Assembly (NCBI GenBank): GCA_961205875.1 | Contig: OY540814.1 | Coordinates: 24,496,151 to 24,560,150, forward strand | From: Sialis fuliginosa | Lineage: Eukaryota; Arthropoda; Insecta; Megaloptera; Sialidae | DNA: 64,000 nt | Direction: 5' to 3' | Shown: positions 1 through 64,000 of the stretch, piece by piece | How positions within the stretch are numbered: position 1 is the first letter of the stretch | Layout: each line of letters begins with the position of its first letter | Made by a program: the position numbers and the translations under genes | Notes under the pieces: model-generated | The model's database searches: none | The model's input: only the letters and a program-made list of their open reading frames with translations | What the model was told of the DNA's origin: nothing

Positions 1-310
1 TTTGATGTTTCGTATATTTAGTATAATATTTTACTAATTTTTTAAAGAAATATTTTGAAAAATACAGTATTTAATAAAATTTGCTATTTTTTGACGTAGA
101 ATTACGAAATATGTCACACTTTAAAGCTTATATCTCTGGATCTAATATTCGCAGAGCAATATATATAAACCAGTAGGTAGCTTATATAGCCCCGTTTATA
201 ACCTTCTATGCAGTATGGAACTATTAGGCTCCATTAGTTTAATTAAATGCATTTTTAATGAATGATTGACTTGATGTCATGATCGTTCCTGAGGGAAGAG
301 GGGGAGAGGG
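1..310. other. AT-rich sequence, nothing recognised
   Basis: Low-complexity AT-rich DNA ending in a short purine-rich stretch (GGGAAGAGGGGGAGAGGG). I see no gene, RNA or transposon end. Confidence 0.4.
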
Positions 311-1356
311 CGGTTTGAAAGAGTTAAAATCACTAGGAATATAAAATAAACCATAGACATAGAGAATGGACAGTGCATTCTGTATTAACTCAATGGTGTA
401 ACATCTGTTCAAAAAAGGAGAGAGAGATGCAGTGTAGTTTGGAACATAGACATAGAGTTACACAGTTATATCAAACCTGTTTCTATCTCTTTCTTTTGAC
501 ACGGTTCTGTGTTCGAGTCAGATGCCTGGTCCATTCTCTATGTCTATGAAATAAACAGTTTCACAGATAGGTGTTATGATGATTAGCGCCAATGTGAGTA
601 AAGTGTGTACTATTAGTTTAAATATTCATATTTATAAATATAGGTATAGGTTTTTCATTATTTTTGAATAATAATAACTTCTAACTGTCCTTGGTTAGGG
701 CAATCTATTGGGGCGAAATCGAGTTGATTACTTTTGGGTTAGTTAGTTTTCGTTAGGTTAAAAACGGGGATTTAATCTCCGCCGCAACAAACTGTTTTTA
801 AATAATTCTATCAAATAAAATAAACTCTATTCTGAATAACTATATTAGTACGTAATTATTGACAATTCTGACAGCGGCCACCCATGTTCACTGTATTAAC
901 CAAAAGTACAATTAAACTTATAAATATATACTTTATTAGTAGAGATTGGAAAAATAGTTGTTGTTTTCAATGAAATAGTTACTAGTTGAATATTTTTCGG
1001 AAAATAGCTGATAAATAGTTTTTTTTTACGATTTAATAATAATTAGTGCAAACGAAGCAGTAAAAAGTATCGCAAATAGTTGGAAAAGTAGTTGCAAATA
1101 GTTGATTTCAAATTGTGTTCAATCAAAACCAGTTTTCTGAAAACGGTGAGATATGTAATAAAAATTACAATAAATGCATTTTTACGCAGTAGTTGAAAAA
1201 CTATTTATTAGTTACCCATTTAAAAATATTGAAATTAATAGTACAAACTTTACTCACATTGGCGCTGATGTTATCATATAATACATGACACTTGTCTATC
1301 TGTAGAACTGGTAATTTTATGTTCCTAGTGATTTTTTAAACAATTTAAACCACCGG
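311..1356. mobile_element. Fold-back (long inverted-repeat) element, interrupted
   Basis: The outer arms 311-351 and about 1308-1356 are inverted copies sharing AATCACTAGGAA and flanking bases. The homology continues inward through ACAGATAG and then a conserved arm of about 45 bp beginning AGCGCCAATGTGAGTAAAG (585 on the left, 1266 on the right in reverse). The interior is rich in short ATAGTTG-like motifs on both strands (about 950-1210), as seen in the subterminal regions of some DNA transposons. The left arm is split by a separate 197-bp insertion at 352-548; removing it restores the pairing with the right arm. No coding capacity is seen. The outer borders and target duplication are uncertain, so the superfamily is not assigned. 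Confidence 0.6.
344..556. mobile_element. 197-bp MITE with perfect 8-bp target duplication
   Basis: The element spans 352-548 and is bounded by an inverted repeat CATAGACATAGAGAATGGAC. The direct duplication AAATAAAC flanks it exactly (344-351 and 549-556). It sits in the left arm of the 311-1356 fold-back element, whose right arm supplies the unoccupied sequence. An 8-bp duplication fits hAT-type elements, but the termini do not match the usual CAG start, so the class is open. Near its right end TGTTCGAGTC resembles a tRNA B box, which may be chance. Confidence 0.8.
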
Positions 1357-1470
1357 GAATATAATAGAAAATTACCAAAAAAATTTGCACAGGGTGTTTG
1401 ACTCACTAAGGACGACTAAAGAAAATTTAAAATCGATATTTTTCAACGCAAATTTACATATACAATTGAA

Positions 1471-1965
1471 TTAGGCGCGGCTATTACACTATCAAATAAA
1501 TATGTCAAACATCTTTGACAAAGATTTGATCATATTTCTTTGATAAAATATGAGATTTTGTTCTATTACACTACATAAAATATTTGATAATATTTTCTCA
1601 ATATTATCTAGGGATATTTTCTTCTTTTTTGGTGCATTTTGATTATCAGTGCGTGGATGTTCGTCAATTGACGCGATCGAGGTTTGAATTTACAACCGTG
1701 TATTTATAATCAATAAGAAGATTATCATTTAATACTGGATTATGTTGATATTAATATATTAACTGTAACTGTCAGTGATAACATGGCAGTCGCCATTTTG
1801 ATTTATCTGTCAAAAAACTTTGATCAAATATAAGAGACTGTCATTAACTATGATCATAGAAATATTATGAAGGTAAATATTATAAAAGTTGACTTATTAC
1901 ACTGTCATATTTCTTTGATCAAAGAAATTTTATCATATTTATTTGATAGTGTAATAGCCGCCTTA
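1471..1965. mobile_element. PIF/Harbinger-like MITE, intact copy
   Basis: The element body is 1474-1962 (489 bp). Its ends are inverted copies of GGCGGCTATTACACTATCAA, continuing into AATAAATATG; the left end has one GC insertion. It is flanked by the 3-bp duplication TTA. A TWA target and GG-starting inverted repeats are typical of PIF/Harbinger. It has no transposase frame, so it is non-autonomous. Two other copies lie in this window, at 17098-17441 (truncated) and 21704-23887 (interrupted), and this copy serves as their empty-site reference. Confidence 0.8.
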
Positions 1966-2470
1966 GAAATTAACGCGGGTGAATCCGCGGGGGAAAAATA
2001 TATATAATATTCCCATATACATAAGATCCACAGAGAGAGAACGGCGGCATGGTTTATTGATCGGGGGGGACCGCGGCGACCCTAATAAAGCATCGGGGGC
2101 GTCGGCGTCCGACAGGATGATGGATAGCTCGGGAAGTCAGCGAGTCCCGCGAGGTCCACGGTGCGAGAGAAACGGTAACACGCTACCGTATCGCCGCATC
2201 TCTGTTCAACGCGCGCATTCAACGTGCGCTAATCGTGTTTATGCAGTGCCACAGGCTGCGAGGCAGGGGGGTAAGGGGGGTGTGGGTAGTTGAAGCAAAT
2301 GGTGATTCTGTGGTGAATTTTCTATCGTGCAAGACTAACGTGGAAAGTGCTGGTGTTGATGAAAAATCGTTGGACGGAATGAATTTTCTATATGAAAATG
2401 TTAACGTGTGTATTTCGTATATACCGTGGAACATTGATATATTTGATATGAGTCATTGAGTACACGGCTA
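1966..2470. other. GC-rich island, possible exon or promoter sequence
   Basis: By eye, 2040-2290 is much richer in G and C and in CpG than its surroundings, with complex non-repetitive sequence. A plus-strand open frame of 104 codons crosses it (1979-2293), ending soon after a weak donor-like GGTAAGG. The peptide is basic and low in hydrophobics, and I recognise no domain. It could be a noncoding first exon, a regulatory element, or just a GC-rich remnant. No clear TATA box or start context decides this. Confidence 0.25.
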
Positions 2471-2525
2471 GAAAATTGACTTTGGGCCAAGAAATCCTGT
2501 GTAACGAAAATAATATTTTATTTTA
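2467..2525 (+). repeat. Half-copy of the mariner-like MITE seen at 28.7 kb
   Basis: The stretch AAAATTGACTTTGGGCCAAG and the following AAATCCTGTGT resemble the arms of the TA-flanked MITE at 28717-28878 (AAAATTGACTTGGG). Only one arm is recognisable. A further partial match lies near 27563-27600. Confidence 0.45.
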
Positions 2526-2551
2526 GCTGTATTTGTATTTTTTTATCTAAT

Positions 2552-2699
2552 ACTCAATATAAAGTAGCCTTTGTCCTTCCTCAAGACGCAAGCTATCTCT
2601 TTACCAAATTTCATCAAGATCGGTTCAGCGGTTTAGCCGTGAAAAGGTAACAAACAAACAGACTGTCAGAGTTACTTTCATATTTATAATATTAGTATG
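2552..2699 (-). repeat. Dispersed repeat H1, Helitron-like, fragment
   Basis: Read on the minus strand it opens TACTAATATTATAAATG and runs through ACCGATCTTGATGAAATTTG and a GCAAGCT...GGAAGGACA stretch. The same order recurs at 34244, 35869, 45945, 52245, 61877 and 62400. Complete copies end in GCGGGTAACAGCTAG. A CTAG end next to a T without a target duplication fits Helitrons, but a retrotransposon tail cannot be excluded. This copy lacks the CTAG end. Confidence 0.6.
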
Positions 2700-3179
2700 G
2701 ATATACTCTAAAAGTCTGAATCCAATTATTGTTTCGTCCAACAATATAATATATAGTAGGATTGAGAGTATATTTCTTACAAGTAACACTACTCAAGTGC
2801 CATTGGCCGATATTCTTGAATCTTTGCACGCATTCAAATAAAGTTTTTGAAACTTCTGCGATGTTGTCCACAATTTTGTATTTGTCATTCTAAATCTCAT
2901 AAAACTTATGTCAAAATCATCATTAACGATCTCATAAACACACAGACAATGAAATTATGATAGAGAAATGTCGTAAAAGCTGTAAGGTTTTTTTTTTTTA
3001 TAAAATACGAATCACGTACACTGTTCACTCTCAGTATTATTATATGTATAAGAAAGCCCCGTGGCTCCCATGGCAGATATTTTAGTTTAGACGTGAGAGA
3101 CGCCTGAGTGCCCGCACCAAAATCGCGATTTTTATGCGGGCACCTTGAAAAATAAATGGGGCTCGCCGCACGACCGATA
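2700..3179. other. Unassigned sequence with a perfect hairpin
   Basis: Mostly AT-rich and featureless. At 3108-3143 there is a strong hairpin: GTGCCCGCA pairs with TGCGGGCAC (9 bp, no mismatch), and the intervening bases contain the palindrome AAAATCGCGATTTT. No adjacent gene or poly-T tract suggests a terminator role. Confidence 0.5.
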
Positions 3180-3595
3180 TTCTAGAACAGGACTTCTTAA
3201 AGTGGTGGGCCGCGGCTCCCTAAGGGGCCGTGATCTTCCCACAAGGGGGCCACGACGAGCCGCAAATATAACAAATAAATATATTATTGTTAAATTTTAT
3301 ATACTTATATTATGAAAATGTACTAGCTTAAATTATGATTATGAAATTTTGGTAAAATATTGAAACGCTAAAATTATTATATTTTTACAACTGATTATAA
3401 TATATCTGTTTTGATTTCACGCGTTATTTTTTTTAAATACTTATTTTACAGCTTAATAGCAGTACAGTTGTGAACATTAAACAATTTTTTTTAACCATCC
3501 TGGGTTCCAAAAGAAAATTCGGGGGGCCGTTGGTTATCAATTTGAGTTGCAGGGGAGCCGCGACATCAAAAAGTTTAAGAAGCACTGTTCTAGAA
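3180..3595. mobile_element. hAT-type MITE with perfect target duplication
   Basis: The body is 3188-3587 (400 bp). The left end starts CAGGACTTCTTAAAG and the right end, read inward, CAGTGCTTCTTAAAC, matching the CAG...TTCTTAAA style of insect hAT ends. The 8-bp duplication TTCTAGAA is exact on both sides (3180-3187, 3588-3595). Subterminal GGGCCGCGG and GGGGCC stretches on the left are partly mirrored by CCGCGACA on the right. No transposase frame is present. Confidence 0.85.
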
Positions 3596-4067
3596 TGTGC
3601 TCAGGTATAAAAAGGTTGGAGGCTCCTGGTGTATAGTGTAAAGATATACATATGTTTGAGTTGTTTTGTTTCCTGGACCCGCACACAAAAATGCAGCGGG
3701 TGTTTGCGACACACAGGAGTCTCCCGACCTGGGTGGCGGTATCGTCACGGGAATACAGAACAGCCTGTGACGTCACGCGGCGTCTGGAGCGTGTGCCGCA
3801 TACCGAACGCCAACGCAACTTTCCGCTGACGCAGAAGTTCTAGATATTATAACGTAGGGTTCCTGTCAAAAGTTGGTAACTACACATTTTTTGATAAATT
3901 GTGTTAGTGATGAATTTGAATTCTGTAAGTTTTGTTATTTTATAAAGCTTCATTTTTTGTTTATAGTCAGCAAAATGTATATTTACATCGAACATAATGT
4001 GAATATTCCATCAATTTTTTTTTTAAATTGCACAGTTTCTACCATTTTTCGCGATTATATCTAACAT
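3596..4067. other. Moderately GC-rich stretch then AT-rich DNA
   Basis: The stretch 3660-3840 is complex and CpG-containing, including TGACGTCAC (a CRE-like palindrome core) near 3768. Short open frames cross it on both strands, but none shows a known domain or supported splice sites. From 3850 the sequence is AT-rich. It could be a fragment of a regulatory region. Confidence 0.2.
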
Positions 4068-4305
4068 ACTGGCACCAGTTTTGGATAATACCCCAATGTT
4101 GGACTAGATTTACTTAGATTTATGTAGATTTAAATTTTAATTTGATCATCTCGTATAATACAGTAGAACGTCGTTATAACGGACTCATTAGGGCGATAAG
4201 TAAGTCAAATCAAAACTAGAAATATTAATCAAATGAGTTAAATGTTTATTTTATTTATGAAATTTTCAATTTCCTCTGTTCTAAATTATTTTTTTTGAAA
4301 CACAT
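4068..4305. repeat. Transposon end fragments
   Basis: At 4072-4110, GGCACCAGTTTTGGATAATA matches the left end of the GGTACTGG MITE family below but is truncated. At 4161-4185, CAGTAGAACGTCGTTATAAC resembles the terminal repeat of pogo/Tigger elements. A matching opposite-type end, CGAGGTTTTACTGTA, occurs far away near 34549, so the two need not belong together. Confidence 0.45.
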
Positions 4306-4799
4306 ATTATGTAGGTATTGGTACCAGTCTTGGATAATACTCCAGTGTTGGACTTGTTTAATTAAATGTAATAAATTAGAAATATTCGTTGATAGTTGAT
4401 TTCTGCCATTACTGAATCATAATCTATATACACTTAACTGTAAAATAGCTTAATTTGATGACAATTGGCCAATGGGTGTCAAAGTGGAGGACATTTAAAC
4501 TAATTACTAGTGTAATCTATTTATTTATTATTATATTCTCATAGCATCTGATTTTACATTTTTTCAAATTTTATAACTTTTGTGTCGTAATACTTATTTC
4601 CATCACTGGGTGTCTATTACTGGAGAAAGAACATATACAAAATAAAAGGCTATAATTTAAGAAAACAAACTTTATTTGCGGACTTTGATAAGTAATTAAA
4701 CTGATTTAATAAAGAGGTATTTGTATTATTAGTAATATGAGTTCATGAAAATTACAAAAAAGAAAAATATAATTTTTAAGATAAAATAGTTTTAGTACC
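4306..4799. mobile_element. GGTACTGG-family MITE, degraded copy
   Basis: It starts near GGTACCAGTCTTGGATAATA and ends near TTTAGTACC. Internal landmarks shared with the other copies are CAATGGGTGTCAAA, TAGTGTAAT, CATCACTGGGTGTC, AAAATAAAAGGCTATAAT and GCGGACTTTGATAA. Copies also lie at 7611, 10683, 19855, 31762, 50183 and 59220. It is non-coding. The consensus end appears to be ATAAGGTACTGGCRCCAGTC; I cannot define the target duplication, so the superfamily is not assigned. Confidence 0.65.
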
Positions 4800-5104
4800 G
4801 CTGGCTGATTTTTATAAGCATCATTGTGTAGAATCCATGGAGAAACTTGAGATTGGCTCTATCGCCTTGCGAGATAGTTGCACAGAGTACAGATACTTGT
4901 CTAACAGTTGGTAGTACTGTTTTACTACAAACTGTTTCACAGACACATCAATTATTATATAATTGTGCGATAAAATGCGAGCAATCATTTTTTTCCCATT
5001 ACGTAATATTTTTTTTAATAAATTTAAAATAATAAGTTAATATATAGCTAAATGCATTCTTTCTAGATTTTGAGTTTTGAATATAGTCAATTTTTTCTAG
5101 CCCC
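4800..5104. other. AT-rich sequence, nothing recognised
   Basis: No gene or repeat border is seen. The sequence around 4900-4960 is ordinary complexity with no clear signal. Confidence 0.3.
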
Positions 5105-5458
5105 ACAAAAAAGGTTTTGTACTCCTAACCCACTATTTTTCTTACGTAAAAAGACTCATTGATCACCAAAATTTTTTTACCATCGTCATTTTTTTTAAAT
5201 AAAAAGAAAATGTATATCAATTTTGAAAGCCACGCAAATAAATCGGCAAAAAATGGTCGTGAAGCGATAAAAAAAATTTGAAGAGAATAGTATAATTTAC
5301 AAAACTAGATTCGGTGAAAAATATTTATCACGGCCCTGTAGATGCTGTTAAAATTGATTTAAATTTTCTATTTTATTAGAAATTTTTTTTTACGATAGAA
5401 AACATTTTTGGGGGTAAAAAATACGTAAGTTTAGTTAAGAGTACAAGACCTTTTTTGT
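5105..5458. mobile_element. 354-bp MITE, unclassified
   Basis: The ends are inverted copies: ACAAAAAAGGTTTTGTACTC on the left, and on the right, read inward, ACAAAAAAGGTCTTGTACTC, one mismatch in 20. The similarity continues as CTAAC versus TTAAC and then CTTACGTA-like bases. The interior is AT-rich without a reading frame. A target duplication is not evident. Confidence 0.65.
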
Positions 5459-7339
5459 TGACATGTTCAATTACACATTGTTTTATGAACTTTCCCGTGG
5501 ATAAATATTACGTTAACGGAGCTTGAAACTTCCAAGATTTCTAGGGGAAATTCTGAGGCTGGATTCGGATTCAGCGGCTCAAAATCCATAAGGGTAGCCT
5601 AGTCACATGTAAAGTTCAGACCACTTTTTTTTGTAGGCCTGTATTATTTGCAATTTTTTCTAATAATATTCATTTCTTGTATTCGACAAATAAAACTATA
5701 GAAATTCAATAACCCGCGATGACGTTATTAAAATATTTTTCTGCACAGTTCCCATTCTACATATCATTTCCTATAAAAGAAAATTACATGATCTTTCAAT
5801 AGGGGTAAAACAAAAGCGAGTGATAGCGATGACAAAAACGGTTTTAATTGAGAGAAAAAAAACTACCGGCTATATCTCTCGGTGATAATATGTCCCAGTT
5901 ATAAAAATGGAAAAATTCTATCTGATGCGGTGTTCTATAGATACATGTACATCTATTGTGCCGCTTGTGTTATTAGCTCTCGGTACTATTGACGTATGTA
6001 AGTATCATACGTGTGTCCGTATGTCGGAACAGGCCACTGGAAAAAAATAGAGATGGAGTTCTTAACATGGAATTTTTTTATTTTATAAAATAATAGGTTT
6101 CATCTAAATATTAAACAATAGGCATGATGCCTAATTTTTAAAAACTATTTTATGATGATCTTATTTCCAAAAAAATGCTTATTTCTCCAGAAAATAAAGG
6201 GTTAATCACAAAAATTGACCCTTTTAAAACTAATTTGGAATTTGACGTCAAAACGCTCGCAGGTGTCATGGCGCACTTTTGACGTCACGCCTATGTAAAC
6301 ACATCCTTGTTCCATCGCTAATGTTTCTCGGTTTTAGTTTTGGTAACACAAAACTGAGCAAATTGATAATTTAAAACCACAAAGTAATTTATAAACAGTG
6401 CAGATATTAATGAAACAAAAATGACGTTTACGTAGCCGTGACGTCATCCACTCTGACTGGTGTTTTATCAAACATGGCGGATTAGTGTATTTTGCGTTTT
6501 TATTTTAACAAAACTCATATTAATCTCGCTTTTAATATAAAAATAAATACATTTTTTAGAATCTTTTTTTTTCAATCTTTGATGATCTTGAAATATTTTG
6601 GTCCTACAAAAAGGGGGCAGATTCAATATCATTGTGTCAAAATGAGGGTTTTTACGCTGAAATTAGACCGAGTCAATATTAATAACGACGATATTTTGAC
6701 ATAATTAAATATACAAATATAATATAAAAAAACTGTTAAATTAAATTATTAAGTCGGATTAATTTTTGACTTAAAAAGTTTTTTATTTAAATAAAAGAAA
6801 ATTACTTATGTATATTTAATCTTTATAATCCTTTTGATATGATTAGAGTGTATCATGGGTCATATTTTCTGGTTGAACGTTTCGTCATACATTGCATTCG
6901 ACAACTTCAAAGCTCTACCAATGTCAATGAACATTATTTTATAACTGTTGAGAATCAGTGCCCGATTCTTTTGCTATCATATTTGCCTATTACCGTCTCG
7001 CATAGAGACTCGGTTACGGCGAACACAGACAATTTTTGTAATTAGCTAATGCGGATCGGATCTGTGCACCCCCCCCCCCCCCTTCTTCCCCCTACACACA
7101 CCATACAAATAGACTATAATTGTTTTTAAATAAAATATTGCCTAGATAACAAAAATCAAACGATTGTTTAAACTCTTTTTGATTCATGATGAGAGGTGAG
7201 AAAATGAAATAAAAATGAATACCAACATTATAAAAATAATAGATTTTTGTGGATTATGTAAGCTAGATATATGTATCTTATGATAATTTTTGAGCCCTTT
7301 AGTTGGCGCATCCCTGAGTCAAAATAAAATATACCTATT
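5459..7339. other. Intergenic or intronic sequence with minor signals
   Basis: No gene was identified. The region 6240-6480 holds two CRE-like TGACGTCA sites plus AACATGGCGG, a combination seen in dispersed insect repeats. Around 6877-6960, AACGTTTCGTCATACATTGC matches the palindromic repeat at 54.5 kb, so it is a fragment of that family. A C-homopolymer lies at about 7070-7082. Confidence 0.3.
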
Positions 7340-7550
7340 GAGGAGCTGCGGAATAAAACCAGATAAATTCATTTTTGCAAATTAAAACTTTTTCTGTCTT
7401 TTTATAGTGGATTTGTTAACTTTTGTTCCGCAACACGTTTTTTAAAGCCTTTTTTAAAGAGGATTTAGCAATCTTTGTGGTTGAAAATGCCGAATCGAAA
7501 AAAAAATTCGTTTCAAAGTGGATTTATCCGGTTTTGTTCCGCAGCTCCTC
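7340..7550. mobile_element. 211-bp MITE with GAGGAGCTGCGGAA termini
   Basis: The left end is GAGGAGCTGCGGAATAAAAC and the right end, read inward, GAGGAGCTGCGGAACAAAAC, one difference in 20. Both continue into a GATAAAT-containing stretch, so the inverted repeat is about 33 bp. TA dinucleotides flank both sides within two bases, which would fit Tc1/mariner, but the exact border is ambiguous. It is non-coding. Confidence 0.7.
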
Positions 7551-7610
7551 TATTATAAAAAAGAGCCTTTACATATTATTAAATTACTACTGATGAGTAT
7601 TTAAAAAAAT

Positions 7611-8121
7611 CATAGGTACTGATACCAGTCTTGGACGCTTTAAGAGCATGGTATACAATTTTTTGGGATTGATGGGCTACTTTTTTGTAATTCTCATGTT
7701 ACTAATAAAACAGGTACCTCTTTGTTAAATCAATTAAGTTTTAATTTATAGCCTTTTATTTTGTTTATGTTTTTTCTCGAGTAATGAACAACATAAAAAT
7801 CAGAATACAACACCCAATGATGAACATTTGAGAAAATAAAAAAAGGTAAGTACTACGACACAAAAGTTATTAAATAAAGAATCATTAAATTTATTCACTT
7901 TACTAATTATTTACGTAAGAAAATATACTTTTCTTGATAATCTGCTGAAATGATCAGTTGTCATCAAATCACGTTGTAAGACAGTTAAATAACATACATA
8001 TATATAGATTAATATCCAGTAATGACAGTAATCAAATATCAACAAATATTTCTAATTTAATACATTTCATTTATAAATGTTCAACACAGGGGTATTGTTC
8101 AAGACTGGCGCCAGTACCTTA
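7611..8121. mobile_element. GGTACTGG-family MITE, full-length copy
   Basis: It runs from ATAGGTACTGATACCAGTC to CTGGCGCCAGTACCTTAT, so both ends are present. It is oriented opposite to the 4306 copy: it reads TGATGGGC then GTAATTCTCATG, then TATAGCCTTTTATTTTG. There is no reading frame. It is the best in-window reference for the family's inverted ends. Confidence 0.7.
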
Positions 8122-8656
8122 TTTGATAATTTATTTTCTAAAATTTGTTTGTTGCTCGGAAAAACCCATTGCGATCCTGAATACAGGTATTGTTATATAT
8201 ACACATACATATATTGATAATGAATAACCATCACACACCCACCCACTCACACACACGCCAAGACAACGTCGTTTCAGCAGCAAATATCACTTACGCGTGA
8301 TGTAACAACATAGTATAAAGCGACACTTATGTCTAGGATATTAAATTTTGTGCGCTGTATCTGCACGCTTAATTTGCGCGTCTGCCTCTGTTATGTAACA
8401 ATTTGTAAGACGAGCCGGCGTCGCGACGCGTCTCCATGGTAACTACGACGGCGACGTTAACGTTGCAAGCGATGAGTGTACCTAACGTAATTCATCAGCT
8501 ATGGTTTGATAATAACGGTGCGTTATTTGTGCAGGTATTTACACAATTATATTCTGATAAAACTCTTTATCGACGATGTACCATAATTGGCGTTATTTTA
8601 GCAACCCATTATTTACCAAAAAACGATTAAAAGTACCGTTATGTTATCTACATAGT
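8122..8656. other. Complex, CpG-containing stretch
   Basis: The stretch 8220-8540 begins with a CA-rich run and continues as relatively GC-rich unique-looking sequence (ACGAGCCGGCGTCGCGACGC near 8411). No convincing exon: the 64-codon open frame at 8436-8630 has no recognisable domain. It might be a regulatory or noncoding exon segment. The evidence is compositional only. Confidence 0.2.
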
Positions 8657-9166
8657 CAGTACCAGCTTTAGAGGGGGGGGGGCGACCGTCCGGGGTGCCA
8701 AGCCAGGTGGGGCGGCGCACAATGGAGCATAAGTCACTTTTTTGGTTCAAATCAGTGTACAGGCTGTAATTTTTGAGTAAACTTTTTTTTGTCTTGAGCA
8801 AAAAATATAGCTAAATATAAACAATGTTAATTTGTAAAAAAATCCAAGAAAAATCGATTATTTGATAGTTGCTAACTAACAAATCTTTATTCAACAACCC
8901 AGAAAACCTTAAATAAGGTATTAGCTGAGATATTAACTAATCAACTTATTTGTTAATTTATCAATTTTAATTTGTTAATAATAAGCTATATTTTAAAAAA
9001 AAGTCTGTAGGATCGTGCCAAGCTGAGATATGAATTATTCAATTTATTTGTTAATTTATCAATTTTAATTGACATTTTCGGTGATTTTTTTAACATTTTT
9101 TTAGGGGGAGAGAAGGCGGAAAAATAAATCTTGCCCAGGGTGCCAGATTTGCTAAGGCCGGCACTG
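8657..9166. mobile_element. hAT-like non-autonomous element
   Basis: The left end is CAGTACCAGCTTTAGAGG and the right end, read inward, CAGTGCCGGCCTTAGC. The interior includes GGAGCATAAGTCAC, CAACCCAGAAAA and GCCAAGCTGAGATAT. The first two recur in the 47965-48735 copy, and the third recurs in the 184-bp satellite at 41-44 kb and in the palindrome at 56.5 kb. The flanking octamers (TACATAGT and TTTACCTT) do not match, so the target duplication is lost or a border is wrong. It has no transposase frame. Confidence 0.6.
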
Positions 9167-9345
9167 TTTACCTTATAGTACATACAAAAACTAATCAAGT
9201 TGAATTAAAAATCTTCAAATACACAAATTATTTTGTTACTATAATTATTAGTTTAAGAAATGCAATTACTAACTAACCAGATTAACTTGTGCATGATAAT
9301 AATATATACGTAGCATTTAGAATTGTTTGGCCATGTTCTATAATC

Positions 9346-9440
9346 TGGTAGGGCAATACGGCGGTCAGTGCGGTTAGTTGCTAAGTTAAGACTTGCGGGT
9401 TCGAGTCTAGCCGGCGTGTGTGTGTGTGTGCGTGTGTAAA
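9346..9440 (+). repeat. tRNA-derived SINE head
   Basis: An A-box-like GTCAGTGCGGTTAG is followed 28 bases later by a B-box-like GCGGGTTCGAGTC and a short GC-rich end, then a TG microsatellite (9416-9436). This is the layout of a polymerase III tRNA-like SINE 5' region. The cloverleaf is not complete, so it is not a functional tRNA gene. The 3' border is unclear; similarity could extend to about 9500. Confidence 0.4.
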
Positions 9441-9587
9441 CGTCCCACGGGAAATTAAACCTGGATTCTATGTTAGAAATCTTAACTAAATAGATGTATA
9501 TATATACTATGTATGTTTAGTATGTCTAAATAGAGGAATTTTTATTTTACATATATTCAGTAAACTAACACTAAAACCATTTTAAAC

Positions 9588-9896
9588 CATACATATAGGG
9601 TGACCAGATTTTAGTTTTGGCAAACCCTGAGATGTAAATGAAGACCCCTTTTTTATTTTATTTTATCTATTTTATTTTTATTTTATTTCTTTTATTTTTA
9701 TTTTCATAAAATTTGTTACCATAATCTGCACTGTTATGTCCCTTGCTCTATTTTTGACGACCTTTTTTTTTTTTTGGTCGTCGTCATTTTTTGCAGAACC
9801 CGGAGAAATTACACCCAAACCCGGAGCCCGGAGATCCAATGTGCAAACCCTGAGACTCCGGATCAAAACCGGAGACCTGGTCACCCTACATACATA
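9588..9896. mobile_element. hAT-like MITE with perfect 8-bp target duplication
   Basis: The body is 9596-9888 (293 bp). Both ends read TAGGGTGACCAG inward. The 8-bp duplication CATACATA is exact (9588-9595, 9889-9896). Internally, mirrored CCGGAG/CTCCGG motifs lie on the right side and T-rich runs in the middle. It is non-coding. Confidence 0.85.
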
Positions 9897-10682
9897 GTAG
9901 ATAGCTTTAAATGCATAGTTGATGATATTACATTGATACCATTAATTGATATTGGTGAAAATATATGTATTAATTAAAAGATATATGTTGATATCTGAAA
10001 GTTAAACAGTGGATGGTTAACTAAATAACTTATATCTTATTGTTAGTCTATTCAATGATCGGTGAAAAAAAATTGTACAGTAGAAAGTAAAAATTTATTT
10101 TAAAGAGGAAAGACAGTAGGTAACATACTACTTCTTACTATGAACGGAAACTTTAGAAAAAAAATTACCTACTTGGTAATGAATTCTTAAATATTACCAA
10201 AATCGTCATTTTGGACACTTTAGGTTAGGTTATATCAAAAATCTGACCTGATGGAGCAATTCGGGTGACGTATTCGGTTTCAGCACGCCAAAAGCATCCG
10301 AAATCAAAAATGATGTCGGCCTGTGTTATCATATATTTTTTGATAGATTCTGCTATTCGTTTTATTTTTAATGCGCAGTTCAATTATTGAGAAAAACAGT
10401 TAAAGTTTTATTTATAACTCATCGATGTGTGAATGCGGGCGTTCTCCAATACAGCGATGCCATTGGTAATAAATCTAATTACTCACACAGACTGAATCGG
10501 AAATTAAACGCGAGTGTTCGCAGACGGATGTTAGCCACCTACCGGAAACGCGTCGCCTCTTGGCGCGCAAAATGAAATCCCAATGTAAACAAAATTCAGT
10601 TTATTACAACTTAACCGGGGTGGTGTGTGTCAGTGGTTCCTAAAATGTGGGTTCTGTGAAACATTACATAGATACAGGAATT
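9897..10682. other. Unassigned sequence with a GC-richer segment
   Basis: The segment 10387-10575 is of higher complexity and CpG content (GTTCGCAGACGGATG, GGAAACGCGTCGCC). It contains a 62-codon plus-strand open frame with a basic peptide and no known domain. At 10626, CAGTGGTTCCTAAAATGTGG looks like a stray hAT terminus. No gene call is supported. Confidence 0.2.
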
Positions 10683-11093
10683 TATGTCACCAGTCTTTGA
10701 TAATATCCCAGTGTATTTTGATTATTGCCATTATTGAATTGTAATCTACAGACAATCGGCCAACGGATATCAAAATGGACATTTAAACTAATTAATAGTA
10801 TAATTTATTTATTAATTATTATATTATCATGGCTTATGCTTGACATTGTTTCACATTTTTCGATTTTTTATTTTATAACTTTTGTGTCGTAGTACTTATC
10901 ATTTTGTAATTATTATTATTAGCAAGTGTCCATCACTGTGTGTCCATTACTGGTTTTACTTTGTCCATTACTGGAGAAAATTGATTTAATAAAAAGGTAG
11001 TTGTTTTAATGAGAATTACAAAAAAGCCTATCAATCCAAAAAACAGTATTACCTTGTTTTTAAAACGGTCAAGACTGGCGCTAGTATCTTATT
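10683..11093. mobile_element. GGTACTGG-family MITE, shortened copy
   Basis: It starts TGTCACCAGTCTTTGATAAT and ends AAGACTGGCGCTAGTATC. It retains the family landmarks CCATCACTGTGTGTCC and TTTAATAAAAAGGTA. It is shorter than the 7611 copy, consistent with internal deletion. Confidence 0.6.
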
Positions 11094-12074
11094 ACAATAA
11101 TATATTGGTATGAAATAATAAAATGCAGGTATATTAGAGGGGGCTTACTGTATTTGAATTTCATACCCCCCCCCCCCTTTGTGGCACCTATTAAAATTGA
11201 ACTACAGGATAATCCTTGTGGGGGGATTTATTTTGGGTCATAAACGACCTTATTTTGTAACGAGAGCGAGGAGCCTATTGTACATATCTATAAAAGTTTG
11301 ATAAAAGCAGAGTTGTAGAACCTATATAAGATATGTATGTATATAGTAAATACGAATTTCAATTTTGTTATTTACTCTTTACTTTGTCGTCAATTAAAGT
11401 AAGCGTCGCCCGCTTCAGAAAAAATATCCGGTAATTTAATGGGACGACACGTTCTTGCCAGGATATTAGAAAATTTGTTCGAACGTTCAGGATTTTTCCT
11501 TCGATTTTTAATATTGAAAGTAAATAAATAGATTTGAAATATTTTCTCGCTTGAGATACTATTACATTTTTTTTGTTTGTTAAAGAGAAGGTTAATAAAA
11601 ATTTATGTAAATTTGTTAAGTCTTTGAACATAAAATTATTTTTTAAATAGAAAAAAAATGTTATGACATTAATCAGTGGCTCTCAACTGAGGGACGAATT
11701 TCGCGATTTTTAAAAAAACTTTATAAACTGAAAAGTATATTATAATTATCCGTTTTTTAAGTTTTTTGTTTGTTTTGGTACCGATATCAAAAATTTAATT
11801 GTTAGATACTTTTCAGTGTTTTTAGAAACAACTCTTTCTTAAACTTATGATTTTTCCAAAATATAAGGCTTTTTTCAGAGGTTCATTTAAATCCAAAATA
11901 TAGAATTTCATCAGTATTTTATATATTTTTTGAGGTACATCATTTACAGATAGACACACATATATCATGGTGAAAATAGTTACAAAACGTATTTGTAAGA
12001 AATATTGTATATTTACAAAAATAAACAAAAAGCAAATAAATCGATATTTTTCATCAATAAAAATTGTTAGGTAC
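11094..12074. other. AT-rich sequence, no gene
   Basis: It contains a C-homopolymer (about 11167-11177) and a hAT-like end fragment CAGTGGCTCTCAACTGAGGG at 11675. The minus-strand open frames at 11368-11631 and 11822-12076 are K/I/F/L-rich translations of AT-rich DNA with no domain. Confidence 0.3.
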
Positions 12075-13180
12075 ATTTATATCAGTGGCGAAGCGTCCAT
12101 GAAAGCAGTGCTTCCCTTACTTTATGGGTAAATTAATACAAATCTGTGTTTTCAGTTAATAAATAATTTAAAAATATTATTAGAATATTCATCTTTATGC
12201 GCAAATCAAACATTTAAATCATAAATAGCATTTAATATTAAGTAACACGATCAATTATAAAACTATAATACCTATACGTCTTATTTTCTTGTATTTTAGT
12301 CGATATTTGTATGACGAGTTGAAGTTCACTACAGGAAATTTCACTAAAAAATTTCGAATTTTTGATTTTGTTAAAAGTATGTTTATTGTATAGAAAATGA
12401 CATGAAAAGTTGTTTGTTTCAAACCGCAGGTCTGTATCTCAAACCGTTCTCGATATATAGCCTCTCAAAGTTTCAGTTTTTTCAAAATTTAAAAAAAAAA
12501 TGACCCTAACTTTTGAACGCGTGGTCGGAATTGATTTTAGTTGACAGATTTGGAATCAGCGTGTCAAAATATATATAATGACATGTATAATACCTTTAAA
12601 CTCGAAAAAAAAAATTTCGCGAAAAATCGAAAAAATTCAAAGGGGTATACCTTAAAAAAATGTCGATTTTTGACCAAAATTTTTTTGTCGGATTTTAAAG
12701 TATTATACATATCATTATATAGATTTAAACACGCTGATTCCAAATCCGTCAACTAAAATCAATTCCGACCACGCGTTCAAAAGTTAGGGCCATTTTTTTT
12801 CAAAATTTTGAAAAAACTGAAACTTTGAGAGGCTATATCTCGAGAACGGTTTGAGATACAGACCTGCGGTTTAAAACAAACAACTTTTTATGTCATTTTC
12901 TATACAATAAACATACTTTTAACGAAATCAAAAATTCGAAATTTTTTAGTGAAATTTCCTGAAGTGAACTTCAACTCGTCATACAAATATCGACTAAAAT
13001 ACAAGAAAATAAAACGTAGAATCATTTAGTTACTATATAAATACATAAGAATATATTTAAAAAAGTAAAAGCTTGAACTTAAGGTGTTTCATAACTAGTT
13101 TTTTTTGTTAATAGGAGGGAGAGGATTGACAAAATATGCTTCCCTTATTAAAAATTTCACGCCTCGCCACTGATCTATAT
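12075..13180. mobile_element. hAT fold-back element containing a 740-bp palindrome
   Basis: The body is 12083-13172. Its ends read CAGTGGCGAAGCGTCC and, inward from the right, CAGTGGCGAGGCGTGA. The flanking octamers ATTTATAT and ATCTATAT differ at one base, a plausible aged hAT target duplication. The interior 12276-13018 is a near-perfect palindrome centred near 12647, with arms of about 365 bp and a centre AAGGGGTATACCTT. Because of the symmetry, similar peptides beginning MTDLESAC can be translated from both strands (12541 plus, 12752 minus); they are not genes. A transcript would make a long double-stranded RNA. Confidence 0.8.
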
Positions 13181-15300
13181 ACTTGTCTATATTAACATCG
13201 ATAGAATTCCGTTGATTAAAAAGAAACAAACGAACAAAGATGTATCGAATGTACATCCACATAAAAAAATAAATAAATAAAATTTTCGAATTTAACATTT
13301 CAATTTTCTCACATCAGCTTTCAAAAAGAAAAGTAATTTTAAATTCTACGAGTTCTTTGTCAAAAAATGTTCAAAGTACATGTTTTACCAGTAAATGTCT
13401 GTGTGTGTGTGTGTATCAGTGGCGTATCCAATCAAAATTGAAAGAGGGGCAACAAAATTAAACTAATGTCGTCTCGTTATTTATATTTTATTGTTATAAA
13501 TGACATAAATTAAAATATTTTTAAATAACACTATTTATTAGAACATATGTGAAACATACAAATGTAATGAAAATAATAATATTAGTACTTCTTATGCTTA
13601 CATATATGAAAAAATATGTAATAAAAACAAATCATTACATTTCAGTACGCCATTTTTTTTTTTTAATATTTTCACCAATAATTTTTTTTTCTCACAATTT
13701 AGTTCTGTATGTATATAATTTTTTTTATGAAACTTGTTGTTAAATATGTAAGTGACGTGTTGTAAAAATTTCAGATTTTTCTCGATGCTTCAACCATGTG
13801 TTTTATTGGACTTTAACCGTAAATACACCATTCTGCCATAATAGCCCATATTAATTTAAAAAAATAATAACTTTAAAACTATTTTGTAAAACCTTTTGAA
13901 ATTTTGTGTGGGAACTTAAAATTTATAAAGGAGTAACTTCTCCAAATTTCAACTATTTCTCGTTGACATTAGATACCTTCCATACATCCTTAAAATATTT
14001 TTCTGAATTTACAAGTTTGCCACAACAGTGCTGAATCACTCTGTATAGATAAAAATATAAACTATTTTTTACCTTGATCGTTTTTTGTCAATCGTTCCAG
14101 TTTATCTCCTTCATGCACGTGCCATTGGTGTAGCTAGTGAGCGGGTGTGTAGGTGGGTGTGTAGACGGGTGTGTAGGTGTGCGCGACGTCCCCCGGCGCT
14201 ATGTGTAGCTCAAAGGGCGCCTGCAGTGCAAATAAATTGCCAATCAGTCTACACAGAACGCAGTTTTATTCTTTTTTAACATAGACGATGATTTCTATCA
14301 AACATACTTCACCTGTGAGGTATAGAATTTTCCTCAGATGTTTAGCGCAGGAAAATGTTTTCTTGCTTCTGAGAAATACATAATTATGTTTTTATCATGT
14401 TTTCGTACCTGTAAAAAGGTTTCTTACAAATAAAACAGGAATAAAGTTGGTGTGAGATGTTGAAATTAACTTTTATGAAAAAAAAAAAAAATTAAATAAA
14501 TAAAATTAAAAATTGTATTAAAATATTATCATAACTGATTTATAAAACTGTAGGCTTAAATTAGTCTGTACAAAATACTTTTTCTAGTCTATGTATCGTT
14601 TTACAGGCAATGTATCCTACATATTTTGATAGTTTTTAGTATTTTTATCTGTTTGATTATTTTGACTCAATGGGTTTTTAATTTTTCAAAGCTTAATTAA
14701 CAATTAGTTTAGGCTATATTATAACTGATACATAGCAGGTTTGTATTAAGAAAAATTACAATTGGTTTATTCTAAAAATAATAATTTGCACTTTTTCTCT
14801 AAAGTTAAAAAATTCTTGAAAGTTCTAAAATATCTAATTATTTTGTTAAATGTTTTGGAAAAATAAAATGTTTTTTCAACAAAAGCTGCAAATTTTTTTG
14901 TAGAAGGATGTAATGCAATATCAATAATATTTTAGCCAGTTCGGTGACATTCCAACATCTACTTAGACAATAACTAGTTATAAGTGTTGCTAATAAATTT
15001 TCCAATAAAAAATGACCACTTTATAATATAAAAACACATTTTCATCCCAAATAAAAGAGAGAGAAAAAATAAATACTTTTTCATATATTCAATAAAAATT
15101 ACCACTTCATAATAGTAGATAACCTCAGAAAAAGGACAAGCAAAATCGTAGACAACACACACACGAGAAATACAAAAGCAAGCGAGTGCGAATCGCGTCT
15201 ATACCACGGGGGAAAACCCCTCAGGGATAAGAGGAAATGGGGAGGGGGGGGGGAGCACATACACACTACTACTCCGGGAAACATGAAAATATGCTAATCT
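13181..15300. other. Intergenic or intronic sequence
   Basis: No gene is seen. At 13418 a hAT-like left end CAGTGGCGTATCCAATC follows a GT microsatellite, but I find no matching right end. The 14090-14260 stretch is GC-richer, with repeated GGGTGTGTAG motifs (imperfect minisatellite). A G-homopolymer lies near 15240-15252. Confidence 0.3.
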
Positions 15301-15350
15301 AGTTTTCCGGCCGTTGTTGCTGCAGGACAAAGCTTTGATGTTCTGTCTCA

Positions 15351-15408
15351 CAATTAGAGTGGGGCACTTGTGGCCCCTTTGCTAATGCCCCACTACAGGC
15401 TAATTGTA
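15351..15408. other. Strong GC hairpin
   Basis: CAATTAGAGTGGGGCA is mirrored by TGCCCCACTACAGGCTAATTG. AGTGGGGCA pairs perfectly with TGCCCCACT, and CAATTAG with CTAATTG, with five unpaired bases on one side only. Inside, ACTTGTGGCCCCTTTGCTAA forms the loop. No known RNA family is recognised. It may be a small transposon remnant or a structured noncoding element. Confidence 0.45.
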
Positions 15409-17094
15409 CTTGTGGGATTATTCCGAATTTACATAGGTAGGTGGTAGTGGTAGTCCCTTTGTCTTTGTCGTCTGGCAATGCGTATTTTTATACAGGTTTA
15501 GATTTTATCGAAGAAAGGATTTAGAAATTAAAATAACTGAAAAAAATAGTTTTTTGAAATTATTTTACTTCTTATACTGGGTGTGTTTTCTTTCCAGCGG
15601 ATTATTTACAAAATTACGAATTTTCAGACAAAAGTTTCATGGTTTCGAGGAGGCTAAATATTGACAATATGGGGGATATTTTTTGCAAGTTTAGATTTTT
15701 TCAGTGGACAAGAGGCATAAAATATAAATATGGTTAGGGTTCCGCAAATTTTGAAAAATCAAGTAAGAGATCCACGACAAAAAAAGTTTGAGAACAGACG
15801 TGAATAACGTCTAGAGTTTCATACCAGATACTGGGTGGACATTTCAAAAACTTGATGTAACGCGCATAGATCAGTTTTGCGCGCTAGCGTAAATTTAAAA
15901 TCAGTGTATCGAAGTAGCTACCAAGTAGGTTTTGATATCAAATTATAGATCTTGATTAGATCTACGAGGTACTATTGTAACTAGCTTAAGAAACAAAAAA
16001 TAAGGTAAATTGTTTTATTATGTTTGTTAGTAATAATGTCACTAAAAGTATTTTAATTTTAATTATATCCTGACTTGTTATCTTTTTATATACTAACATT
16101 TTTAGATAGATACTGAAGAAATCTTAATAAGACGAAATGTCTATAAATAATAAAAAATGTTATATCATATATAACTATTTTTTTATTCAACCAATGACCT
16201 TAAACCTCGAAAACAAAATTAAAATAAAATGATATAACCAGTTTTAATGAGTGATAAATTTAATATTATAAAAAAACAACAAAAATTAAACATTTTGCTT
16301 GTAAATATTAATTAATTGAATTTAAAAAAATATCAGTGTTTAAGAATATATTCTCTACGGAGTAAATTTTTTGATTAAATTTTTTTAAATTGGATAAAAA
16401 ATAAAAAGTAAATTTCGTATTTCCAAAATTTAGTTTGTAAATTTAATTAATTGTTTTTATGTTCGTACAAATCATAAGAAATAACAATATTATACAATAC
16501 TAGTTTATGCTTTATTTAACCCCACTGCTACGTATTCACGTCAATCCATCGAGTGTGCATCCTGACAGAGTCACACCCATTTTTTTCTGTTGAATAAATA
16601 CATTACTGTAAGAAACCTCAAGGCATTTAATTACAAAATCCGGTTTCTCTGAAGATCGCTATTAGGAAGTTCTGTTAGGTTTACCCGATACGGTTCAATT
16701 AGCGTCTGTTTGTGCACGCGTTTTAGTGCATTAACAATTCCGCGTGAGGATGTGGCGGTCGCGCTAAATAAACAATGCTCATTAAAGGATCTAAGGGATT
16801 AAGATGTATCGGTTTGATCCAGAGAGCTCGGGGATACATGGCTGTGTGTTCTGAGACCAGGAAATGGTCTAGGAAGGATATTGGCATAGCTGGAAGCGAT
16901 GTCTTATTAAACTAAATGTTGTTACAGGATGTTTAGGACTGGGTTTCTAAAAATACGGAAGCTTAGTTTATGAAACGGGGTTATGTGTTATATAATACAT
17001 ATATGTAATAAATAATAATTGTGAGGTTAAATATTAAATAAAATGGCCAAGTGCGAAACTTGAATATGTTTTTGTATTATTATAGACGTCTGTA
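15409..17094. other. Unassigned sequence with one repeat and one complex segment
   Basis: The stretch 15575-15690 (TTTCCAGCGGATTATTT and AAAAGTTTCATGGTTTCGAG) is an inverted copy of sequence at about 23110-23235 inside the 22-23.8 kb transposon. The segment 16520-16950 is of higher complexity, with no repeat relatives in the window (CGCGTTTTAGTGCATTAAC near 16717), and is the best candidate here for conserved noncoding DNA. No gene is called. Confidence 0.3.
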
Positions 17095-17441
17095 TAAGGC
17101 GGCTATTACACTATCAAATAAATATGTATATGTCAAAGATCTTTGACAAAGATTTGATCATATTTTCTAGGGATATTTTCTTCTTTTTTGGTGTATTTTG
17201 ATTATCAGTGTGTGGCAGTGCGTGAATGTTGTCAGTTGTCACGATCGAGGTTTGAATCGTTTGAATTTACAACCGTGTATTGCGATTATTATAATCACGA
17301 TATTTATATTATATTTATTTATTTATATCATACAATGCTAGATTGGCTTCATATTCTATTATTAATAATTTCGTAGCCGAAATCGTCCACGAAAACTTGT
17401 CAGTCGCCATTTTGATTTATCCGTCAAAAAACTTTGATCAA
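17095..17441. mobile_element. PIF/Harbinger-like MITE, 3'-truncated copy
   Basis: It starts at 17098 with GGCGGCTATTACACTATCAA after TAA, and follows the 1474 copy to AAAAAACTTTGATCAA, then stops abruptly at 17441 where a different repeat begins. The right terminal repeat is missing. The internal sequence has small indels relative to the intact copy (for example ATATGTATATGTC). Confidence 0.75.
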
Positions 17442-17575
17442 CTCGGAATACACTGTATATCTAACTTAAACTAAAAATATACCTAAACATTACTAAACAA
17501 TGTTACTCGATACGTGTTTCAACTTCACAAGAAGTCCTCATCAGAAGCTTAACATTTCCAGTTGTGTATATCTAA
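17442..17575 (-). repeat. Repeat unit carrying a hammerhead fold
   Basis: A distinct sequence begins exactly where the Harbinger-like copy stops. It has ATATCTAA-containing flanks on both sides (TGTATATCTAA at 17453 and 17565). The minus strand contains the hammerhead motif described separately. Hammerhead ribozymes are known from Penelope-like elements and retrozymes, so this may be the remnant of such an element, but I see no reverse transcriptase fragment. Confidence 0.5.
17499..17556 (-). ncRNA. Type I hammerhead ribozyme motif
   Basis: On the minus strand the order is: stem I 5' arm AAUGUUA, bulge AG, CUU; core box CUGAUGA (17538-17544); stem II ACUUC-UUGU-GAAGU with an extra G and a G-U pair; core box GAAA (17517-17520); short stem III ACACGUAU; then the cleavage triplet AUC; then GAG and UAACAUU, which pair back to CUU and AAUGUUA. 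All invariant core bases are present. The predicted cut lies after C (between 17509 and 17508). Stem III is nearly a self-complementary octamer without a loop (one C-A mismatch), as in minimal type I hammerheads that act as dimers. It is a sequence and structure match only; activity is untested. Confidence 0.7.
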
Positions 17576-17884
17576 AATAAATAATATACAATGTAATTTT
17601 GGAAACGGAAATGCGCGTATTTACTGACATGTGTACTTACACATGTTATATAACAACCAGTAGTGCTGCCTTATTTACCGACAGTAGATAAATCAGAGCG
17701 TTATCACATAATTCTTGGATTGTGTTTGAGTTTACTCTCGCTATCAGCTAGTAGTTCTGTTTGCCTGATAAATCAAATGTGATACATAAAATCAATATTG
17801 TATGTTTTGATAATCGTACGATGATGATTATACAATGTGTCTTAATGTTGTCTTATTATGCGATTGATAGGTACAAGTTCGATA
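17576..17884. other. Unassigned sequence
   Basis: Ordinary AT-rich sequence, complexity moderate at 17620-17760. No repeat relative or gene was recognised. Confidence 0.3.
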
Positions 17885-18625
17885 AATAATAAAAATTCTT
17901 CGCTATATCGAAGATGCGAGAAGCTTTGTGATCGTTTAAAAAAATTGTTTTGATCTTTACGTTTCAGGCCAAGACAAACACTTTTCGTTCCGTGTCTGTA
18001 TGTCTGTGTGTCTGTCCTCTGAATCCTTGTCACACGCATAACTTATGAACCACTGTTTGGATGGTTGAGTCTGGCTTGAGGACGGCCCCATTCCAAAATC
18101 ATCAAAATCGTGTGTAAGGGCGATTTAATTTCCTATAATATAGGTTACAATGTTTGTTTTAAATTATTCCCTTACAAAGATTTATTTCAATTTGCTTTAA
18201 AAAATCGTGTTCTTTTTTATTAATTGATATTTATTTTGACATATTGAAAGTCAATTTGACGTTTTAAATGTTATTTTGACGTTTGTATTAATTTAGATTT
18301 AAATTGAAATTATCAAAAAATTAAAAATATACGAAAAAATAATCAGGTGCATCTTAAGAAAACTTTCGTACTAATACTTTTTAGTAAAATTGTATAAAAA
18401 TTAAATGGTTAATTAACCAATGCCAGGCAATTTATCTGATCACTTTAACTGTTTTTGTTTAAATTTAGCAGAAACAGGCCACAGATTTGTAGGTATGTAT
18501 ATTAAGTATTAATTATATTGAATACTTTATCGGTTTTTATTTATTTTGGTGAATTTAGTACAAGGAAGCAGTGTGCATTTACTTGACAGATGTTTTTTTT
18601 TATTACAATTCTACAGTAAAAATAC
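17885..18625 (+). repeat. Dispersed repeat E, long copy
   Basis: Opens near ATATCGAAGATGCGAGAAGC, continues through AAACACTTTTCGTTCCGTGT, GTCACACGCATAACTTATGA and GAGGACGGCCCCATT, then GCCAGGCAATTTATC, and ends GCATTTACTTGACAGATG. The same order is found at 39695-39955 (plus) and 44725-45240 (minus), and its last third is the unit amplified at 46637-47648. There is no coding frame. I cannot assign a class; the abrupt start and conserved 3' end would suit either a retrotransposon tail or a Helitron. Confidence 0.6.
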
Positions 18626-19232
18626 TTTTTTTCCTCTAGATGTTGTATTTTTCTTTTCTGTTGCGATACAAACAGAAAATTCAAAAAAGCGTGAAATCGC
18701 GCAAGAAGACGTAACACAAGAGTTTGTTTACTTTTTGTCAAGTCTGATATTTTTAAGTGAAATCAACTGATAAAAAGCGAACTGAATATTAAATATATAA
18801 ACGGAGTTTATGTGAAAGGAATTTAAAGAAATCCGCTACAATTTCTGTCTCGTAAATATTTAACATTATTCTTGAATAAACTTTATTATTGTAGCTAAAT
18901 AAAAAATTATAACGTAATAAATTGAGGGTGAAATTGTATTTTCAGTTTGAAGTATTTATTGTTATTAGAATTTATGTAAAAATTGTTGTTTATGTGATTT
19001 TAAATTAGAAATGTACCTCTTCATTTATTTCATTATATCTTTTACAGATGTTAAATTAAAAAAATAATAAAAGTAATCAATTTAAATTTTACATATTATT
19101 TAGTCTAAATATTCACTTATGTTATAATAGCATCTTATGCTAAGAAAATGTTTTATTTCAATTTTAAATTTCTTTTGTATTTGATCTAAATTTTCTTGAT
19201 TTCTAGTTGGGTAATTATGCGTAGAATTGTTT
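18626..19232. other. AT-rich sequence, no gene
   Basis: It contains no recognisable repeat border or domain. The open frames on both strands near 18541-18770 overlap the end of repeat E and are translations of AT-rich DNA. Confidence 0.3.
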
Positions 19233-19816
19233 TTAAGGGGGTATTCTGGTCTAGATATTTATTAATATTTAAAGAATACATTTAAAAAAAGTGAAAAAAT
19301 TAAAAATTGAAAAAGTGGGGGGTCTCAAAAAATGGCGCGTGAAATCTGTCACGATTGTAACCCTCCAAGTAATCTGAAATTAAAAAATAAAAAAGATTAT
19401 TAATCTAGAGTAATGCTGCTATCGTACTAACTATAAATAAGTTGCAAATTGCGACTGCCTGAAAAAATGATAAATTTTTGTACCATTTTTTTGATTTTTC
19501 CGATTTTTTAAAAAATAGTAAAAATTGAAAATTGGTGTTAAACTATAGAGAAGACTCGCACCAAATTTAAAGTAAATCGGTTCAGTAGAACTTGAGAAAT
19601 CATGACGCAAGAATTAAAAAAAAATAGTTTCGAGAAAAACGCGCTTAAAATTTCGCGTAAAGTTTGGATGCTGCGTCACTAAAACAGCTTTATGTCCGAA
19701 AATAATTTGAATTTTGAAAAATCCTCTTAAGAACATATTCTTAAAGGGTTAAGCTTTGAAAATATGAAGAAAAAAAATCGATTTTTTCAAATTTTTAGAC
19801 CAGAATACTCCCTTAA
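19233..19816. mobile_element. TTAA-flanked MITE (Kolobok- or piggyBac-like)
   Basis: The body is 19237-19812 (576 bp). The left end is GGGGGTATTCTGGTCTA and the right end, read inward, GGGAGTATTCTGGTCTA, both directly next to TTAA. A TTAA target is used by Kolobok and piggyBac; G-rich starts fit Kolobok better. The interior carries TCGCGTAAAG and AAACGCGCTTAAAATTTCGC motifs. It has no transposase. Confidence 0.7.
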
Positions 19817-19854
19817 ACGTTTCATAATATTGTAAGAGTTACAAAAATGAAGCT

Positions 19855-19920
19855 CAATTCCAAAAAATTGTATACTTTGCTTTTAAAGTGGCCAAGACTG
19901 GTGTCAGTACCTTATTGAAG
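19855..19920. repeat. GGTACTGG-family MITE, terminal fragment
   Basis: CCAAAAAATTGTATACTTTG and GGCCAAGACTGGTGTCAGTACC match one terminus of the family (compare 7611-7670 in reverse). Only about 65 bp remain, just downstream of the TTAA-flanked MITE. Confidence 0.55.
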
Positions 19921-20681
19921 TTAAAATAAATAAATAACTAACTTATTGCTTATAAATACTTTCATGTTTTGTCTACAATATTGAATTTTGTCATCAAAAT
20001 ACTAATATTCTATCTCGTCCCTCATTTATTAATAGTTTTTTGAAAGGCGACGCAGAGAGCAGCATTTTTACTTGTAAAACGGTCACCGATTGACCCTTGT
20101 TTATCAAAGCTACTTCATTTCAGAAGCAATATTGCAAAAGCTGTACCAATATTTGTTCTGGCGGAGTATAAAAGCGAGGGACGTCGATACCAGTTCTAAA
20201 TACAACACCGAGTCTACGTTAAAACCAGCAAGATCTAACGGATATAACGTGTGTGTGGAATGCACGTCATACGTGATTGTGAGACGTTTGAATCAGGTGT
20301 AAGTGGTTGTGACAAATTACTGAATAAACGGGCCGATGTTAAAATTGTTGATAGATGCTTTTAAGCAAAAATTTCTGTGTGCAATATTGACAGGGGTACT
20401 CAATATGTTTGTTTTGAATATAAACATGGTCAGTGAAATAATGTTTTTCTTATTTTTTTCTCGATTTGTGAAGAGATTTACAAAAAAATTATTATAGAAT
20501 GGCAAGAAAGTTTTTAGGTGTATTTTATGATTTATACATATTCTAGAGCGCATGTTTAAAATCGATACAGAATTTTAGACCCTGAAATGTTCATTTTCTA
20601 TAAAAAAAATAGGCAAAATTCAAACTATCATATCTTTCTTAAAAATATTCGTAGGACGATCATTTAGAACGCATTTTTAAC
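19921..20681. other. Non-repetitive stretch around a possible promoter
   Basis: By eye, 20040-20310 is more complex and GC-richer than its surroundings and has no second copy in the window. It includes the TATA and donor signals described in the next entry. The flanks to 20681 are AT-rich without features. Confidence 0.25.
20160..20304 (+). promoter_or_regulatory. Possible TATA promoter and short 5' exon
   Basis: TATAAAAG at 20167-20174 lies in a GC-richer context, followed by CCAGTT at 20190-20195, about 24 bases on, at a usable start-site distance. From there the sequence is non-repetitive for about 105 bases and reaches CAGGT followed by GTAAGT (20299-20304), a perfect donor hexamer. Together these look like a small first exon. 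The 70-codon open frame across it (20090-20302) starts upstream of the TATA box, so it is unlikely to be the product. No acceptor or downstream exon was found, so this stays tentative. Confidence 0.3.
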
Positions 20682-21045
20682 TGACTTCAAAAAAGGAGGA
20701 GGTTCTCAGTTCAATCGATATGTATTTTTTATGTATATAAATTTTATCGAAATCTAACCATAGACTTAAAAAAAGACAATTTCAATTCGATCGTATATAT
20801 TTTTTTATGTGTGTTGAGGCATAACTCCGAAAAATATGCAACTATTTGGACAATTTTTGTTTATTTGCAAGAGTATACTCCCAAGATGGCCCCATATAAA
20901 TTTGATCTGAATCTGACTATTGACTTCGAAGATACGCTACTCAAAAGGGAAAAATAAAAACTTAAAAAAATCGACTTAAAAAAACAAAAATATTGAAAAG
21001 TATATTTAATAGTTTTTGAAGTCGGTGCCAATATCGGTTTAATTT
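20682..21045. repeat. Lepidopteran-style dispersed repeat (GACTTCAAAAA family)
   Basis: Opens ACTGACTTCAAAAAAGGAGG then AGGTTCTCAGTT, and ends TTTTTGAAGTCGGTG, so the ends are inverted. The interior has CCCATATAAATTT, GAATCTGACTAT and CACTCAAAAGGGAAAAATAA. A second, shorter copy is at 31047-31260. I recall units of this kind as very common in moth and butterfly DNA. Non-coding. Confidence 0.65.
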
Positions 21046-21366
21046 TTCCAATAAAAAAACCGGAAATACATACACCCGATACAATATTACGTTATGATTA
21101 TGTAACACACACATACAAGAGAGAGGGAGAGAGAACTTTGATTGTGAATAAGAGCTTTAAGCTTTTGATCAAAACGTGAGCTTTAATTGAGTTGCTTGAT
21201 ATTGCATTACACAGGAGCTTTTTCATTAAATGTAATTATTATTAGTTCGAGATGGTTCCGTGTGCTTCTAAAAGCTCTCTCGAAGCACATTCAATGTGGA
21301 ATATGTACATCTGCTGGACAGGACTTAGGAGTTACAAATTTTATGCCCTTTTATTTATATTTATAC
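21046..21366. other. Unassigned sequence
   Basis: A GA-rich microsatellite (AGAGAGAGGGAGAGAGA) lies near 21118-21135. Nothing else is recognised. Confidence 0.3.
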
Positions 21367-21655
21367 TAGCGCATTGGACCCGGTGTTACCTGGGGATATA
21401 AATTTAGTCTGTAATAAACCTATTAAACATTCTATTATTGCTAACTATTTACGAAGTGCATGTGAAGATTGTTTTTTTCCCGACTTCATGAAATTTACAC
21501 AAAAAAACCACAAATTATATAGGTACCTAAACCTTTCTCGTGAAACACTCAATCCATTTGCGAAAACCGGAACACAATCTGTTCAGTGGTTATTGAGAAA
21601 ATAGTACACAGACAGACAGACAAGGCGAGTGACTTTGTTTTATATAATGTAGAGA
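21367..21655 (-). repeat. Helitron-like repeat H3
   Basis: Read on the minus strand it ends GGTAACACCGGGTCCAATGC then GCTAG. An equivalent 3' end (ACACCGGGTCCAGTGCGCTAG) lies on the plus strand near 58414-58434. The other side runs through CAGACAGACAGACAAGG. A conserved GC-rich end finishing CTAG is Helitron-like. The class is inferred from the end only. Confidence 0.5.
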
Positions 21656-21703
21656 TTAAAAATTCATAATATAGTATTTTTAAGATTTTTAGTATCTTGA
21701 GAG

Positions 21704-23887
21704 TTAGGCGGCTATTACACTATCAAATAAATATGTCAAAGATCTTTGACAAAGATTTGATCATATTTCTTTGATAAAATATGAGATTTTGTTCTATTAC
21801 ACTACATAAAATATTTGATAATATTTTTTCAATATTATCTAGGGATATTTTCTTCTTTTTTGATGCATTTTGATTATCAGTGCTTGGATGTTCGTCAATT
21901 GACGTGATCGAGGTTTGAATTTACAACTGTGTATTGTGGTTTTTATAATCAATAAGAAGATTATCATATAATACTGGCTTTTGTTGATATTCATATATTA
22001 ATAATTATGTAACTGTAACTGTCAGTGATAACTTGGTAGTCGCCATTTTGTTTTTGACGTCAAAAAAAATTGATCAAATGTAAGAGACTGTCATTAACTA
22101 TGATCATAGAAATATTATGAAGGTAAATATTATAGATCTGGAGGCAGCGACCAAATTTGGGCATCATAGCAGCCCGCAAAATTTGTTTTGAAATTTGTTA
22201 ATTGGGATATAGAGAACTCAGCTAAATGGGTCCCATGATCCTAGGACGCTGCCTTTAGATAGGACAGCCCGTCAGTTATGTAAAAAAAAAATAGCCGAAA
22301 AATTTATAGCATCCCCGTCAGATATTTATAAAATTTGAAAATATAGTATCTGACGCCCTAATAGTTGCATTATTTTTTTATAACAATCTAAACATGTAAA
22401 AAAAAATGGCCGATGTAATTATAGCCGCCCGTTAAAAATCTTTTTTAATCGATAGATTTATGTTTCCTGAACATGAAAATAATAGTATCTGACGCCCTAA
22501 TAGTTGCATTATTTTTTTATAACCATCTGACGCCTTAATTGTTTTAAACATGTAAGAAAATAATAAATTATTGAATGTATTTATTTATTTATATTTATTA
22601 TTATTACTATTTATTAAAAAAAACACATAATTTAAAAAATCAAGCCTAGCTACCGCTAGGTTCTGTCGCCGTGCACCTCTTGCACCCCTACTTAAGACGC
22701 CTGAGTTGGGGCAGCTACTTACGGGTTTAAAAATATTTTTTATTTTATATGAGCTATACTAAAAATTATTTCATCTTATTTTACATTCATGTCAATTTTT
22801 TCATAAACCTTTATGAGCAAAATAAAACAACAGTAGTTGGTTTAATTAATAAAAAAATAAATTACAAATTAAAATAATGTGAGAATCTATGCTTAAATCT
22901 AAGCACTTGCGATTATTTTTAAAAATTAGTAATTATCAAGTAAAAAAATATGGAAAATTCGTAAATGTCTCTTTGGTTTGATCCTTATCATACATTTTCA
23001 GAAAAATGTTTCAAGCAAAAGTTGTTTATTTTATTTCTTAAATTAGGAATCTGCAACAAAAAATATAGATTTAGATTTGAAAAAAAGATAAACCTGGGAA
23101 CTCATCAAGGTGACTTTTTCAAGGTCAACCCATAATGTCAATATTTAGCTCTCTCGAAACCATGAAACTTTTAACTGAAACATTTTTTCTAAAAATTCGT
23201 TATTTTGGAAATAATTCGCTGGAAACACGGTATACGGGATTGCCTGACGGGCTCTCCTAATCAAACGCAGCACTTCAAGCGTCAGATATATATATTTTTT
23301 GCATAAGGGAGCATTATACTACAAGATGGTATGCATATCTGACGGGCTGCTAAAAGTTCGTTGCCTCTTTAACATCTTTGTCTCGCTATAAATTAAAAAC
23401 GCAACAATAAAAACGTCAGATATACATTTTTCTATTTTTATAATAATCAAATCAACCTAAATCTTAAATATCTGACGGGCTGCTAAAAGTTTTTTTTTTG
23501 GCATCATTTTTTTTTTTTTAATTCGCTCTAATACACTTAAACAGCGTCGCAGGCGTCAGAAAACTATATTTCCTTGATCTGTGGAACATGTATTTATCAA
23601 AAAGCATCTGACTGCCAGATTTGCTATGAGTCACCCAAGGTCAAAAACTTGACAACTTTGACAGCCCATCGAGGGTTAACGCAACGTATTTTATGACTGA
23701 CAATTTACTTTTCATGTATAACTACAATAAGTTAACAAATTTCATAACAAATTTTGCGGGCTGCTATGATGCCAAAATTTTGGTCGCTGCCTCCAGATCT
23801 ATTATAAAAGTTGACTTATTACACTGTCATATTTCTTTGATCAAAGAAATTTTATCATATTTATTTGATAGTGTAATAGCCGCCTTA
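21704..23887. mobile_element. PIF/Harbinger-like MITE, split by a nested transposon
   Basis: The body is 21707-23884, with inverted ends GGCGGCTATTACACTATCAA and TTA duplications on both sides (21704-21706, 23885-23887). It matches the 1474-1962 copy along both halves, but 1665 bp plus a 7-bp duplication are inserted at 22128-23806. Without them it is about 506 bp, close to the 489-bp intact copy. Confidence 0.85.
22128..23806. mobile_element. Unclassified 1.67-kb transposon nested in the MITE
   Basis: The body is 22135-23799. Its ends read GATCTGGAGGCAGCGACCAA inward from both sides and pair for about 70 bp (next blocks GCATCATAGCAGCCCGC and AAATTTG). TATTATA flanks both sides (22128-22134, 23800-23806) and occurs once in the empty copy near 1876-1886. 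Because the flank is palindromic in part, shorter duplications such as TTA are also possible. Internally, CTGACGGGCTGCTAAAAG-like motifs recur (about 22265 reversed, 23339, 23470) and TCTGACGCCCTAATAGTTGC occurs twice (22351, 22484). No transposase frame. It fits no superfamily I can name. Confidence 0.75.
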
Positions 23888-26815
23888 GATAAATCTCGTA
23901 TTTTATAATGTTTTACATAAATTTATTATAAATGTATTTTTTGGTAAAATATTTTTTTAACTTTAACTTACCCTAAAATTGTCCACTGTTATTTGTATTA
24001 AAACATTGGTCGAAATATAGACTGCAACAACGTTAATAAGTGTTTCAAAATCACAGTGGAAGCTTTTACTAATCAAAATTAGAAATTGAAATATCGATTT
24101 CAATATGTAATCCACCTCTGTATGTATGTAGGTGTGCAAGGTGGGTGGGTAGAGGGGTGTGGGTGTATCAGGATCATGTAATTAACTTGTTATTGAATTT
24201 AGACGATCCGTGATAAAAATAAGTATGTAGTGTTTTGGTTTCAATTTTCAATGATACTTGATGCAAAGGTTACTTTGTATTTATTTGAATTTTGTTGTTA
24301 GTTATTGTTAATTAATCAAGTGCACTCTGTTATTGGTGGAAATAGGAATTTCTGTCATGGAAATAATACAGTTGAGGAAACAATGTGACTAATTTCCAGA
24401 TTTGATTGATTTTATAATATTTTTGATTTACAAGCAAAACACATTAAGTAAATACAACGACCAAGTGTGTTTGGGCTCACACATGATGGGGTTCCGTAAT
24501 CATTTTCATTAACATTCTCTTTCGAAATGAACTACATTTATACAATATAAAGTCAAAAAATATTCTATAGTGTAATTTTTATTGAAAGTAATAATTAAAA
24601 GCTGTATTTTGGAATTTTTTCAGATTTTTCGATAGTTTAGAATTCATATCACAAATAAATCGTAACTGGAGGGTTTAAATCATAAGTCCCTGAGACATTT
24701 TTATTGCATTTTAGGAGACACCTTACTTATGGGGTAAGTGTAAAAAAAATTGAGTACAATTTTCAGTCTATGAAAGAAAAGTCCAAAAATTGTTTTTTCA
24801 ATAACCTCACCATTTCTGTTTTTGGGTCATCATTCTACGTCCGTGTTCCAAATTTCGTCTTAGTGGGTAAATAAATGATAGAATAGGAGGGCTGTGACAT
24901 ACAGACAGAGAGAGCGAAACTATTAAAAATGTCAAGAAAAAAATAAAGTCAAATATTTTTATTAGATACTATTAAAACTTCTGTTCTGATAAGTGGCTTA
25001 AAAGTAGTTATGACTCAGTTTAAACGAAATATTTCATGATTGAATAGCATTCAAAGGAAAACAAATCGAATTAAATTTATCGAGGACTTTCCATCGAACA
25101 TTCCTTTTCATCATATCACAGAACGTTCGATAGTGTCTTATTACCAATAACAACAGTAAGAATCCGGAGAAACTATTATTTTTAGGGATGTTGCTTCCCC
25201 CACATCTCTGTGACGCACTTCTTATGTTCGGAAGTAATTTGAGATTAAATTGAGAGAGATATCCCCTACCGGATATGTATCATATCTATGTCTGTATCTA
25301 TGGTGCGTTTACTAGAATCTATGTAGTGTTTTGTTTCTTGTATTACGAATAATTTATGGCGATTTGTTTTGCATCTAGTGCCCTATGGAAGTTATTAGTG
25401 GATGTGCTATGAAATATTAATGATTTTACATTATAAGTAAGCTATTGTTTGGTCTAAGATGGTAATATTTTTTATTTGGTTGGCTGGGTTGCTAAAAAAC
25501 ATTGCAAAACTTGAATTTTCTATTTCTCAATGATTTTTATTTATTTAAGTTTCTTACAGACTTACGCCATCACAAATTCATCTCATTTTTTTCAGTGGTT
25601 TTTAAAGTTTAAAAAAAATAAAGGTATTCTAATAAAAAAAAAAGAATATTCTCGACATCCTGGTGCCTTATTTTGTCCAAAATATAGGAATCTTTAAAAG
25701 TAAATATAATCGTAAAATATTTTTCTTTGAATTGATCTAGAAACAGCATTAAAAATAATTGAAATGGGACTTAATGAAGCAAAATCGATAAACAAAAAGG
25801 TACCTACGACGCAATTTCCAAAGCCGCCTACCCACCCATACCGCAAACTTTTCAACAACAAAGTAAAAGTATTTGACAACTCCCGCAACTATGTTCACAA
25901 TGTTGACGTGTACATATATTCACGTCAGTAACACTGTTGTGACTATGTTCACGCTTGTTGTAGAACTTCATTGTGTGTGCTAAAGTGATTAACTCGACAT
26001 TAAAATGAATTCCGTGTCCGCGGAACTGTCCCAAATTCGATTAAAAACTCTATAAATTGAGTTAAAGTGAGCTGCTTTCTCTAATGGACTGACTTCGCTC
26101 GAGTAATATGATTTGTTTGTTGTTCATTGTCTCTATGCTTTTGAGTGGAAAGTTCTGCGATATTGTCGTTATTAAATGTATTTGAAAATTTTGATATGGA
26201 CGGGTAATTGTTTTTAGAGTCAGGGGTGTAGTACAAGCTATTCAAAAATGTGATATTATTTCATACTTGACTAACGTATTGGACCCACGAATATAAAATA
26301 TAAATTATTAAAAAATAGCGACTGTATGTAATATTTTTGCCCTACTTCTAGTAGTTGAATATGGTTGAATTTAAATAGGGTTCTATTCTGATAACAGATG
26401 TAGTGAATTCAAAAAGATTGCTGCTGATTTATTATTATAAATCGATATTAAATTAAATACGTATGGAGATTGCAATATGCTGTTTTGTAAAATGAAAACT
26501 TTTAAATTAATTACAGAAATAATGCTCATTTTAACAACGTACATATGCAAAAAAAAATAGACCGAGTAGAATACACTATCAAGTGAAACCTGCTTAGGGT
26601 GTGTAATATTGGGTTTGAAATATTTACATACTAGAAAACTCATGATTAATGTTTGAAACTACCGGCAAAAACTACATAAAAATCCGTTCGGTAGAAACGA
26701 ACTGTATAAAACATTTTTAATGATTGATTTACTTGAATGCAAATTTTTATTTTTCTTTAAATTATTTAAAATGTAATTTAAGTAATGTGTTCATAAATAT
26801 ATTTCACTCACAATT
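23888..26815. other. Long stretch without a recognisable gene
   Basis: The stretch about 24550-24930 (CTGTATTTTGGAATTTTTTC, GCATTTTAGGAGACACC, ATTCTACGTCCGTGTTCC) is a copy of the repeat at 54840-55305. The stretches 25080-25320 and 25880-26060 look non-repetitive and of moderate complexity. The remainder is AT-rich. None of the open frames of 60-86 codons shows a domain or splice context. Confidence 0.3.
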
Positions 26816-27056
26816 CCGTGTAGGAAATTACAAAGGGGCCTTGGTTGGCCAAGGCTTGCACCAACACTGGGCCAAGATACAAATGATAACTTCGTTCAAG
26901 ACTTGGCCAAGGCTTGTCGTATCAAGGTTGGCCCAATTTTGGGTAAAGAATAGGTGACCGAAGTTTGACCTAGACTGGGACCAATATCGAAAATGCAACA
27001 CTGGCAACGCAATATTGAGCCAAGAGTGGGCCCATCGTCAATGCAATTCCTACATG
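26816..27056. mobile_element. 241-bp MITE with TGTAGGAA ends
   Basis: The left end is CCGTGTAGGAAATTAC and the right end, read inward, CCATGTAGGAATTGCAT. The interior is unusually rich in short palindromes around TTGGCCAA (CCTTGGTTGGCCAAGG near 26840, CTTGGCCAAGGCTTG near 26902) and in the repeated idea GGGCCAA / TTGGCCC. Flanking duplications are not clear. It is a compact, structured element with no frame of its own; an open frame of 77 codons running through it is incidental. Confidence 0.6.
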
Positions 27057-28716
27057 GTATGTTTCCAAACATTCATTAAATAACGCGTTTATCACGATTA
27101 GTAAATCGAAGGAGTATAACTAATGTTTTTTTCTCTATGCAAATTGTTGCTTTTAAACCGAAAGCAAGTTGTCGCTTAGCAACTGCACCTATTTCACTTT
27201 CATCTACAAATGTATGCTAACTTATAAAGTGTAAATTCTGCGACAGGGAACCATTAATAACACAATAGAAAGAAAGTAAATCAAATAAGAAATGTATTGA
27301 AACTGATTCTTGTCTCTTTGAAAATAAATAAAGGAAGACAAGGAGTGCAGCGTAAATATGTATGTACGTGTTCAGGAGAGAAAGAGGGGGGGGGGCGATA
27401 ACTGGAAATAGGAAAAGTTGTTGCGAGGGTCCGTGCGGTGCAAGGAATCGCACCCTCGATGACGAAAGATAGGTATTTTTTCTTCTTTCATCGGAATAAG
27501 AAAATTCTTCTTACAGGTTTGGACTACTTTTATGTACATATAGGAAAAAGATTTTAAAATTTACGATGGGCCAAGAAAGACTTAAATACTGTTCATATAT
27601 TATTTTTTGTAAGCATTAAAGCATCCGCGGTTTAAAAAAAAATTCTATACTCCTGGACGTGAGTCGCATTATTTTAATTCACATCTTTTCATCAAAATTA
27701 AGAAAAATTACACATGGTTGCAATATTTTTAAAAATAATTTTAAATCTTCATCATAATATTGACATATCTGACAGTGGCGGTGTAATAAGGGGGAACATG
27801 AGGCAATTTCCCTTTATAATCAATGAAAAAGTAAATTTTACGTTTAAAATTGAAAAAAACGAAATAATTAACATTTAAATTATTTAAAACCATTAAGTTT
27901 CCTTTTCTTTGACGAAAAATGATTGTCTACCCCTACTTCCTGTTTAAAACTGAAACAGTCAAATTCAAAAAAACTACAATGTATAATTTTCGTAAATTTC
28001 CCTTGATGAAAATTTATCAGCGGGCTTTAATAATTGCAATACGGCCCTGCACGTTCCATTTGATATCCTCCTTACAAGAAAACGGCGGTCGCTTTAAACC
28101 ACGTTTACACAGGGCTCTTGAGTGGACGAAAATTTCTTTTGTTGCAACAAAGAGCGCAGATAAAATTTCCATTTCCCCCAAACGCTTGCGATATTGAACT
28201 GTCAATCACTGCGGCCCTCAAGTGTTTTATATATGAAAGATTCCTCGCACTTAGTAATAACACTTATGTATGTTTGTACTTCCAGAATATCTATACTGTT
28301 ATATAAAAACATAAGTGGTAAATATTATTCTATCGAAAGTACACGAAAAAGCAAGTTTTATTCTTTATTGTTCATCGTGCTTCTTTTGTTAGATTGATGT
28401 CCGGTATTATAAAGAATTCAGTGTCGACCAATAACCAAACAAAAATCTTTCTACAGGGTACTGTGAAAAAAACCTACATTTGTTACTGTTTTGCGAAAAT
28501 CGCTGCCATTTTGTTAATTTTCGATGAAAATTAATAATTGAGGTATGAGCGATAGCGGCACACCTACAGATTAAGAATCTTTTTTAATGTTTTATTTAAG
28601 ACCACCTGGAGAGAACAAATCACTTGCAAGAAAATTTTTCTTGTTACATACAGTAGTTTTCGAAATAAAATGAAAAAAGTGAATTTTATTGACCTGAAAG
28701 GGGCTATATACATCTA
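27057..28716. other. Intergenic or intronic sequence
   Basis: There is a hAT-like left end at 27775 (CAGTGGCGGTGTAATAAGG) without a partner. The stretch 28010-28210 is of higher complexity and open on both strands for 60-90 codons, with no recognisable domain. A G-homopolymer lies near 27387-27394. Confidence 0.25.
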
Positions 28717-28878
28717 TACAGGTTAAAAATTGACTTGGGTCGAGAAATATTTGTTTTATATAAATATAACTATTTTTTTAAATAAGAAATACAGGTATAG
28801 TACTCTTATATTAAGAAAATATTGTTTTCGTTATTATTAAACAAGGATTTCATGGCCCAAGTCCATTTTTACCTACTA
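28717..28878. mobile_element. Mariner-like MITE, 158 bp, TA-flanked
   Basis: The body is 28719-28876 between TA dinucleotides. The left end is CAGGTTAAAAATTGACTTGG and the right end, read inward, GTAGGTAAAAATGGACTTGG. The inverted similarity runs to AAATA/CTTGTTT, about 38 bp. TA targets and short size fit Tc1/mariner-derived MITEs. A half-copy lies at 2467-2525. Confidence 0.7.
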
Positions 28879-29391
28879 TGGATTTGGTATGTGTAGAAAT
28901 TAAATTGCTAAACTCCATAAATAAGTATTGGAAATACTCATAGAAAAATTTTGGTTGAGACCAAATTTCTTAATGGGCTACATATACCTCGTGCCGGAAA
29001 TAGTAAAGCTTAGATTTTTTTTAAATATAATTTTTTTATTAAAAAATCTATTTTTTTCATTATGAAATATTAAAAATTGATCCGTCTAATGCTCGTGCGG
29101 AACCTACTGTAGTTTTTACATTTTTTATCTGAAGAAAAAAGCTTCATTAAAACAATCCCAGTTAATACCCCCCCCCCCCTCCCGAAAAAATGCAGACATT
29201 TTTCAGTTCTTTTTAGTTTTTTAGTATAAAATAATTTTTAAACTGTTTAAATTGAAGCTATTATTATTTGTTATACGATATAGGTTAATAATAATAATAG
29301 GTTTATGGTCTTTTAAATGACCAGTGGTTTATAAATAAATAAGATTTAACTAACATATATGATCTATAACCCTGTGTACACATGTACATTT
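28879..29391. other. AT-rich sequence, no gene
   Basis: It contains a C-homopolymer at about 29168-29180. No feature is recognised. Confidence 0.35.
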
Positions 29392-29973
29392 ATTGTGAAC
29401 AGTGCCGGATTAAGTCAATTGGCAGTGGCGTCGCTAGGGGGGGGGGGGGGGGGGGGGGAGTGACTCAGGGTGGAAATCGATAGTCCCCCCCCCAAATGGA
29501 TTATTTTTTTGTGCATTAGGCGAGTGTCACCCCCTGTGAATTTTTAACGACAGAAAAAATATCAGTGGGCTCTATTTTTTTAAAATAAATTGTACGGTTA
29601 TCACCCCTTACAGACTTGACAATGATAAAAAAAAATGTCAATTGATTATATTTATTAGACATTTACCTCTTGGAAGCTTTAAATAACCAAAAAAAGAAGA
29701 TAAATAGGTTTTATTTTATTAACAAATGAGATAGGTGTCACCAGGGGCGTTTAATGAAAGTAAATTGAAAAAAATCGATTCAAAAAATTCAACGCTAAAA
29801 TTAAAAACGCTAAATTTAAATTATTAATTACTGTGGATTTGGACACCCAGTATCAATCATTGGACGGTAGATGATAAATCCAATAAGAGATATTTATCCG
29901 AAAAGCCGCGGGACCTATAGAGACGTAGTATTTGCTACTCTTGCTACATGGTTAATGCGGCACTGATTGTGAG
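29392..29973. mobile_element. hAT-type non-autonomous element
   Basis: The body is 29400-29965 (566 bp). The left end is CAGTGCCGGATTAAG and the right end, read inward, CAGTGCCGCATTAACC. The flanking octamers are ATTGTGAA and ATTGTGAG, seven of eight identical. Inside the left end is a second hAT-style terminus, CAGTGGCGTCGCTAGG at 29422, running into a 22-G homopolymer, which suggests a further element nested there. No transposase frame. Confidence 0.75.
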
Positions 29974-31046
29974 TGCATACTATGTAAAGTTATTAGCTCA
30001 CGTCGTAAATCTATACGTATAACGGTTAGTACGACTATAAAATCATTAGGGGTGGTGGCGGGCACAAGTGTAATTGCATCCCCTCGGGAAATGATTAAGC
30101 TATAAATACTTAACTGTTTACACGCACTATTAATTATGTTTTGTTAAGGGTTGGAGGAGAACGATCTGTAGGTACAACCGACAACCCCATGGGTACGACG
30201 TAATTAATAAATTATTAAGGTAGAATTTTTACTTTTAAGTTCGGTTGGATCTTAAATAAAGATTAGAGGAAATATCACAATCTTGTGAACTATATAGGTT
30301 CACCCCTAATTAACATTTCTTAATTGGTATTTTTGAATTGAAAAAATCGGACTCCTTCTTCCTCCCTTGTTTTATCACACTATAGAGATTGTCCCCTCAC
30401 TTCCATGACCAAGAAATATGATATAGGTAATTAGTTTTTTATTTTTATTAGTATTTTTTTAATTACAATTGTATTTCAAATGCTTCATATCAGAGAAGAA
30501 ATATCTGTCATGAGTGTCATGGGACTTTCTTATACGTATTACAGAAATTGAATAGTGTGCGTGTTTGCCATAGATACCATGGGACTTTCTTATACGTAAT
30601 ATTGAGATTGGACAATGTGGGTGATTCTAATTAATTATTTATAAAAATTCTTTCTGGCCAAATCATAAATGTTGGGAAAAATGTATGGGGTATAAATTAT
30701 AGATAATAACATTAACAAAATCACGTGTACTGTAATTCGAAAAGTACATACACTTTCCTTCGAATTTTCACCCCCTTTAAGTCCAAAAACGATCATATTT
30801 TACCTACAGACACTACTTTGAAAATGAGCTAATTTTTCGAAATTAAAAAAATCTCTATGGTGTAGGTATATTTCAAATTTAAACTTCAGTATTTTTTGAT
30901 CTACGATACAGACGGACGGACAGCTTCACTAAAAACACCTGAATAATATGAGACATTTAAAGATTTTTGAATAAATGCGATTATTATTATTCATCATTTC
31001 TAGGTATGTCGTCATTTTTTTGAGCATTTTTATTTTATTTTTAATT
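29974..31046. other. Unassigned sequence with a local duplication
   Basis: The stretch 29980-30220 is of moderate complexity without relatives in the window. At 30518-30627 a 60-bp unit starting CATGGGACTTTCTTATACGT is present twice in tandem with divergence in its second half. The rest is AT-rich. Confidence 0.4.
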
Positions 31047-31260
31047 GACTACAAAGAAGGAGGAGGTTCTCAATTAGACAATATATATTTTTATGAATGT
31101 TTTTGGATAATTTTTGATCCCATATAAATTTTATCAGAATCTGACTATGAAGTTCAAAGAAGTGCCACTCAAAAGAGAAAAATAAAAAACTTCCTAAGAA
31201 AAAAATAAAACCGACTTCAAAAAAACCTTAACTTTAATAGTTTTTGAAGTTAATACCAAG
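31047..31260. repeat. Lepidopteran-style dispersed repeat (GACTTCAAAAA family), short copy
   Basis: It shares AAGGAGGAGGTTCTCAATT, CCCATATAAATTTTATC, GAATCTGACTATGAAG and CCACTCAAAAGAGAAAAATA with the 20682 copy, and ends near TTTTTGAAGTTAATACC. It lacks about 140 bp of the middle of that copy. Confidence 0.6.
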
Positions 31261-31489
31261 CCAATAAATTTTTTTTAGAAAAAATAAAAAATAAAACTTC
31301 AAAAACTTTTTTTTAAGTCGGTTTATTTTTTTCTTAAAATATATTTTATCAATCAAAAAACCAAATCAACTGAATGTATTTTACAAAAAGTGAAATAAAA
31401 CGATAAACTTTGATTCTATTATTCATCGACCTGTGAACATCATACGACTGGAAAAAAAATGTAGCAAATAGTACAACATAAATAAAGCG

Positions 31490-31720
31490 GTACGGCTGAA
31501 CACCCCGACTAGCTAGCATGGAAGAAACATCATCTCCAAGGGTGACGAGCGAGTGTGTGTGTGTGTGCGTGTGTGTGTCAGAGCGCGCGCAAGTTACAGC
31601 GGCCCGCGTGGGCTCTGCGCTTTTCGAGGGTTATAAAGCACTATGAATGTTTTACAGAGCTAGCTCGTAGCCGGGAATCGATCGGAGGACTGTCGAATCA
31701 GTGGTAGCGAAATAGTCGCA
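31490..31720 (+). promoter_or_regulatory. GC-rich island with a TATA-like box
   Basis: By eye this is GC-rich and CpG-containing (GAGCGCGCGCAAGTTAC, GCGGCCCGCGTGGGC), with a GT microsatellite at 31549-31578. GGGTTATAAAGCAC near 31629 could be a TATA box, and ATCAGTGG at 31698-31705 an initiator, though about 65 bases apart, longer than usual. No exon is evident. It could be a promoter or simply a GC-rich patch. Confidence 0.2.
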
Positions 31721-31761
31721 TATGTATATAATATGTTGGTATAAATTGAAAACAGATAAGA

Positions 31762-32410
31762 TGCACCAATCTCGGACTAATACCTCAGCGTTGGACACTT
31801 GTTTAATTAAATGTACTAAATTGTAAATATTTGAATACTGCCATTAATGAATCATAATTTATAGACACTTAACTACAAAACAGCTTAATTTGATGACAAT
31901 CAGCCAATGGGTGTCAAAATGGTGAGCATTTAAACTAATTATTAGTGTATAATTATTATATTATCATAGCATCTGTTTTAGATTGTTCACAATTTTACGA
32001 TTATTTATTTTAAAACTTTTTTGTAATCATTAGCAAGTGTCCATCACTGGGGTGACAATACTGGTTTTACTTTATTCATTACTGGAAAGAAATATAGACA
32101 AAATAAAAGGCTATAATTTAAAAAAACTTTATATTATTTTTATATTTGCGGACTTTGATAATTAAATGATTTAATAAAAAGGTACTAGTCTAATTAGTAA
32201 AATTAGTTTATGAGAATCAAATACAAATCCCCTATCCATAAAAATTGTAAGAGTTTAGACTCTGATGATTGCTATTGAAACACGTGTAAGTCTAAACTCT
32301 TACAATTTTTATGGTTAGGGGATTTGTATTTGATAAATCATAACCATAGTTTTTTGTCTGTTGTTTGTTATATTCATGAGAATTACAAAAAAGCCCATCA
32401 ATCACAAAAA
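31762..32410. mobile_element. GGTACTGG-family MITE, interrupted copy
   Basis: It starts ATAAGATGCACCAATCTCGG and follows the family through CAATGGGTGTCAAAATGG, CATCACTGGGGTGAC, AAATAAAAGGCTATAATTT and GCGGACTTTGATAAT to AGAATTACAAAAAAGCCCAT. Its right terminal repeat is missing. A 119-bp hairpin unit (32216-32334) interrupts it shortly before AGAATTAC, so that unit arrived later. Confidence 0.7.
32216..32334 (+). ncRNA. Hammerhead-like motif within a 46-bp hairpin
   Basis: Arms 32216-32261 and 32289-32334 pair with a single mismatch. The 27 bases between them read, in order, CUGAUGA (32262-32268), UUGCUAUU, GAAA (32277-32280), CACGUGU, and A (32288). With the arms as stem I, these are the invariant boxes of a type I hammerhead; ACACGUGU is a perfect self-complementary stem III, and GUA is an allowed cleavage triplet, predicted cut after 32288. 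The weak point is stem II: UUGCUAUU has no obvious pairing, so activity may be lost or low. It lies inside the GGTACTGG MITE, but that family's other copies lack it. Confidence 0.5.
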
Positions 32411-33345
32411 ATAAGTTTATAGCCAAAAGTTTATAACCAAAATCAAAAAAGGGAACATATTTATAATATTATAATTACTAACAATTTAAAAAAATCAGTG
32501 TCAAGTTGGGATATGTTAACTTAATATAATAATATAAAATATTAACTTAATTGTAAGTATAAGAAATATTATTATTTTACTTGTTATTAAATTATAACTC
32601 CTTGTTTATTACTTTGTATTTTTTTACCTGTTTCATCCTTCTAGCCACTGAACCATTCGACCTATATAAACTTGAGATTTGACATATTGTGAGCCAATAA
32701 AGACATTGCATTATGAAAATATTTTTTTTTAAATTCGATGCTTTTTAAGGGGCCAAATGAGTTACCAATTTCTTATTCAAGTGGGGTATCAAATAAAAGC
32801 TGACAATTCAAAGAATTTAAATGTGAATAGGTTTTGTTATTATTTTATTAAATGAAATATCTTTATTTGGTATAATAAAATAATATTTCATTGTAATTAA
32901 TTTAATGCCAAGACAAATTTTTTATCATAAAATTCAAGATGAAAAATATGATATTCGAAATATTAGTTTTAATATAATTTTTTTTTTAATTTCATATCTT
33001 ATGACCGGTTTCAATAAAGAAGCATATTATGCCTATACAAATGTCTCACTGCTAACTCTGTTTGATCATACCAACTATTTATAACTAACCATTAGGTATC
33101 TGTCGTTTGTGAAACCTGACACAATTAAAAAAAATCTTTTATTCCATTTCTGTTTTTCAAAATACTAGTGGAATATAATAAGTATTAAATTAAATGAAAA
33201 AGTTGTTTGAATTTAATTTTACTAAATCATTTTTATTAAAATTCATATTTAAAAAAAAATAATAGAAAATCTTAAGACTTTAAACAAATTGAAATAAATA
33301 TAATCAATTCAGCAAAATTATTTCAACCGAAGTAAAAACTTATAC
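32411..33345. other. AT-rich sequence, nothing recognised
   Basis: Very AT-rich, with short direct repeats of TTAACTTAATATAATAAT type. No gene or repeat border is visible. It ends in a pyrimidine tract and CAG (TACTATTTTTTTCCAG, 33343-33358), which would serve as a splice acceptor. Confidence 0.35.
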
Positions 33346-33923
33346 TATTTTTTTCCAGGAATTCCCGGACGCCACTGTGCCGACCCCCAACACACAACAC
33401 GTCGCCGTCACAGCACGCTGCTGCGCGCCGCGACGCCATTTGCCGGCAACCCGTCTTTGTGTGTCCGCGGCGGTACCACTGTACTTGACAGCTCAATACC
33501 TGCACACATAAACACACACACACACGCGAGCGCCGCGTCCATTGTTACGCCGTTGTGTCCAATTAAATAACAACGACAAAAGAATACAGTTAAAAAAAAC
33601 ACAAGTGTTTTATGTATATCTGTAAATCGTCGTGTTGGTGAGAGGTAACCCGTCACCGGTTTGAATGTAGTAGGTGGTTATCATCTAGTGAGCCATGAAA
33701 GCGAAAGTTGACTGTCGGTCGGTGTAATTGTTTACAAAACATTTGACAGTTGAGGTTATGTCGATTGGCAATTGTTTTTGTTGCGTTGGATTATTTGAAG
33801 ACAGTGTTTTTTTAATTAGATATTTTATTTAAATATAGTGCATTTTAACGATTGTGAAATAGTGTATCTAATAAAAAATATTGTGAGATATACAAGAATA
33901 TACTTGGAGTGGAAATTGTAAGT
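33346..33923 (+). promoter_or_regulatory. GC-rich island ending in a splice donor: possible first exon
   Basis: The stretch 33355-33560 is the most GC- and CpG-rich non-repetitive DNA in the window. It is followed by complex sequence (GACTGTCGGTCGGTGTAATT near 33709, TTGACAGTTGAGGTTATGTC near 33744) that turns AT-rich and reaches AAATT then GTAAGT (33918-33923), a perfect donor hexamer. This is the pattern of an insect promoter and untranslated first exon before a long intron. Alternatively, the acceptor-like TTTTTTTCCAG at 33348-33358 could open an internal exon; the frame after it stays open 49 codons from GAATTC to a TAA, without a known domain. Confidence 0.3.
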
Positions 33924-34243
33924 ACAATTTTATCCTGAAACTTTTTTTAGATATAAATGAAAAAAGGATAATCAATTTTATATTTTATCCTTAAATTTCC
34001 CGAATAATGGCGTACGTATTTCCCCAAAAATGTTTTTACATAGTTAACCATCCCCATGTTATTTAGTTTTCTCTTAAAAATTGCTTCTTTTTTTCGGTCT
34101 TTTAGACTAACTTCGAATTTCATGTATATTTCTATTTGAATATTATTAATTTAGCGTATTATTTTATAAAAAATATTAAAACATAGGTACTTAATAATAT
34201 TTTGAATCTACAGTCTGTCCTGTAAGTTAGGAATTATAATAAT
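33924..34243. other. AT-rich sequence
   Basis: No feature is recognised; this would be intron if the preceding exon is real. Confidence 0.3.
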
Positions 34244-34395
34244 TTTTTCGGAATACAAAGTAGCCTATGTCTTTCCTCGGGATGCAAGCTATCATCCTGC
34301 CAAATTTTATCAAAATCGGTTCAGCGGTTTAATCGTAAAAAGGTTACAAACAAACAGACAGACAGAATTACTTTCGCATTTATAATATTAGTATT
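34244..34395 (-). repeat. Dispersed repeat H1, fragment
   Basis: Minus strand TACTAATATTATAAATGCG, then ACCGATTTTGATAAAATTTG, then GGAAAGACATAGGCTAC. It lacks the CTAG end. Just beyond, near 34549, CGAGGTTTTACTGTA resembles a pogo-type terminus. Confidence 0.6.
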
Positions 34396-34734
34396 CTGCA
34401 ACATTATAAAAAATAATAATACAAATCCCTGTGAACCTGTATAGTAATTTTTGTAATTGAAAAATTATTTCACAGAAAAATTTACATATTGTCGAGGAAA
34501 TTTTTATCCGTACCAAAATATATACATACCTTATACAGTTGTGTCCTTAATATCGAGGTTTTACTGTATTTATTTTATGTCTTAAGGAACCTTTCGGGTC
34601 TAAGGACATAAAGCTTTAAATTAAAAAAATATTTTGAAAATTAAGCTACAGTTTTAAAAAAATACCATTCTACGTGAAAAAATAATAAAAATTTGTTCGT
34701 AACATTTTTTAATCCATACATATTATTAAACGTA

Positions 34735-35037
34735 CCGTCTGTCTGTCTGTCCGTTAGTGCGCTTATCACTCGGAAATCATTTATCTGATTTACGTGTTTT
34801 TTTAAATTCATATATACTATGTTATTTGTCTAGGGTTTAGTATATATTTTGTTACGTTATAGGTAACATAAGGAATAAGCAGTGACGATAAAAAAACTGC
34901 CAGCGCGCTCTTTTATAAAACGCTGCCGTAAAATATTGAACAATATAATGTAGTAAATAATTGTGTAGAATTAATAGATCTAAAATAAACTCCGCGATAT
35001 CATATATTTAAGTGAAAGAAACTGCGGACACAGCTAG
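34735..35037 (+). repeat. Helitron-like repeat H2
   Basis: Starts with GTCTGTCTGTCTGTCCGTTA, contains GTTACGTTATAGGTAACA and AGCAGTGACGATAA, and ends GCGGACACAGCTAG followed by T. An inverted relative is at 36506-36895, and a fragment at 53318-53428. The CTAG end before T suggests a Helitron-type element; no rep/helicase frame. Confidence 0.55.
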
Positions 35038-35308
35038 TCCAAATTTGAAGTTTCGTTCAAGTATGGTACTCAGATTTATCAAATCGACAGAAGTAAAGAC
35101 AAGAATCTTGAAAAAAAATAGGAAAAAGTGTTTTCGTAAGAGTCGAGTACCATTTTTAAACAAGGCGAGAATTAATTATGTCGAGCGTTGACGGCAGTTT
35201 TCCGAGTTTCCAGTAAATATTTAAATAAAGCTGTTGATCACACCTGGCGCGTGTAATCTGGCTAATTGCAGATCGAGTAATCAGTTTCTGTTGGTCTTGG
35301 ATCCGGGA

Positions 35309-35464
35309 CAGTGGCGTAACCAGGATTTTTTTTTAGGAAGGGGACATTTTTTTTTATTTGGGGGTCATTGACATATCACATATAAATATTATATGGTACA
35401 ACTACCTGGCCCCTTACTGGTTACAGAACTGTGGGAGACCCAGGCCCCCTTGGCCCCGCCACTG
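35309..35464. mobile_element. Short hAT-like MITE remnant
   Basis: The left end is CAGTGGCGTAACCAGG and the right end, read inward, CAGTGGCGGGGCC. About 156 bp, with paired CCTGGCCCC / GGGGACA type segments. The flanking octamers ATCCGGGA and TTTTGAGA do not match, so the insertion is old or the border is not original. Confidence 0.55.
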
Positions 35465-35868
35465 TTTTGAGATACAAGCGTGGATTCAGTCGGGTTTTGA
35501 TGTTATTTTAAACTAGCTGCCGGAATGTTACCAAATTGGTTAAGATTGCTATCAGCTTAGGTAGGCCGGCTTAGGGGGGAAGGGGTCTTACTTTTACTGA
35601 TAAAGCGAGTGGGAGGAAATCAAAAATCTTACGTAAGGTAAAAACTAAATAATAAATAATAATGAATATTTAAAAAATAATATCCGTTATTTAAAATGTT
35701 TACATATTCTTTATAACATAAGAAATAAACACGCGTTTCGAGAATTCCCGTTATCTCTACACTAGAGTGTAGCGTACTATAATATTAAAGTACGCAGCAG
35801 TCTATTTAAATTTAATGATGCTCAACTCGGGGAATCCCAGACATAGTTATTATTCAATTTATTTTAAA
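35465..35868. other. Unassigned sequence
   Basis: AT-rich with a short GC-richer piece at 35560-35600. Nothing is recognised. Confidence 0.3.
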
Positions 35869-36190
35869 CTAGTTGTTACCTGCAGCTTCGTTTACGTCAT
35901 ATATATAATAAGATATATGTATATGGTTCGCGTGGAATTTAGGTAAGGTAGAAGCTGTCACCCGTGAAGAAGAAGGTTAGGTAATACAGATTTCTGTTAT
36001 GATAGTCGATAAAACAAATCGCGCGTATAAATATTGCATACACATTTTTTATCTAATAAATTTTTCGGGGTACAATTTTCGGAATACAAAGTAACCTATG
36101 TCCTTCCTCGGGATGCAAGCTATCTCCATGCCAAATTTAATCAAGATCGATTCAGCAATTTAGTCGTGAAAAGGTAACAAACAAACAAAC
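35869..36190 (-). repeat. Dispersed repeat H1, near-complete copy
   Basis: On the minus strand it ends CTAG (35869). It contains the internal block GAAGAAGGTTAGGTAATACA shared with the 45945 copy and the usual TTGATTAAATTTGGCATGG and GGAAGGACATAGGTTAC landmarks. The GAAGAAGGTTAGG insert marks a subfamily not shared by the shorter 61877 and 62400 copies. Confidence 0.6.
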
Positions 36191-36505
36191 AGACAAAGAG
36201 ACATCCTTGTTTTTTATATAACGAAAACAATATTTTCTTAATATAAGAATATACTCTTAATCCAGAAAATGTTCTACCTGTGTAGTATAGATAAATTGAA
36301 TCAACAAATTGAAGCCATACATTTTAGATGAGCCACCTCTGTTTATGATATTGAAACTTGGATACAGAACTCGCCGCTCGTTGTCTAAACATTAATGATC
36401 CTTAGTTATTCAATTCTTTTAAATAGCGCTCCTGAGGTTACCCCGGAGAAGACATAGTTCTAGTGTTCTGCGTTAAAATTTTAGTGATGATTAATATATA
36501 AGACT
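36191..36505. other. Unassigned sequence
   Basis: AT-rich. ATATAACGAAAACAATATTTT resembles text near 53435 that also follows an H-type repeat. No gene. Confidence 0.3.
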
Positions 36506-36895
36506 AGATGTACCCGCGTGTACTACGAAATTATTGTTTAGGATTTTTGAAAAATATCGTTGAATTAAATACAAACACGATTAGTTATTATTGTAATAAT
36601 AACTAATCAATACCCAAATTACTTAACAAAAACGAATCAGAACAAAAAGTACAAATAATTTTTGTTCTGTTTAAATTTAAAAATAATTATTGAAAACAAA
36701 ATAAACAATTGACAATCAAAACACAACAGCCGAGCAGAGGGAATCCGAATACTATATTACTATTATCGTCACTGCTTAGTTGTTGTGTTACCTAACGTAA
36801 CAAAATATATCCTATAACCTTAAAAAAACACAAAAAACGGATAAGTGGATCTCGAGTTATAAGTACACTAACGGACAGACAGACAGACTTTGAGT
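36506..36895 (-). repeat. Helitron-like repeat H2, inverted copy
   Basis: The minus strand begins GTCTGTCTGTCTGTCCGTTA and contains TAGGTAACAC and AGCAGTGACGATAA like the 34735 copy, ending GCGGGTACATCTAG. An internal palindromic block, AGTTATTATTGTAATAATAACT, is also present at 53323-53343. Confidence 0.55.
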
Positions 36896-37394
36896 TTGAT
36901 ATATATTTTTTACATATCTCGAAATAATTTAAAATGCCATTTACGTAATACCCATTGACATATGTATATTCAATTAGAGCTGCATTTAATTAGATATGCA
37001 ATTCTTGCAGTTATTTATAATATTCTTAGAACACATTAAAATGATCTATTTTTATATAGTTGCATAAATACATACATATGTATAATGTACCTACATCATA
37101 CAACATTTTGACAAGTATTATTTCTAACCAAATACAAATACACACAGAGTATTCCAATATTTATTTTTGTTACTGATTTTGGCCACTTACTCGTATATAT
37201 GTAGAACGCGTTCTGTCTGGAACTCGACACCGGACAAAACAGCTGTGAAAATAATTTGTTTATATTGTGATTCAATATGTCCATTAATACTGCAAATTTA
37301 TTTTGGTATCAGTTTGTTATGTTTACATTGTAATTTGTAATGTGTGTTTGTGAAGATGTCTACAGAAAATCTGCGATCAAATAGCTAATAGTCG
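36896..37394. other. AT-rich sequence
   Basis: Nothing is recognised apart from short open frames of low-complexity composition. Confidence 0.3.
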
Positions 37395-37560
37395 AGAGCA
37401 GCGGTCGTCAAACTGTCGATCGCGGGCTACTGGTAGCTCGCGACAAAAATATTTTATAATTATTAATTATTAGTTTGAAAATCACTGGTCTGGAGTTTTG
37501 ATTCTAGATTAGCGGTTCTTAAACTTTAGTTGTTTTAGGACCCCCTCATTTTCGAAATAA
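37395..37560. repeat. Two hAT-like terminus fragments
   Basis: CAGCGGTCGTCAAACTGTCG at 37398 followed by GATCGCGGGCTACTGG, and AGCGGTTCTTAAACTTTAG at 37513 followed by AGGACCCCCTC, both resemble left ends of hAT elements (CAG.GGTTCTTAAACTTT style). No right ends or duplications were found. Confidence 0.45.
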
Positions 37561-38104
37561 ATAATAAATTATAACTAGACAATTAGAAGTGACTATGCGA
37601 CTGAAAGATAAAAATATTACTAACTTTTAAATAGGAAAGGGGGTGGGGGGGTTCGAATTAAACCAAACTTGTCTACTTTAGGATATGTGGGTAGGGCAAA
37701 ATAGCTGCCACAAAAAAAATTACATGATTTTTTCTATATAGTCAGTTTATTATTTTTCAAACTTTTCAATTTTTTTAAAATAAATTCTGTACGATAATTT
37801 TTTAACCAATTACAAGTCTACAAAGTCAAAATGTTAAATAACTTTGTGAAAAAATTTGTAGATTAAATTAATTTGCCTAAAAAATATTTTTAATTCCACG
37901 CACTTTATGGATTTTTTTAATTACTCGATTTATAACTCCTAAAAAAAGCAACGCTTCAATTTTTTAATAATTGTAAAATAGATTTCAAGCTTCAATTTTT
38001 TAATAATTGTAAAATAGATTTCAAGCTTTAAAATATTTTATTTATTTATTTATGTATAGGTACATCAATTTCTGTTATAATAAGAGAACTTAATAATATA
38101 CTCT
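37561..38104. repeat. AT-rich DNA with a 36-bp tandem duplication
   Basis: GCTTCAATTTTTTAATAATT plus the following GTAAAATAGATTTCAA occurs twice in tandem at 37954-38026, without visible differences, so the duplication is recent. The rest of the stretch is AT-rich and featureless. Confidence 0.6.
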
Positions 38105-38260
38105 TTCTAGGGTTCCGTAGCAAACTGGGAACCCTTATTGTTTCGCTCCGTCCGTCTTTCTAAATTATCGATGCAAAAAATCAGAAAAAAATCCTTTTAA
38201 TGAAAATTATAACGAACACTGTAGCAAAAATAGTTTGTTAAATTTTGAAATAAGTCCTTT
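38105..38260. repeat. GGGTTCCGTA repeat, terminal fragment
   Basis: AGGGTTCCGTAGC and GGGAACCCTTATTGTTTCGC followed by CCGTCCGTC. I recall this as an abundant lepidopteran repeat terminus. Related internal copies are at 24550-24930 and 54840-55305, the latter ending CTACGGAACCCT. Confidence 0.55.
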
Positions 38261-39694
38261 TTATAAATAGTAATGAGAATACCCAATATGCACTTGGCCA
38301 TTTTATTTAATTTAATTATTGTGATAACTTAATTAGAAGTCCTGAGTGACTGACTCATCAACGCCCAGTTCAAACCTCTGGATCTAGAAATGGGAAATAA
38401 AAAAACATTCGTTGTCAGTAAAAATTGTTACTTTGATTATATTAACAATAAGTGCATTTTAAGTGATAGGTATAAAAAAATCCAACCTTAAAAAAATATC
38501 ACTTGTCCAAATCAACCTTTGATTACAGTTTCTTTCGTTCCTTTCACCTGACATTAGCACACAAATAGATACCTGCACAATACAGTTTGTGGGTAGGAAT
38601 TTCATTGTTTCGACGATTTTCCAAACACAAACGTTTCAGAAAACTGGAAAATGTCGTGATAGTAATGAGAAAATAATTGCTTTTCTTTTGTACGGAAAAT
38701 GTTATGTATTTACCATTGGGTTCGCGAGCGTGCGTCTCCTTGTGGTGTGTTGCAGGGGGGGGGGGGGGGTGCAAGGGTTGATGGTCACGCACGGTCTGTA
38801 TCGACGGGTCGATGAACAGAAAGGGTGAAGAAAAGGAATTACACAAAATATGTACGTGGAAGTGAACATTTTCATTTTTTTGAAATCATTATTTTTAATA
38901 AATTTTTTAAGGTTGGGAAAATTTGAGTCCAAAATTTTTGTCATGGTAAAAATTTGCGCTGTATACCTTTGTAGTAATTTAAAAAATCGCAAAATGATTG
39001 GATTATATTAAAATTTATCACATAAAAAAATGTACGAGATACAAGTTTTTTTTAATGCTAATTGATATTTGTTTTAAATAAAATAAATACAAAATAGACT
39101 ATACACACATTGCAGTATTGCAATATTACTATTACAGTCACATTTTGCTACCTGTGGCAATTTACAGCCATATCAAAAATGGCAAAGTAAAACCATTGGA
39201 CACAATAACAATAGCAGATATTTTATTTTTTATATTGTGTAGCAATTCCAAATGACATTCGGGCCAAACCCTAGAGGTCTATTTTAAACTTGTTTCGTTT
39301 CAATTTTCTCAATACAAGAATTGAACTCTAGGGTTCTATTGTCAATATTCTACCGCTATTCCTACTACATCAGGACGAAAACTCTAAACAGATATTTGAG
39401 ATTTGTGTGTATGATTATTGAAAAGGTTTAGATTTAAAAAAGATGCTGTGTCCAGTATCCATCTCATGTATGTAGACTAAAAATTTAAATAAGATATAAA
39501 CAGAATTTATTCTCGTAAATTATATTATAAAAAATGAGGTTTATCTTCGTAAGGGAATACTTTACTACAAAAGTTGCAATGACATTTTTCATAGAAAATT
39601 TAATGCTCTATAAAAAAAAACCTGTATAATTTTCACGTAACAAGCGTCGTTTATGAGATATTTTGAAATAAAAATTGTAATGAATCGAGTATCA
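38261..39694. other. Intergenic or intronic sequence
   Basis: A small GC-richer patch at 38715-38830 includes a G-homopolymer (about 38756-38769). Frames of 79-100 codons on both strands cross it, but the encoded proline and glycine runs come from the homopolymer. No gene was recognised. Confidence 0.3.
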
Positions 39695-39955
39695 CACTTT
39701 ACGATCCGAGTCTGTTTGTGTGTCTATCCCCGGAATTCTTGTCACACGCATAACTCATGAACCACTGAACCGATATTAATGAAACTTAGTTGGATGATTG
39801 GGTCTAGCTTGAGGACGGTCCCATTTCAAGGGGGGAGGGGTGACATCCCAAAATATTTATTTTTTCAAGATATCTCAATTAACTACATTTGGTGTATTTA
39901 GCACAAAGAAGCACTGTGAATTTACTTGGCAGATGTTTTTTTTTTGCTGCAGTAA
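39695..39955 (+). repeat. Dispersed repeat E, short copy
   Basis: Shares GTCACACGCATAACTCATGA, GAGGACGGTCCCATTTC, GTGACATCCCAAAATATT and GCACTGTGAATTTACTTGGC with the other copies; the middle portion is deleted relative to 17885-18625. Confidence 0.6.
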
Positions 39956-40986
39956 TTCACTCTAAAGGGGTAAAATTGTGATTATTTTTCGTTTTCTTTT
40001 ATTTTATTTTATTAAATATCAGAGGTAAGTATTGTTAATAACGTTTGTTTATATATTTAATCGTTTGAAAATAATAAAATAAAAACAAAACAAAATTCAA
40101 GGGGTGATTTTTTGCAGTAAAAAAGAATTAGTTTCTTACCTCGACTTCCTCTAACTATTCCCAAAGTTTTTTTTAATTTACCGTTACGTGATCTTCCCTT
40201 GTATAAATACAACCACGGCTTATATTCAGAATCCAAGAATCAGTCACGAATGTTCCGTTATATTTATCCAGCGGCATCTTGATTACGATTTATTTTCGAA
40301 TTGTGTACAAAATAAATAAAGAAGGTTTATTACGATTGGACAGTAAATTGAATTTAACTCTTCCCAAACGGCCATAAATTTCACTCGGCCGCAGAAAAAG
40401 TAAAGTAGATTTTATTGTTAAAGACATTGATCATTATTTAATTCATCTTCTTGTAATTAATATCACTTAGAGAAGAAACAGATAAAGCAGAGGCGTAGCT
40501 AGTAGTGGCTCGTAGGGTAATCGACTGTAAAAATTAAAATCAATATTTAATTTCACTAGAGTTAACTTTTTAAATTTCTTCTAACTATTTGGAAAATTAG
40601 AAATTATGAAGTTTTATATTATTTTTTCCATTTTATAAAATGGTATAATTATTTTAAATTATAATAAATTAGAGCTGTGCATAAGTACAAAAAATGTACT
40701 TAAGTAAAAATACAATTACTTTTTACCAAAAATTGTACTTAAGTACAAATACAATACCAAAAATGTACTTAAGTATTTAAAAAAAAACACAAATCATTTT
40801 ACAAAAGTACATAAACACATTAAAAAGGTAAATAAATACATTCATAAGTATCCAAGTAAATTTTTAACTACAAGTACAATTACTTTTTAATAAGTTCAAG
40901 TACAAAGTACTTTAAGTACATTCACAATTAAGTAAATTCTCTCAAATGAACATAGAAATTTATCTATCTATAGGAAGCAAATACAC
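39956..40986. other. AT-rich DNA with an AAGTAC-rich cluster
   Basis: Between 40675 and 40930 the motifs AAGTAC and GTACTT occur more than a dozen times in both orientations, preceded by AGAGCTGTGCATAAGTAC, which resembles the terminus of a hAT-type MITE with dense subterminal motifs. An isolated hAT-like start CAGAGGCGTAGCTAG lies at 40489. No right-hand end or gene is identified. Confidence 0.4.
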
Positions 40987-41045
40987 TTCTTTGGCAGAGC
41001 CGGCCTTTGCGATTCTGGCGCCCCAGGCGAGATTTTTTTTGACGC

Positions 41046-43978
41046 TTAAAGATAATAGTGTAAGCTACATTTAAAAAAAAAACTGGAGTCTCTTCGATCG
41101 CGCCAAGCTGAGATATTAACTATTCAATTTACTTCTTTGTTAGCGTATGAGTTTTAATTTGTTTTTTTAGTTTTAACTTGTTTTTAAAAAGGGAAGGAGC
41201 ACGCGAAGGTCTTTAAGTGCGTGATGCTCTTAAAGATAATAGTGTAAGCTACATTTAAAAAAAAAACTGGAGTCTCTTCGATCGCGCCAAGCTGAGATAT
41301 TAACTATTCAATTTACTTCTTTGTTAGCGTATGAGTTTTAATTTGTTTTTTTAGTTTTAACTTGTTTTTAAAAAGGGAAGGAGCACGCGAAGGTCTTTAA
41401 GTGCGTGATGCTCTTAAAGATAATAGTGTAAGCTACATTTTAAAAAAAAACTGGAGTCTCTTCGATCGCGCCAAGCTGAGATATTAACTATTCAATTTAC
41501 TTCTTTGTTAGCGTATGAGTTTTAATTTGTTTTTTTTAGTTTTAACTTGTTTTTAAAAAGGGAAGGAGCACGCGAAGGTCTTTAAGTGCGTGATGCTCTT
41601 AAAGATAATAGTGTAAGCTACATTTTAAAAAAAAACTGGAGTCTCTTCGATCGCGCCAAGCTGAGATATTAACTATTCAATTTACTTCTTTGTTAGCGTA
41701 TGAGTTTTAATTTGTTTTTTTAGTTTTAACTTGTTTTTAAAAAGGGAAGGAGCACGCGAAGGTCTTTAAGTGCGTGATGCTCTTAAAGATAATAGTGTAA
41801 GCTACATTTAAAAAAAAAACTGGAGTCTCTTCGATCGCGCCAAGCTGAGATATTAACTATTCAATTTACTTCTTTGTTAGCGTATGAGTTTTAATTTGTT
41901 TTTTTAGTTTTAACTTGTTTTTAAAAAGGGAAGGAGCACGCGAAGGTCTTTAAGTGCGTGATGCTCTTAAAGATAATAGTGTAAGCTACATTTAAAAAAA
42001 AAACTGGAGTCTCTTCGATCGCGCCAAGCTGAGATATTAACTATTCAATTTACTTCTTTGTTAGCGTATGAGTTTTAATTTGTTTTTTTAGTTTTAACTT
42101 GTTTTTAAAAAGGGAAGGAGCACGCGAAGGTCTTTAAGTGCGTGATGCTCTTAAAGATAATAGTGTAAGCTACATTAAAAAAAAAAAACTGGAGTCTCTT
42201 CGATCGCGCCAAGCTGAGATATTAACTATTCAATTTACTTCTTTGTTAGCGTATGAGTTTTAATTTGTTTTTTTAGTTTTAACTTGTTTTTAAAAAGGGA
42301 AGGAGCACGCGAAGGTCTTTAAGTGCGTGATGCTCTTAAAGATAATAGTGTAAGCTACATTTAAAAAAAAAACTGGAGTCTCTTCGATCGCGCCAAGCTG
42401 AGATATTAACTATTCAATTTACTTCTTTGTTAGCGTATGAGTTTTAATTTGTTTTTTTAGTTTTAACTTGTTTTTAAAAAGGGAAGGAGCACGCGAAGGT
42501 CTTTAAGTGCGTGATGCTCTTAAAGATAATAGTGTAAGCTACATTTTAAAAAAAACTGGAGTCTCTTCGATCGCGCCAAGCTGAGATATTAACTATTCAA
42601 TTTACTTCTTTGTTAGCGTATGAGTTTCAATTTGTTTTTTTAGTTTTAACTTGTTTTTAAAAAGGGAAGGAGCACGCGAAGGTCTTTAAGTGCGTGATGC
42701 TCTTAAAGATAATAGTGTAAGCTACATTTAAAAAAAAAACTGGAGTCTCTTCGATCGCGCCAAGCTGAGATATTAACTATTCAATTTACTTCTTTGTTAG
42801 CGTATGAGTTTTAATTTGTTTTTTTAGTTTTAACTTGTTTTTAAAAAGGGAAGGAGCACGCGAAGGTCTTTAAGTGCGTGATGCTCTTAAAGATAATAGT
42901 GTAAGCTACATTTAAAAAAAAAACTGGAGTCTCTTCGATCGCGCCAAGCTGAGATATTAACTATTCAATTTACTTCTTTGTTAGCGTATGAGTTTCAATT
43001 TGTTTTTTTAGTTTTAACTTGTTTTTAAAAAGGTAAGGAGCACGCGAAGGTCTTTAAGTGCGTGATGCTCTTAAAGATAATAGTGTAAGCTACATTTTAA
43101 AAAAAAACTGGAGCCTCTTCGATCGCGCCAAGCTGAGATATTAACTATTCAATTTACTTCTTTGTTAGCGTATGAGTTTTAATTTGTTTTTTTAGTTTTA
43201 ACTTGTTTTTAAAAAGGGAAGGAGCACGCGAAGGTCTTTAAGTGCGTGATGCTCTTAAAGATAATAGTGTAAGCTACATTTAAAAAAAAAACTGGAGTCT
43301 CTTCGATCGCGCCAAGCTGAGATATTAACTATTCAATTTACTTCTTTGTTAGCGTATGAGTTTTAATTTGTTTTTTTAGTTTTAACTTGTTTTTAAAAAG
43401 GGAAGGAGCACGCGAAGGTCTTTAAGTGCGTGATGCTCTTAAAGATAATAGTGTAAGCTACATTTAAAAAAAAAACTGGAGTCTCTTCGATCGCGCCAAG
43501 CTGAGATATTAACTATTCAATTTACTTCTTTGTTAGCGTATGAGTTTTAATTTGTTTTTTTAGTTTTAACTTGTTTTTAAAAAGGGAAGGAGCACGCGAA
43601 GGTCTTTAAGTGCGTGATGCTCTTAAAGATAATAGTGTAAGCTACATTTTAAAAAAAAACTGGAGTCTCTTCGATCGCGCCAAGCTGAGATATTAACTAT
43701 TCAATTTACTTCTTTGTTAGCGTATGAGTTTTAATTTGTTTTTTTAGTTTTAACTTGTTTTTAAAAAGGGAAGGAGCACGCGAAGGTCTTTAAGTGCGTG
43801 ATGCTCTTAAAGATAATAGTGTAAGCTACATTTAAAAAAAAAACTGGAGTCTCCTCGATCGCACCAAGCTGAGATATTAACTATTCAATTTACTTCTTTG
43901 TTAGCGTATGAGTTTTTATTTGTTTTTTTAGTTTTAACTTGTTTTAAAAAAGGGAAGTAGCACGCGAAGGTCTTTAAC
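41046..43978. repeat. 184-bp satellite-like tandem array, about 16 copies
   Basis: The unit begins CTTAAAGATAATAGTGTAAG and includes CTCTTCGATCGCGCCAAGCT, TTAACTATTCAATTTACTTC and AAGGGAAGGAGCACGCGAAG. Starts recur at 41045, 41229, 41413, 41598 and on to 43806, so the period is 184-185 bp. Copies differ mainly in the length of one A-run and a few single bases (for example GAGTTTCAA instead of GAGTTTTAA in two units). The exact 40-bp block 41006-41045 is repeated at 43979-44018, enclosing the array. The low divergence indicates recent amplification or homogenisation. The last unit is the most diverged, as expected at an array edge. Confidence 0.95.
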
Positions 43979-44172
43979 TTTGCGATTCTGGCGCCCCAGG
44001 CGAGATTTTTTTTGACGCCCCCCCCCTTTCCACCGCCACAGTGACGATCATTAAAAATTATCCGCACAAAAAAAAAAAAGTGTGAGAAAATTATCTTGTT
44101 ATTAATTCATTAGTGTAATATAATAATATAATATAACATATAATTGATAAATAATATATAATATAACTAAAA

Positions 44173-44520
44173 TTATATAAAAGATTTCTTCCTGGCTTTC
44201 ATATCTGCAAAATTATCGATTGCTGTCTCAAAATTGAGGTTTGCTACAACCTTATTTTCAATTGAAAGAATAGCCAAATTATTCAACCTATCTTCTATCA
44301 TAGCCGATTGCAAATAAGTTTTTATGAATTATTTTAATTTACTAAAACTTCTTTCACCACTAGCTACACTAACCGGAATTGTTACAAGAATTAGCAAAGC
44401 CACCCACAGATTTGGCACTGTGCTTTTCAAGTTTTGTAAAAAAATGTTTAATAAATAATTTATTTTTGATTTTAAGCATTTTATTAAGTAAAATGAATTA
44501 TTTCGCAGAAAAAATCTAAA
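44173..44520 (-). pseudogene. hAT transposase C-terminal (dimerisation) fragment
   Basis: The minus-strand translation gives VPNLWVALLILVTIPVSVAS then GERSFSKLK, an in-frame stop, FIKTYLQSAMIEDRLNNLAI then LSIENKV, and ends NFETAIDNFADMKARKKSFI at a natural stop (44173). TIPVSVASGERSFSKLK, the DRLNNLAILSIE block and a DF.....KAR tail are hallmarks of the hAT C-terminal dimerisation domain. In the family this domain mediates multimerisation of the transposase. The catalytic RNase H-like part and the zinc finger are absent, and one stop (44329-44331) interrupts the remnant. It lies just inside the right end of the 40995-44660 element, in the expected 3' position. Confidence 0.88.
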
Positions 44521-44724
44521 CTATTATTCAAAAAATATATATAGCTTAAATTTGGCGCCCTAGAACAGAACGTAGAAAAAAAGTTTAAAATAATTGGCGC
44601 CCCCACGAAATTAGCGCCCCAGGCTGTCGCCTGGGTCGCCTGGCCGTTCGGCCGGCCCTGTTCTTTGGTGAGAGCTAACACACAATTGGTAAATGAGACG
44701 TCACTCAATTTTTATATAAATTAT

Positions 44725-45240
44725 AAAAAAAACATCTGCCAAGTAAATGCACAGTGCTTCCTCGTGTTAAATTCATCAAAGGTAGTTAATTATTGAACAA
44801 TTTAAATAAAAACCGATAGTGTTAAGATAAATTGCCTGGCATTAGTTCACCATTTAATTTTTATACAATTTCACTGAAAAATATTAATTCGAAATTTTTC
44901 CTAATATTTTTTCGTAATATTTTAGGATGTCACCCCTTCCCTTTACACACGATTTTGATGATTTTGAAATGGGACTGCTCTCAAGCCAGACCCAACCATC
45001 CAACCAAGTTTCATTAATTTCGGTTCAGTGGTTCATGAGTTATGCGTATGACAAGGATTCAGAGGACAGACAGACACACATAAACACAGACAGACAGACA
45101 CGGAACGAAAAGTGTTTGTCTTGACTTGAAACGGAAAGATCAATTTAAAATTTTGAAATCGTATAACAATTTTTGTCTCATTTTAAAACGATTACAAAGC
45201 TTCTCGTATCTTCGATATTGCAAGCAAGCAATTGCTCAGC
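44725..45240 (-). repeat. Dispersed repeat E, inverted copy
   Basis: Immediately outside the hAT element. Plus-strand landmarks are ACATCTGCCAAGTAAATGC, AAATTGCCTGGCAT, GATTTTGAAATGGGACTGCT, GGTTCAGTGGTTCATGAGTT and CGGAACGAAAAGTGTTTGTC, then CTTCTCGTATCTTCGATATT. This is the reverse of the 17885-18625 order. Open frames at 44832-45124 and 45126-45335 are products of this repeat. Confidence 0.65.
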
Positions 45241-45944
45241 CCCCTAATAAGGTAGCGCGATTATACATAGCTTATGTTTCTTACGGTATATCAAGGAACG
45301 TTCTGATGGAAGTTTCGTCAGAATCGGCACAGTAATTTTTGAGATCTACATCTCCATATGTAATATTGTATATACACGTTAGATATGTCCTAAAAATGTA
45401 AAAGTTGAATTAGATTCAGTAAATGTACTTACTTAAAGTTACCCTGCTGAATAAAAGTGGCAACTCGGGGAGATTCACTTGGGTTTGATTCTAATCATAA
45501 TATCATTACAGCAGAAGTTGGAAAAGTCATAAATATTAATAAACTTTCTACGCAGCGTTTTTCTTTGGAGGAAAAGCTGAACTGTACACTTTTCCTTCCA
45601 TCTGTCTTGCGGCTACATCCATTAGAGAGATGCGGTCAGATAATCACCCCCGGTCTACGATCTATCCGTCTCTGTCATGCCTAATACGCGCACATATATC
45701 ATGTCTTTTTTCAGGCGTTCTCTTTCGTAGGTTAGTGGGCCGACCGTTTCAGACACTGTGAAAAATAATAATATCGGATTTAATTTCTAGTGTTTAGAGT
45801 TCTTTTTTTTAAATATGTATGTTAAGGATGATGGAAACTTGAACGGTGGTTTTATAGATAAATGTGTTATTAAAATAATAGCATTTTTAATGTTTACAGA
45901 ATCATTCAGATGACAAAAAGACAATCTAAATTGGATATTTAATA
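45241..45944. other. Unassigned, partly complex sequence
   Basis: The stretch 45440-45700 is non-repetitive and stays open for 75 codons on the plus strand, but the peptide has no recognisable domain. GAATTAGATTCAGTAAATG and flanks are AT-rich. Low-confidence candidate for unique host DNA. Confidence 0.2.
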
Positions 45945-46235
45945 CTAGCTGTTTTACCCGTGACTTCGTTCGCGTGCAAGTTAGGTTAGGCAGGAACTGT
46001 CAGACATAAAACCCATGAAGAAGAAGAAGGTTAGGTAATACAGATTTCTGTTATGACAGTCGATAAAACAGGTTGCACGTACAAATGTCACACACCCAAT
46101 TTTTTATCTAATAATTTTTCGGAATACAAGCTATATCCTTGCCAAATTTCATCAAGATCGGTTCAATGGTTTAGCCTTGAAAAGGTTACAAACAGACAGA
46201 CAGGCAGACACACTTTTGCATTTATAATATTAGTA
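45945..46235 (-). repeat. Dispersed repeat H1, near-complete copy
   Basis: Its plus strand starts CTAGCTGTTTTACCCGTGAC and ends TATAATATTAGTA, with the GAAGAAGGTTAGGTAATACA block shared with 35869-36190. Both ends of the family are present. The CTAG end and the AT-rich opposite end without a visible target duplication support the Helitron-like reading. Confidence 0.65.
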
Positions 46236-46635
46236 TGGATTAAGTTAGTTTAAAAGTTGGTTATTTTTAAATTTGAAACTAATATTTAATATCCGATTTC
46301 ATAAACGATAGATATCTGAAATATTGCTTCTGTTTTAAGTTTTAAAGAAATATCTTTGGTACAATTTGAGATAAACTATAAATACATATTGTTCTTGAAA
46401 CTGAGCGTTAATTATACATTATTTTATGTTTAAATAATAAATTGACAGGAATTTTTCATTTTAGCGTTTACATAAATTTAGATTTACATTTTTATTTTGT
46501 TTGGTTTCGAGGTTTTAGGTCATTGAAATTGTTATATGTGTTATAACATTATTTATTCATTTAAACGTTTCGTCATTTTTCAGACTTCCTCAGTAACTAC
46601 AAAAACACATTACTTTAGATTTACATTTACATCTT
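46236..46635. other. AT-rich DNA with a GACGAAACG-type fragment
   Basis: Near 46565-46605 the minus strand reads CTGAGGAAGTCTGAAAAATG then ACGAAACG, which resembles a hammerhead core with one extra base (see rejected list). No gene. Confidence 0.3.
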
Positions 46636-46636
46636 A

Positions 46637-47648
46637 TGAAAAATTTCGAATTAATATTTTTTAGTGCCAGGCAATTCATCGGTTTTTATTTAAATTGTTT
46701 GAACTACCTTTGGTGAATTAATCACGAGGAAGTACTGCGCATTTACTTGGCAGATGTTTTTATGAATGGACATTGATTAGTTTTGGAACACGAACGACGA
46801 ACAAGTAGTTTTTAAGTGTGTATTAGGATTATGAAAAATTTCGAATTAATATTTTTTAGTACCAGGCAATTTATCGGTTTTTCATTTAAATTGTTTGAAC
46901 TACCTTTGGTGAATTAATCACGAGGAAGTACTGCGCATTTACTTGGCAGATGGTTTTATGAATGGACACTGTTTAGTTTTGGAACACGAACGACGAACAA
47001 AATTTAGCACGAGGAAGCACTGCGCATTTACTTGGCAGATGTTTTTATGAATGGACATTGTTTAGTTTTGGAACACGAACGACGAACAAAATTTAGCACG
47101 AGGAAGCATTGCGCATTTACTTGGCAGATGTTTTTATGAATGGACATTGTTTAGTTTTGGAACACGAACGACGAACAAAATTTAGCACGAGGAAGCACTG
47201 CGCATTTACTTGGCAGATGTTTTTATGAATGGACATTGTTTAGTTTTGGAACACGAACGACGAACAAAATTTAGCACGAGGAAGCACTGCGCATTTACTT
47301 GGCAGATGTTTTTATGAATGGACATTGTTTAGTTTTGGAACACGAACGACGAACAAAATTTAGCACGAGGAAGCACTGCGCATTTACTTGGCAGATGTTT
47401 TTATGAATGGACATTGTTTAGTTTTGGAACACGAACGACGAACAAAATTTAGCACGAGGAAGCATTGCGCATTTACTTGGCAGATGTTTTTATGAATGGA
47501 CATTGTTTAGTTTTGGAACACGAACGACGAACAAAATTTAGCACGAGGAAGCATTGCGCATTTACTTGGCAGATGTTTTTATGAATGGACATTGTTTAGT
47601 TTTGGAACACGAACGACGAACAAGTAGTTTTTAAGTGTGTATTAGGAT
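46637..47648 (+). repeat. 89-bp tandem array with 195-bp outer units
   Basis: Two 195-bp units (starting about 46637 and 46832) open GAAAAATTTCGAATTAATAT and include AGTGCCAGGCAATT. The second runs directly into seven 89-bp units starting AATTTAGCACGAGG at 47001, 47090, 47179, 47268, 47357, 47446 and 47535. The array closes with AAGTAGTTTTTAAGTGTGTA, which also ends the first 195-bp unit. The unit core GCGCATTTACTTGGCAGATG is the 3' end of repeat E. Units alternate only at a few bases (GCACTGCG or GCATTGCG). Recent local amplification. Confidence 0.93.
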
Positions 47649-47649
47649 G

Positions 47650-47780
47650 ATTCTGTAGAACTGGGTTTGCGCTTCTGTTGCTGACTGGCGTTTTCTTATC
47701 GGTCCTGTGTTCGAGTCCCGGCAGCGGTAATCAATCACCGCCGCCGATCCTCAGCCATTGTAACGCGATCGGTGATTGCG
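47650..47780 (+). repeat. tRNA-like SINE or SINE fragment
   Basis: CTGTGTTCGAGTCCCGGCAG near 47706 is a good polymerase III B box, followed by a mirrored GCAGCGG / CCGCCGC segment. An A box is doubtful (TAGAACTGGG near 47656). A similar B box lies near 508-520. No complete cloverleaf, so not a tRNA gene. Confidence 0.35.
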
Positions 47781-47964
47781 CGTGTACTCCGATGTAAGTC
47801 AACCTGAATGGAGAACACTTTGTCCTCAATATGCTACACGCTTTCCTAATTCACTCGGTTGTGTCATTTTCTGTGATAAATTTCACCTTTTTTGTAAAAA
47901 GTGTAGGTGATATCGGTGGGGTTCTCGTTCACTCTCTCGCGTCTTTACAATTCAGGATCATAAT
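47781..47964. other. Unassigned sequence
   Basis: Moderate complexity; a 63-codon frame spans 47831-48022 and enters the adjacent transposon, so it is not a credible gene. Confidence 0.3.
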
Positions 47965-48089
47965 CAGTACCGGCTTTAGATGGGGCGCCAGGCCAGGTGG
48001 GGCGGCGCAAAATGGAGCATAAGTCACTTTTTTGGTTCAAATCAGTGTACAGGCTGTAATTTTTGAGTAAACTGTTTTTTATCTTTATA

Positions 48090-48588
48090 TAACGGGTCTT
48101 TCAAGTTCGAGTTTCTTTTTCAGCAGTGTTTTGTTCTGACAGTTATCATAGTTTTTTGTTTGACATAAATCAAGTTGAAAGTGTACAATTTACTAAAATG
48201 AATTCGATTTCGCTCGAAACCCGTATAAAAATAATCAAAATCCAACGAAACAATGAATTTATGAACGCCTTTGGACTATTTTCTGTGGGGCCATCTCAAA
48301 GATAGAGTTTATGAAAATAAACCAGAAAATATTGAAGCCTTGAAAGGCAACATTGTGCGCGAAATTGCCGAGATAGAGCCCCAATTATGCCGAAATGTCA
48401 TCGAAAATTTCACCAAAAGAATCGACATCTGTAAGCTTGCACACGGGGGACATTTGCAAGATATAATTTATCATAAATAAATTGTAGACCCTCTACTACA
48501 TATATCAATAAACAGATGATGATTTTCCATTCAAAATGGGTGTTTAATTTTAATTTTAAAAAGAAACTCGAACTTGAAAGACCCTGTA
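48090..48588 (+). mobile_element. Internally deleted mariner element nested in hAT DNA
   Basis: The body is about 48092-48586 between TA dinucleotides (48090-48091, 48587-48588). The left end contains GGGTCTTTCAAGTTCGAGTT and the right end, read inward, the same 20 bases, continuing as TCTTTTT. The outermost bases (AC versus CA) differ. A GGGTCTTTCAAG start and a TA target are typical of the mariner group. It encodes the beginning and the end of a transposase only. Confidence 0.88.
48198..48480 (+). pseudogene. Mariner transposase, N- and C-terminal remnants
   Basis: An ATG at 48198 starts MNSISLETRIKIIKIQRNNE, as at the N-terminus of mariner transposases before the helix-turn-helix DNA-binding region. 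Near 48255-48270 most of the gene is missing and the frame shifts by one. From 48271 the sequence LDYFLWGHLKDRVYENKPEN resumes, followed by IEALKGNIVREIAEI, NFTKRIDICK and GGHLQDII, ending at a stop (48480). DYFLWG is the motif just after the third catalytic Asp, and the R...C....GGHL tail is family-typical. All three catalytic acidic residues lie in the deleted part. The protein cannot work; the ends might still be mobilised by a full-length relative. Confidence 0.88.
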
Positions 48589-48792
48589 CTTATTCGACAA
48601 CCCAGAAAATTTTTAATAAGGTATTAGCTGAGATACTAACTAATCAACTTATTTGTTGATTTATCAATTTTAATTTGTTGTTGGAAGGAGGTCTCGACGG
48701 TCTTAGGGCATTTGATAGTCTTAAGTTAAAGGTGATAAAGATATTATCTATAAAAAACTTAAATAGTGAGGACCTTTTTTTTTGCTTACTTT

Positions 48793-49000
48793 CAATGGCG
48801 TAACCAAGGGGAGGGTCATTTTATAAAAATTTGAAATTTACCAATATTGAATAATTTTGAGAAGTGAAAATATCAAAAAAGGTCATTAAAAAAAAAGTTT
48901 TTTTAATTAAAAAATATTATATTTTGGTAAAAAAATTGTTACATTTTTAAAAATATTTTTGGAAAATGGTTCAAAAAAAGTTTAGTTTAGTCCGCCACTG
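48793..49000. mobile_element. hAT-like MITE remnant
   Basis: The left end is CAATGGCGTAACCAAGG and the right end, read inward, CAGTGGCGGAC. About 208 bp of AT-rich interior. The flanking octamers do not match. It resembles the 35309-35464 copy at its left end (GGCGTAACCA). Confidence 0.5.
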
Positions 49001-50182
49001 TGGACCATTTCTAGGGAGTGAATGAATTTTTTTTCAAATAGTAATTAACGATTTTATAAAAAAAGACGAACTTGTCAATCAACCTATACATACAATAACG
49101 ACATAATCAACTCTTATCTCCTCTCTCTCTTTCTATCACATTCTAATTACCACCACAACATCTCCATCTCACTTCTTTGAACTTTTTTCTCTATACAAAC
49201 TAATTAATCACCTATATATATATGTAGCGATGATGACGTTGCCGTACTTTTCTCATACAGGATGATCATGATTAATTATGATCGGCCATTGTCATGCAAA
49301 ACTGTCGCAGTGCAGCAGCCTCCGATGACAGCATTTTAGTGGGGTTGTGCGGTGTAAGTGGGGGGGTGAAGGACAGAAAACGCATTTGGCATTCGAATGT
49401 ACACATGCCTTTTGTATATGTGTGTGTGTGGGTGAGTAGGTGGGGGTGTGTTTTACAACCAGTTGTAAATATTTTTATTTATTATCATCGGAAATATCTG
49501 CTCCAAAAATTTTATACAATGGAGCTGGCATGGAAATTTAATGTATACATTTTCTTTTATATGGGGTTTTGGCGTGTGTGTGTGTGTGTTGGGTGACCTG
49601 CAGTAGAGGATTATGGGTGTTGTTAGGGGTGGTGATGCTATTGTGATAGTGTTTATTATATCATCATTATAGATAAAGGATCATTATGTATTTTGTTTGG
49701 AACAGATGAAGGTAATTTCTAGTACGTATCTACCTAAATTGTTATTTTTGAAAACAACATAATTTTTTATCGTTTTGTGGTGATCTTTATCTATTATTGG
49801 ATTAATAGAAATACATACTTTTTAATTTTATACATGCTTTTTGGGCGTGTTGGGCCGCACTTGATAAGGTTTCGTAGTCATTCCCACTAACATTCTGTTT
49901 TACGCCCGTGCCGGCCACGATAGCCGTCCATGTATGTATGTATATTCATAAAAAAAATTGTAAACATACCTCAATATATAAACTTTAGAATAAAATAAAC
50001 CTGGATGAAATCGAACAAATAGTTTTTGTTATAATAATTCCCAAAATTCATCTATTTTTTCATAATACTGTCCACGTCAATTTACCATTGTCGACAATTC
50101 CCGCTTAAAAACGAGTCAAGTCCGTTAATTAACCATTTCTGCAAACTTTACCCAGCAGCGATGTACAATGTTGACATTGCCC
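49001..50182. other. Intergenic or intronic sequence
   Basis: The stretch 49255-49400 is GC-richer and contains GTGTAAGTGGGG (donor-like GTAAGT at about 49352), GT-rich minisatellite sequence follows (49420-49460, 49575-49590). A 100-codon frame (49294-49596) translates largely from these GT runs (VCVCVG), so it is not a credible protein. TTTCGTAGTCATTCCCACTAAC at 49868-49890 resembles text at 24490-24515. Confidence 0.25.
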
Positions 50183-50720
50183 GGGCACCAGTTATGGCCG
50201 CTATAAGAGCAAGTTTTACTGTTTTTACGATTGACGGGCTTCCTTTTTGTAATTCTCATGAACTCAAGTTACTAATAAAACAAGTAACTCTTGATTTGAT
50301 CAATTTAACTATAAGTCCGCAAATATAGTTTCTTTTTAAATATAGCCTTTTATTTTGTTTATGTTTTTTCTCCAGTAATGGATAAAGTAAAACCAGTAAT
50401 GAACATTTGCTAGATTACAAAATGATAAGTACTACGACAATATAAAAGAAAGAATCGTAAAATTTGAAACAATGTAAAGCAGTTTCTAAGATAATTTAAT
50501 AATTAATAAATAAATTATACTAATAATTAGTTTAAATGTTCAACATTTTGACACCTATTGGCCGATTGTCATCAAATCACACTGTAAGACAGTTAAATGT
50601 ATAATATTCAGAAATGGTAGTAACTAAATATCGACACATATTTTTAATTCAGTACATTTAATTTAAAAATAGCCATTACTGGGGGGTCATATCCAAGATT
50701 GGTGCCAGTACCTTATATAC
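50183..50720. mobile_element. GGTACTGG-family MITE
   Basis: Same orientation as the 7611 copy: GACGGGCTTCCTTTTTGTAA, TTATAGCCTTTTATTTTGTT in the middle, then GACACCTATTGGCCGATTGT and the end AAGATTGGTGCCAGTACC. The left terminal bases are GGGCACCAGTTATGGCCGC, diverged. Confidence 0.65.
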
Positions 50721-51599
50721 TTTCTACCCTTCCTATAGATTCTACACAGTATCATCAATACGTATGTTTTCTTTTCAATTCCAACGGACGCTCTATCGGC
50801 GATTTATTTGATGACTTGCGTGGTCCGGCTTTTCTTCCACCCCCTCCCTAAGTTCTAATGCAATATTAATCGTCGTGTCGCCTGAATGTTTCATGACTTC
50901 CACCGATGAATTATAGATTAACATGTGTCTATGCCGGATACACTTTTTCACCGGCTTTCTTCGATCTGTTTTATGTTCAATGCTTTGTGGCCGACGTAGA
51001 ATTATCGTATAGAGGTATTTATTGATGAAGCGATTATGGGTCCATCTTTGGTAGTGGGTTTGTATGTGTTTGAATAATGTAATAAAATGGTATTGGGGAA
51101 TTTTTTGAAAACTATTTTCTTGATAGTGATTTTAAATTTTAGACAAATATGTATATCAATACTAATATATGTATATAAAGTATAAATAGTTTTTCTTAGT
51201 TTTAGTATGCGCCAAGTTGGAAAAATTCATGTTTAGAAATAATTCTGACTGGATATCTTTTTACATAATAATTCTTTAGAGTGTCAGTTTTGCCGATTTA
51301 TCGGCTATCTTTCAACTTTACGACAAAAATAGTGATATATAAAATGAAAGTTAATTAAATTCTCTACAAAAAAGATGGGGATGTATTTTTTGTCAGATTT
51401 TTACTTCACCGAATTTTCACCTGAATTTATTTAAATTATTGTCTTTTCATAGAAATACTCTTACTGTTTTAATTAATTCAGACAGTTAATAATCGTTAAA
51501 GTACGAATCTAACAAAAAATATGCGTAGGACCATTTTGTAGAGAATTTAATTAGCTTTTTATAAATAACTATTTTTGTCATTTAAGTTAAAAGAAAGTT
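50721..51599. other. Unassigned sequence, partly unique-looking
   Basis: The stretch 50760-51030 is non-repetitive and of higher complexity (GCCGGATACACTTTTTCACC near 50933). No exon was recognised. From 51030 the sequence is AT-rich. Confidence 0.25.
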
Positions 51600-51741
51600 G
51601 AGAAATTGGCAACCCCATCCTAAAAATCAGGATCAAAATTTGGGGGGGGGGGAGGCAAAAAGTAGTCATTGCTTCCCCACTGAAAATTTTGGGGGAGCAG
51701 TTGCTCCTCCTTCCCCCCACCGGTTCCGGCGCCACTGTTAT
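51600..51741. repeat. hAT-like terminus fragment with G/C runs
   Basis: It ends GGTTCCGGCGCCACTG, the reverse of a CAGTGGCGCCGG start, with inner G- and C-homopolymers (GGGGGGGGGGAGG near 51641). No left end was found. Confidence 0.45.
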
Positions 51742-52244
51742 TAAGTATTGATTATATTGAATAAGTAATTGAAAAAAGAACAGCAACTTCTTAAACTGTT
51801 AAGTTCCGTGCAAGATTTACGATAAAGTGTTTGAAGAATCTAAAACAAAATAAAGTTAACTTGAACACTTTAGTTTCTTCAAACATATAAATACATGTTG
51901 TGTGACTTTTACGACAAATGTAATTTTTGAGCCAGTTTAAAGGTGTGTAATATGTACTGATAGAGAGGAGCTGTTTTTATGGGTCGTTAATAATTTTATG
52001 GGCTGAAAAAGTGGATGTTTTACCTACACTTTACAACCGTTTTATCCATATCTATAAATCAGTTTGGTTTGTTACATTAATTGTAATAGCGTAAATAAAT
52101 TTTATCTTGAGTGGTGTAAAAATTCAATAATTAAGCTGTTAAATATTTGGTTTATAAATTCATGGGCGTCGACTTTTAAAAGTATCAGAAATGATTTTTG
52201 AATTTCATGCCAGCAATAAGTTATTTTATTTTTATTTTTGTCTC
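51742..52244. other. AT-rich sequence
   Basis: Nothing is recognised. Confidence 0.3.
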
Positions 52245-52475
52245 AAATTTGGCAGGGAGGTAGTTTGCATCTTGAGGAAGGACATAGGCTACTTTGTATC
52301 CCGAAAATATATTATTTATACAATTAATTTAGACTAAAAAATGGGAAGGTGACATTTGTACGCGCGACCTGACTAACATAACAGAAATTTGAATTACTTA
52401 ACCTTCTTCTTCATGGGTTTTATGTCTGACAGCTCCTACCTAACCTAAATTTCACGCGAACGAAGTTGCGGGTAA
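52245..52475 (+). repeat. Dispersed repeat H1, 5'-truncated
   Basis: Starts within AAATTTGGCAGGGAGGTAGT, includes CTTCTTCTTCATGGGTTTTA and AGCTCCTACCTAACCTAAAT, and ends CGAACGAAGTTGCGGGTAAC. Opposite in orientation to 45945-46235. Confidence 0.6.
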
Positions 52476-52795
52476 CATTTTTTTGCAGGTCAAGATGGAA
52501 ATTTAGCACCCTAACTATTCGTGGAATATGATTCTATATACCTACTTATTATTATAAAACTTCAAGGCGAGACGAGAATTTTCTCAGTTTCCATATATAT
52601 CCATACTAACTAGTGTCGTCTATGGTTGATATTCGACCAATATTTTACCTGCCTTAACGGCAACATACACACATGATTTTAACTTAACGAAACGTAACCT
52701 AACCATTCCCCTCCTTTTATAATAAATACAAAAAAATATTGATTAGACAAAAAAATTCTACGCGGACGAAGTCGCGGGGTAACAGCTAGTATAAT
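52476..52795 (+). repeat. AT-rich DNA ending in an H1 3' terminus
   Basis: The last 50 bases (GCGGACGAAGTCGCGGGGTA then ACAGCTAG, before T) are the clean CTAG-ending terminus of family H1. Upstream to 52476 there are only AT-rich bases with TTCGACCAATATT, CTAACCTAAC-like fragments of the same family. Confidence 0.45.
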
Positions 52796-53317
52796 AAAAG
52801 TAATAAATATATACATACATACAATATACCTCCTACATACATGTAAATGCAATAATGACAGTGATTACGTTAGTTTTAAAAGCTCGTATATACTTGAATA
52901 TAATGTACTTGTTATATTCATGTGCATAGATGTGTGTATATTATTCAGGAGCTCTTGAATGTGAGCACATTATAAAAAAACCCTTACCGTGGGGAATTTC
53001 TTTATTGATTTTAACTCTCGTTTTGGATATTCTCTATCTCGTTTCTAAATTATATAAATGCGCCGCAGTGTAACAGATATAAAATGTTATGTATCTGAAA
53101 GTGTGTGGGGTAAGTTTGAATCATAAATGTTTAAGACTTTCGCGGTTATCATTTTTTTAATATTGAAGAATTTGTAAAAGATTGTAGTATAGTTTTTTTT
53201 TAACTTTCTACTTCGTATTTTTTGAATTGGTATTTCTATAATTAAAGTTTGAATACCACTTTTGCAAATAAAAAAATAGTTTAGTATTTTAAATTGTTAG
53301 GTAATTTAGGTGTTGAT
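52796..53317. other. AT-rich sequence
   Basis: Nothing recognised. Confidence 0.3.
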
Positions 53318-53430
53318 TAGTTATTATTAGAATAATAACTAATAGTGTTTGTACTTAATTCAACTATTTTTTTTATTCCTAAAAAATAATTCCGTAGTCC
53401 ATGTGGGCGAAGTTGTGGGCACAGGTAGTT
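53318..53430 (+). repeat. Helitron-like repeat H2, 3' fragment
   Basis: AGTTATTATTAGAATAATAACT followed by AATTCAACTATTTTT and GTGGGCGAAGTTGTGGGCAC matches the 36506 copy in reverse; the end is CAGGTAGT instead of CTAG. Confidence 0.45.
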
Positions 53431-53662
53431 TCTTATATAACGAAAATATTGTTTTCATTATATGTATACAGGATGATTTACAACTAGTGTAAAAAAATAA
53501 CACTAGATCGAGGATGTAATTCTAAACAAAAAACTTTTTGTGAATCTTCGTGAGGAAGTTACAGTCTTTTACCCAAAATTAGTGTTTATTTAATATCTAT
53601 AGAGAACCCATTTTGCAAATAAATTGCTTTATTGTTAGTTTTTAATAATCCTGTACTACCTG

Positions 53663-54053
53663 TACAGTCGCCTGCATTAATGATCTTGCAGTTTGTATTC
53701 ATTTTCGTTTATCACAAACTTAGTAGGCTCCTTCCATTTGATTATTATAATATTTAAATCATTTCTCCATGTATCAAACAAAGACAGATATTTTGAAATT
53801 CATTTGCTAGATAAAGAACTACTCTTCGTTTATACTACTCATATATATTAGTGCAATTAAATTATTATGTAATCTATTGAAAATTGTATAGGTAAATTTT
53901 GTGGCAATAAATATTTGATATTCCTAATTTTAGTATTTAATTATATTAAACTTGATAGAAAAAGATAACCGATAATGTTTGTCTTTAAATTTGGAATCTG
54001 TTGTAAGCGATTCTAGCCTTTAGGATGCCAGACGAGTTCTGCAGGCGACTGTA
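53663..54053. mobile_element. Tc1/mariner-like MITE, 387 bp
   Basis: The body is 53665-54051, between TA dinucleotides. The left end is CAGTCGCCTGCA and the right end is its exact reverse complement TGCAGGCGACTG. A CAGT start at a TA target is typical of Tc1/mariner. It is non-coding. A 123-codon open frame starts inside its right end (54025) and leaves the element, so that frame is chimeric. Confidence 0.75.
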
Positions 54054-54494
54054 CATAGAATCCTGGTATTGTTATAAAACCACCCGTATGAATGTACCTA
54101 GATCACACATACATACACACACGCGCGCACAAATTGTCCTGCAAATGGCGTTGTGCGTTTTACGTCACGCGCGAAACAGTTTCAAGTGCGCGGGGAGCGC
54201 CCTCGACGACGTGATGAGAATGTGTGATTTTTCACGCGAAAATTTAGTTAATTTACCTCCCCTCCCCCCACCCCATCACCGCGCCCTCTTGCTCTTCATC
54301 GGCGGGGGTGTACTCGTAGTGACGGTTAATGTATTCCCGGTTGGTGGAGGCGCGGGTGAGTTTGCAACAGGGAAGTATGAATACTGGTGGGGGTAGTTCA
54401 GATGTCGAAGTGACTACATATATGTCACGTACCGAAATCAGAAAAAAGGAACAATTATCGAAACGACATTTTGCCTAGTCTTGAGGCTTCCGCG
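54054..54494. other. GC-richer stretch with CA repeats
   Basis: CACGCGCGCAC-type microsatellite at 54107-54130, then CpG-rich unique-looking sequence 54140-54380 (GTGCGCGGGGAGCGCCCTCG). The open frame across it has no domain and encodes Pro/His and Gly runs from simple sequence. It may be regulatory DNA. Confidence 0.2.
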
Positions 54495-54700
54495 GTGATC
54501 TTGATATGGATTTTGGCTTCTGAGTGTAAGCCGCACCGGGTTGGTCGTGTTACCGGCCAACGTTTCGTCATACATTGCAGTGGACATTTTCAGGGCTCTT
54601 CTAAAAGTGCATTATCAATAATAACAGTTTGAAGATGTCCACTGCAATGCGTGACGAAATGTTGGCCGGTAACACAGAAGCCAAGATCCACAATATTTTG
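54495..54700. repeat. Imperfect palindrome, GACGAAACGTTGG family
   Basis: Left arm GTTACCGGCCAACGTTTCGT then CATACATTGCAGTGGACAT; right arm GATGTCCACTGCAATGCGTG then ACGAAATGTTGGCCGGTAAC. Outer TTGGCTTCTG and CAGAAGCCAA also pair, with a 20-base insertion on the left side. Related sequence occurs at 6877-6915. CGAAACGTTGG repeats of this style occur at the ends of Penelope-like and other retroelements, but no protein remnant is here. Confidence 0.6.
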
Positions 54701-55305
54701 CCTGTTTGTTTGTCACTATCTTCTATACACGGAGAAAAATTGAGTCGATTTTTTATTATTAATTGACCATCTATAAAATTTCAATTGTAAATTTTAATAA
54801 ATACGAAAATTAATTATTATATAGCCTAAATTAATTTTACGGTCTTAGTTTCTAACAGTGAATGTCTCTTGAAAATCGGTTCAGTAGTTTTTTTGAGTGT
54901 TTGATATAATTTTCAGTGAAAGTACTAATTAAAAACTATATTTTGGAATTTTTTCAGATTTTTTGACTTGATTATTTAGAAAATAGATGAGGTGGGGGGA
55001 CGCTCTAATAACGACTTTGAACGAAAATATATCGTGACTGAATGGTTAAAATTAAAAGTTCATTTAACATTTTTTTGTTGCATTTTAGGAGACCTATCTA
55101 AAGACATCCCACTCAATGGGATAAGTGAATTTTTTTTTTGTATACACTTTTCTATGAAAAAGGGGTCCAAAAAACTTTTTTTTTCAAAATGTCATCATTT
55201 TTGTTTTAGGGTTATCAATCTACGTTCGTATACCAAATTTCATCTTAATAGGTATAACATTTTTATGGACAGAGGAAAAAGTTTTCTACGGAACCCTAAA
55301 ATGAT
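54701..55305. repeat. GGGTTCCGTA repeat, long copy
   Basis: From about 54840 the sequence follows the 24550-24930 copy: ATATTTTGGAATTTTTTCAG, GCATTTTAGGAGACC, GGGATAAGTGAA, CAATCTACGTTCGTATACC, AAATTTCATCTTAATAGG, and it ends AGTTTTCTACGGAACCCTAA. The 106-codon open frame (54992-55312) translates this repeat and is not a gene. Confidence 0.6.
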
Positions 55306-55976
55306 CTTTTAAAATTGGAATATTTTCTAATTCTAAATTGTAAATAAAAAAATATATTTATTTATTAAAAGATCTATAGTTCTTTTGTGTACTTTTTTCT
55401 TGGATAATTTTCTTCCAGTATTACTTGTTCTGACTTTAAGTTTCCCGCAAAAATCTGTTTTCCCGGAATATAAAAAAGTACTAAAACAAAATTACTGTAA
55501 TAAATTCACACCTTTCTTGATGATCAACAGTATGCTGGTATATACACCCACAAACACACACACACACCGGCAAACGTGCGATATTTAAGTCTACAAAAGC
55601 GAGGGTGCGCACTTTTCCCTTCCGGTAAGCTTAGAAACAGTTCTGTCCTATATACCTCCCCTGTAACCCTACTATTATATGTGAGATCCATTAAGCTAGA
55701 CCTCCTCTATTCGTATATGTAGTGTCCAAACACCTAAAAGCAAAAAATAGTATGTAACATACTGTATAGTATGCAGTCTATTCGGTTGACCCCCCCACCC
55801 CAATCCTTTGAATGCAGTGGCACCAAATGTCAAGGGTGCAATGAGATTGACGTGCGACCGATCACAGACGGTCAGTTTAATTGCGAATTCCAACCGCAGC
55901 CATCCCTGATCCCCTGGTTAGTGGTGTGTGTGATTGTGCGACACACTCATAGGTGGCGTTGCTAGTACTGTATTTT
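55306..55976. other. Unassigned sequence
   Basis: A CA microsatellite near 55548-55567. The stretch 55780-55950 is complex, with open frames on both strands but no domain. No gene call. Confidence 0.25.
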
Positions 55977-56823
55977 GTATTTTGGGCGAAACTTTAGTGT
56001 CCGACGTACACACAGATTTCATATTTTTGTTTGTTGGCAATACATTATTTGGGTGTGCGTGCGCATATGATTTATGTTAGTGATTGAACGGTGGAATATA
56101 TGCGACCGCTAAAAAATTATAGTATAATAAAATAATTAATTATATTATATTAATAAACATATTATGTTTATCAACATATAATTTTTAGTATCGCACCTTT
56201 TTTGGAAAAAATCAACCTAAACCCAAAACTCAAGCTCAAATAAAAAAAAACTGGCAATCAGAAAATTCCAAAAATTGGGATTTGCTTTTATATGTCGTTT
56301 TTTTGGTATCGCACACCTTATTTTTGTATGTGGCTGTGTAATTCATAAACAGACAGACGAATTTTCGATTCAGGGAGTCTCAGTTATACACACAGTATTT
56401 TAAAACTATCTAATGCCCGAAGACCGTCGAGACCGTCTTCGGCTATTATTAAGAAATTAAAATTGATAATTTAACAAATAAGTTGAATAGATAATATGTC
56501 AGCTTGGCGCGATCCTACAGATTCCAATTAAAAAAAATATATATTTTTAGGTGTGTCACGTGTGAACATGAAATTACTAAATATATTTTAAAAAATAATC
56601 AGTTATATGTTGATAAACATATTATGTTTATTAATATAATATAATTATAATATTATTTTATTATACTATAATCTTTTAGCGGTCGCATATATTCCACCGT
56701 TTGAACACCGTTCAATCACTAACATAAATCATATGCGCGCGCACACACAAATAATTGTATTACCAATAAACAAAAATATGAAATCTGTGTGTACGTCGGA
56801 TACTAAAGTTTCACCGTATTTTG
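55977..56823. mobile_element. Long-inverted-repeat transposon with perfect 8-bp target duplication
   Basis: The body is 55985-56815 (831 bp). Its ends read GGCGAAACTTTAGTGTCCG and, inward from the right, GGTGAAACTTTAGTATCCG. The duplication GTATTTTG is exact (55977-55984, 56816-56823). The arms pair for about 205 bp (blocks CGCATATGATTTATGTTAGT, GGTGGAATATATGCGACCGC, AACATATTATGTTTAT). The central 400 bp contains inverted hAT-derived text (GTCAGCTTGGCGCGATCCTA) also seen at 8657-9166. No frame. An 8-bp duplication fits hAT or P-type transposases. Confidence 0.85.
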
Positions 56824-57831
56824 TAAAGAATCGTCGCACAGTGGGCTTAAATGACAAAATTTTGCGCAAAATTTCAACCAATTTGAATGCAGTCGAGCTC
56901 ATTTGAGAGCTAAGTAGTTGTAGTTTATGAAAATTACACCAAGAATAGTATTTTTACCCTCTTAATAACTCTTTCACTCCTATAAATCTGATCAAACGAT
57001 AAATTCACAAATTAATAAATCGAGTAATAAATACTGCACAAAAAAATATTTTTTTTATTTGCTAGTACTGTTATAATATGTATGTGTAAATCTATTTGAA
57101 CATTTCTACATAATGAGTCGATCGTGTAGTGAGATAGAGAAAAAATTCAAATTTTATATGATACTCAAATTATAAATGCAGATAGTAAAATTTTATATCT
57201 ACCTTCTTTTTATTTAATTTAATACGTAATTCATGAAGTAAAAAAAACCTATCATGTGTGTGTTGGGCACGCAAAAAAAAAATTACTTAAAATAGAGAAT
57301 ACATCGGATTATATGTATTTGTAACAAAAGTAATATGTAGGTATAAGATTTTCATAAACAATAATTTAATATCATGAACTGTATAATTATTGAACCAATT
57401 CAATATCCTCACAATAATAATGACTCCAAGACTTCTTGACTATGTACATATATGTATGTAAGTTATAATTTAATAATTAATACCTACATCTGTCCAATTA
57501 GAACAGAAATAGGGGTATCAACGCCAACAAAGAAAATAAAACCAAATTACCACGTGCGCTTGCTATTCATCTATATAATAGAATTTATTCTTCTGGCTTT
57601 GTTCAAACCAGTGGTTCTTAGACGATGAAAATAATATATGTATCAAGCAGTACAAATATTTAAAAAAAATTGAACAAAACTCTTTCTACAGGGTACGGAA
57701 TTTATTAAAATACTTAATAAAATTCACAGACATATACGTCGTAGAATGATTTTGGTTGAAATGAAATTATTTAAAACATCAGGCAAGAAAGTATTGTGAT
57801 ATAAACTTTTAGTTCATAGAATATCTATCAT
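56824..57831. other. AT-rich sequence
   Basis: CAGTGGTTCTTAGACGATG at 57610 is a hAT-like terminus fragment. Otherwise nothing is recognised. Confidence 0.3.
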
Positions 57832-58434
57832 ACTAGTGGCCTGTTCGCGGCTTCACCCGCGTTATATTAGTTTTTATAAACATTTATATAATTAATTGCA
57901 TTTATTATTATTGTATCAAGTCAAAACAAGCAGTCGGAAATTATAAAACCTGTGGTTTTAATTTTGGCCATCCGTATTTATTTTTTCTCTTGATGATCTA
58001 TCTGTCGGTAGAATCTCTTCAAGTCTGACAGCTCAGTTGTGTGTATATTGATTTTTGTATGTTAAAAATTAAATATTTTGAAAATTGATTGAAAATGAAA
58101 TATAAACAAACATTTCACTTCTATGAAAGGTAAAATATCGAAATTGAGAATTTATTTTTATTTTTTGATTTTCATACAAATTCTAAAATATAATTTTATA
58201 CGATTTTTTCAGTAACTACTGAACGGATTTTATTCCGATTTTCACTTATATATAGGTTTGGTTTATAGGTATATAATGTGTGGATATTTTGTGTAAAAGT
58301 CAGAAAAAAGCAATTCGTGGTGAACCGTGTGTTGTGGGTGTATTGGTTGAGCATGTTGGGTGGGCATGTTGAATATTTCAGATCACTATGATTTTGTGGA
58401 TATTAATCCGGGTAACACCGGGTCCAGTGCGCTA
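57832..58434. repeat. Region bounded by two Helitron-like ends
   Basis: Left: CTAGTGGCCTGTTCGCGGCT then TCACCCGCG, a CTAG-type end on the minus strand. Right: GGGTAACACCGGGTCCAGTG then CGCTAG on the plus strand, matching H3 at 21367. Between them, ACTACTGAACGGATTTTATT is a motif typical of such repeats. Probably two different copies meeting tail to tail. Confidence 0.4.
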
Positions 58435-59219
58435 GTAAATAATAAACATAATCATTTAAAATTGTCAATAGATATATTTCCACTTGAAACACGTTTTTTT
58501 TAAATTTCTGTTGTTAAAAATGACTTATTAATTTAAATCGGGCTGCACACAAGACGAGAAGAGATTTAGTTAAGTCTCGTATTGATTTTTGTAACGTAAA
58601 AATTGGTGCTGGTATTTTCTCGGATATTGTTTTTTCAAGTTTTGGTTTCGAGTTAAGTTTCAGGTCTCTGTTTGGGGACCACTATTGTAAGTCACCAATT
58701 ATTCCCATGTATAATAGTAGAAAGTGTGTACTTACGTATAAGTAATCTGAAATCAATAACAAGTACCGAAACTCACATCAGTACAAATGTCACCCCTTTG
58801 GAATCTGGGTACGCATTCATGTATATTTGGATTTAATTACTCAAACCGGAATCGAACATATGGCGTTTAGGATTAGCCTAATTTTTTGTACAAATGTACA
58901 TTACATGTATACAGTATGTATGTATGTACACTAGGGTACTTATGTCAAAAAACTCGCCGAAAGATTAACCTGTAGTTCAGTTTTGAGAGGTGCCGCAAGA
59001 GGGGTTCCATTTTCCATTTAAATAACATGGGGAAATTATTCTTTTGTAATAAAGTTGGTATTACTGATTCATGATAACTGATGAAAATTTTTTAAGGACA
59101 TCATTTTGTAGAAGATAAAATTCTCTACAAAGTCATGTCTCTCAATTCAACGTATCAAAAGTTACAGACATTCAAAGTAATTTATTTGTTAAATTATACG
59201 ACTTCATTCTTTGCCACTG
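58435..59219. other. Unassigned sequence
   Basis: Mixed AT-rich and moderately complex sequence (58540-58900). No gene or repeat border recognised. Confidence 0.25.
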
Positions 59220-59577
59220 TATTTTGGGATTGATGGGCTTCTTTTTTGTAACTCTCCTGAACTCATATTACTAACAAAACAATTACTTCTTTATTAAATC
59301 AATTTATTTACCTATAAGTCCAAAATCGTAAAATTTGAAACAATGTAAAGCAGATGTTTTGATAATATAATAATTAATAAATCGATTAAACTAAAAGTTA
59401 ATTTAAATATCCACCATTTTGACACTCCGATTGTCATTAAATTAAGCTATTTTACAGTTAAGGGTCTATAGATTATGATTCAGTAATGACAGTATTCAAA
59501 AACTAACTAATTTAGTATCTATATTTATCTAAACAAGTGTCCAACACTGGGGTATTGTCCAAGACTGGTGCCACTAC
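59220..59577. mobile_element. GGTACTGG-family MITE, internally deleted
   Basis: TTTGGGATTGATGGGCTTC, ACCATTTTGACACTCCGATT and the end CCAAGACTGGTGCCACTACC match the family. Relative to 50183-50720 the block with CTTTTATTTTGTTTATG is missing, and so is the left terminus. Confidence 0.65.
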
Positions 59578-59647
59578 CATAGTGTTTATTATACGTATAT
59601 AGTACAGTTAGAAAACCAACAGAGGCCACAACAATAAAAGCTTCAAT

Positions 59648-59727
59648 AAAGCGAGTGCGTGTGCGTGCGTGTGTGTGTGTGTGTGTGTGCGTGTGTGTGT
59701 GTGTGTGCGTGTGCGTGTGTGTGTGTG

Positions 59728-59763
<36 letters not shown>
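59648..59763. repeat. GT/GCGT microsatellite, about 115 bp
   Basis: Almost pure GT with scattered GC interruptions. It is the longest simple repeat of this type in the window and is a plausible polymorphic marker. Potential Z-DNA tract. Confidence 0.95.
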
Positions 59764-59765
<2 letters not shown>

Positions 59766-60099
59766 TGGACAGAGAGACAAGCGTGCTGAAACAGGAGGCG
59801 GAAATCGCTATTTAATTACACGTCCCAATTAATCGTTTGTTTGGCACGGATTCGACACACATTGTAGTTTTAGCACTTTTCCACACAGTGCTTCTAAAAC
59901 TTTGGTCTCTAATGACCCGTTTTAGAATAAACATCACGAGGATAAGTGCTACTTAAAAAAACTTATATAACGACTTCTTTTAGAGGAAAAAGTATTGTAA
60001 CTAAACTTTGTTTCAAAAATGGATATCTGTTTATACATATCAATTAAAACGTAAAAATTCATTGTTTTTTTTTTTAACAAAATACATATATCTGTTGAG
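59764..60099. other. Unassigned sequence
   Basis: CAGTGCTTCTAAAACTTTGG at 59886 resembles a hAT left end. Nothing else is recognised. Confidence 0.3.
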
Positions 60100-60808
60100 A
60101 ATGAGTCTGAAATTTTGGGACAATTAACTTTTGATCCAAAGCTAAAACATGGGCTTGCGGGATCGAAAAAATAATACAATGTATACATACATTTAGGATG
60201 TTTTTTTTATTTTTATTTTTTCGGTCTCGCAGGCCTATGTTTTAGCTTTGGATCGAATGTTAATTGTACCAAAATTTCAAACTCATAGACCAAACCTGTG
60301 GACGGCGCAAACCGAGTCTTTGAAAAATTACTTTTTAACTTACGCGTGAATATCTCGTTGAAAACAATTTTTTTTTTTAAATTTCTCAGGGGAATATTTT
60401 GTAGAGAATTAAGTGCTCAATTCACAAATTCAATAAATATTAAGAAATGTTTGTTTAAAAATTATCATAAAAATTGGATTTTACTTTTTATGATAAACGA
60501 ACATATCTTTAAAAATATTCGATCTATGAATTGAGCACGGGATCTTTTTTGTAAGAAATTTAATTCTTTATAATATGCTGCAGTAAGAAATTAAAATAAA
60601 TACATTTTTCAACGAGATATTCACGAATAAGTAAAAAAGTAATTTTTCCCATGTTAATCAAATGGGAAAAAGACTCGGTTTGCGCCGTCCACAGGTTTGA
60701 TCTATGAGTCTGAAATTTTGGGACAATTAACTTTTGATCCAAAGCTAAAACATAGGCCTGCGTGACCGAAAAAATAAAAATAAAAAAACATCCTAAATGT
60801 ATACATAC
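60100..60808. repeat. 630-bp palindrome with an extra arm copy
   Basis: From about 60181 to 60808 the sequence is self-complementary around a centre near 60485: TTTTCGGTCTCGCAGGCCTA pairs with TAGGCCTGCGTGACCGAAAA, GTGGACGGCGCAAACCGAGT with GACTCGGTTTGCGCCGTCCA in reverse, and TGAATTGAGCAC with GTGCTCAATTCA. In addition 60100-60196 is a third copy of the arm end (GTCTGAAATTTTGGGACAAT onward), in the same direction as the right arm. Open frames on both strands here are symmetry products. A transcript would form a hairpin of about 300 bp. Confidence 0.8.
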
Positions 60809-61876
60809 AAAGATGTGTGAAATACATTAAATATAAGTAAGTATTGTAAAGCCATTTTTTTCGAATTCCATAGTTTGATAGAAATACCCATTTTAACCTT
60901 CCCTTCGCCATGATGGCTGCCTATTTGTTGATGAAACTCAAAAACGACAATACATAGAAGGGTGACGGTAGGAAGACATATCGGTAATTTTTTTTTAGAT
61001 ACTATTTCTTCCGAGCATATATTTGGCAGATGTTTTAAAATAAGATTATAATATTATTCATATACAATCAGTACCAAAGAGAGGATAACATATTTAATAA
61101 TTTCAATCTCTACAGCCCAGCCCCTGTTTTTAAATACGTAATAATAAATATGCAAAGAAGTTTGGTTTTTAGTGACTAGCATAAAACTACCGAATGACTA
61201 CAACTATAGGTACTGTTAGCATACAAACAAATCACTCCAAGTGCGCCCTCTGTTATTATCATTACAAAGGCGGGCGCGGTTATTCGATTTTAAGGGGTGC
61301 TGAATGTTGTACCCCCTTAACCCCCCCTTCGCCGTACAATGTTCCCACTGGAGCTTTGTGTCACCAAATGTTCACACAGCCGCATTTAAAACATAGTAGG
61401 CGTGCTGTTTTGCGCGCGTGGGTACAGGGTCAGTTGCGGATACTGAAAATTTCCAGGGGGGGGGGGGGGGTTATTTTTAAATTGTCATAGAATTTCGAGT
61501 AAAAATATGAAAATATATAGATCGGGTCGATTGAAAAAATATTTCCTGTTTAGTGAAGAATACGTTGTTCCAATTTTACGGTAACCGGTGTAGTAAAATC
61601 GGGTTTAAAAATGCGTGTAGTTTGCGCATTACACTCGACATAACTAATCAGGTTTATAAGTTATTCTATTCCTCCTATGTGTAAACAGCACCGTTCAAAA
61701 CGGTTTAACTACATCGGTTACAGTAAAACCGGAACAACAGAGCTGTGTAAACGCACTCATAGTTTATAGTTTTACATATCAAAATATCAAATCATTTAGT
61801 TGAATCGTTTCGTAGTTACATTACATTAAGAAATTCATTAAGAATACATTAAGAAGGGCCTACTGTTAATTCATAC
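60809..61876. other. Intergenic or intronic sequence
   Basis: The stretch 61190-61450 is GC-richer, with a G-homopolymer at 61456-61470; the 98-codon frame across it has no domain. TTTGGCAGATG at 61023 is a tiny repeat-E fragment. Near 61575-61600 and 61705-61735, AACCGGTGTAGTAAAATCGG and a mirrored TCGGTTACAGTAAAACCGG suggest a degraded inverted-repeat unit. Confidence 0.25.
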
Positions 61877-62058
61877 TAAAATTTTAAATGCGAAAGTTAC
61901 TCTGTCTGTCTGTTTGTTACCTTTCCACAGCTAAACTGCTGAACCGATCTTGATGAAATTTGACAGGGATATAGCTTGCATCCTGAGGAAGGACATATGC
62001 TAAAAATTAATAGATAAAAAATAAAAATTTCACGCGAACGAAGTCGCGGGTAACAGCT
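61877..62058 (+). repeat. Dispersed repeat H1, short full copy
   Basis: Opens TACTAAAATTTTAAATGCGA and ends CGAAGTCGCGGGTAACAGCT, then AATT rather than AGT, so the last bases are mutated. It lacks the GAAGAAGG block of longer copies, which shows two length classes in this window. Confidence 0.65.
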
Positions 62059-62389
62059 AATTACTTATAAAACAGTTTTAATGCTATACATAAAACACAA
62101 TTAAATGTACCGGAGTAATAAATCTCATTTTGATTAAAATATACGGTATCAAAATTCATTTTTACACAAGTCATCGAAAATTTATGTTTAGTGATTCTAA
62201 CCAATTCAGTTCGATCAGAATTCCGCACACATCGGATACATTTCTTTATAGTCTTTCTTATAGAATTTTCACATTTCATCTTGACTACGTGGTTTTCGCC
62301 AAATCACCATAGATATAAATATGTACAATAGTATGACAGTTTGTGTATCATAGAGTTGAATTTATCTATCAACAATATATTAAATCAGG
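62059..62389. other. AT-rich sequence
   Basis: Nothing recognised. Confidence 0.3.
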
Positions 62390-62580
62390 GTTTCTCAAAG
62401 TTACTAATATTATAAATGCGAAAGTAACTGTATGTCTGTATGTATGTTTGTTTCCTTTTCACGGTTGAACCGATTTTGATGAAATTTGGCAGGGAGATAA
62501 CTTGCATTCTGAGGAAAGAGATAGGTTCTTTGTATCCCGAAAAAATAATTAAAAAATAATAATACAAATTCCACGCGGAT
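62390..62580 (+). repeat. Dispersed repeat H1 inserted next to a hAT-like end
   Basis: CAGGGTTTCTCAAAGT (62387-62402), a hAT-like start, is cut immediately by TACTAATATTATAAATGCGA, the 5' end of H1. H1 then runs to TTCCACGCGGAT, just before its usual end. The junction suggests H1 landed in the older hAT piece. Confidence 0.55.
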
Positions 62581-64000
62581 TAATAAAAAAGCATTCTTTG
62601 CTCGGTCAAAAATGATTTAAATGAAAAAACTAATTGTTTGAATAAAAACCATAAGTTATTTAATTTATATCAATTTACTGAATTAAATTTTTTACTGGAT
62701 TTTTCTACTTCTGGTATTCTTCGGCCTTATCTTTTTCATATCTGATAATTTACAAATGGAATATCATTATAATTATTTTAAAAAACGGTCTGAATATCTT
62801 CAAGGGAATGTCTGCAAAAGATTATCACAATATTCTAACGTCAGCGTTAATTTATAACTTTTGCTCGACTTGTGGAATTAAAAATAAACCACGAAGATGA
62901 AGATTCCAATCGGAAAATACGTTACTTATAAACTATTCACAAGTCAAATTGACAGATTCCACTTTTTTATATTATTTTAAGCCACGGAAAAATTGTATAT
63001 AATAAATATTACTGTGCCAGTTTAATTGAGAAACAATATAGTAAAAAAATAATAGAGTTAAGTTATGAGTTATGCGAAAAGACCTAAAGATGATACAAAA
63101 AGATTTTAATTTCAAAAACATTTCCTTTTGTAGGGCCTTTTCGCGGTCTAAACAATATCCGATTGGTACCTTGCATTTTTATAATCGGACCAACTTCCTC
63201 AATAAGATAAAAACAAAAAATTCAATCGGAATAATTTTCATGTATCATATGTATAATTTTTTGCAAGCATAAAATATTAAAATTAAAATTGAACATAATG
63301 AAATATTAATATGAAGTAGGTATATTTAATGATATTGATTTGTAAAATGAGAAAATACTACTGTCAGTGAGACTTGACTACTACAATCAATCAAAATCAA
63401 TCTAAATTTACCCAGAATTTTTTATTTCTGTGCATTTTAAAAGATCTGAAATTAGAAGTTTACTTGAAAAAGCTTTATTCGTATTGCTACTGTTTAGCTC
63501 CTTGATGGAGTTGTGTGATATCTTGCTTAAACTAATTTTAGGCTTTGCGACAGTGAAATTTCCATCAAAATCGGTTCAGTAGTTTTCGAACAGATAAAAA
63601 TTTAAAAAACTATCAAAATTTAAACGAAGTATATACTCAAAAAGGGCAAATTATTTCCATTATATACACACAGGATCTACTAATTTAGAATTTATTATCA
63701 ACCAAGAATCTTTTTATTAACTATTATTAATATTAAAATCCCTTTAACTACACCACTGACACGTTTTTTGGTAAACCAGTTTTAGTGGTAGTTATATATT
63801 TTTAAAATGCTGATTATCTTTGAAAATAAATGTATTATTAATCAACTAACCCCATCTTGGACTCATTACATATCCCCCCCCCCCCCCTATCACTCAGCTA
63901 CATTGCATTCTTCCATAGTACAATGATGATATTACGACGTGTGTAAGAATTTTCAAAATAACTTCCAATTAACAAGTTTGTTACAAGTTTTAAAAATGCC
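62581..64000. other. AT-rich sequence, no gene
   Basis: Contains a C-homopolymer near 63875-63887 and a short ATCAAAATCGGTTCAGTAGTT piece (63572) typical of dispersed repeats. CACCACTGACACG at 63752 may be a hAT-like fragment. No exon or RNA gene recognised. Confidence 0.3.

What the first reader, a model, noticed from the sequence alone, without database searches (positions are those of the whole stretch)
17499..17556. Minus-strand type I hammerhead ribozyme with intact core
All invariant boxes are in order: CUGAUGA, a closable stem II, GAAA, and an AUC cleavage triplet. The outer sequences AAUGUUA and UAACAUU pair as stem I, with CUU/GAG next to the core. The near-palindromic, loopless stem III is what minimal dimeric hammerheads of Penelope-like elements and retrozymes have (established knowledge of those families). 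It sits in a repeat that begins exactly where a Harbinger-like MITE is cut off, suggesting the ribozyme-bearing unit inserted there.
Basis: partly seen in the sequence, partly recalled or inferred. Interest (0 to 1): 0.85.

Follow-up and report, generated by a model that had tools for sequence, protein, structure and literature searches.

The report
Decayed Penelope retroelement hammerhead ribozyme fragment
The window holds a worn, 100-base copy of the first part of a mobile element's RNA, including a small self-cutting RNA motif; the element is of a known kind, but its copies in this genome suggest a strict rule for how its two ends are made.

Summary
The motif is real. It belongs to a genomic family (1,727 places within 3 mismatches) of minimal type I hammerheads lying in the predicted 5' UTR of a Penelope-like element (PLE). 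The window copy is a 100-bp insertion at 17465-17564 (minus strand) with an 11-bp target duplication. It is old: about 85% identical to the consensus, with the C15.2/G16.2 pair lost, so "intact core" is only partly right. Rfam scores neither it nor the relatives tried. The MITE claim fails: that repeat ends about 12 bp before the duplication. PLE origin: RT and GIY-YIG-like sequence lies directly upstream of other copies, and 10 of 10 divergent PLE copies fetched, five types, have a hammerhead-like motif with other stems. Hammerheads in PLEs are known. The surprise: 58 of 60 two-armed insertions have one short and one long 3' end; the two exceptions lack a convincing duplication. A second PLE family gives 13 of 13 pairs. 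This suggests asymmetric twin priming at two fixed RNA sites. Some one-armed insertions exist. Insert 5' ends cluster at a TATA/initiator-like start, not at the ribozyme cut.

The parts
17465..17564 (-). whole insertion: truncated PLE 5' UTR (consensus about 5-105), minus strand
   Evidence: aligned copies; flanked by 11-bp duplication
17565..17575 (-). target-site duplication copy 1 (TTAGATATACA read on minus)
17454..17464 (-). target-site duplication copy 2 (TTAGATATACA read on minus)
17499..17556 (-). hammerhead ribozyme motif, type I, minimal
17550..17556 (-). outer stem I, 5' strand AAUGUUA
17545..17547 (-). inner stem I, 5' strand CUU (pairs GAG)
17538..17544 (-). core box CUGAUGA
17531..17536 (-). 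stem II 5' strand GACUUC (one unpaired G at 17537 precedes it)
17521..17526 (-). stem II 3' strand GAAGUU (closing pair G.U; G-C in consensus)
17517..17520 (-). core box GAAA
17510..17517 (-). stem III ACACGUAU (ACACGUGU, a perfect palindrome, in the family consensus)
17509..17509 (-). C17, predicted cleavage 3' of it (between 17509 and 17508)
   Evidence: position in motif; cleavage not tested
17499..17508 (-). stem I 3' strand GAG + UAACAUU
17465..17468 (-). 'short' 3' end (..TTTAAG(T) then target; the last T may belong to the duplication): first reverse-transcription start site
17553..17564 (-). CAACTGGAAATG: junction that may hold the last 8-9 nt of a 'long' end (TACTGGAAA..) joined by CTGGAA microhomology; ambiguous
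   Evidence: cf. L017, L024, L075

Best explanation
A decayed, 5'-truncated insertion of a Penelope-like retrotransposon, holding only the part of the PLE RNA between its predicted 5' end and the first internal reverse-transcription start. Family layout: ORF stop, TATA box, initiator-like TCAGTC (predicted RNA start), hammerhead at about +10 to +64, start site 1, AC-rich hairpin, start site 2, ATG of the RT/GIY-YIG ORF. Likely mechanism (inferred): the protein cuts both target strands about 12 nt apart leaving 3' overhangs; both 3' ends prime cDNA on the PLE RNA, one at site 1 ('short' end) and one at site 2 ('long' end); each cDNA runs towards the RNA's 5' end and the two are joined head to head. 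On ordinary mRNA this copies only 105-140 nt, which would give the many hammerhead-only insertions. The ribozyme presumably cuts read-through transcripts of tandem copies, best as a dimer through the palindromic stem III (family level). The window copy is probably weak or inactive.
For: Shown: genomic family; RVT_1 E 1.2e-12 in an ORF ending just upstream of the hammerhead; an 854-aa open frame with RVT_1 E 6.2e-15; GIY-YIG the best C-terminal match (below cut-off); 11-bp duplication at the window copy; duplications of 7-15 bp, mean 12.0, in the 49 of 60 two-armed insertions tabulated; 58 of 60 two-armed insertions short+long, 13 of 13 pairs in a second family; TATA about 31 nt before TCAGTC in 18 of 19 upstream sequences; 34 of 112 inner ends at -2..3, 16 of 60 in the set not chosen for the hammerhead; 10 of 10 divergent PLE copies, five types, have sense-strand CUGANGA..GAAA with a closable stem II after the ORF.
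Against: GIY-YIG stays below Pfam's cut-off and is missed in the 854-aa frame scanned whole. Rfam's hammerhead models do not see the family. The free fold of an intact copy (L106) puts the cleavage strand in another hairpin (z -0.91 for 107 nt, -2.51 for 141 nt). Among 98 copies the hammerhead (0.0234 substitutions per site) is no better conserved than its 3' flank (0.0167; core 0.011). No peak of ends at the cleavage site: 3 of 112 at 57-61; 2 of 60 against 2.0 expected. Stems I and III of the four outlying types were not checked. No cleavage or expression data.
Confidence: 0.9

Rival explanations
1. A metazoan non-LTR retrozyme: a small non-autonomous tandem-repeat element with a type I hammerhead that spreads through circular RNA.
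For: Type I hammerhead, AT-rich, short units; one locus has four exact hammerhead copies 176 bp apart.
Against: The unit is co-linear with a PLE ORF in many copies; in the sample not chosen for the hammerhead, 30 of 40 loci were two-armed PLE-type insertions; ends fall at PLE start sites, not at the ribozyme site.
Confidence: 0.05
2. A chance hammerhead-like string in a foldback DNA repeat or MITE; the inverted arms are terminal inverted repeats.
For: Palindromic two-armed structure; 0.025 chance descriptor hits per window is low but not nil; Rfam silent.
Against: A like motif with other stem II sequences recurs after the ORF in PLEs of 33-54% protein identity, 10 of 10 fetched; the arms differ by a fixed tail of about 35 nt, unlike TIRs, and join at variable inner points.
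Confidence: 0.03
3. Inverted arms arise by self-priming of one cDNA (foldback), as proposed for rotifer PLEs (PMC3846280, Discussion read), not by two target-primed cDNAs.
For: Head-to-head junctions; arms of one insertion share non-consensus variants more than permuted arms (0.367 vs 0.118 per pair, highest of 500 permutations 0.265; 49 pairs).
Against: A foldback should copy the same 3' end type into both arms; 58 of 60 insertions have different ends. Shared variants also follow from one RNA or one source locus.
Confidence: 0.12

Closest known systems
Hammerhead motifs of Penelope-like elements (Cervera and de la Pena 2014; Lunse et al. 2017; neither held; known here from passages of PMC7761336 and PMC6155905)
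   Same: minimal type I hammerhead in the PLE repeat, stem III reduced or absent, thought to cleave as dimers
   Different: window copy decayed; one unpaired nucleotide between CUGANGA and stem II in every type seen here; whether this is usual in published PLE motifs was not checked
PAc, Poseidon of Anolis carolinensis (PMC11167929; parts 1 and 2 of 4 read, and passages)
   Same: PLE with hammerhead ahead of an AC-rich stem-loop; reverse transcription starts at two adjacent internal sites, the 'tail' lying between them; both target strands cut and extended
   Different: there, in vitro, no difference in start site between top and bottom strands was seen; here the two ends of an insertion nearly always use different sites; here the ORF's ATG lies after the tail (L108), in PAc the ORF starts at hammerhead stem II
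Pen2a_Av of Adineta vaga (PMC3846280; passages, and Discussion)
   Same: inverted pLTR, 9-bp TSD, 31-bp tail at the 3' end of one inverted pLTR, TATA plus Inr-like sequence in the pLTR
   Different: tail described as optional; the word hammerhead does not occur there

Membership tests
Hammerhead ribozyme, type I | CUGANGA and GAAA boxes in order, stem I open-ended | tested here: met
Hammerhead ribozyme, type I | closable stems I and II | tested here: met
   6-bp stem II, 7+3 bp stem I with a 2-nt bulge
Hammerhead ribozyme, type I | paired 15.2/16.2 next to an NUH cleavage triplet | tested here: not met
   window copy: AUC with C15.2.A16.2 mismatch; the consensus has GUC with the pair; 10 of 99 aligned rows, window included, carry A55
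Hammerhead ribozyme, type I | score above Rfam gathering threshold | tested here: not met
   window; 8 related loci; the whole-genome search with RF00163 found nothing, but none of its 14 controls rang either
Hammerhead ribozyme, type I | compensatory stem changes among relatives | tested here: met
   stem II GACUUC/GAAGUC against GAUAGC/GCUAUU of a second family: 3 of 6 pairs changed on both sides; four further types differ again, two with one mismatch. Not tested by a covariation statistic
Hammerhead ribozyme, type I | self-cleavage | not testable with these tools
   needs in vitro transcription
Penelope-like element | RT domain in the ORF next to the repeat | tested here: met
   PF00078 E 1.2e-12 (L061) and 6.2e-15 (L108); no RT in the window copy itself
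Penelope-like element | GIY-YIG endonuclease C-terminal to RT | tested here: inconclusive
   best Pfam match of both C-termini, E 0.0018 and 0.0012, 18.9 and 19.6 bits against cut-off 22.6; GIY..YIG letters present
Penelope-like element | pLTR in inverted arrangement, 30-40-nt tail, TSD | tested here: met
   the window copy itself shows only one arm plus an ambiguous junction
Metazoan retrozyme | tandem repeats of a 150-450-bp unit, circular RNA | tested here: inconclusive
   single unit at the window; one 176-bp tandem locus elsewhere; RNA not testable

The most novel reading that the evidence does not exclude
PLE integration is inherently asymmetric: the two 3' ends of one target break each prime a cDNA, one starting at RNA site 1 and the other at site 2, about 35 nt apart around an AC-rich hairpin. 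The 'optional tail' of PLEs would then be the signature of the second cDNA, implying a protein dimer whose two subunits hold non-equivalent positions on the RNA; the few one-armed insertions would be cases where one cDNA failed or was lost. A bolder extension: the palindromic stem III of the hammerhead serves to pair two template RNAs, with cutting secondary.
Probability: 0.55. Interest if true: 0.65.

Novelty: new member of a known kind. Interest (0 to 1): 0.42.

Why it matters
Hammerheads in PLEs are known; their role is not (PMC7761336 passage). This genome, with 1,393 listed-pattern PLE 3' stretches, turns two open questions into countable ones: which RNA is copied (ends cluster at the promoter-like start, not at the ribozyme cut), and what the PLE tail is (on exactly one end of 58 of 60 two-armed insertions). 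Both constrain models of PLE transposition that the in vitro work left open.

Tried and rejected
Rejected: retrozyme; foldback DNA element; MITE split by the insertion (41 of 44 non-self MITE matches end at 17441, and 17576-17780 has no other listed match). Rejected: ribozyme-cleaved RNA as the main template (no excess of ends at 57-61). A broad run of ends at 57-76 (20 of 112) looked suggestive, but in the sample not chosen for the hammerhead 58-77 holds 10 ends against 8.1 expected. Tried: selection on the ribozyme among copies, none seen. Target asymmetry: C just before the duplication on the short side in 25 of 49, G just after it on the long side in 15 of 49 (A in 25); not taken further. 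RF00163 over the whole genome gave nothing, but its controls did not ring, so it says nothing. Monomer folding does not favour the hammerhead. One translation was in the wrong frame and was ignored. Two searches of solved structures gave only weak matches (best E 0.29 and 0.16), and NCBIfam gave two RT models far below their cut-offs.

Counts and drops: one search was given 90 loci (L001, L009-L047, L058-L107), of which L009/L067 are one place and L083 overlaps L013; an arm was counted only if it reached consensus 95 or beyond. Loci L009-L047 were chosen by similarity to the window's hammerhead, L058-L067 by similarity to an ORF end, L068-L107 by an exact match to consensus 73-104, taken in listed order on contig C1 with one place skipped because it was already held. 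One search used 56 of the 60 two-armed insertions (L034, L062, L073, L096 left out); one search used 49 of 60 (no, short or weak duplication left out); one search used 49 pairs with enough overlap. L073 and L096 are short+long. My note says 19 of 19 for the TATA/TCAGTC spacing; the listing bears 18 of 19 (L009 lacks the stretch).

Full report
OBSERVATION. The minus strand of 17499-17556 has every box of a type I hammerhead in order. A loose descriptor finds it once in the window; 400 simulated windows gave 10 hits, 0.025 per window. Rfam gives nothing at gathering level for the window and no hammerhead at E up to 10 for 17300-17800, and the free fold is not a hammerhead. On the window alone the case would be moderate.

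FAMILY. The window lies in an unnamed 392-Mb genome of 20 contigs. BLAST lists 51 matches, self included; the other 50 cover the hammerhead, part or whole, and most also the about 50 nt after it (40 of 1,257 candidates scored). The alignment of 50 rows gives a sharp consensus: GUC instead of AUC, a perfect palindrome ACACGUGU as stem III, a G-C closing pair in stem II. The family 39-mer occurs at 1,727 places with at most 3 mismatches, reversed control 0; an insertion can hold two such places. The window copy is among the most diverged seen, about 85% identical to the consensus. It has C21T, C45T, G55A and G62A among others. G62A turns a U.G of stem I into U-A, but G55A (16.2) breaks the pair beside the cleavage site. 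Ten of 99 aligned rows, the window included, carry A55.

INSERTION. The element is bounded by TTAGATATACA on both sides (17565-17575 and 17454-17464, read on minus), so it is a 100-bp insertion at 17465-17564. The stretch right of the insertion (17576-17780) matches only itself in that list (40 of 1,094 candidates scored, and the tool warns that no match does not prove rarity). So the repeat was not visibly cut by the insertion.

THE ELEMENT. Upstream of other copies is the 3' end of an ORF. The L061 frame of 462 aa has RVT_1 at E 1.2e-12. Its C-terminus has GIY-YIG as best match, E 0.0018, that of L108 likewise, E 0.0012, both below the Pfam cut-off. L108 holds an 854-aa open frame, about 800 aa counted from the ATG named below. 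The layout read: stop codon TAG, then at once TATAAATA or TATATATA, then TCAGTC with its A about 31 nt after the start of that box (18 of 19 listed upstream sequences; in L009 the TCAGTC stretch is lost), hammerhead, start site 1 (consensus 105), hairpin AGAAAC-CACA-GTTTCT, start site 2 (140). In L108 the sequence after its hairpin leads into ATGGCT of the ORF. That TCAGTC is an insect-type initiator is recalled knowledge, and that the host is an insect was not tested.

OTHER FAMILIES. I fetched the stretch after the ORF of 10 more divergent PLE copies (33-54% protein identity), 10 of the 93 matches of that search. All 10 have CUGANGA..stem II..GAAA in sense orientation. Six of the 10 belong to one family with the same hammerhead, so these are five types. 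Stem II: GAUAGC/GCUAUU, GGGCCGU/ACGGCCC, GACUC/GAGUC, and two with one mismatch. All have one unpaired nucleotide between CUGANGA and stem II, as the window family does. Their stems I and III were not checked by a script; in the six-copy family the letters next to the core (AGACU/AGUCU) can pair. Rfam sees none of the eight loci tried at gathering level, nor a hammerhead at E up to 1 in five.

ENDS. Ninety loci were given to the end count; 60 two-armed insertions came out. In 58 of 60 one arm ends at 99-114 (short) and the other at 127-141 (long). The exceptions are L034 (99/114, best duplication 6 nt) and L062 (109/107, arms 694 nt apart, no duplication). A match of 7 nt or more at both outer ends was found in 56 of 60, and all 56 are short+long; matches of 7-8 nt alone would be weak in AT-rich DNA. 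The sample L068-L107 (40 loci, not chosen for the hammerhead) has 30 two-armed insertions, all 30 short+long, and 10 one-armed or unresolved loci. Against a strict rule: L070 (short only) and L094 (long only) in that sample, and L018 and L033 outside it, have a duplication of 10-12 nt and no clear second arm. In the second family (54% protein identity) one search lists 13 adjacent head-to-head pairs; 13 of 13 are long+short. There the 40 scored candidates were picked for being long, so the independent fact is that 13 of 13 partners are short; 27 of the 40 have no listed partner, one pair (C7:20167829) has extra inner pieces, duplications were not checked, and the short and long ends of that family were read from six copies. 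Arms of one insertion share non-consensus variants more than permuted pairs (0.367 against 0.118), so both tend to come from one RNA or one source locus.

Inner ends (where cDNA stopped): 34 of 112 lie at -2..3, the TCAGTC start, and 3 at 57-61, the ribozyme cut. In the sample not chosen for the hammerhead: 16 of 60 at -2..3 (binomial P 1e-9 against a uniform spread of the 53 ends within -30..100), 2 at 57-61 with 2.0 expected, and 24 of 30 insertions with both arms confined to the 5' UTR. So most of these inserts look like copies of uncut mRNA 5' ends, in line with the PAc result that ribozyme mutants still insert in vitro (PMC11167929).

READING. Shown: family, PLE linkage, duplications, end types, cDNA stops. 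Inferred: promoter use, two target-primed cDNAs, dimer asymmetry, ribozyme role. The published rotifer account explains inverted arms by self-priming and calls the tail optional (PMC3846280); the near-strict short+long pairing fits two priming events at two sites better. I found no statement of such a rule in the passages read or in the listings; the key PLE hammerhead papers were not held, supplements were not read, and it may be in print elsewhere.

VERDICT. The ribozyme is a genuine but worn copy of a known kind. The end rule is the part worth following.

Noticed in passing
about 17097-17441; further copies about 1477-1827 and 21706-22091: MITE-like repeat with many genomic copies, 41 of 44 listed non-self matches ending at the same point; its class (Harbinger) was not tested.
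   Followed up: partly
G000:C1:39236276-39236842 (L046 holds part): Four exact hammerhead copies spaced 176 bp apart with a different spacer: a retrozyme-like tandem array within this family.
   Followed up: partly
41045-43977: Satellite: 184-bp unit, 15.9 copies, 98% matches.
   Followed up: no
46634-47623: Overlapping tandem arrays with 196-bp and 89-bp units, 96-98% matches.
   Followed up: no
211-232: 22 nt, 91% identical to PLE consensus 1-22 (E 0.025); perhaps a remnant, perhaps chance.
   Followed up: partly
L109-L118: Each PLE hammerhead-like motif seen here has one unpaired nucleotide between CUGANGA and stem II, which may be why Rfam misses them.
   Followed up: partly
G000:C10:3223875, 3231241, 3238609 (L064 holds two): PLE 3' ends repeated about 7,367 bp apart with long open frames between them that look Gypsy-like by eye (not searched): a large tandem duplication.
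   Followed up: no
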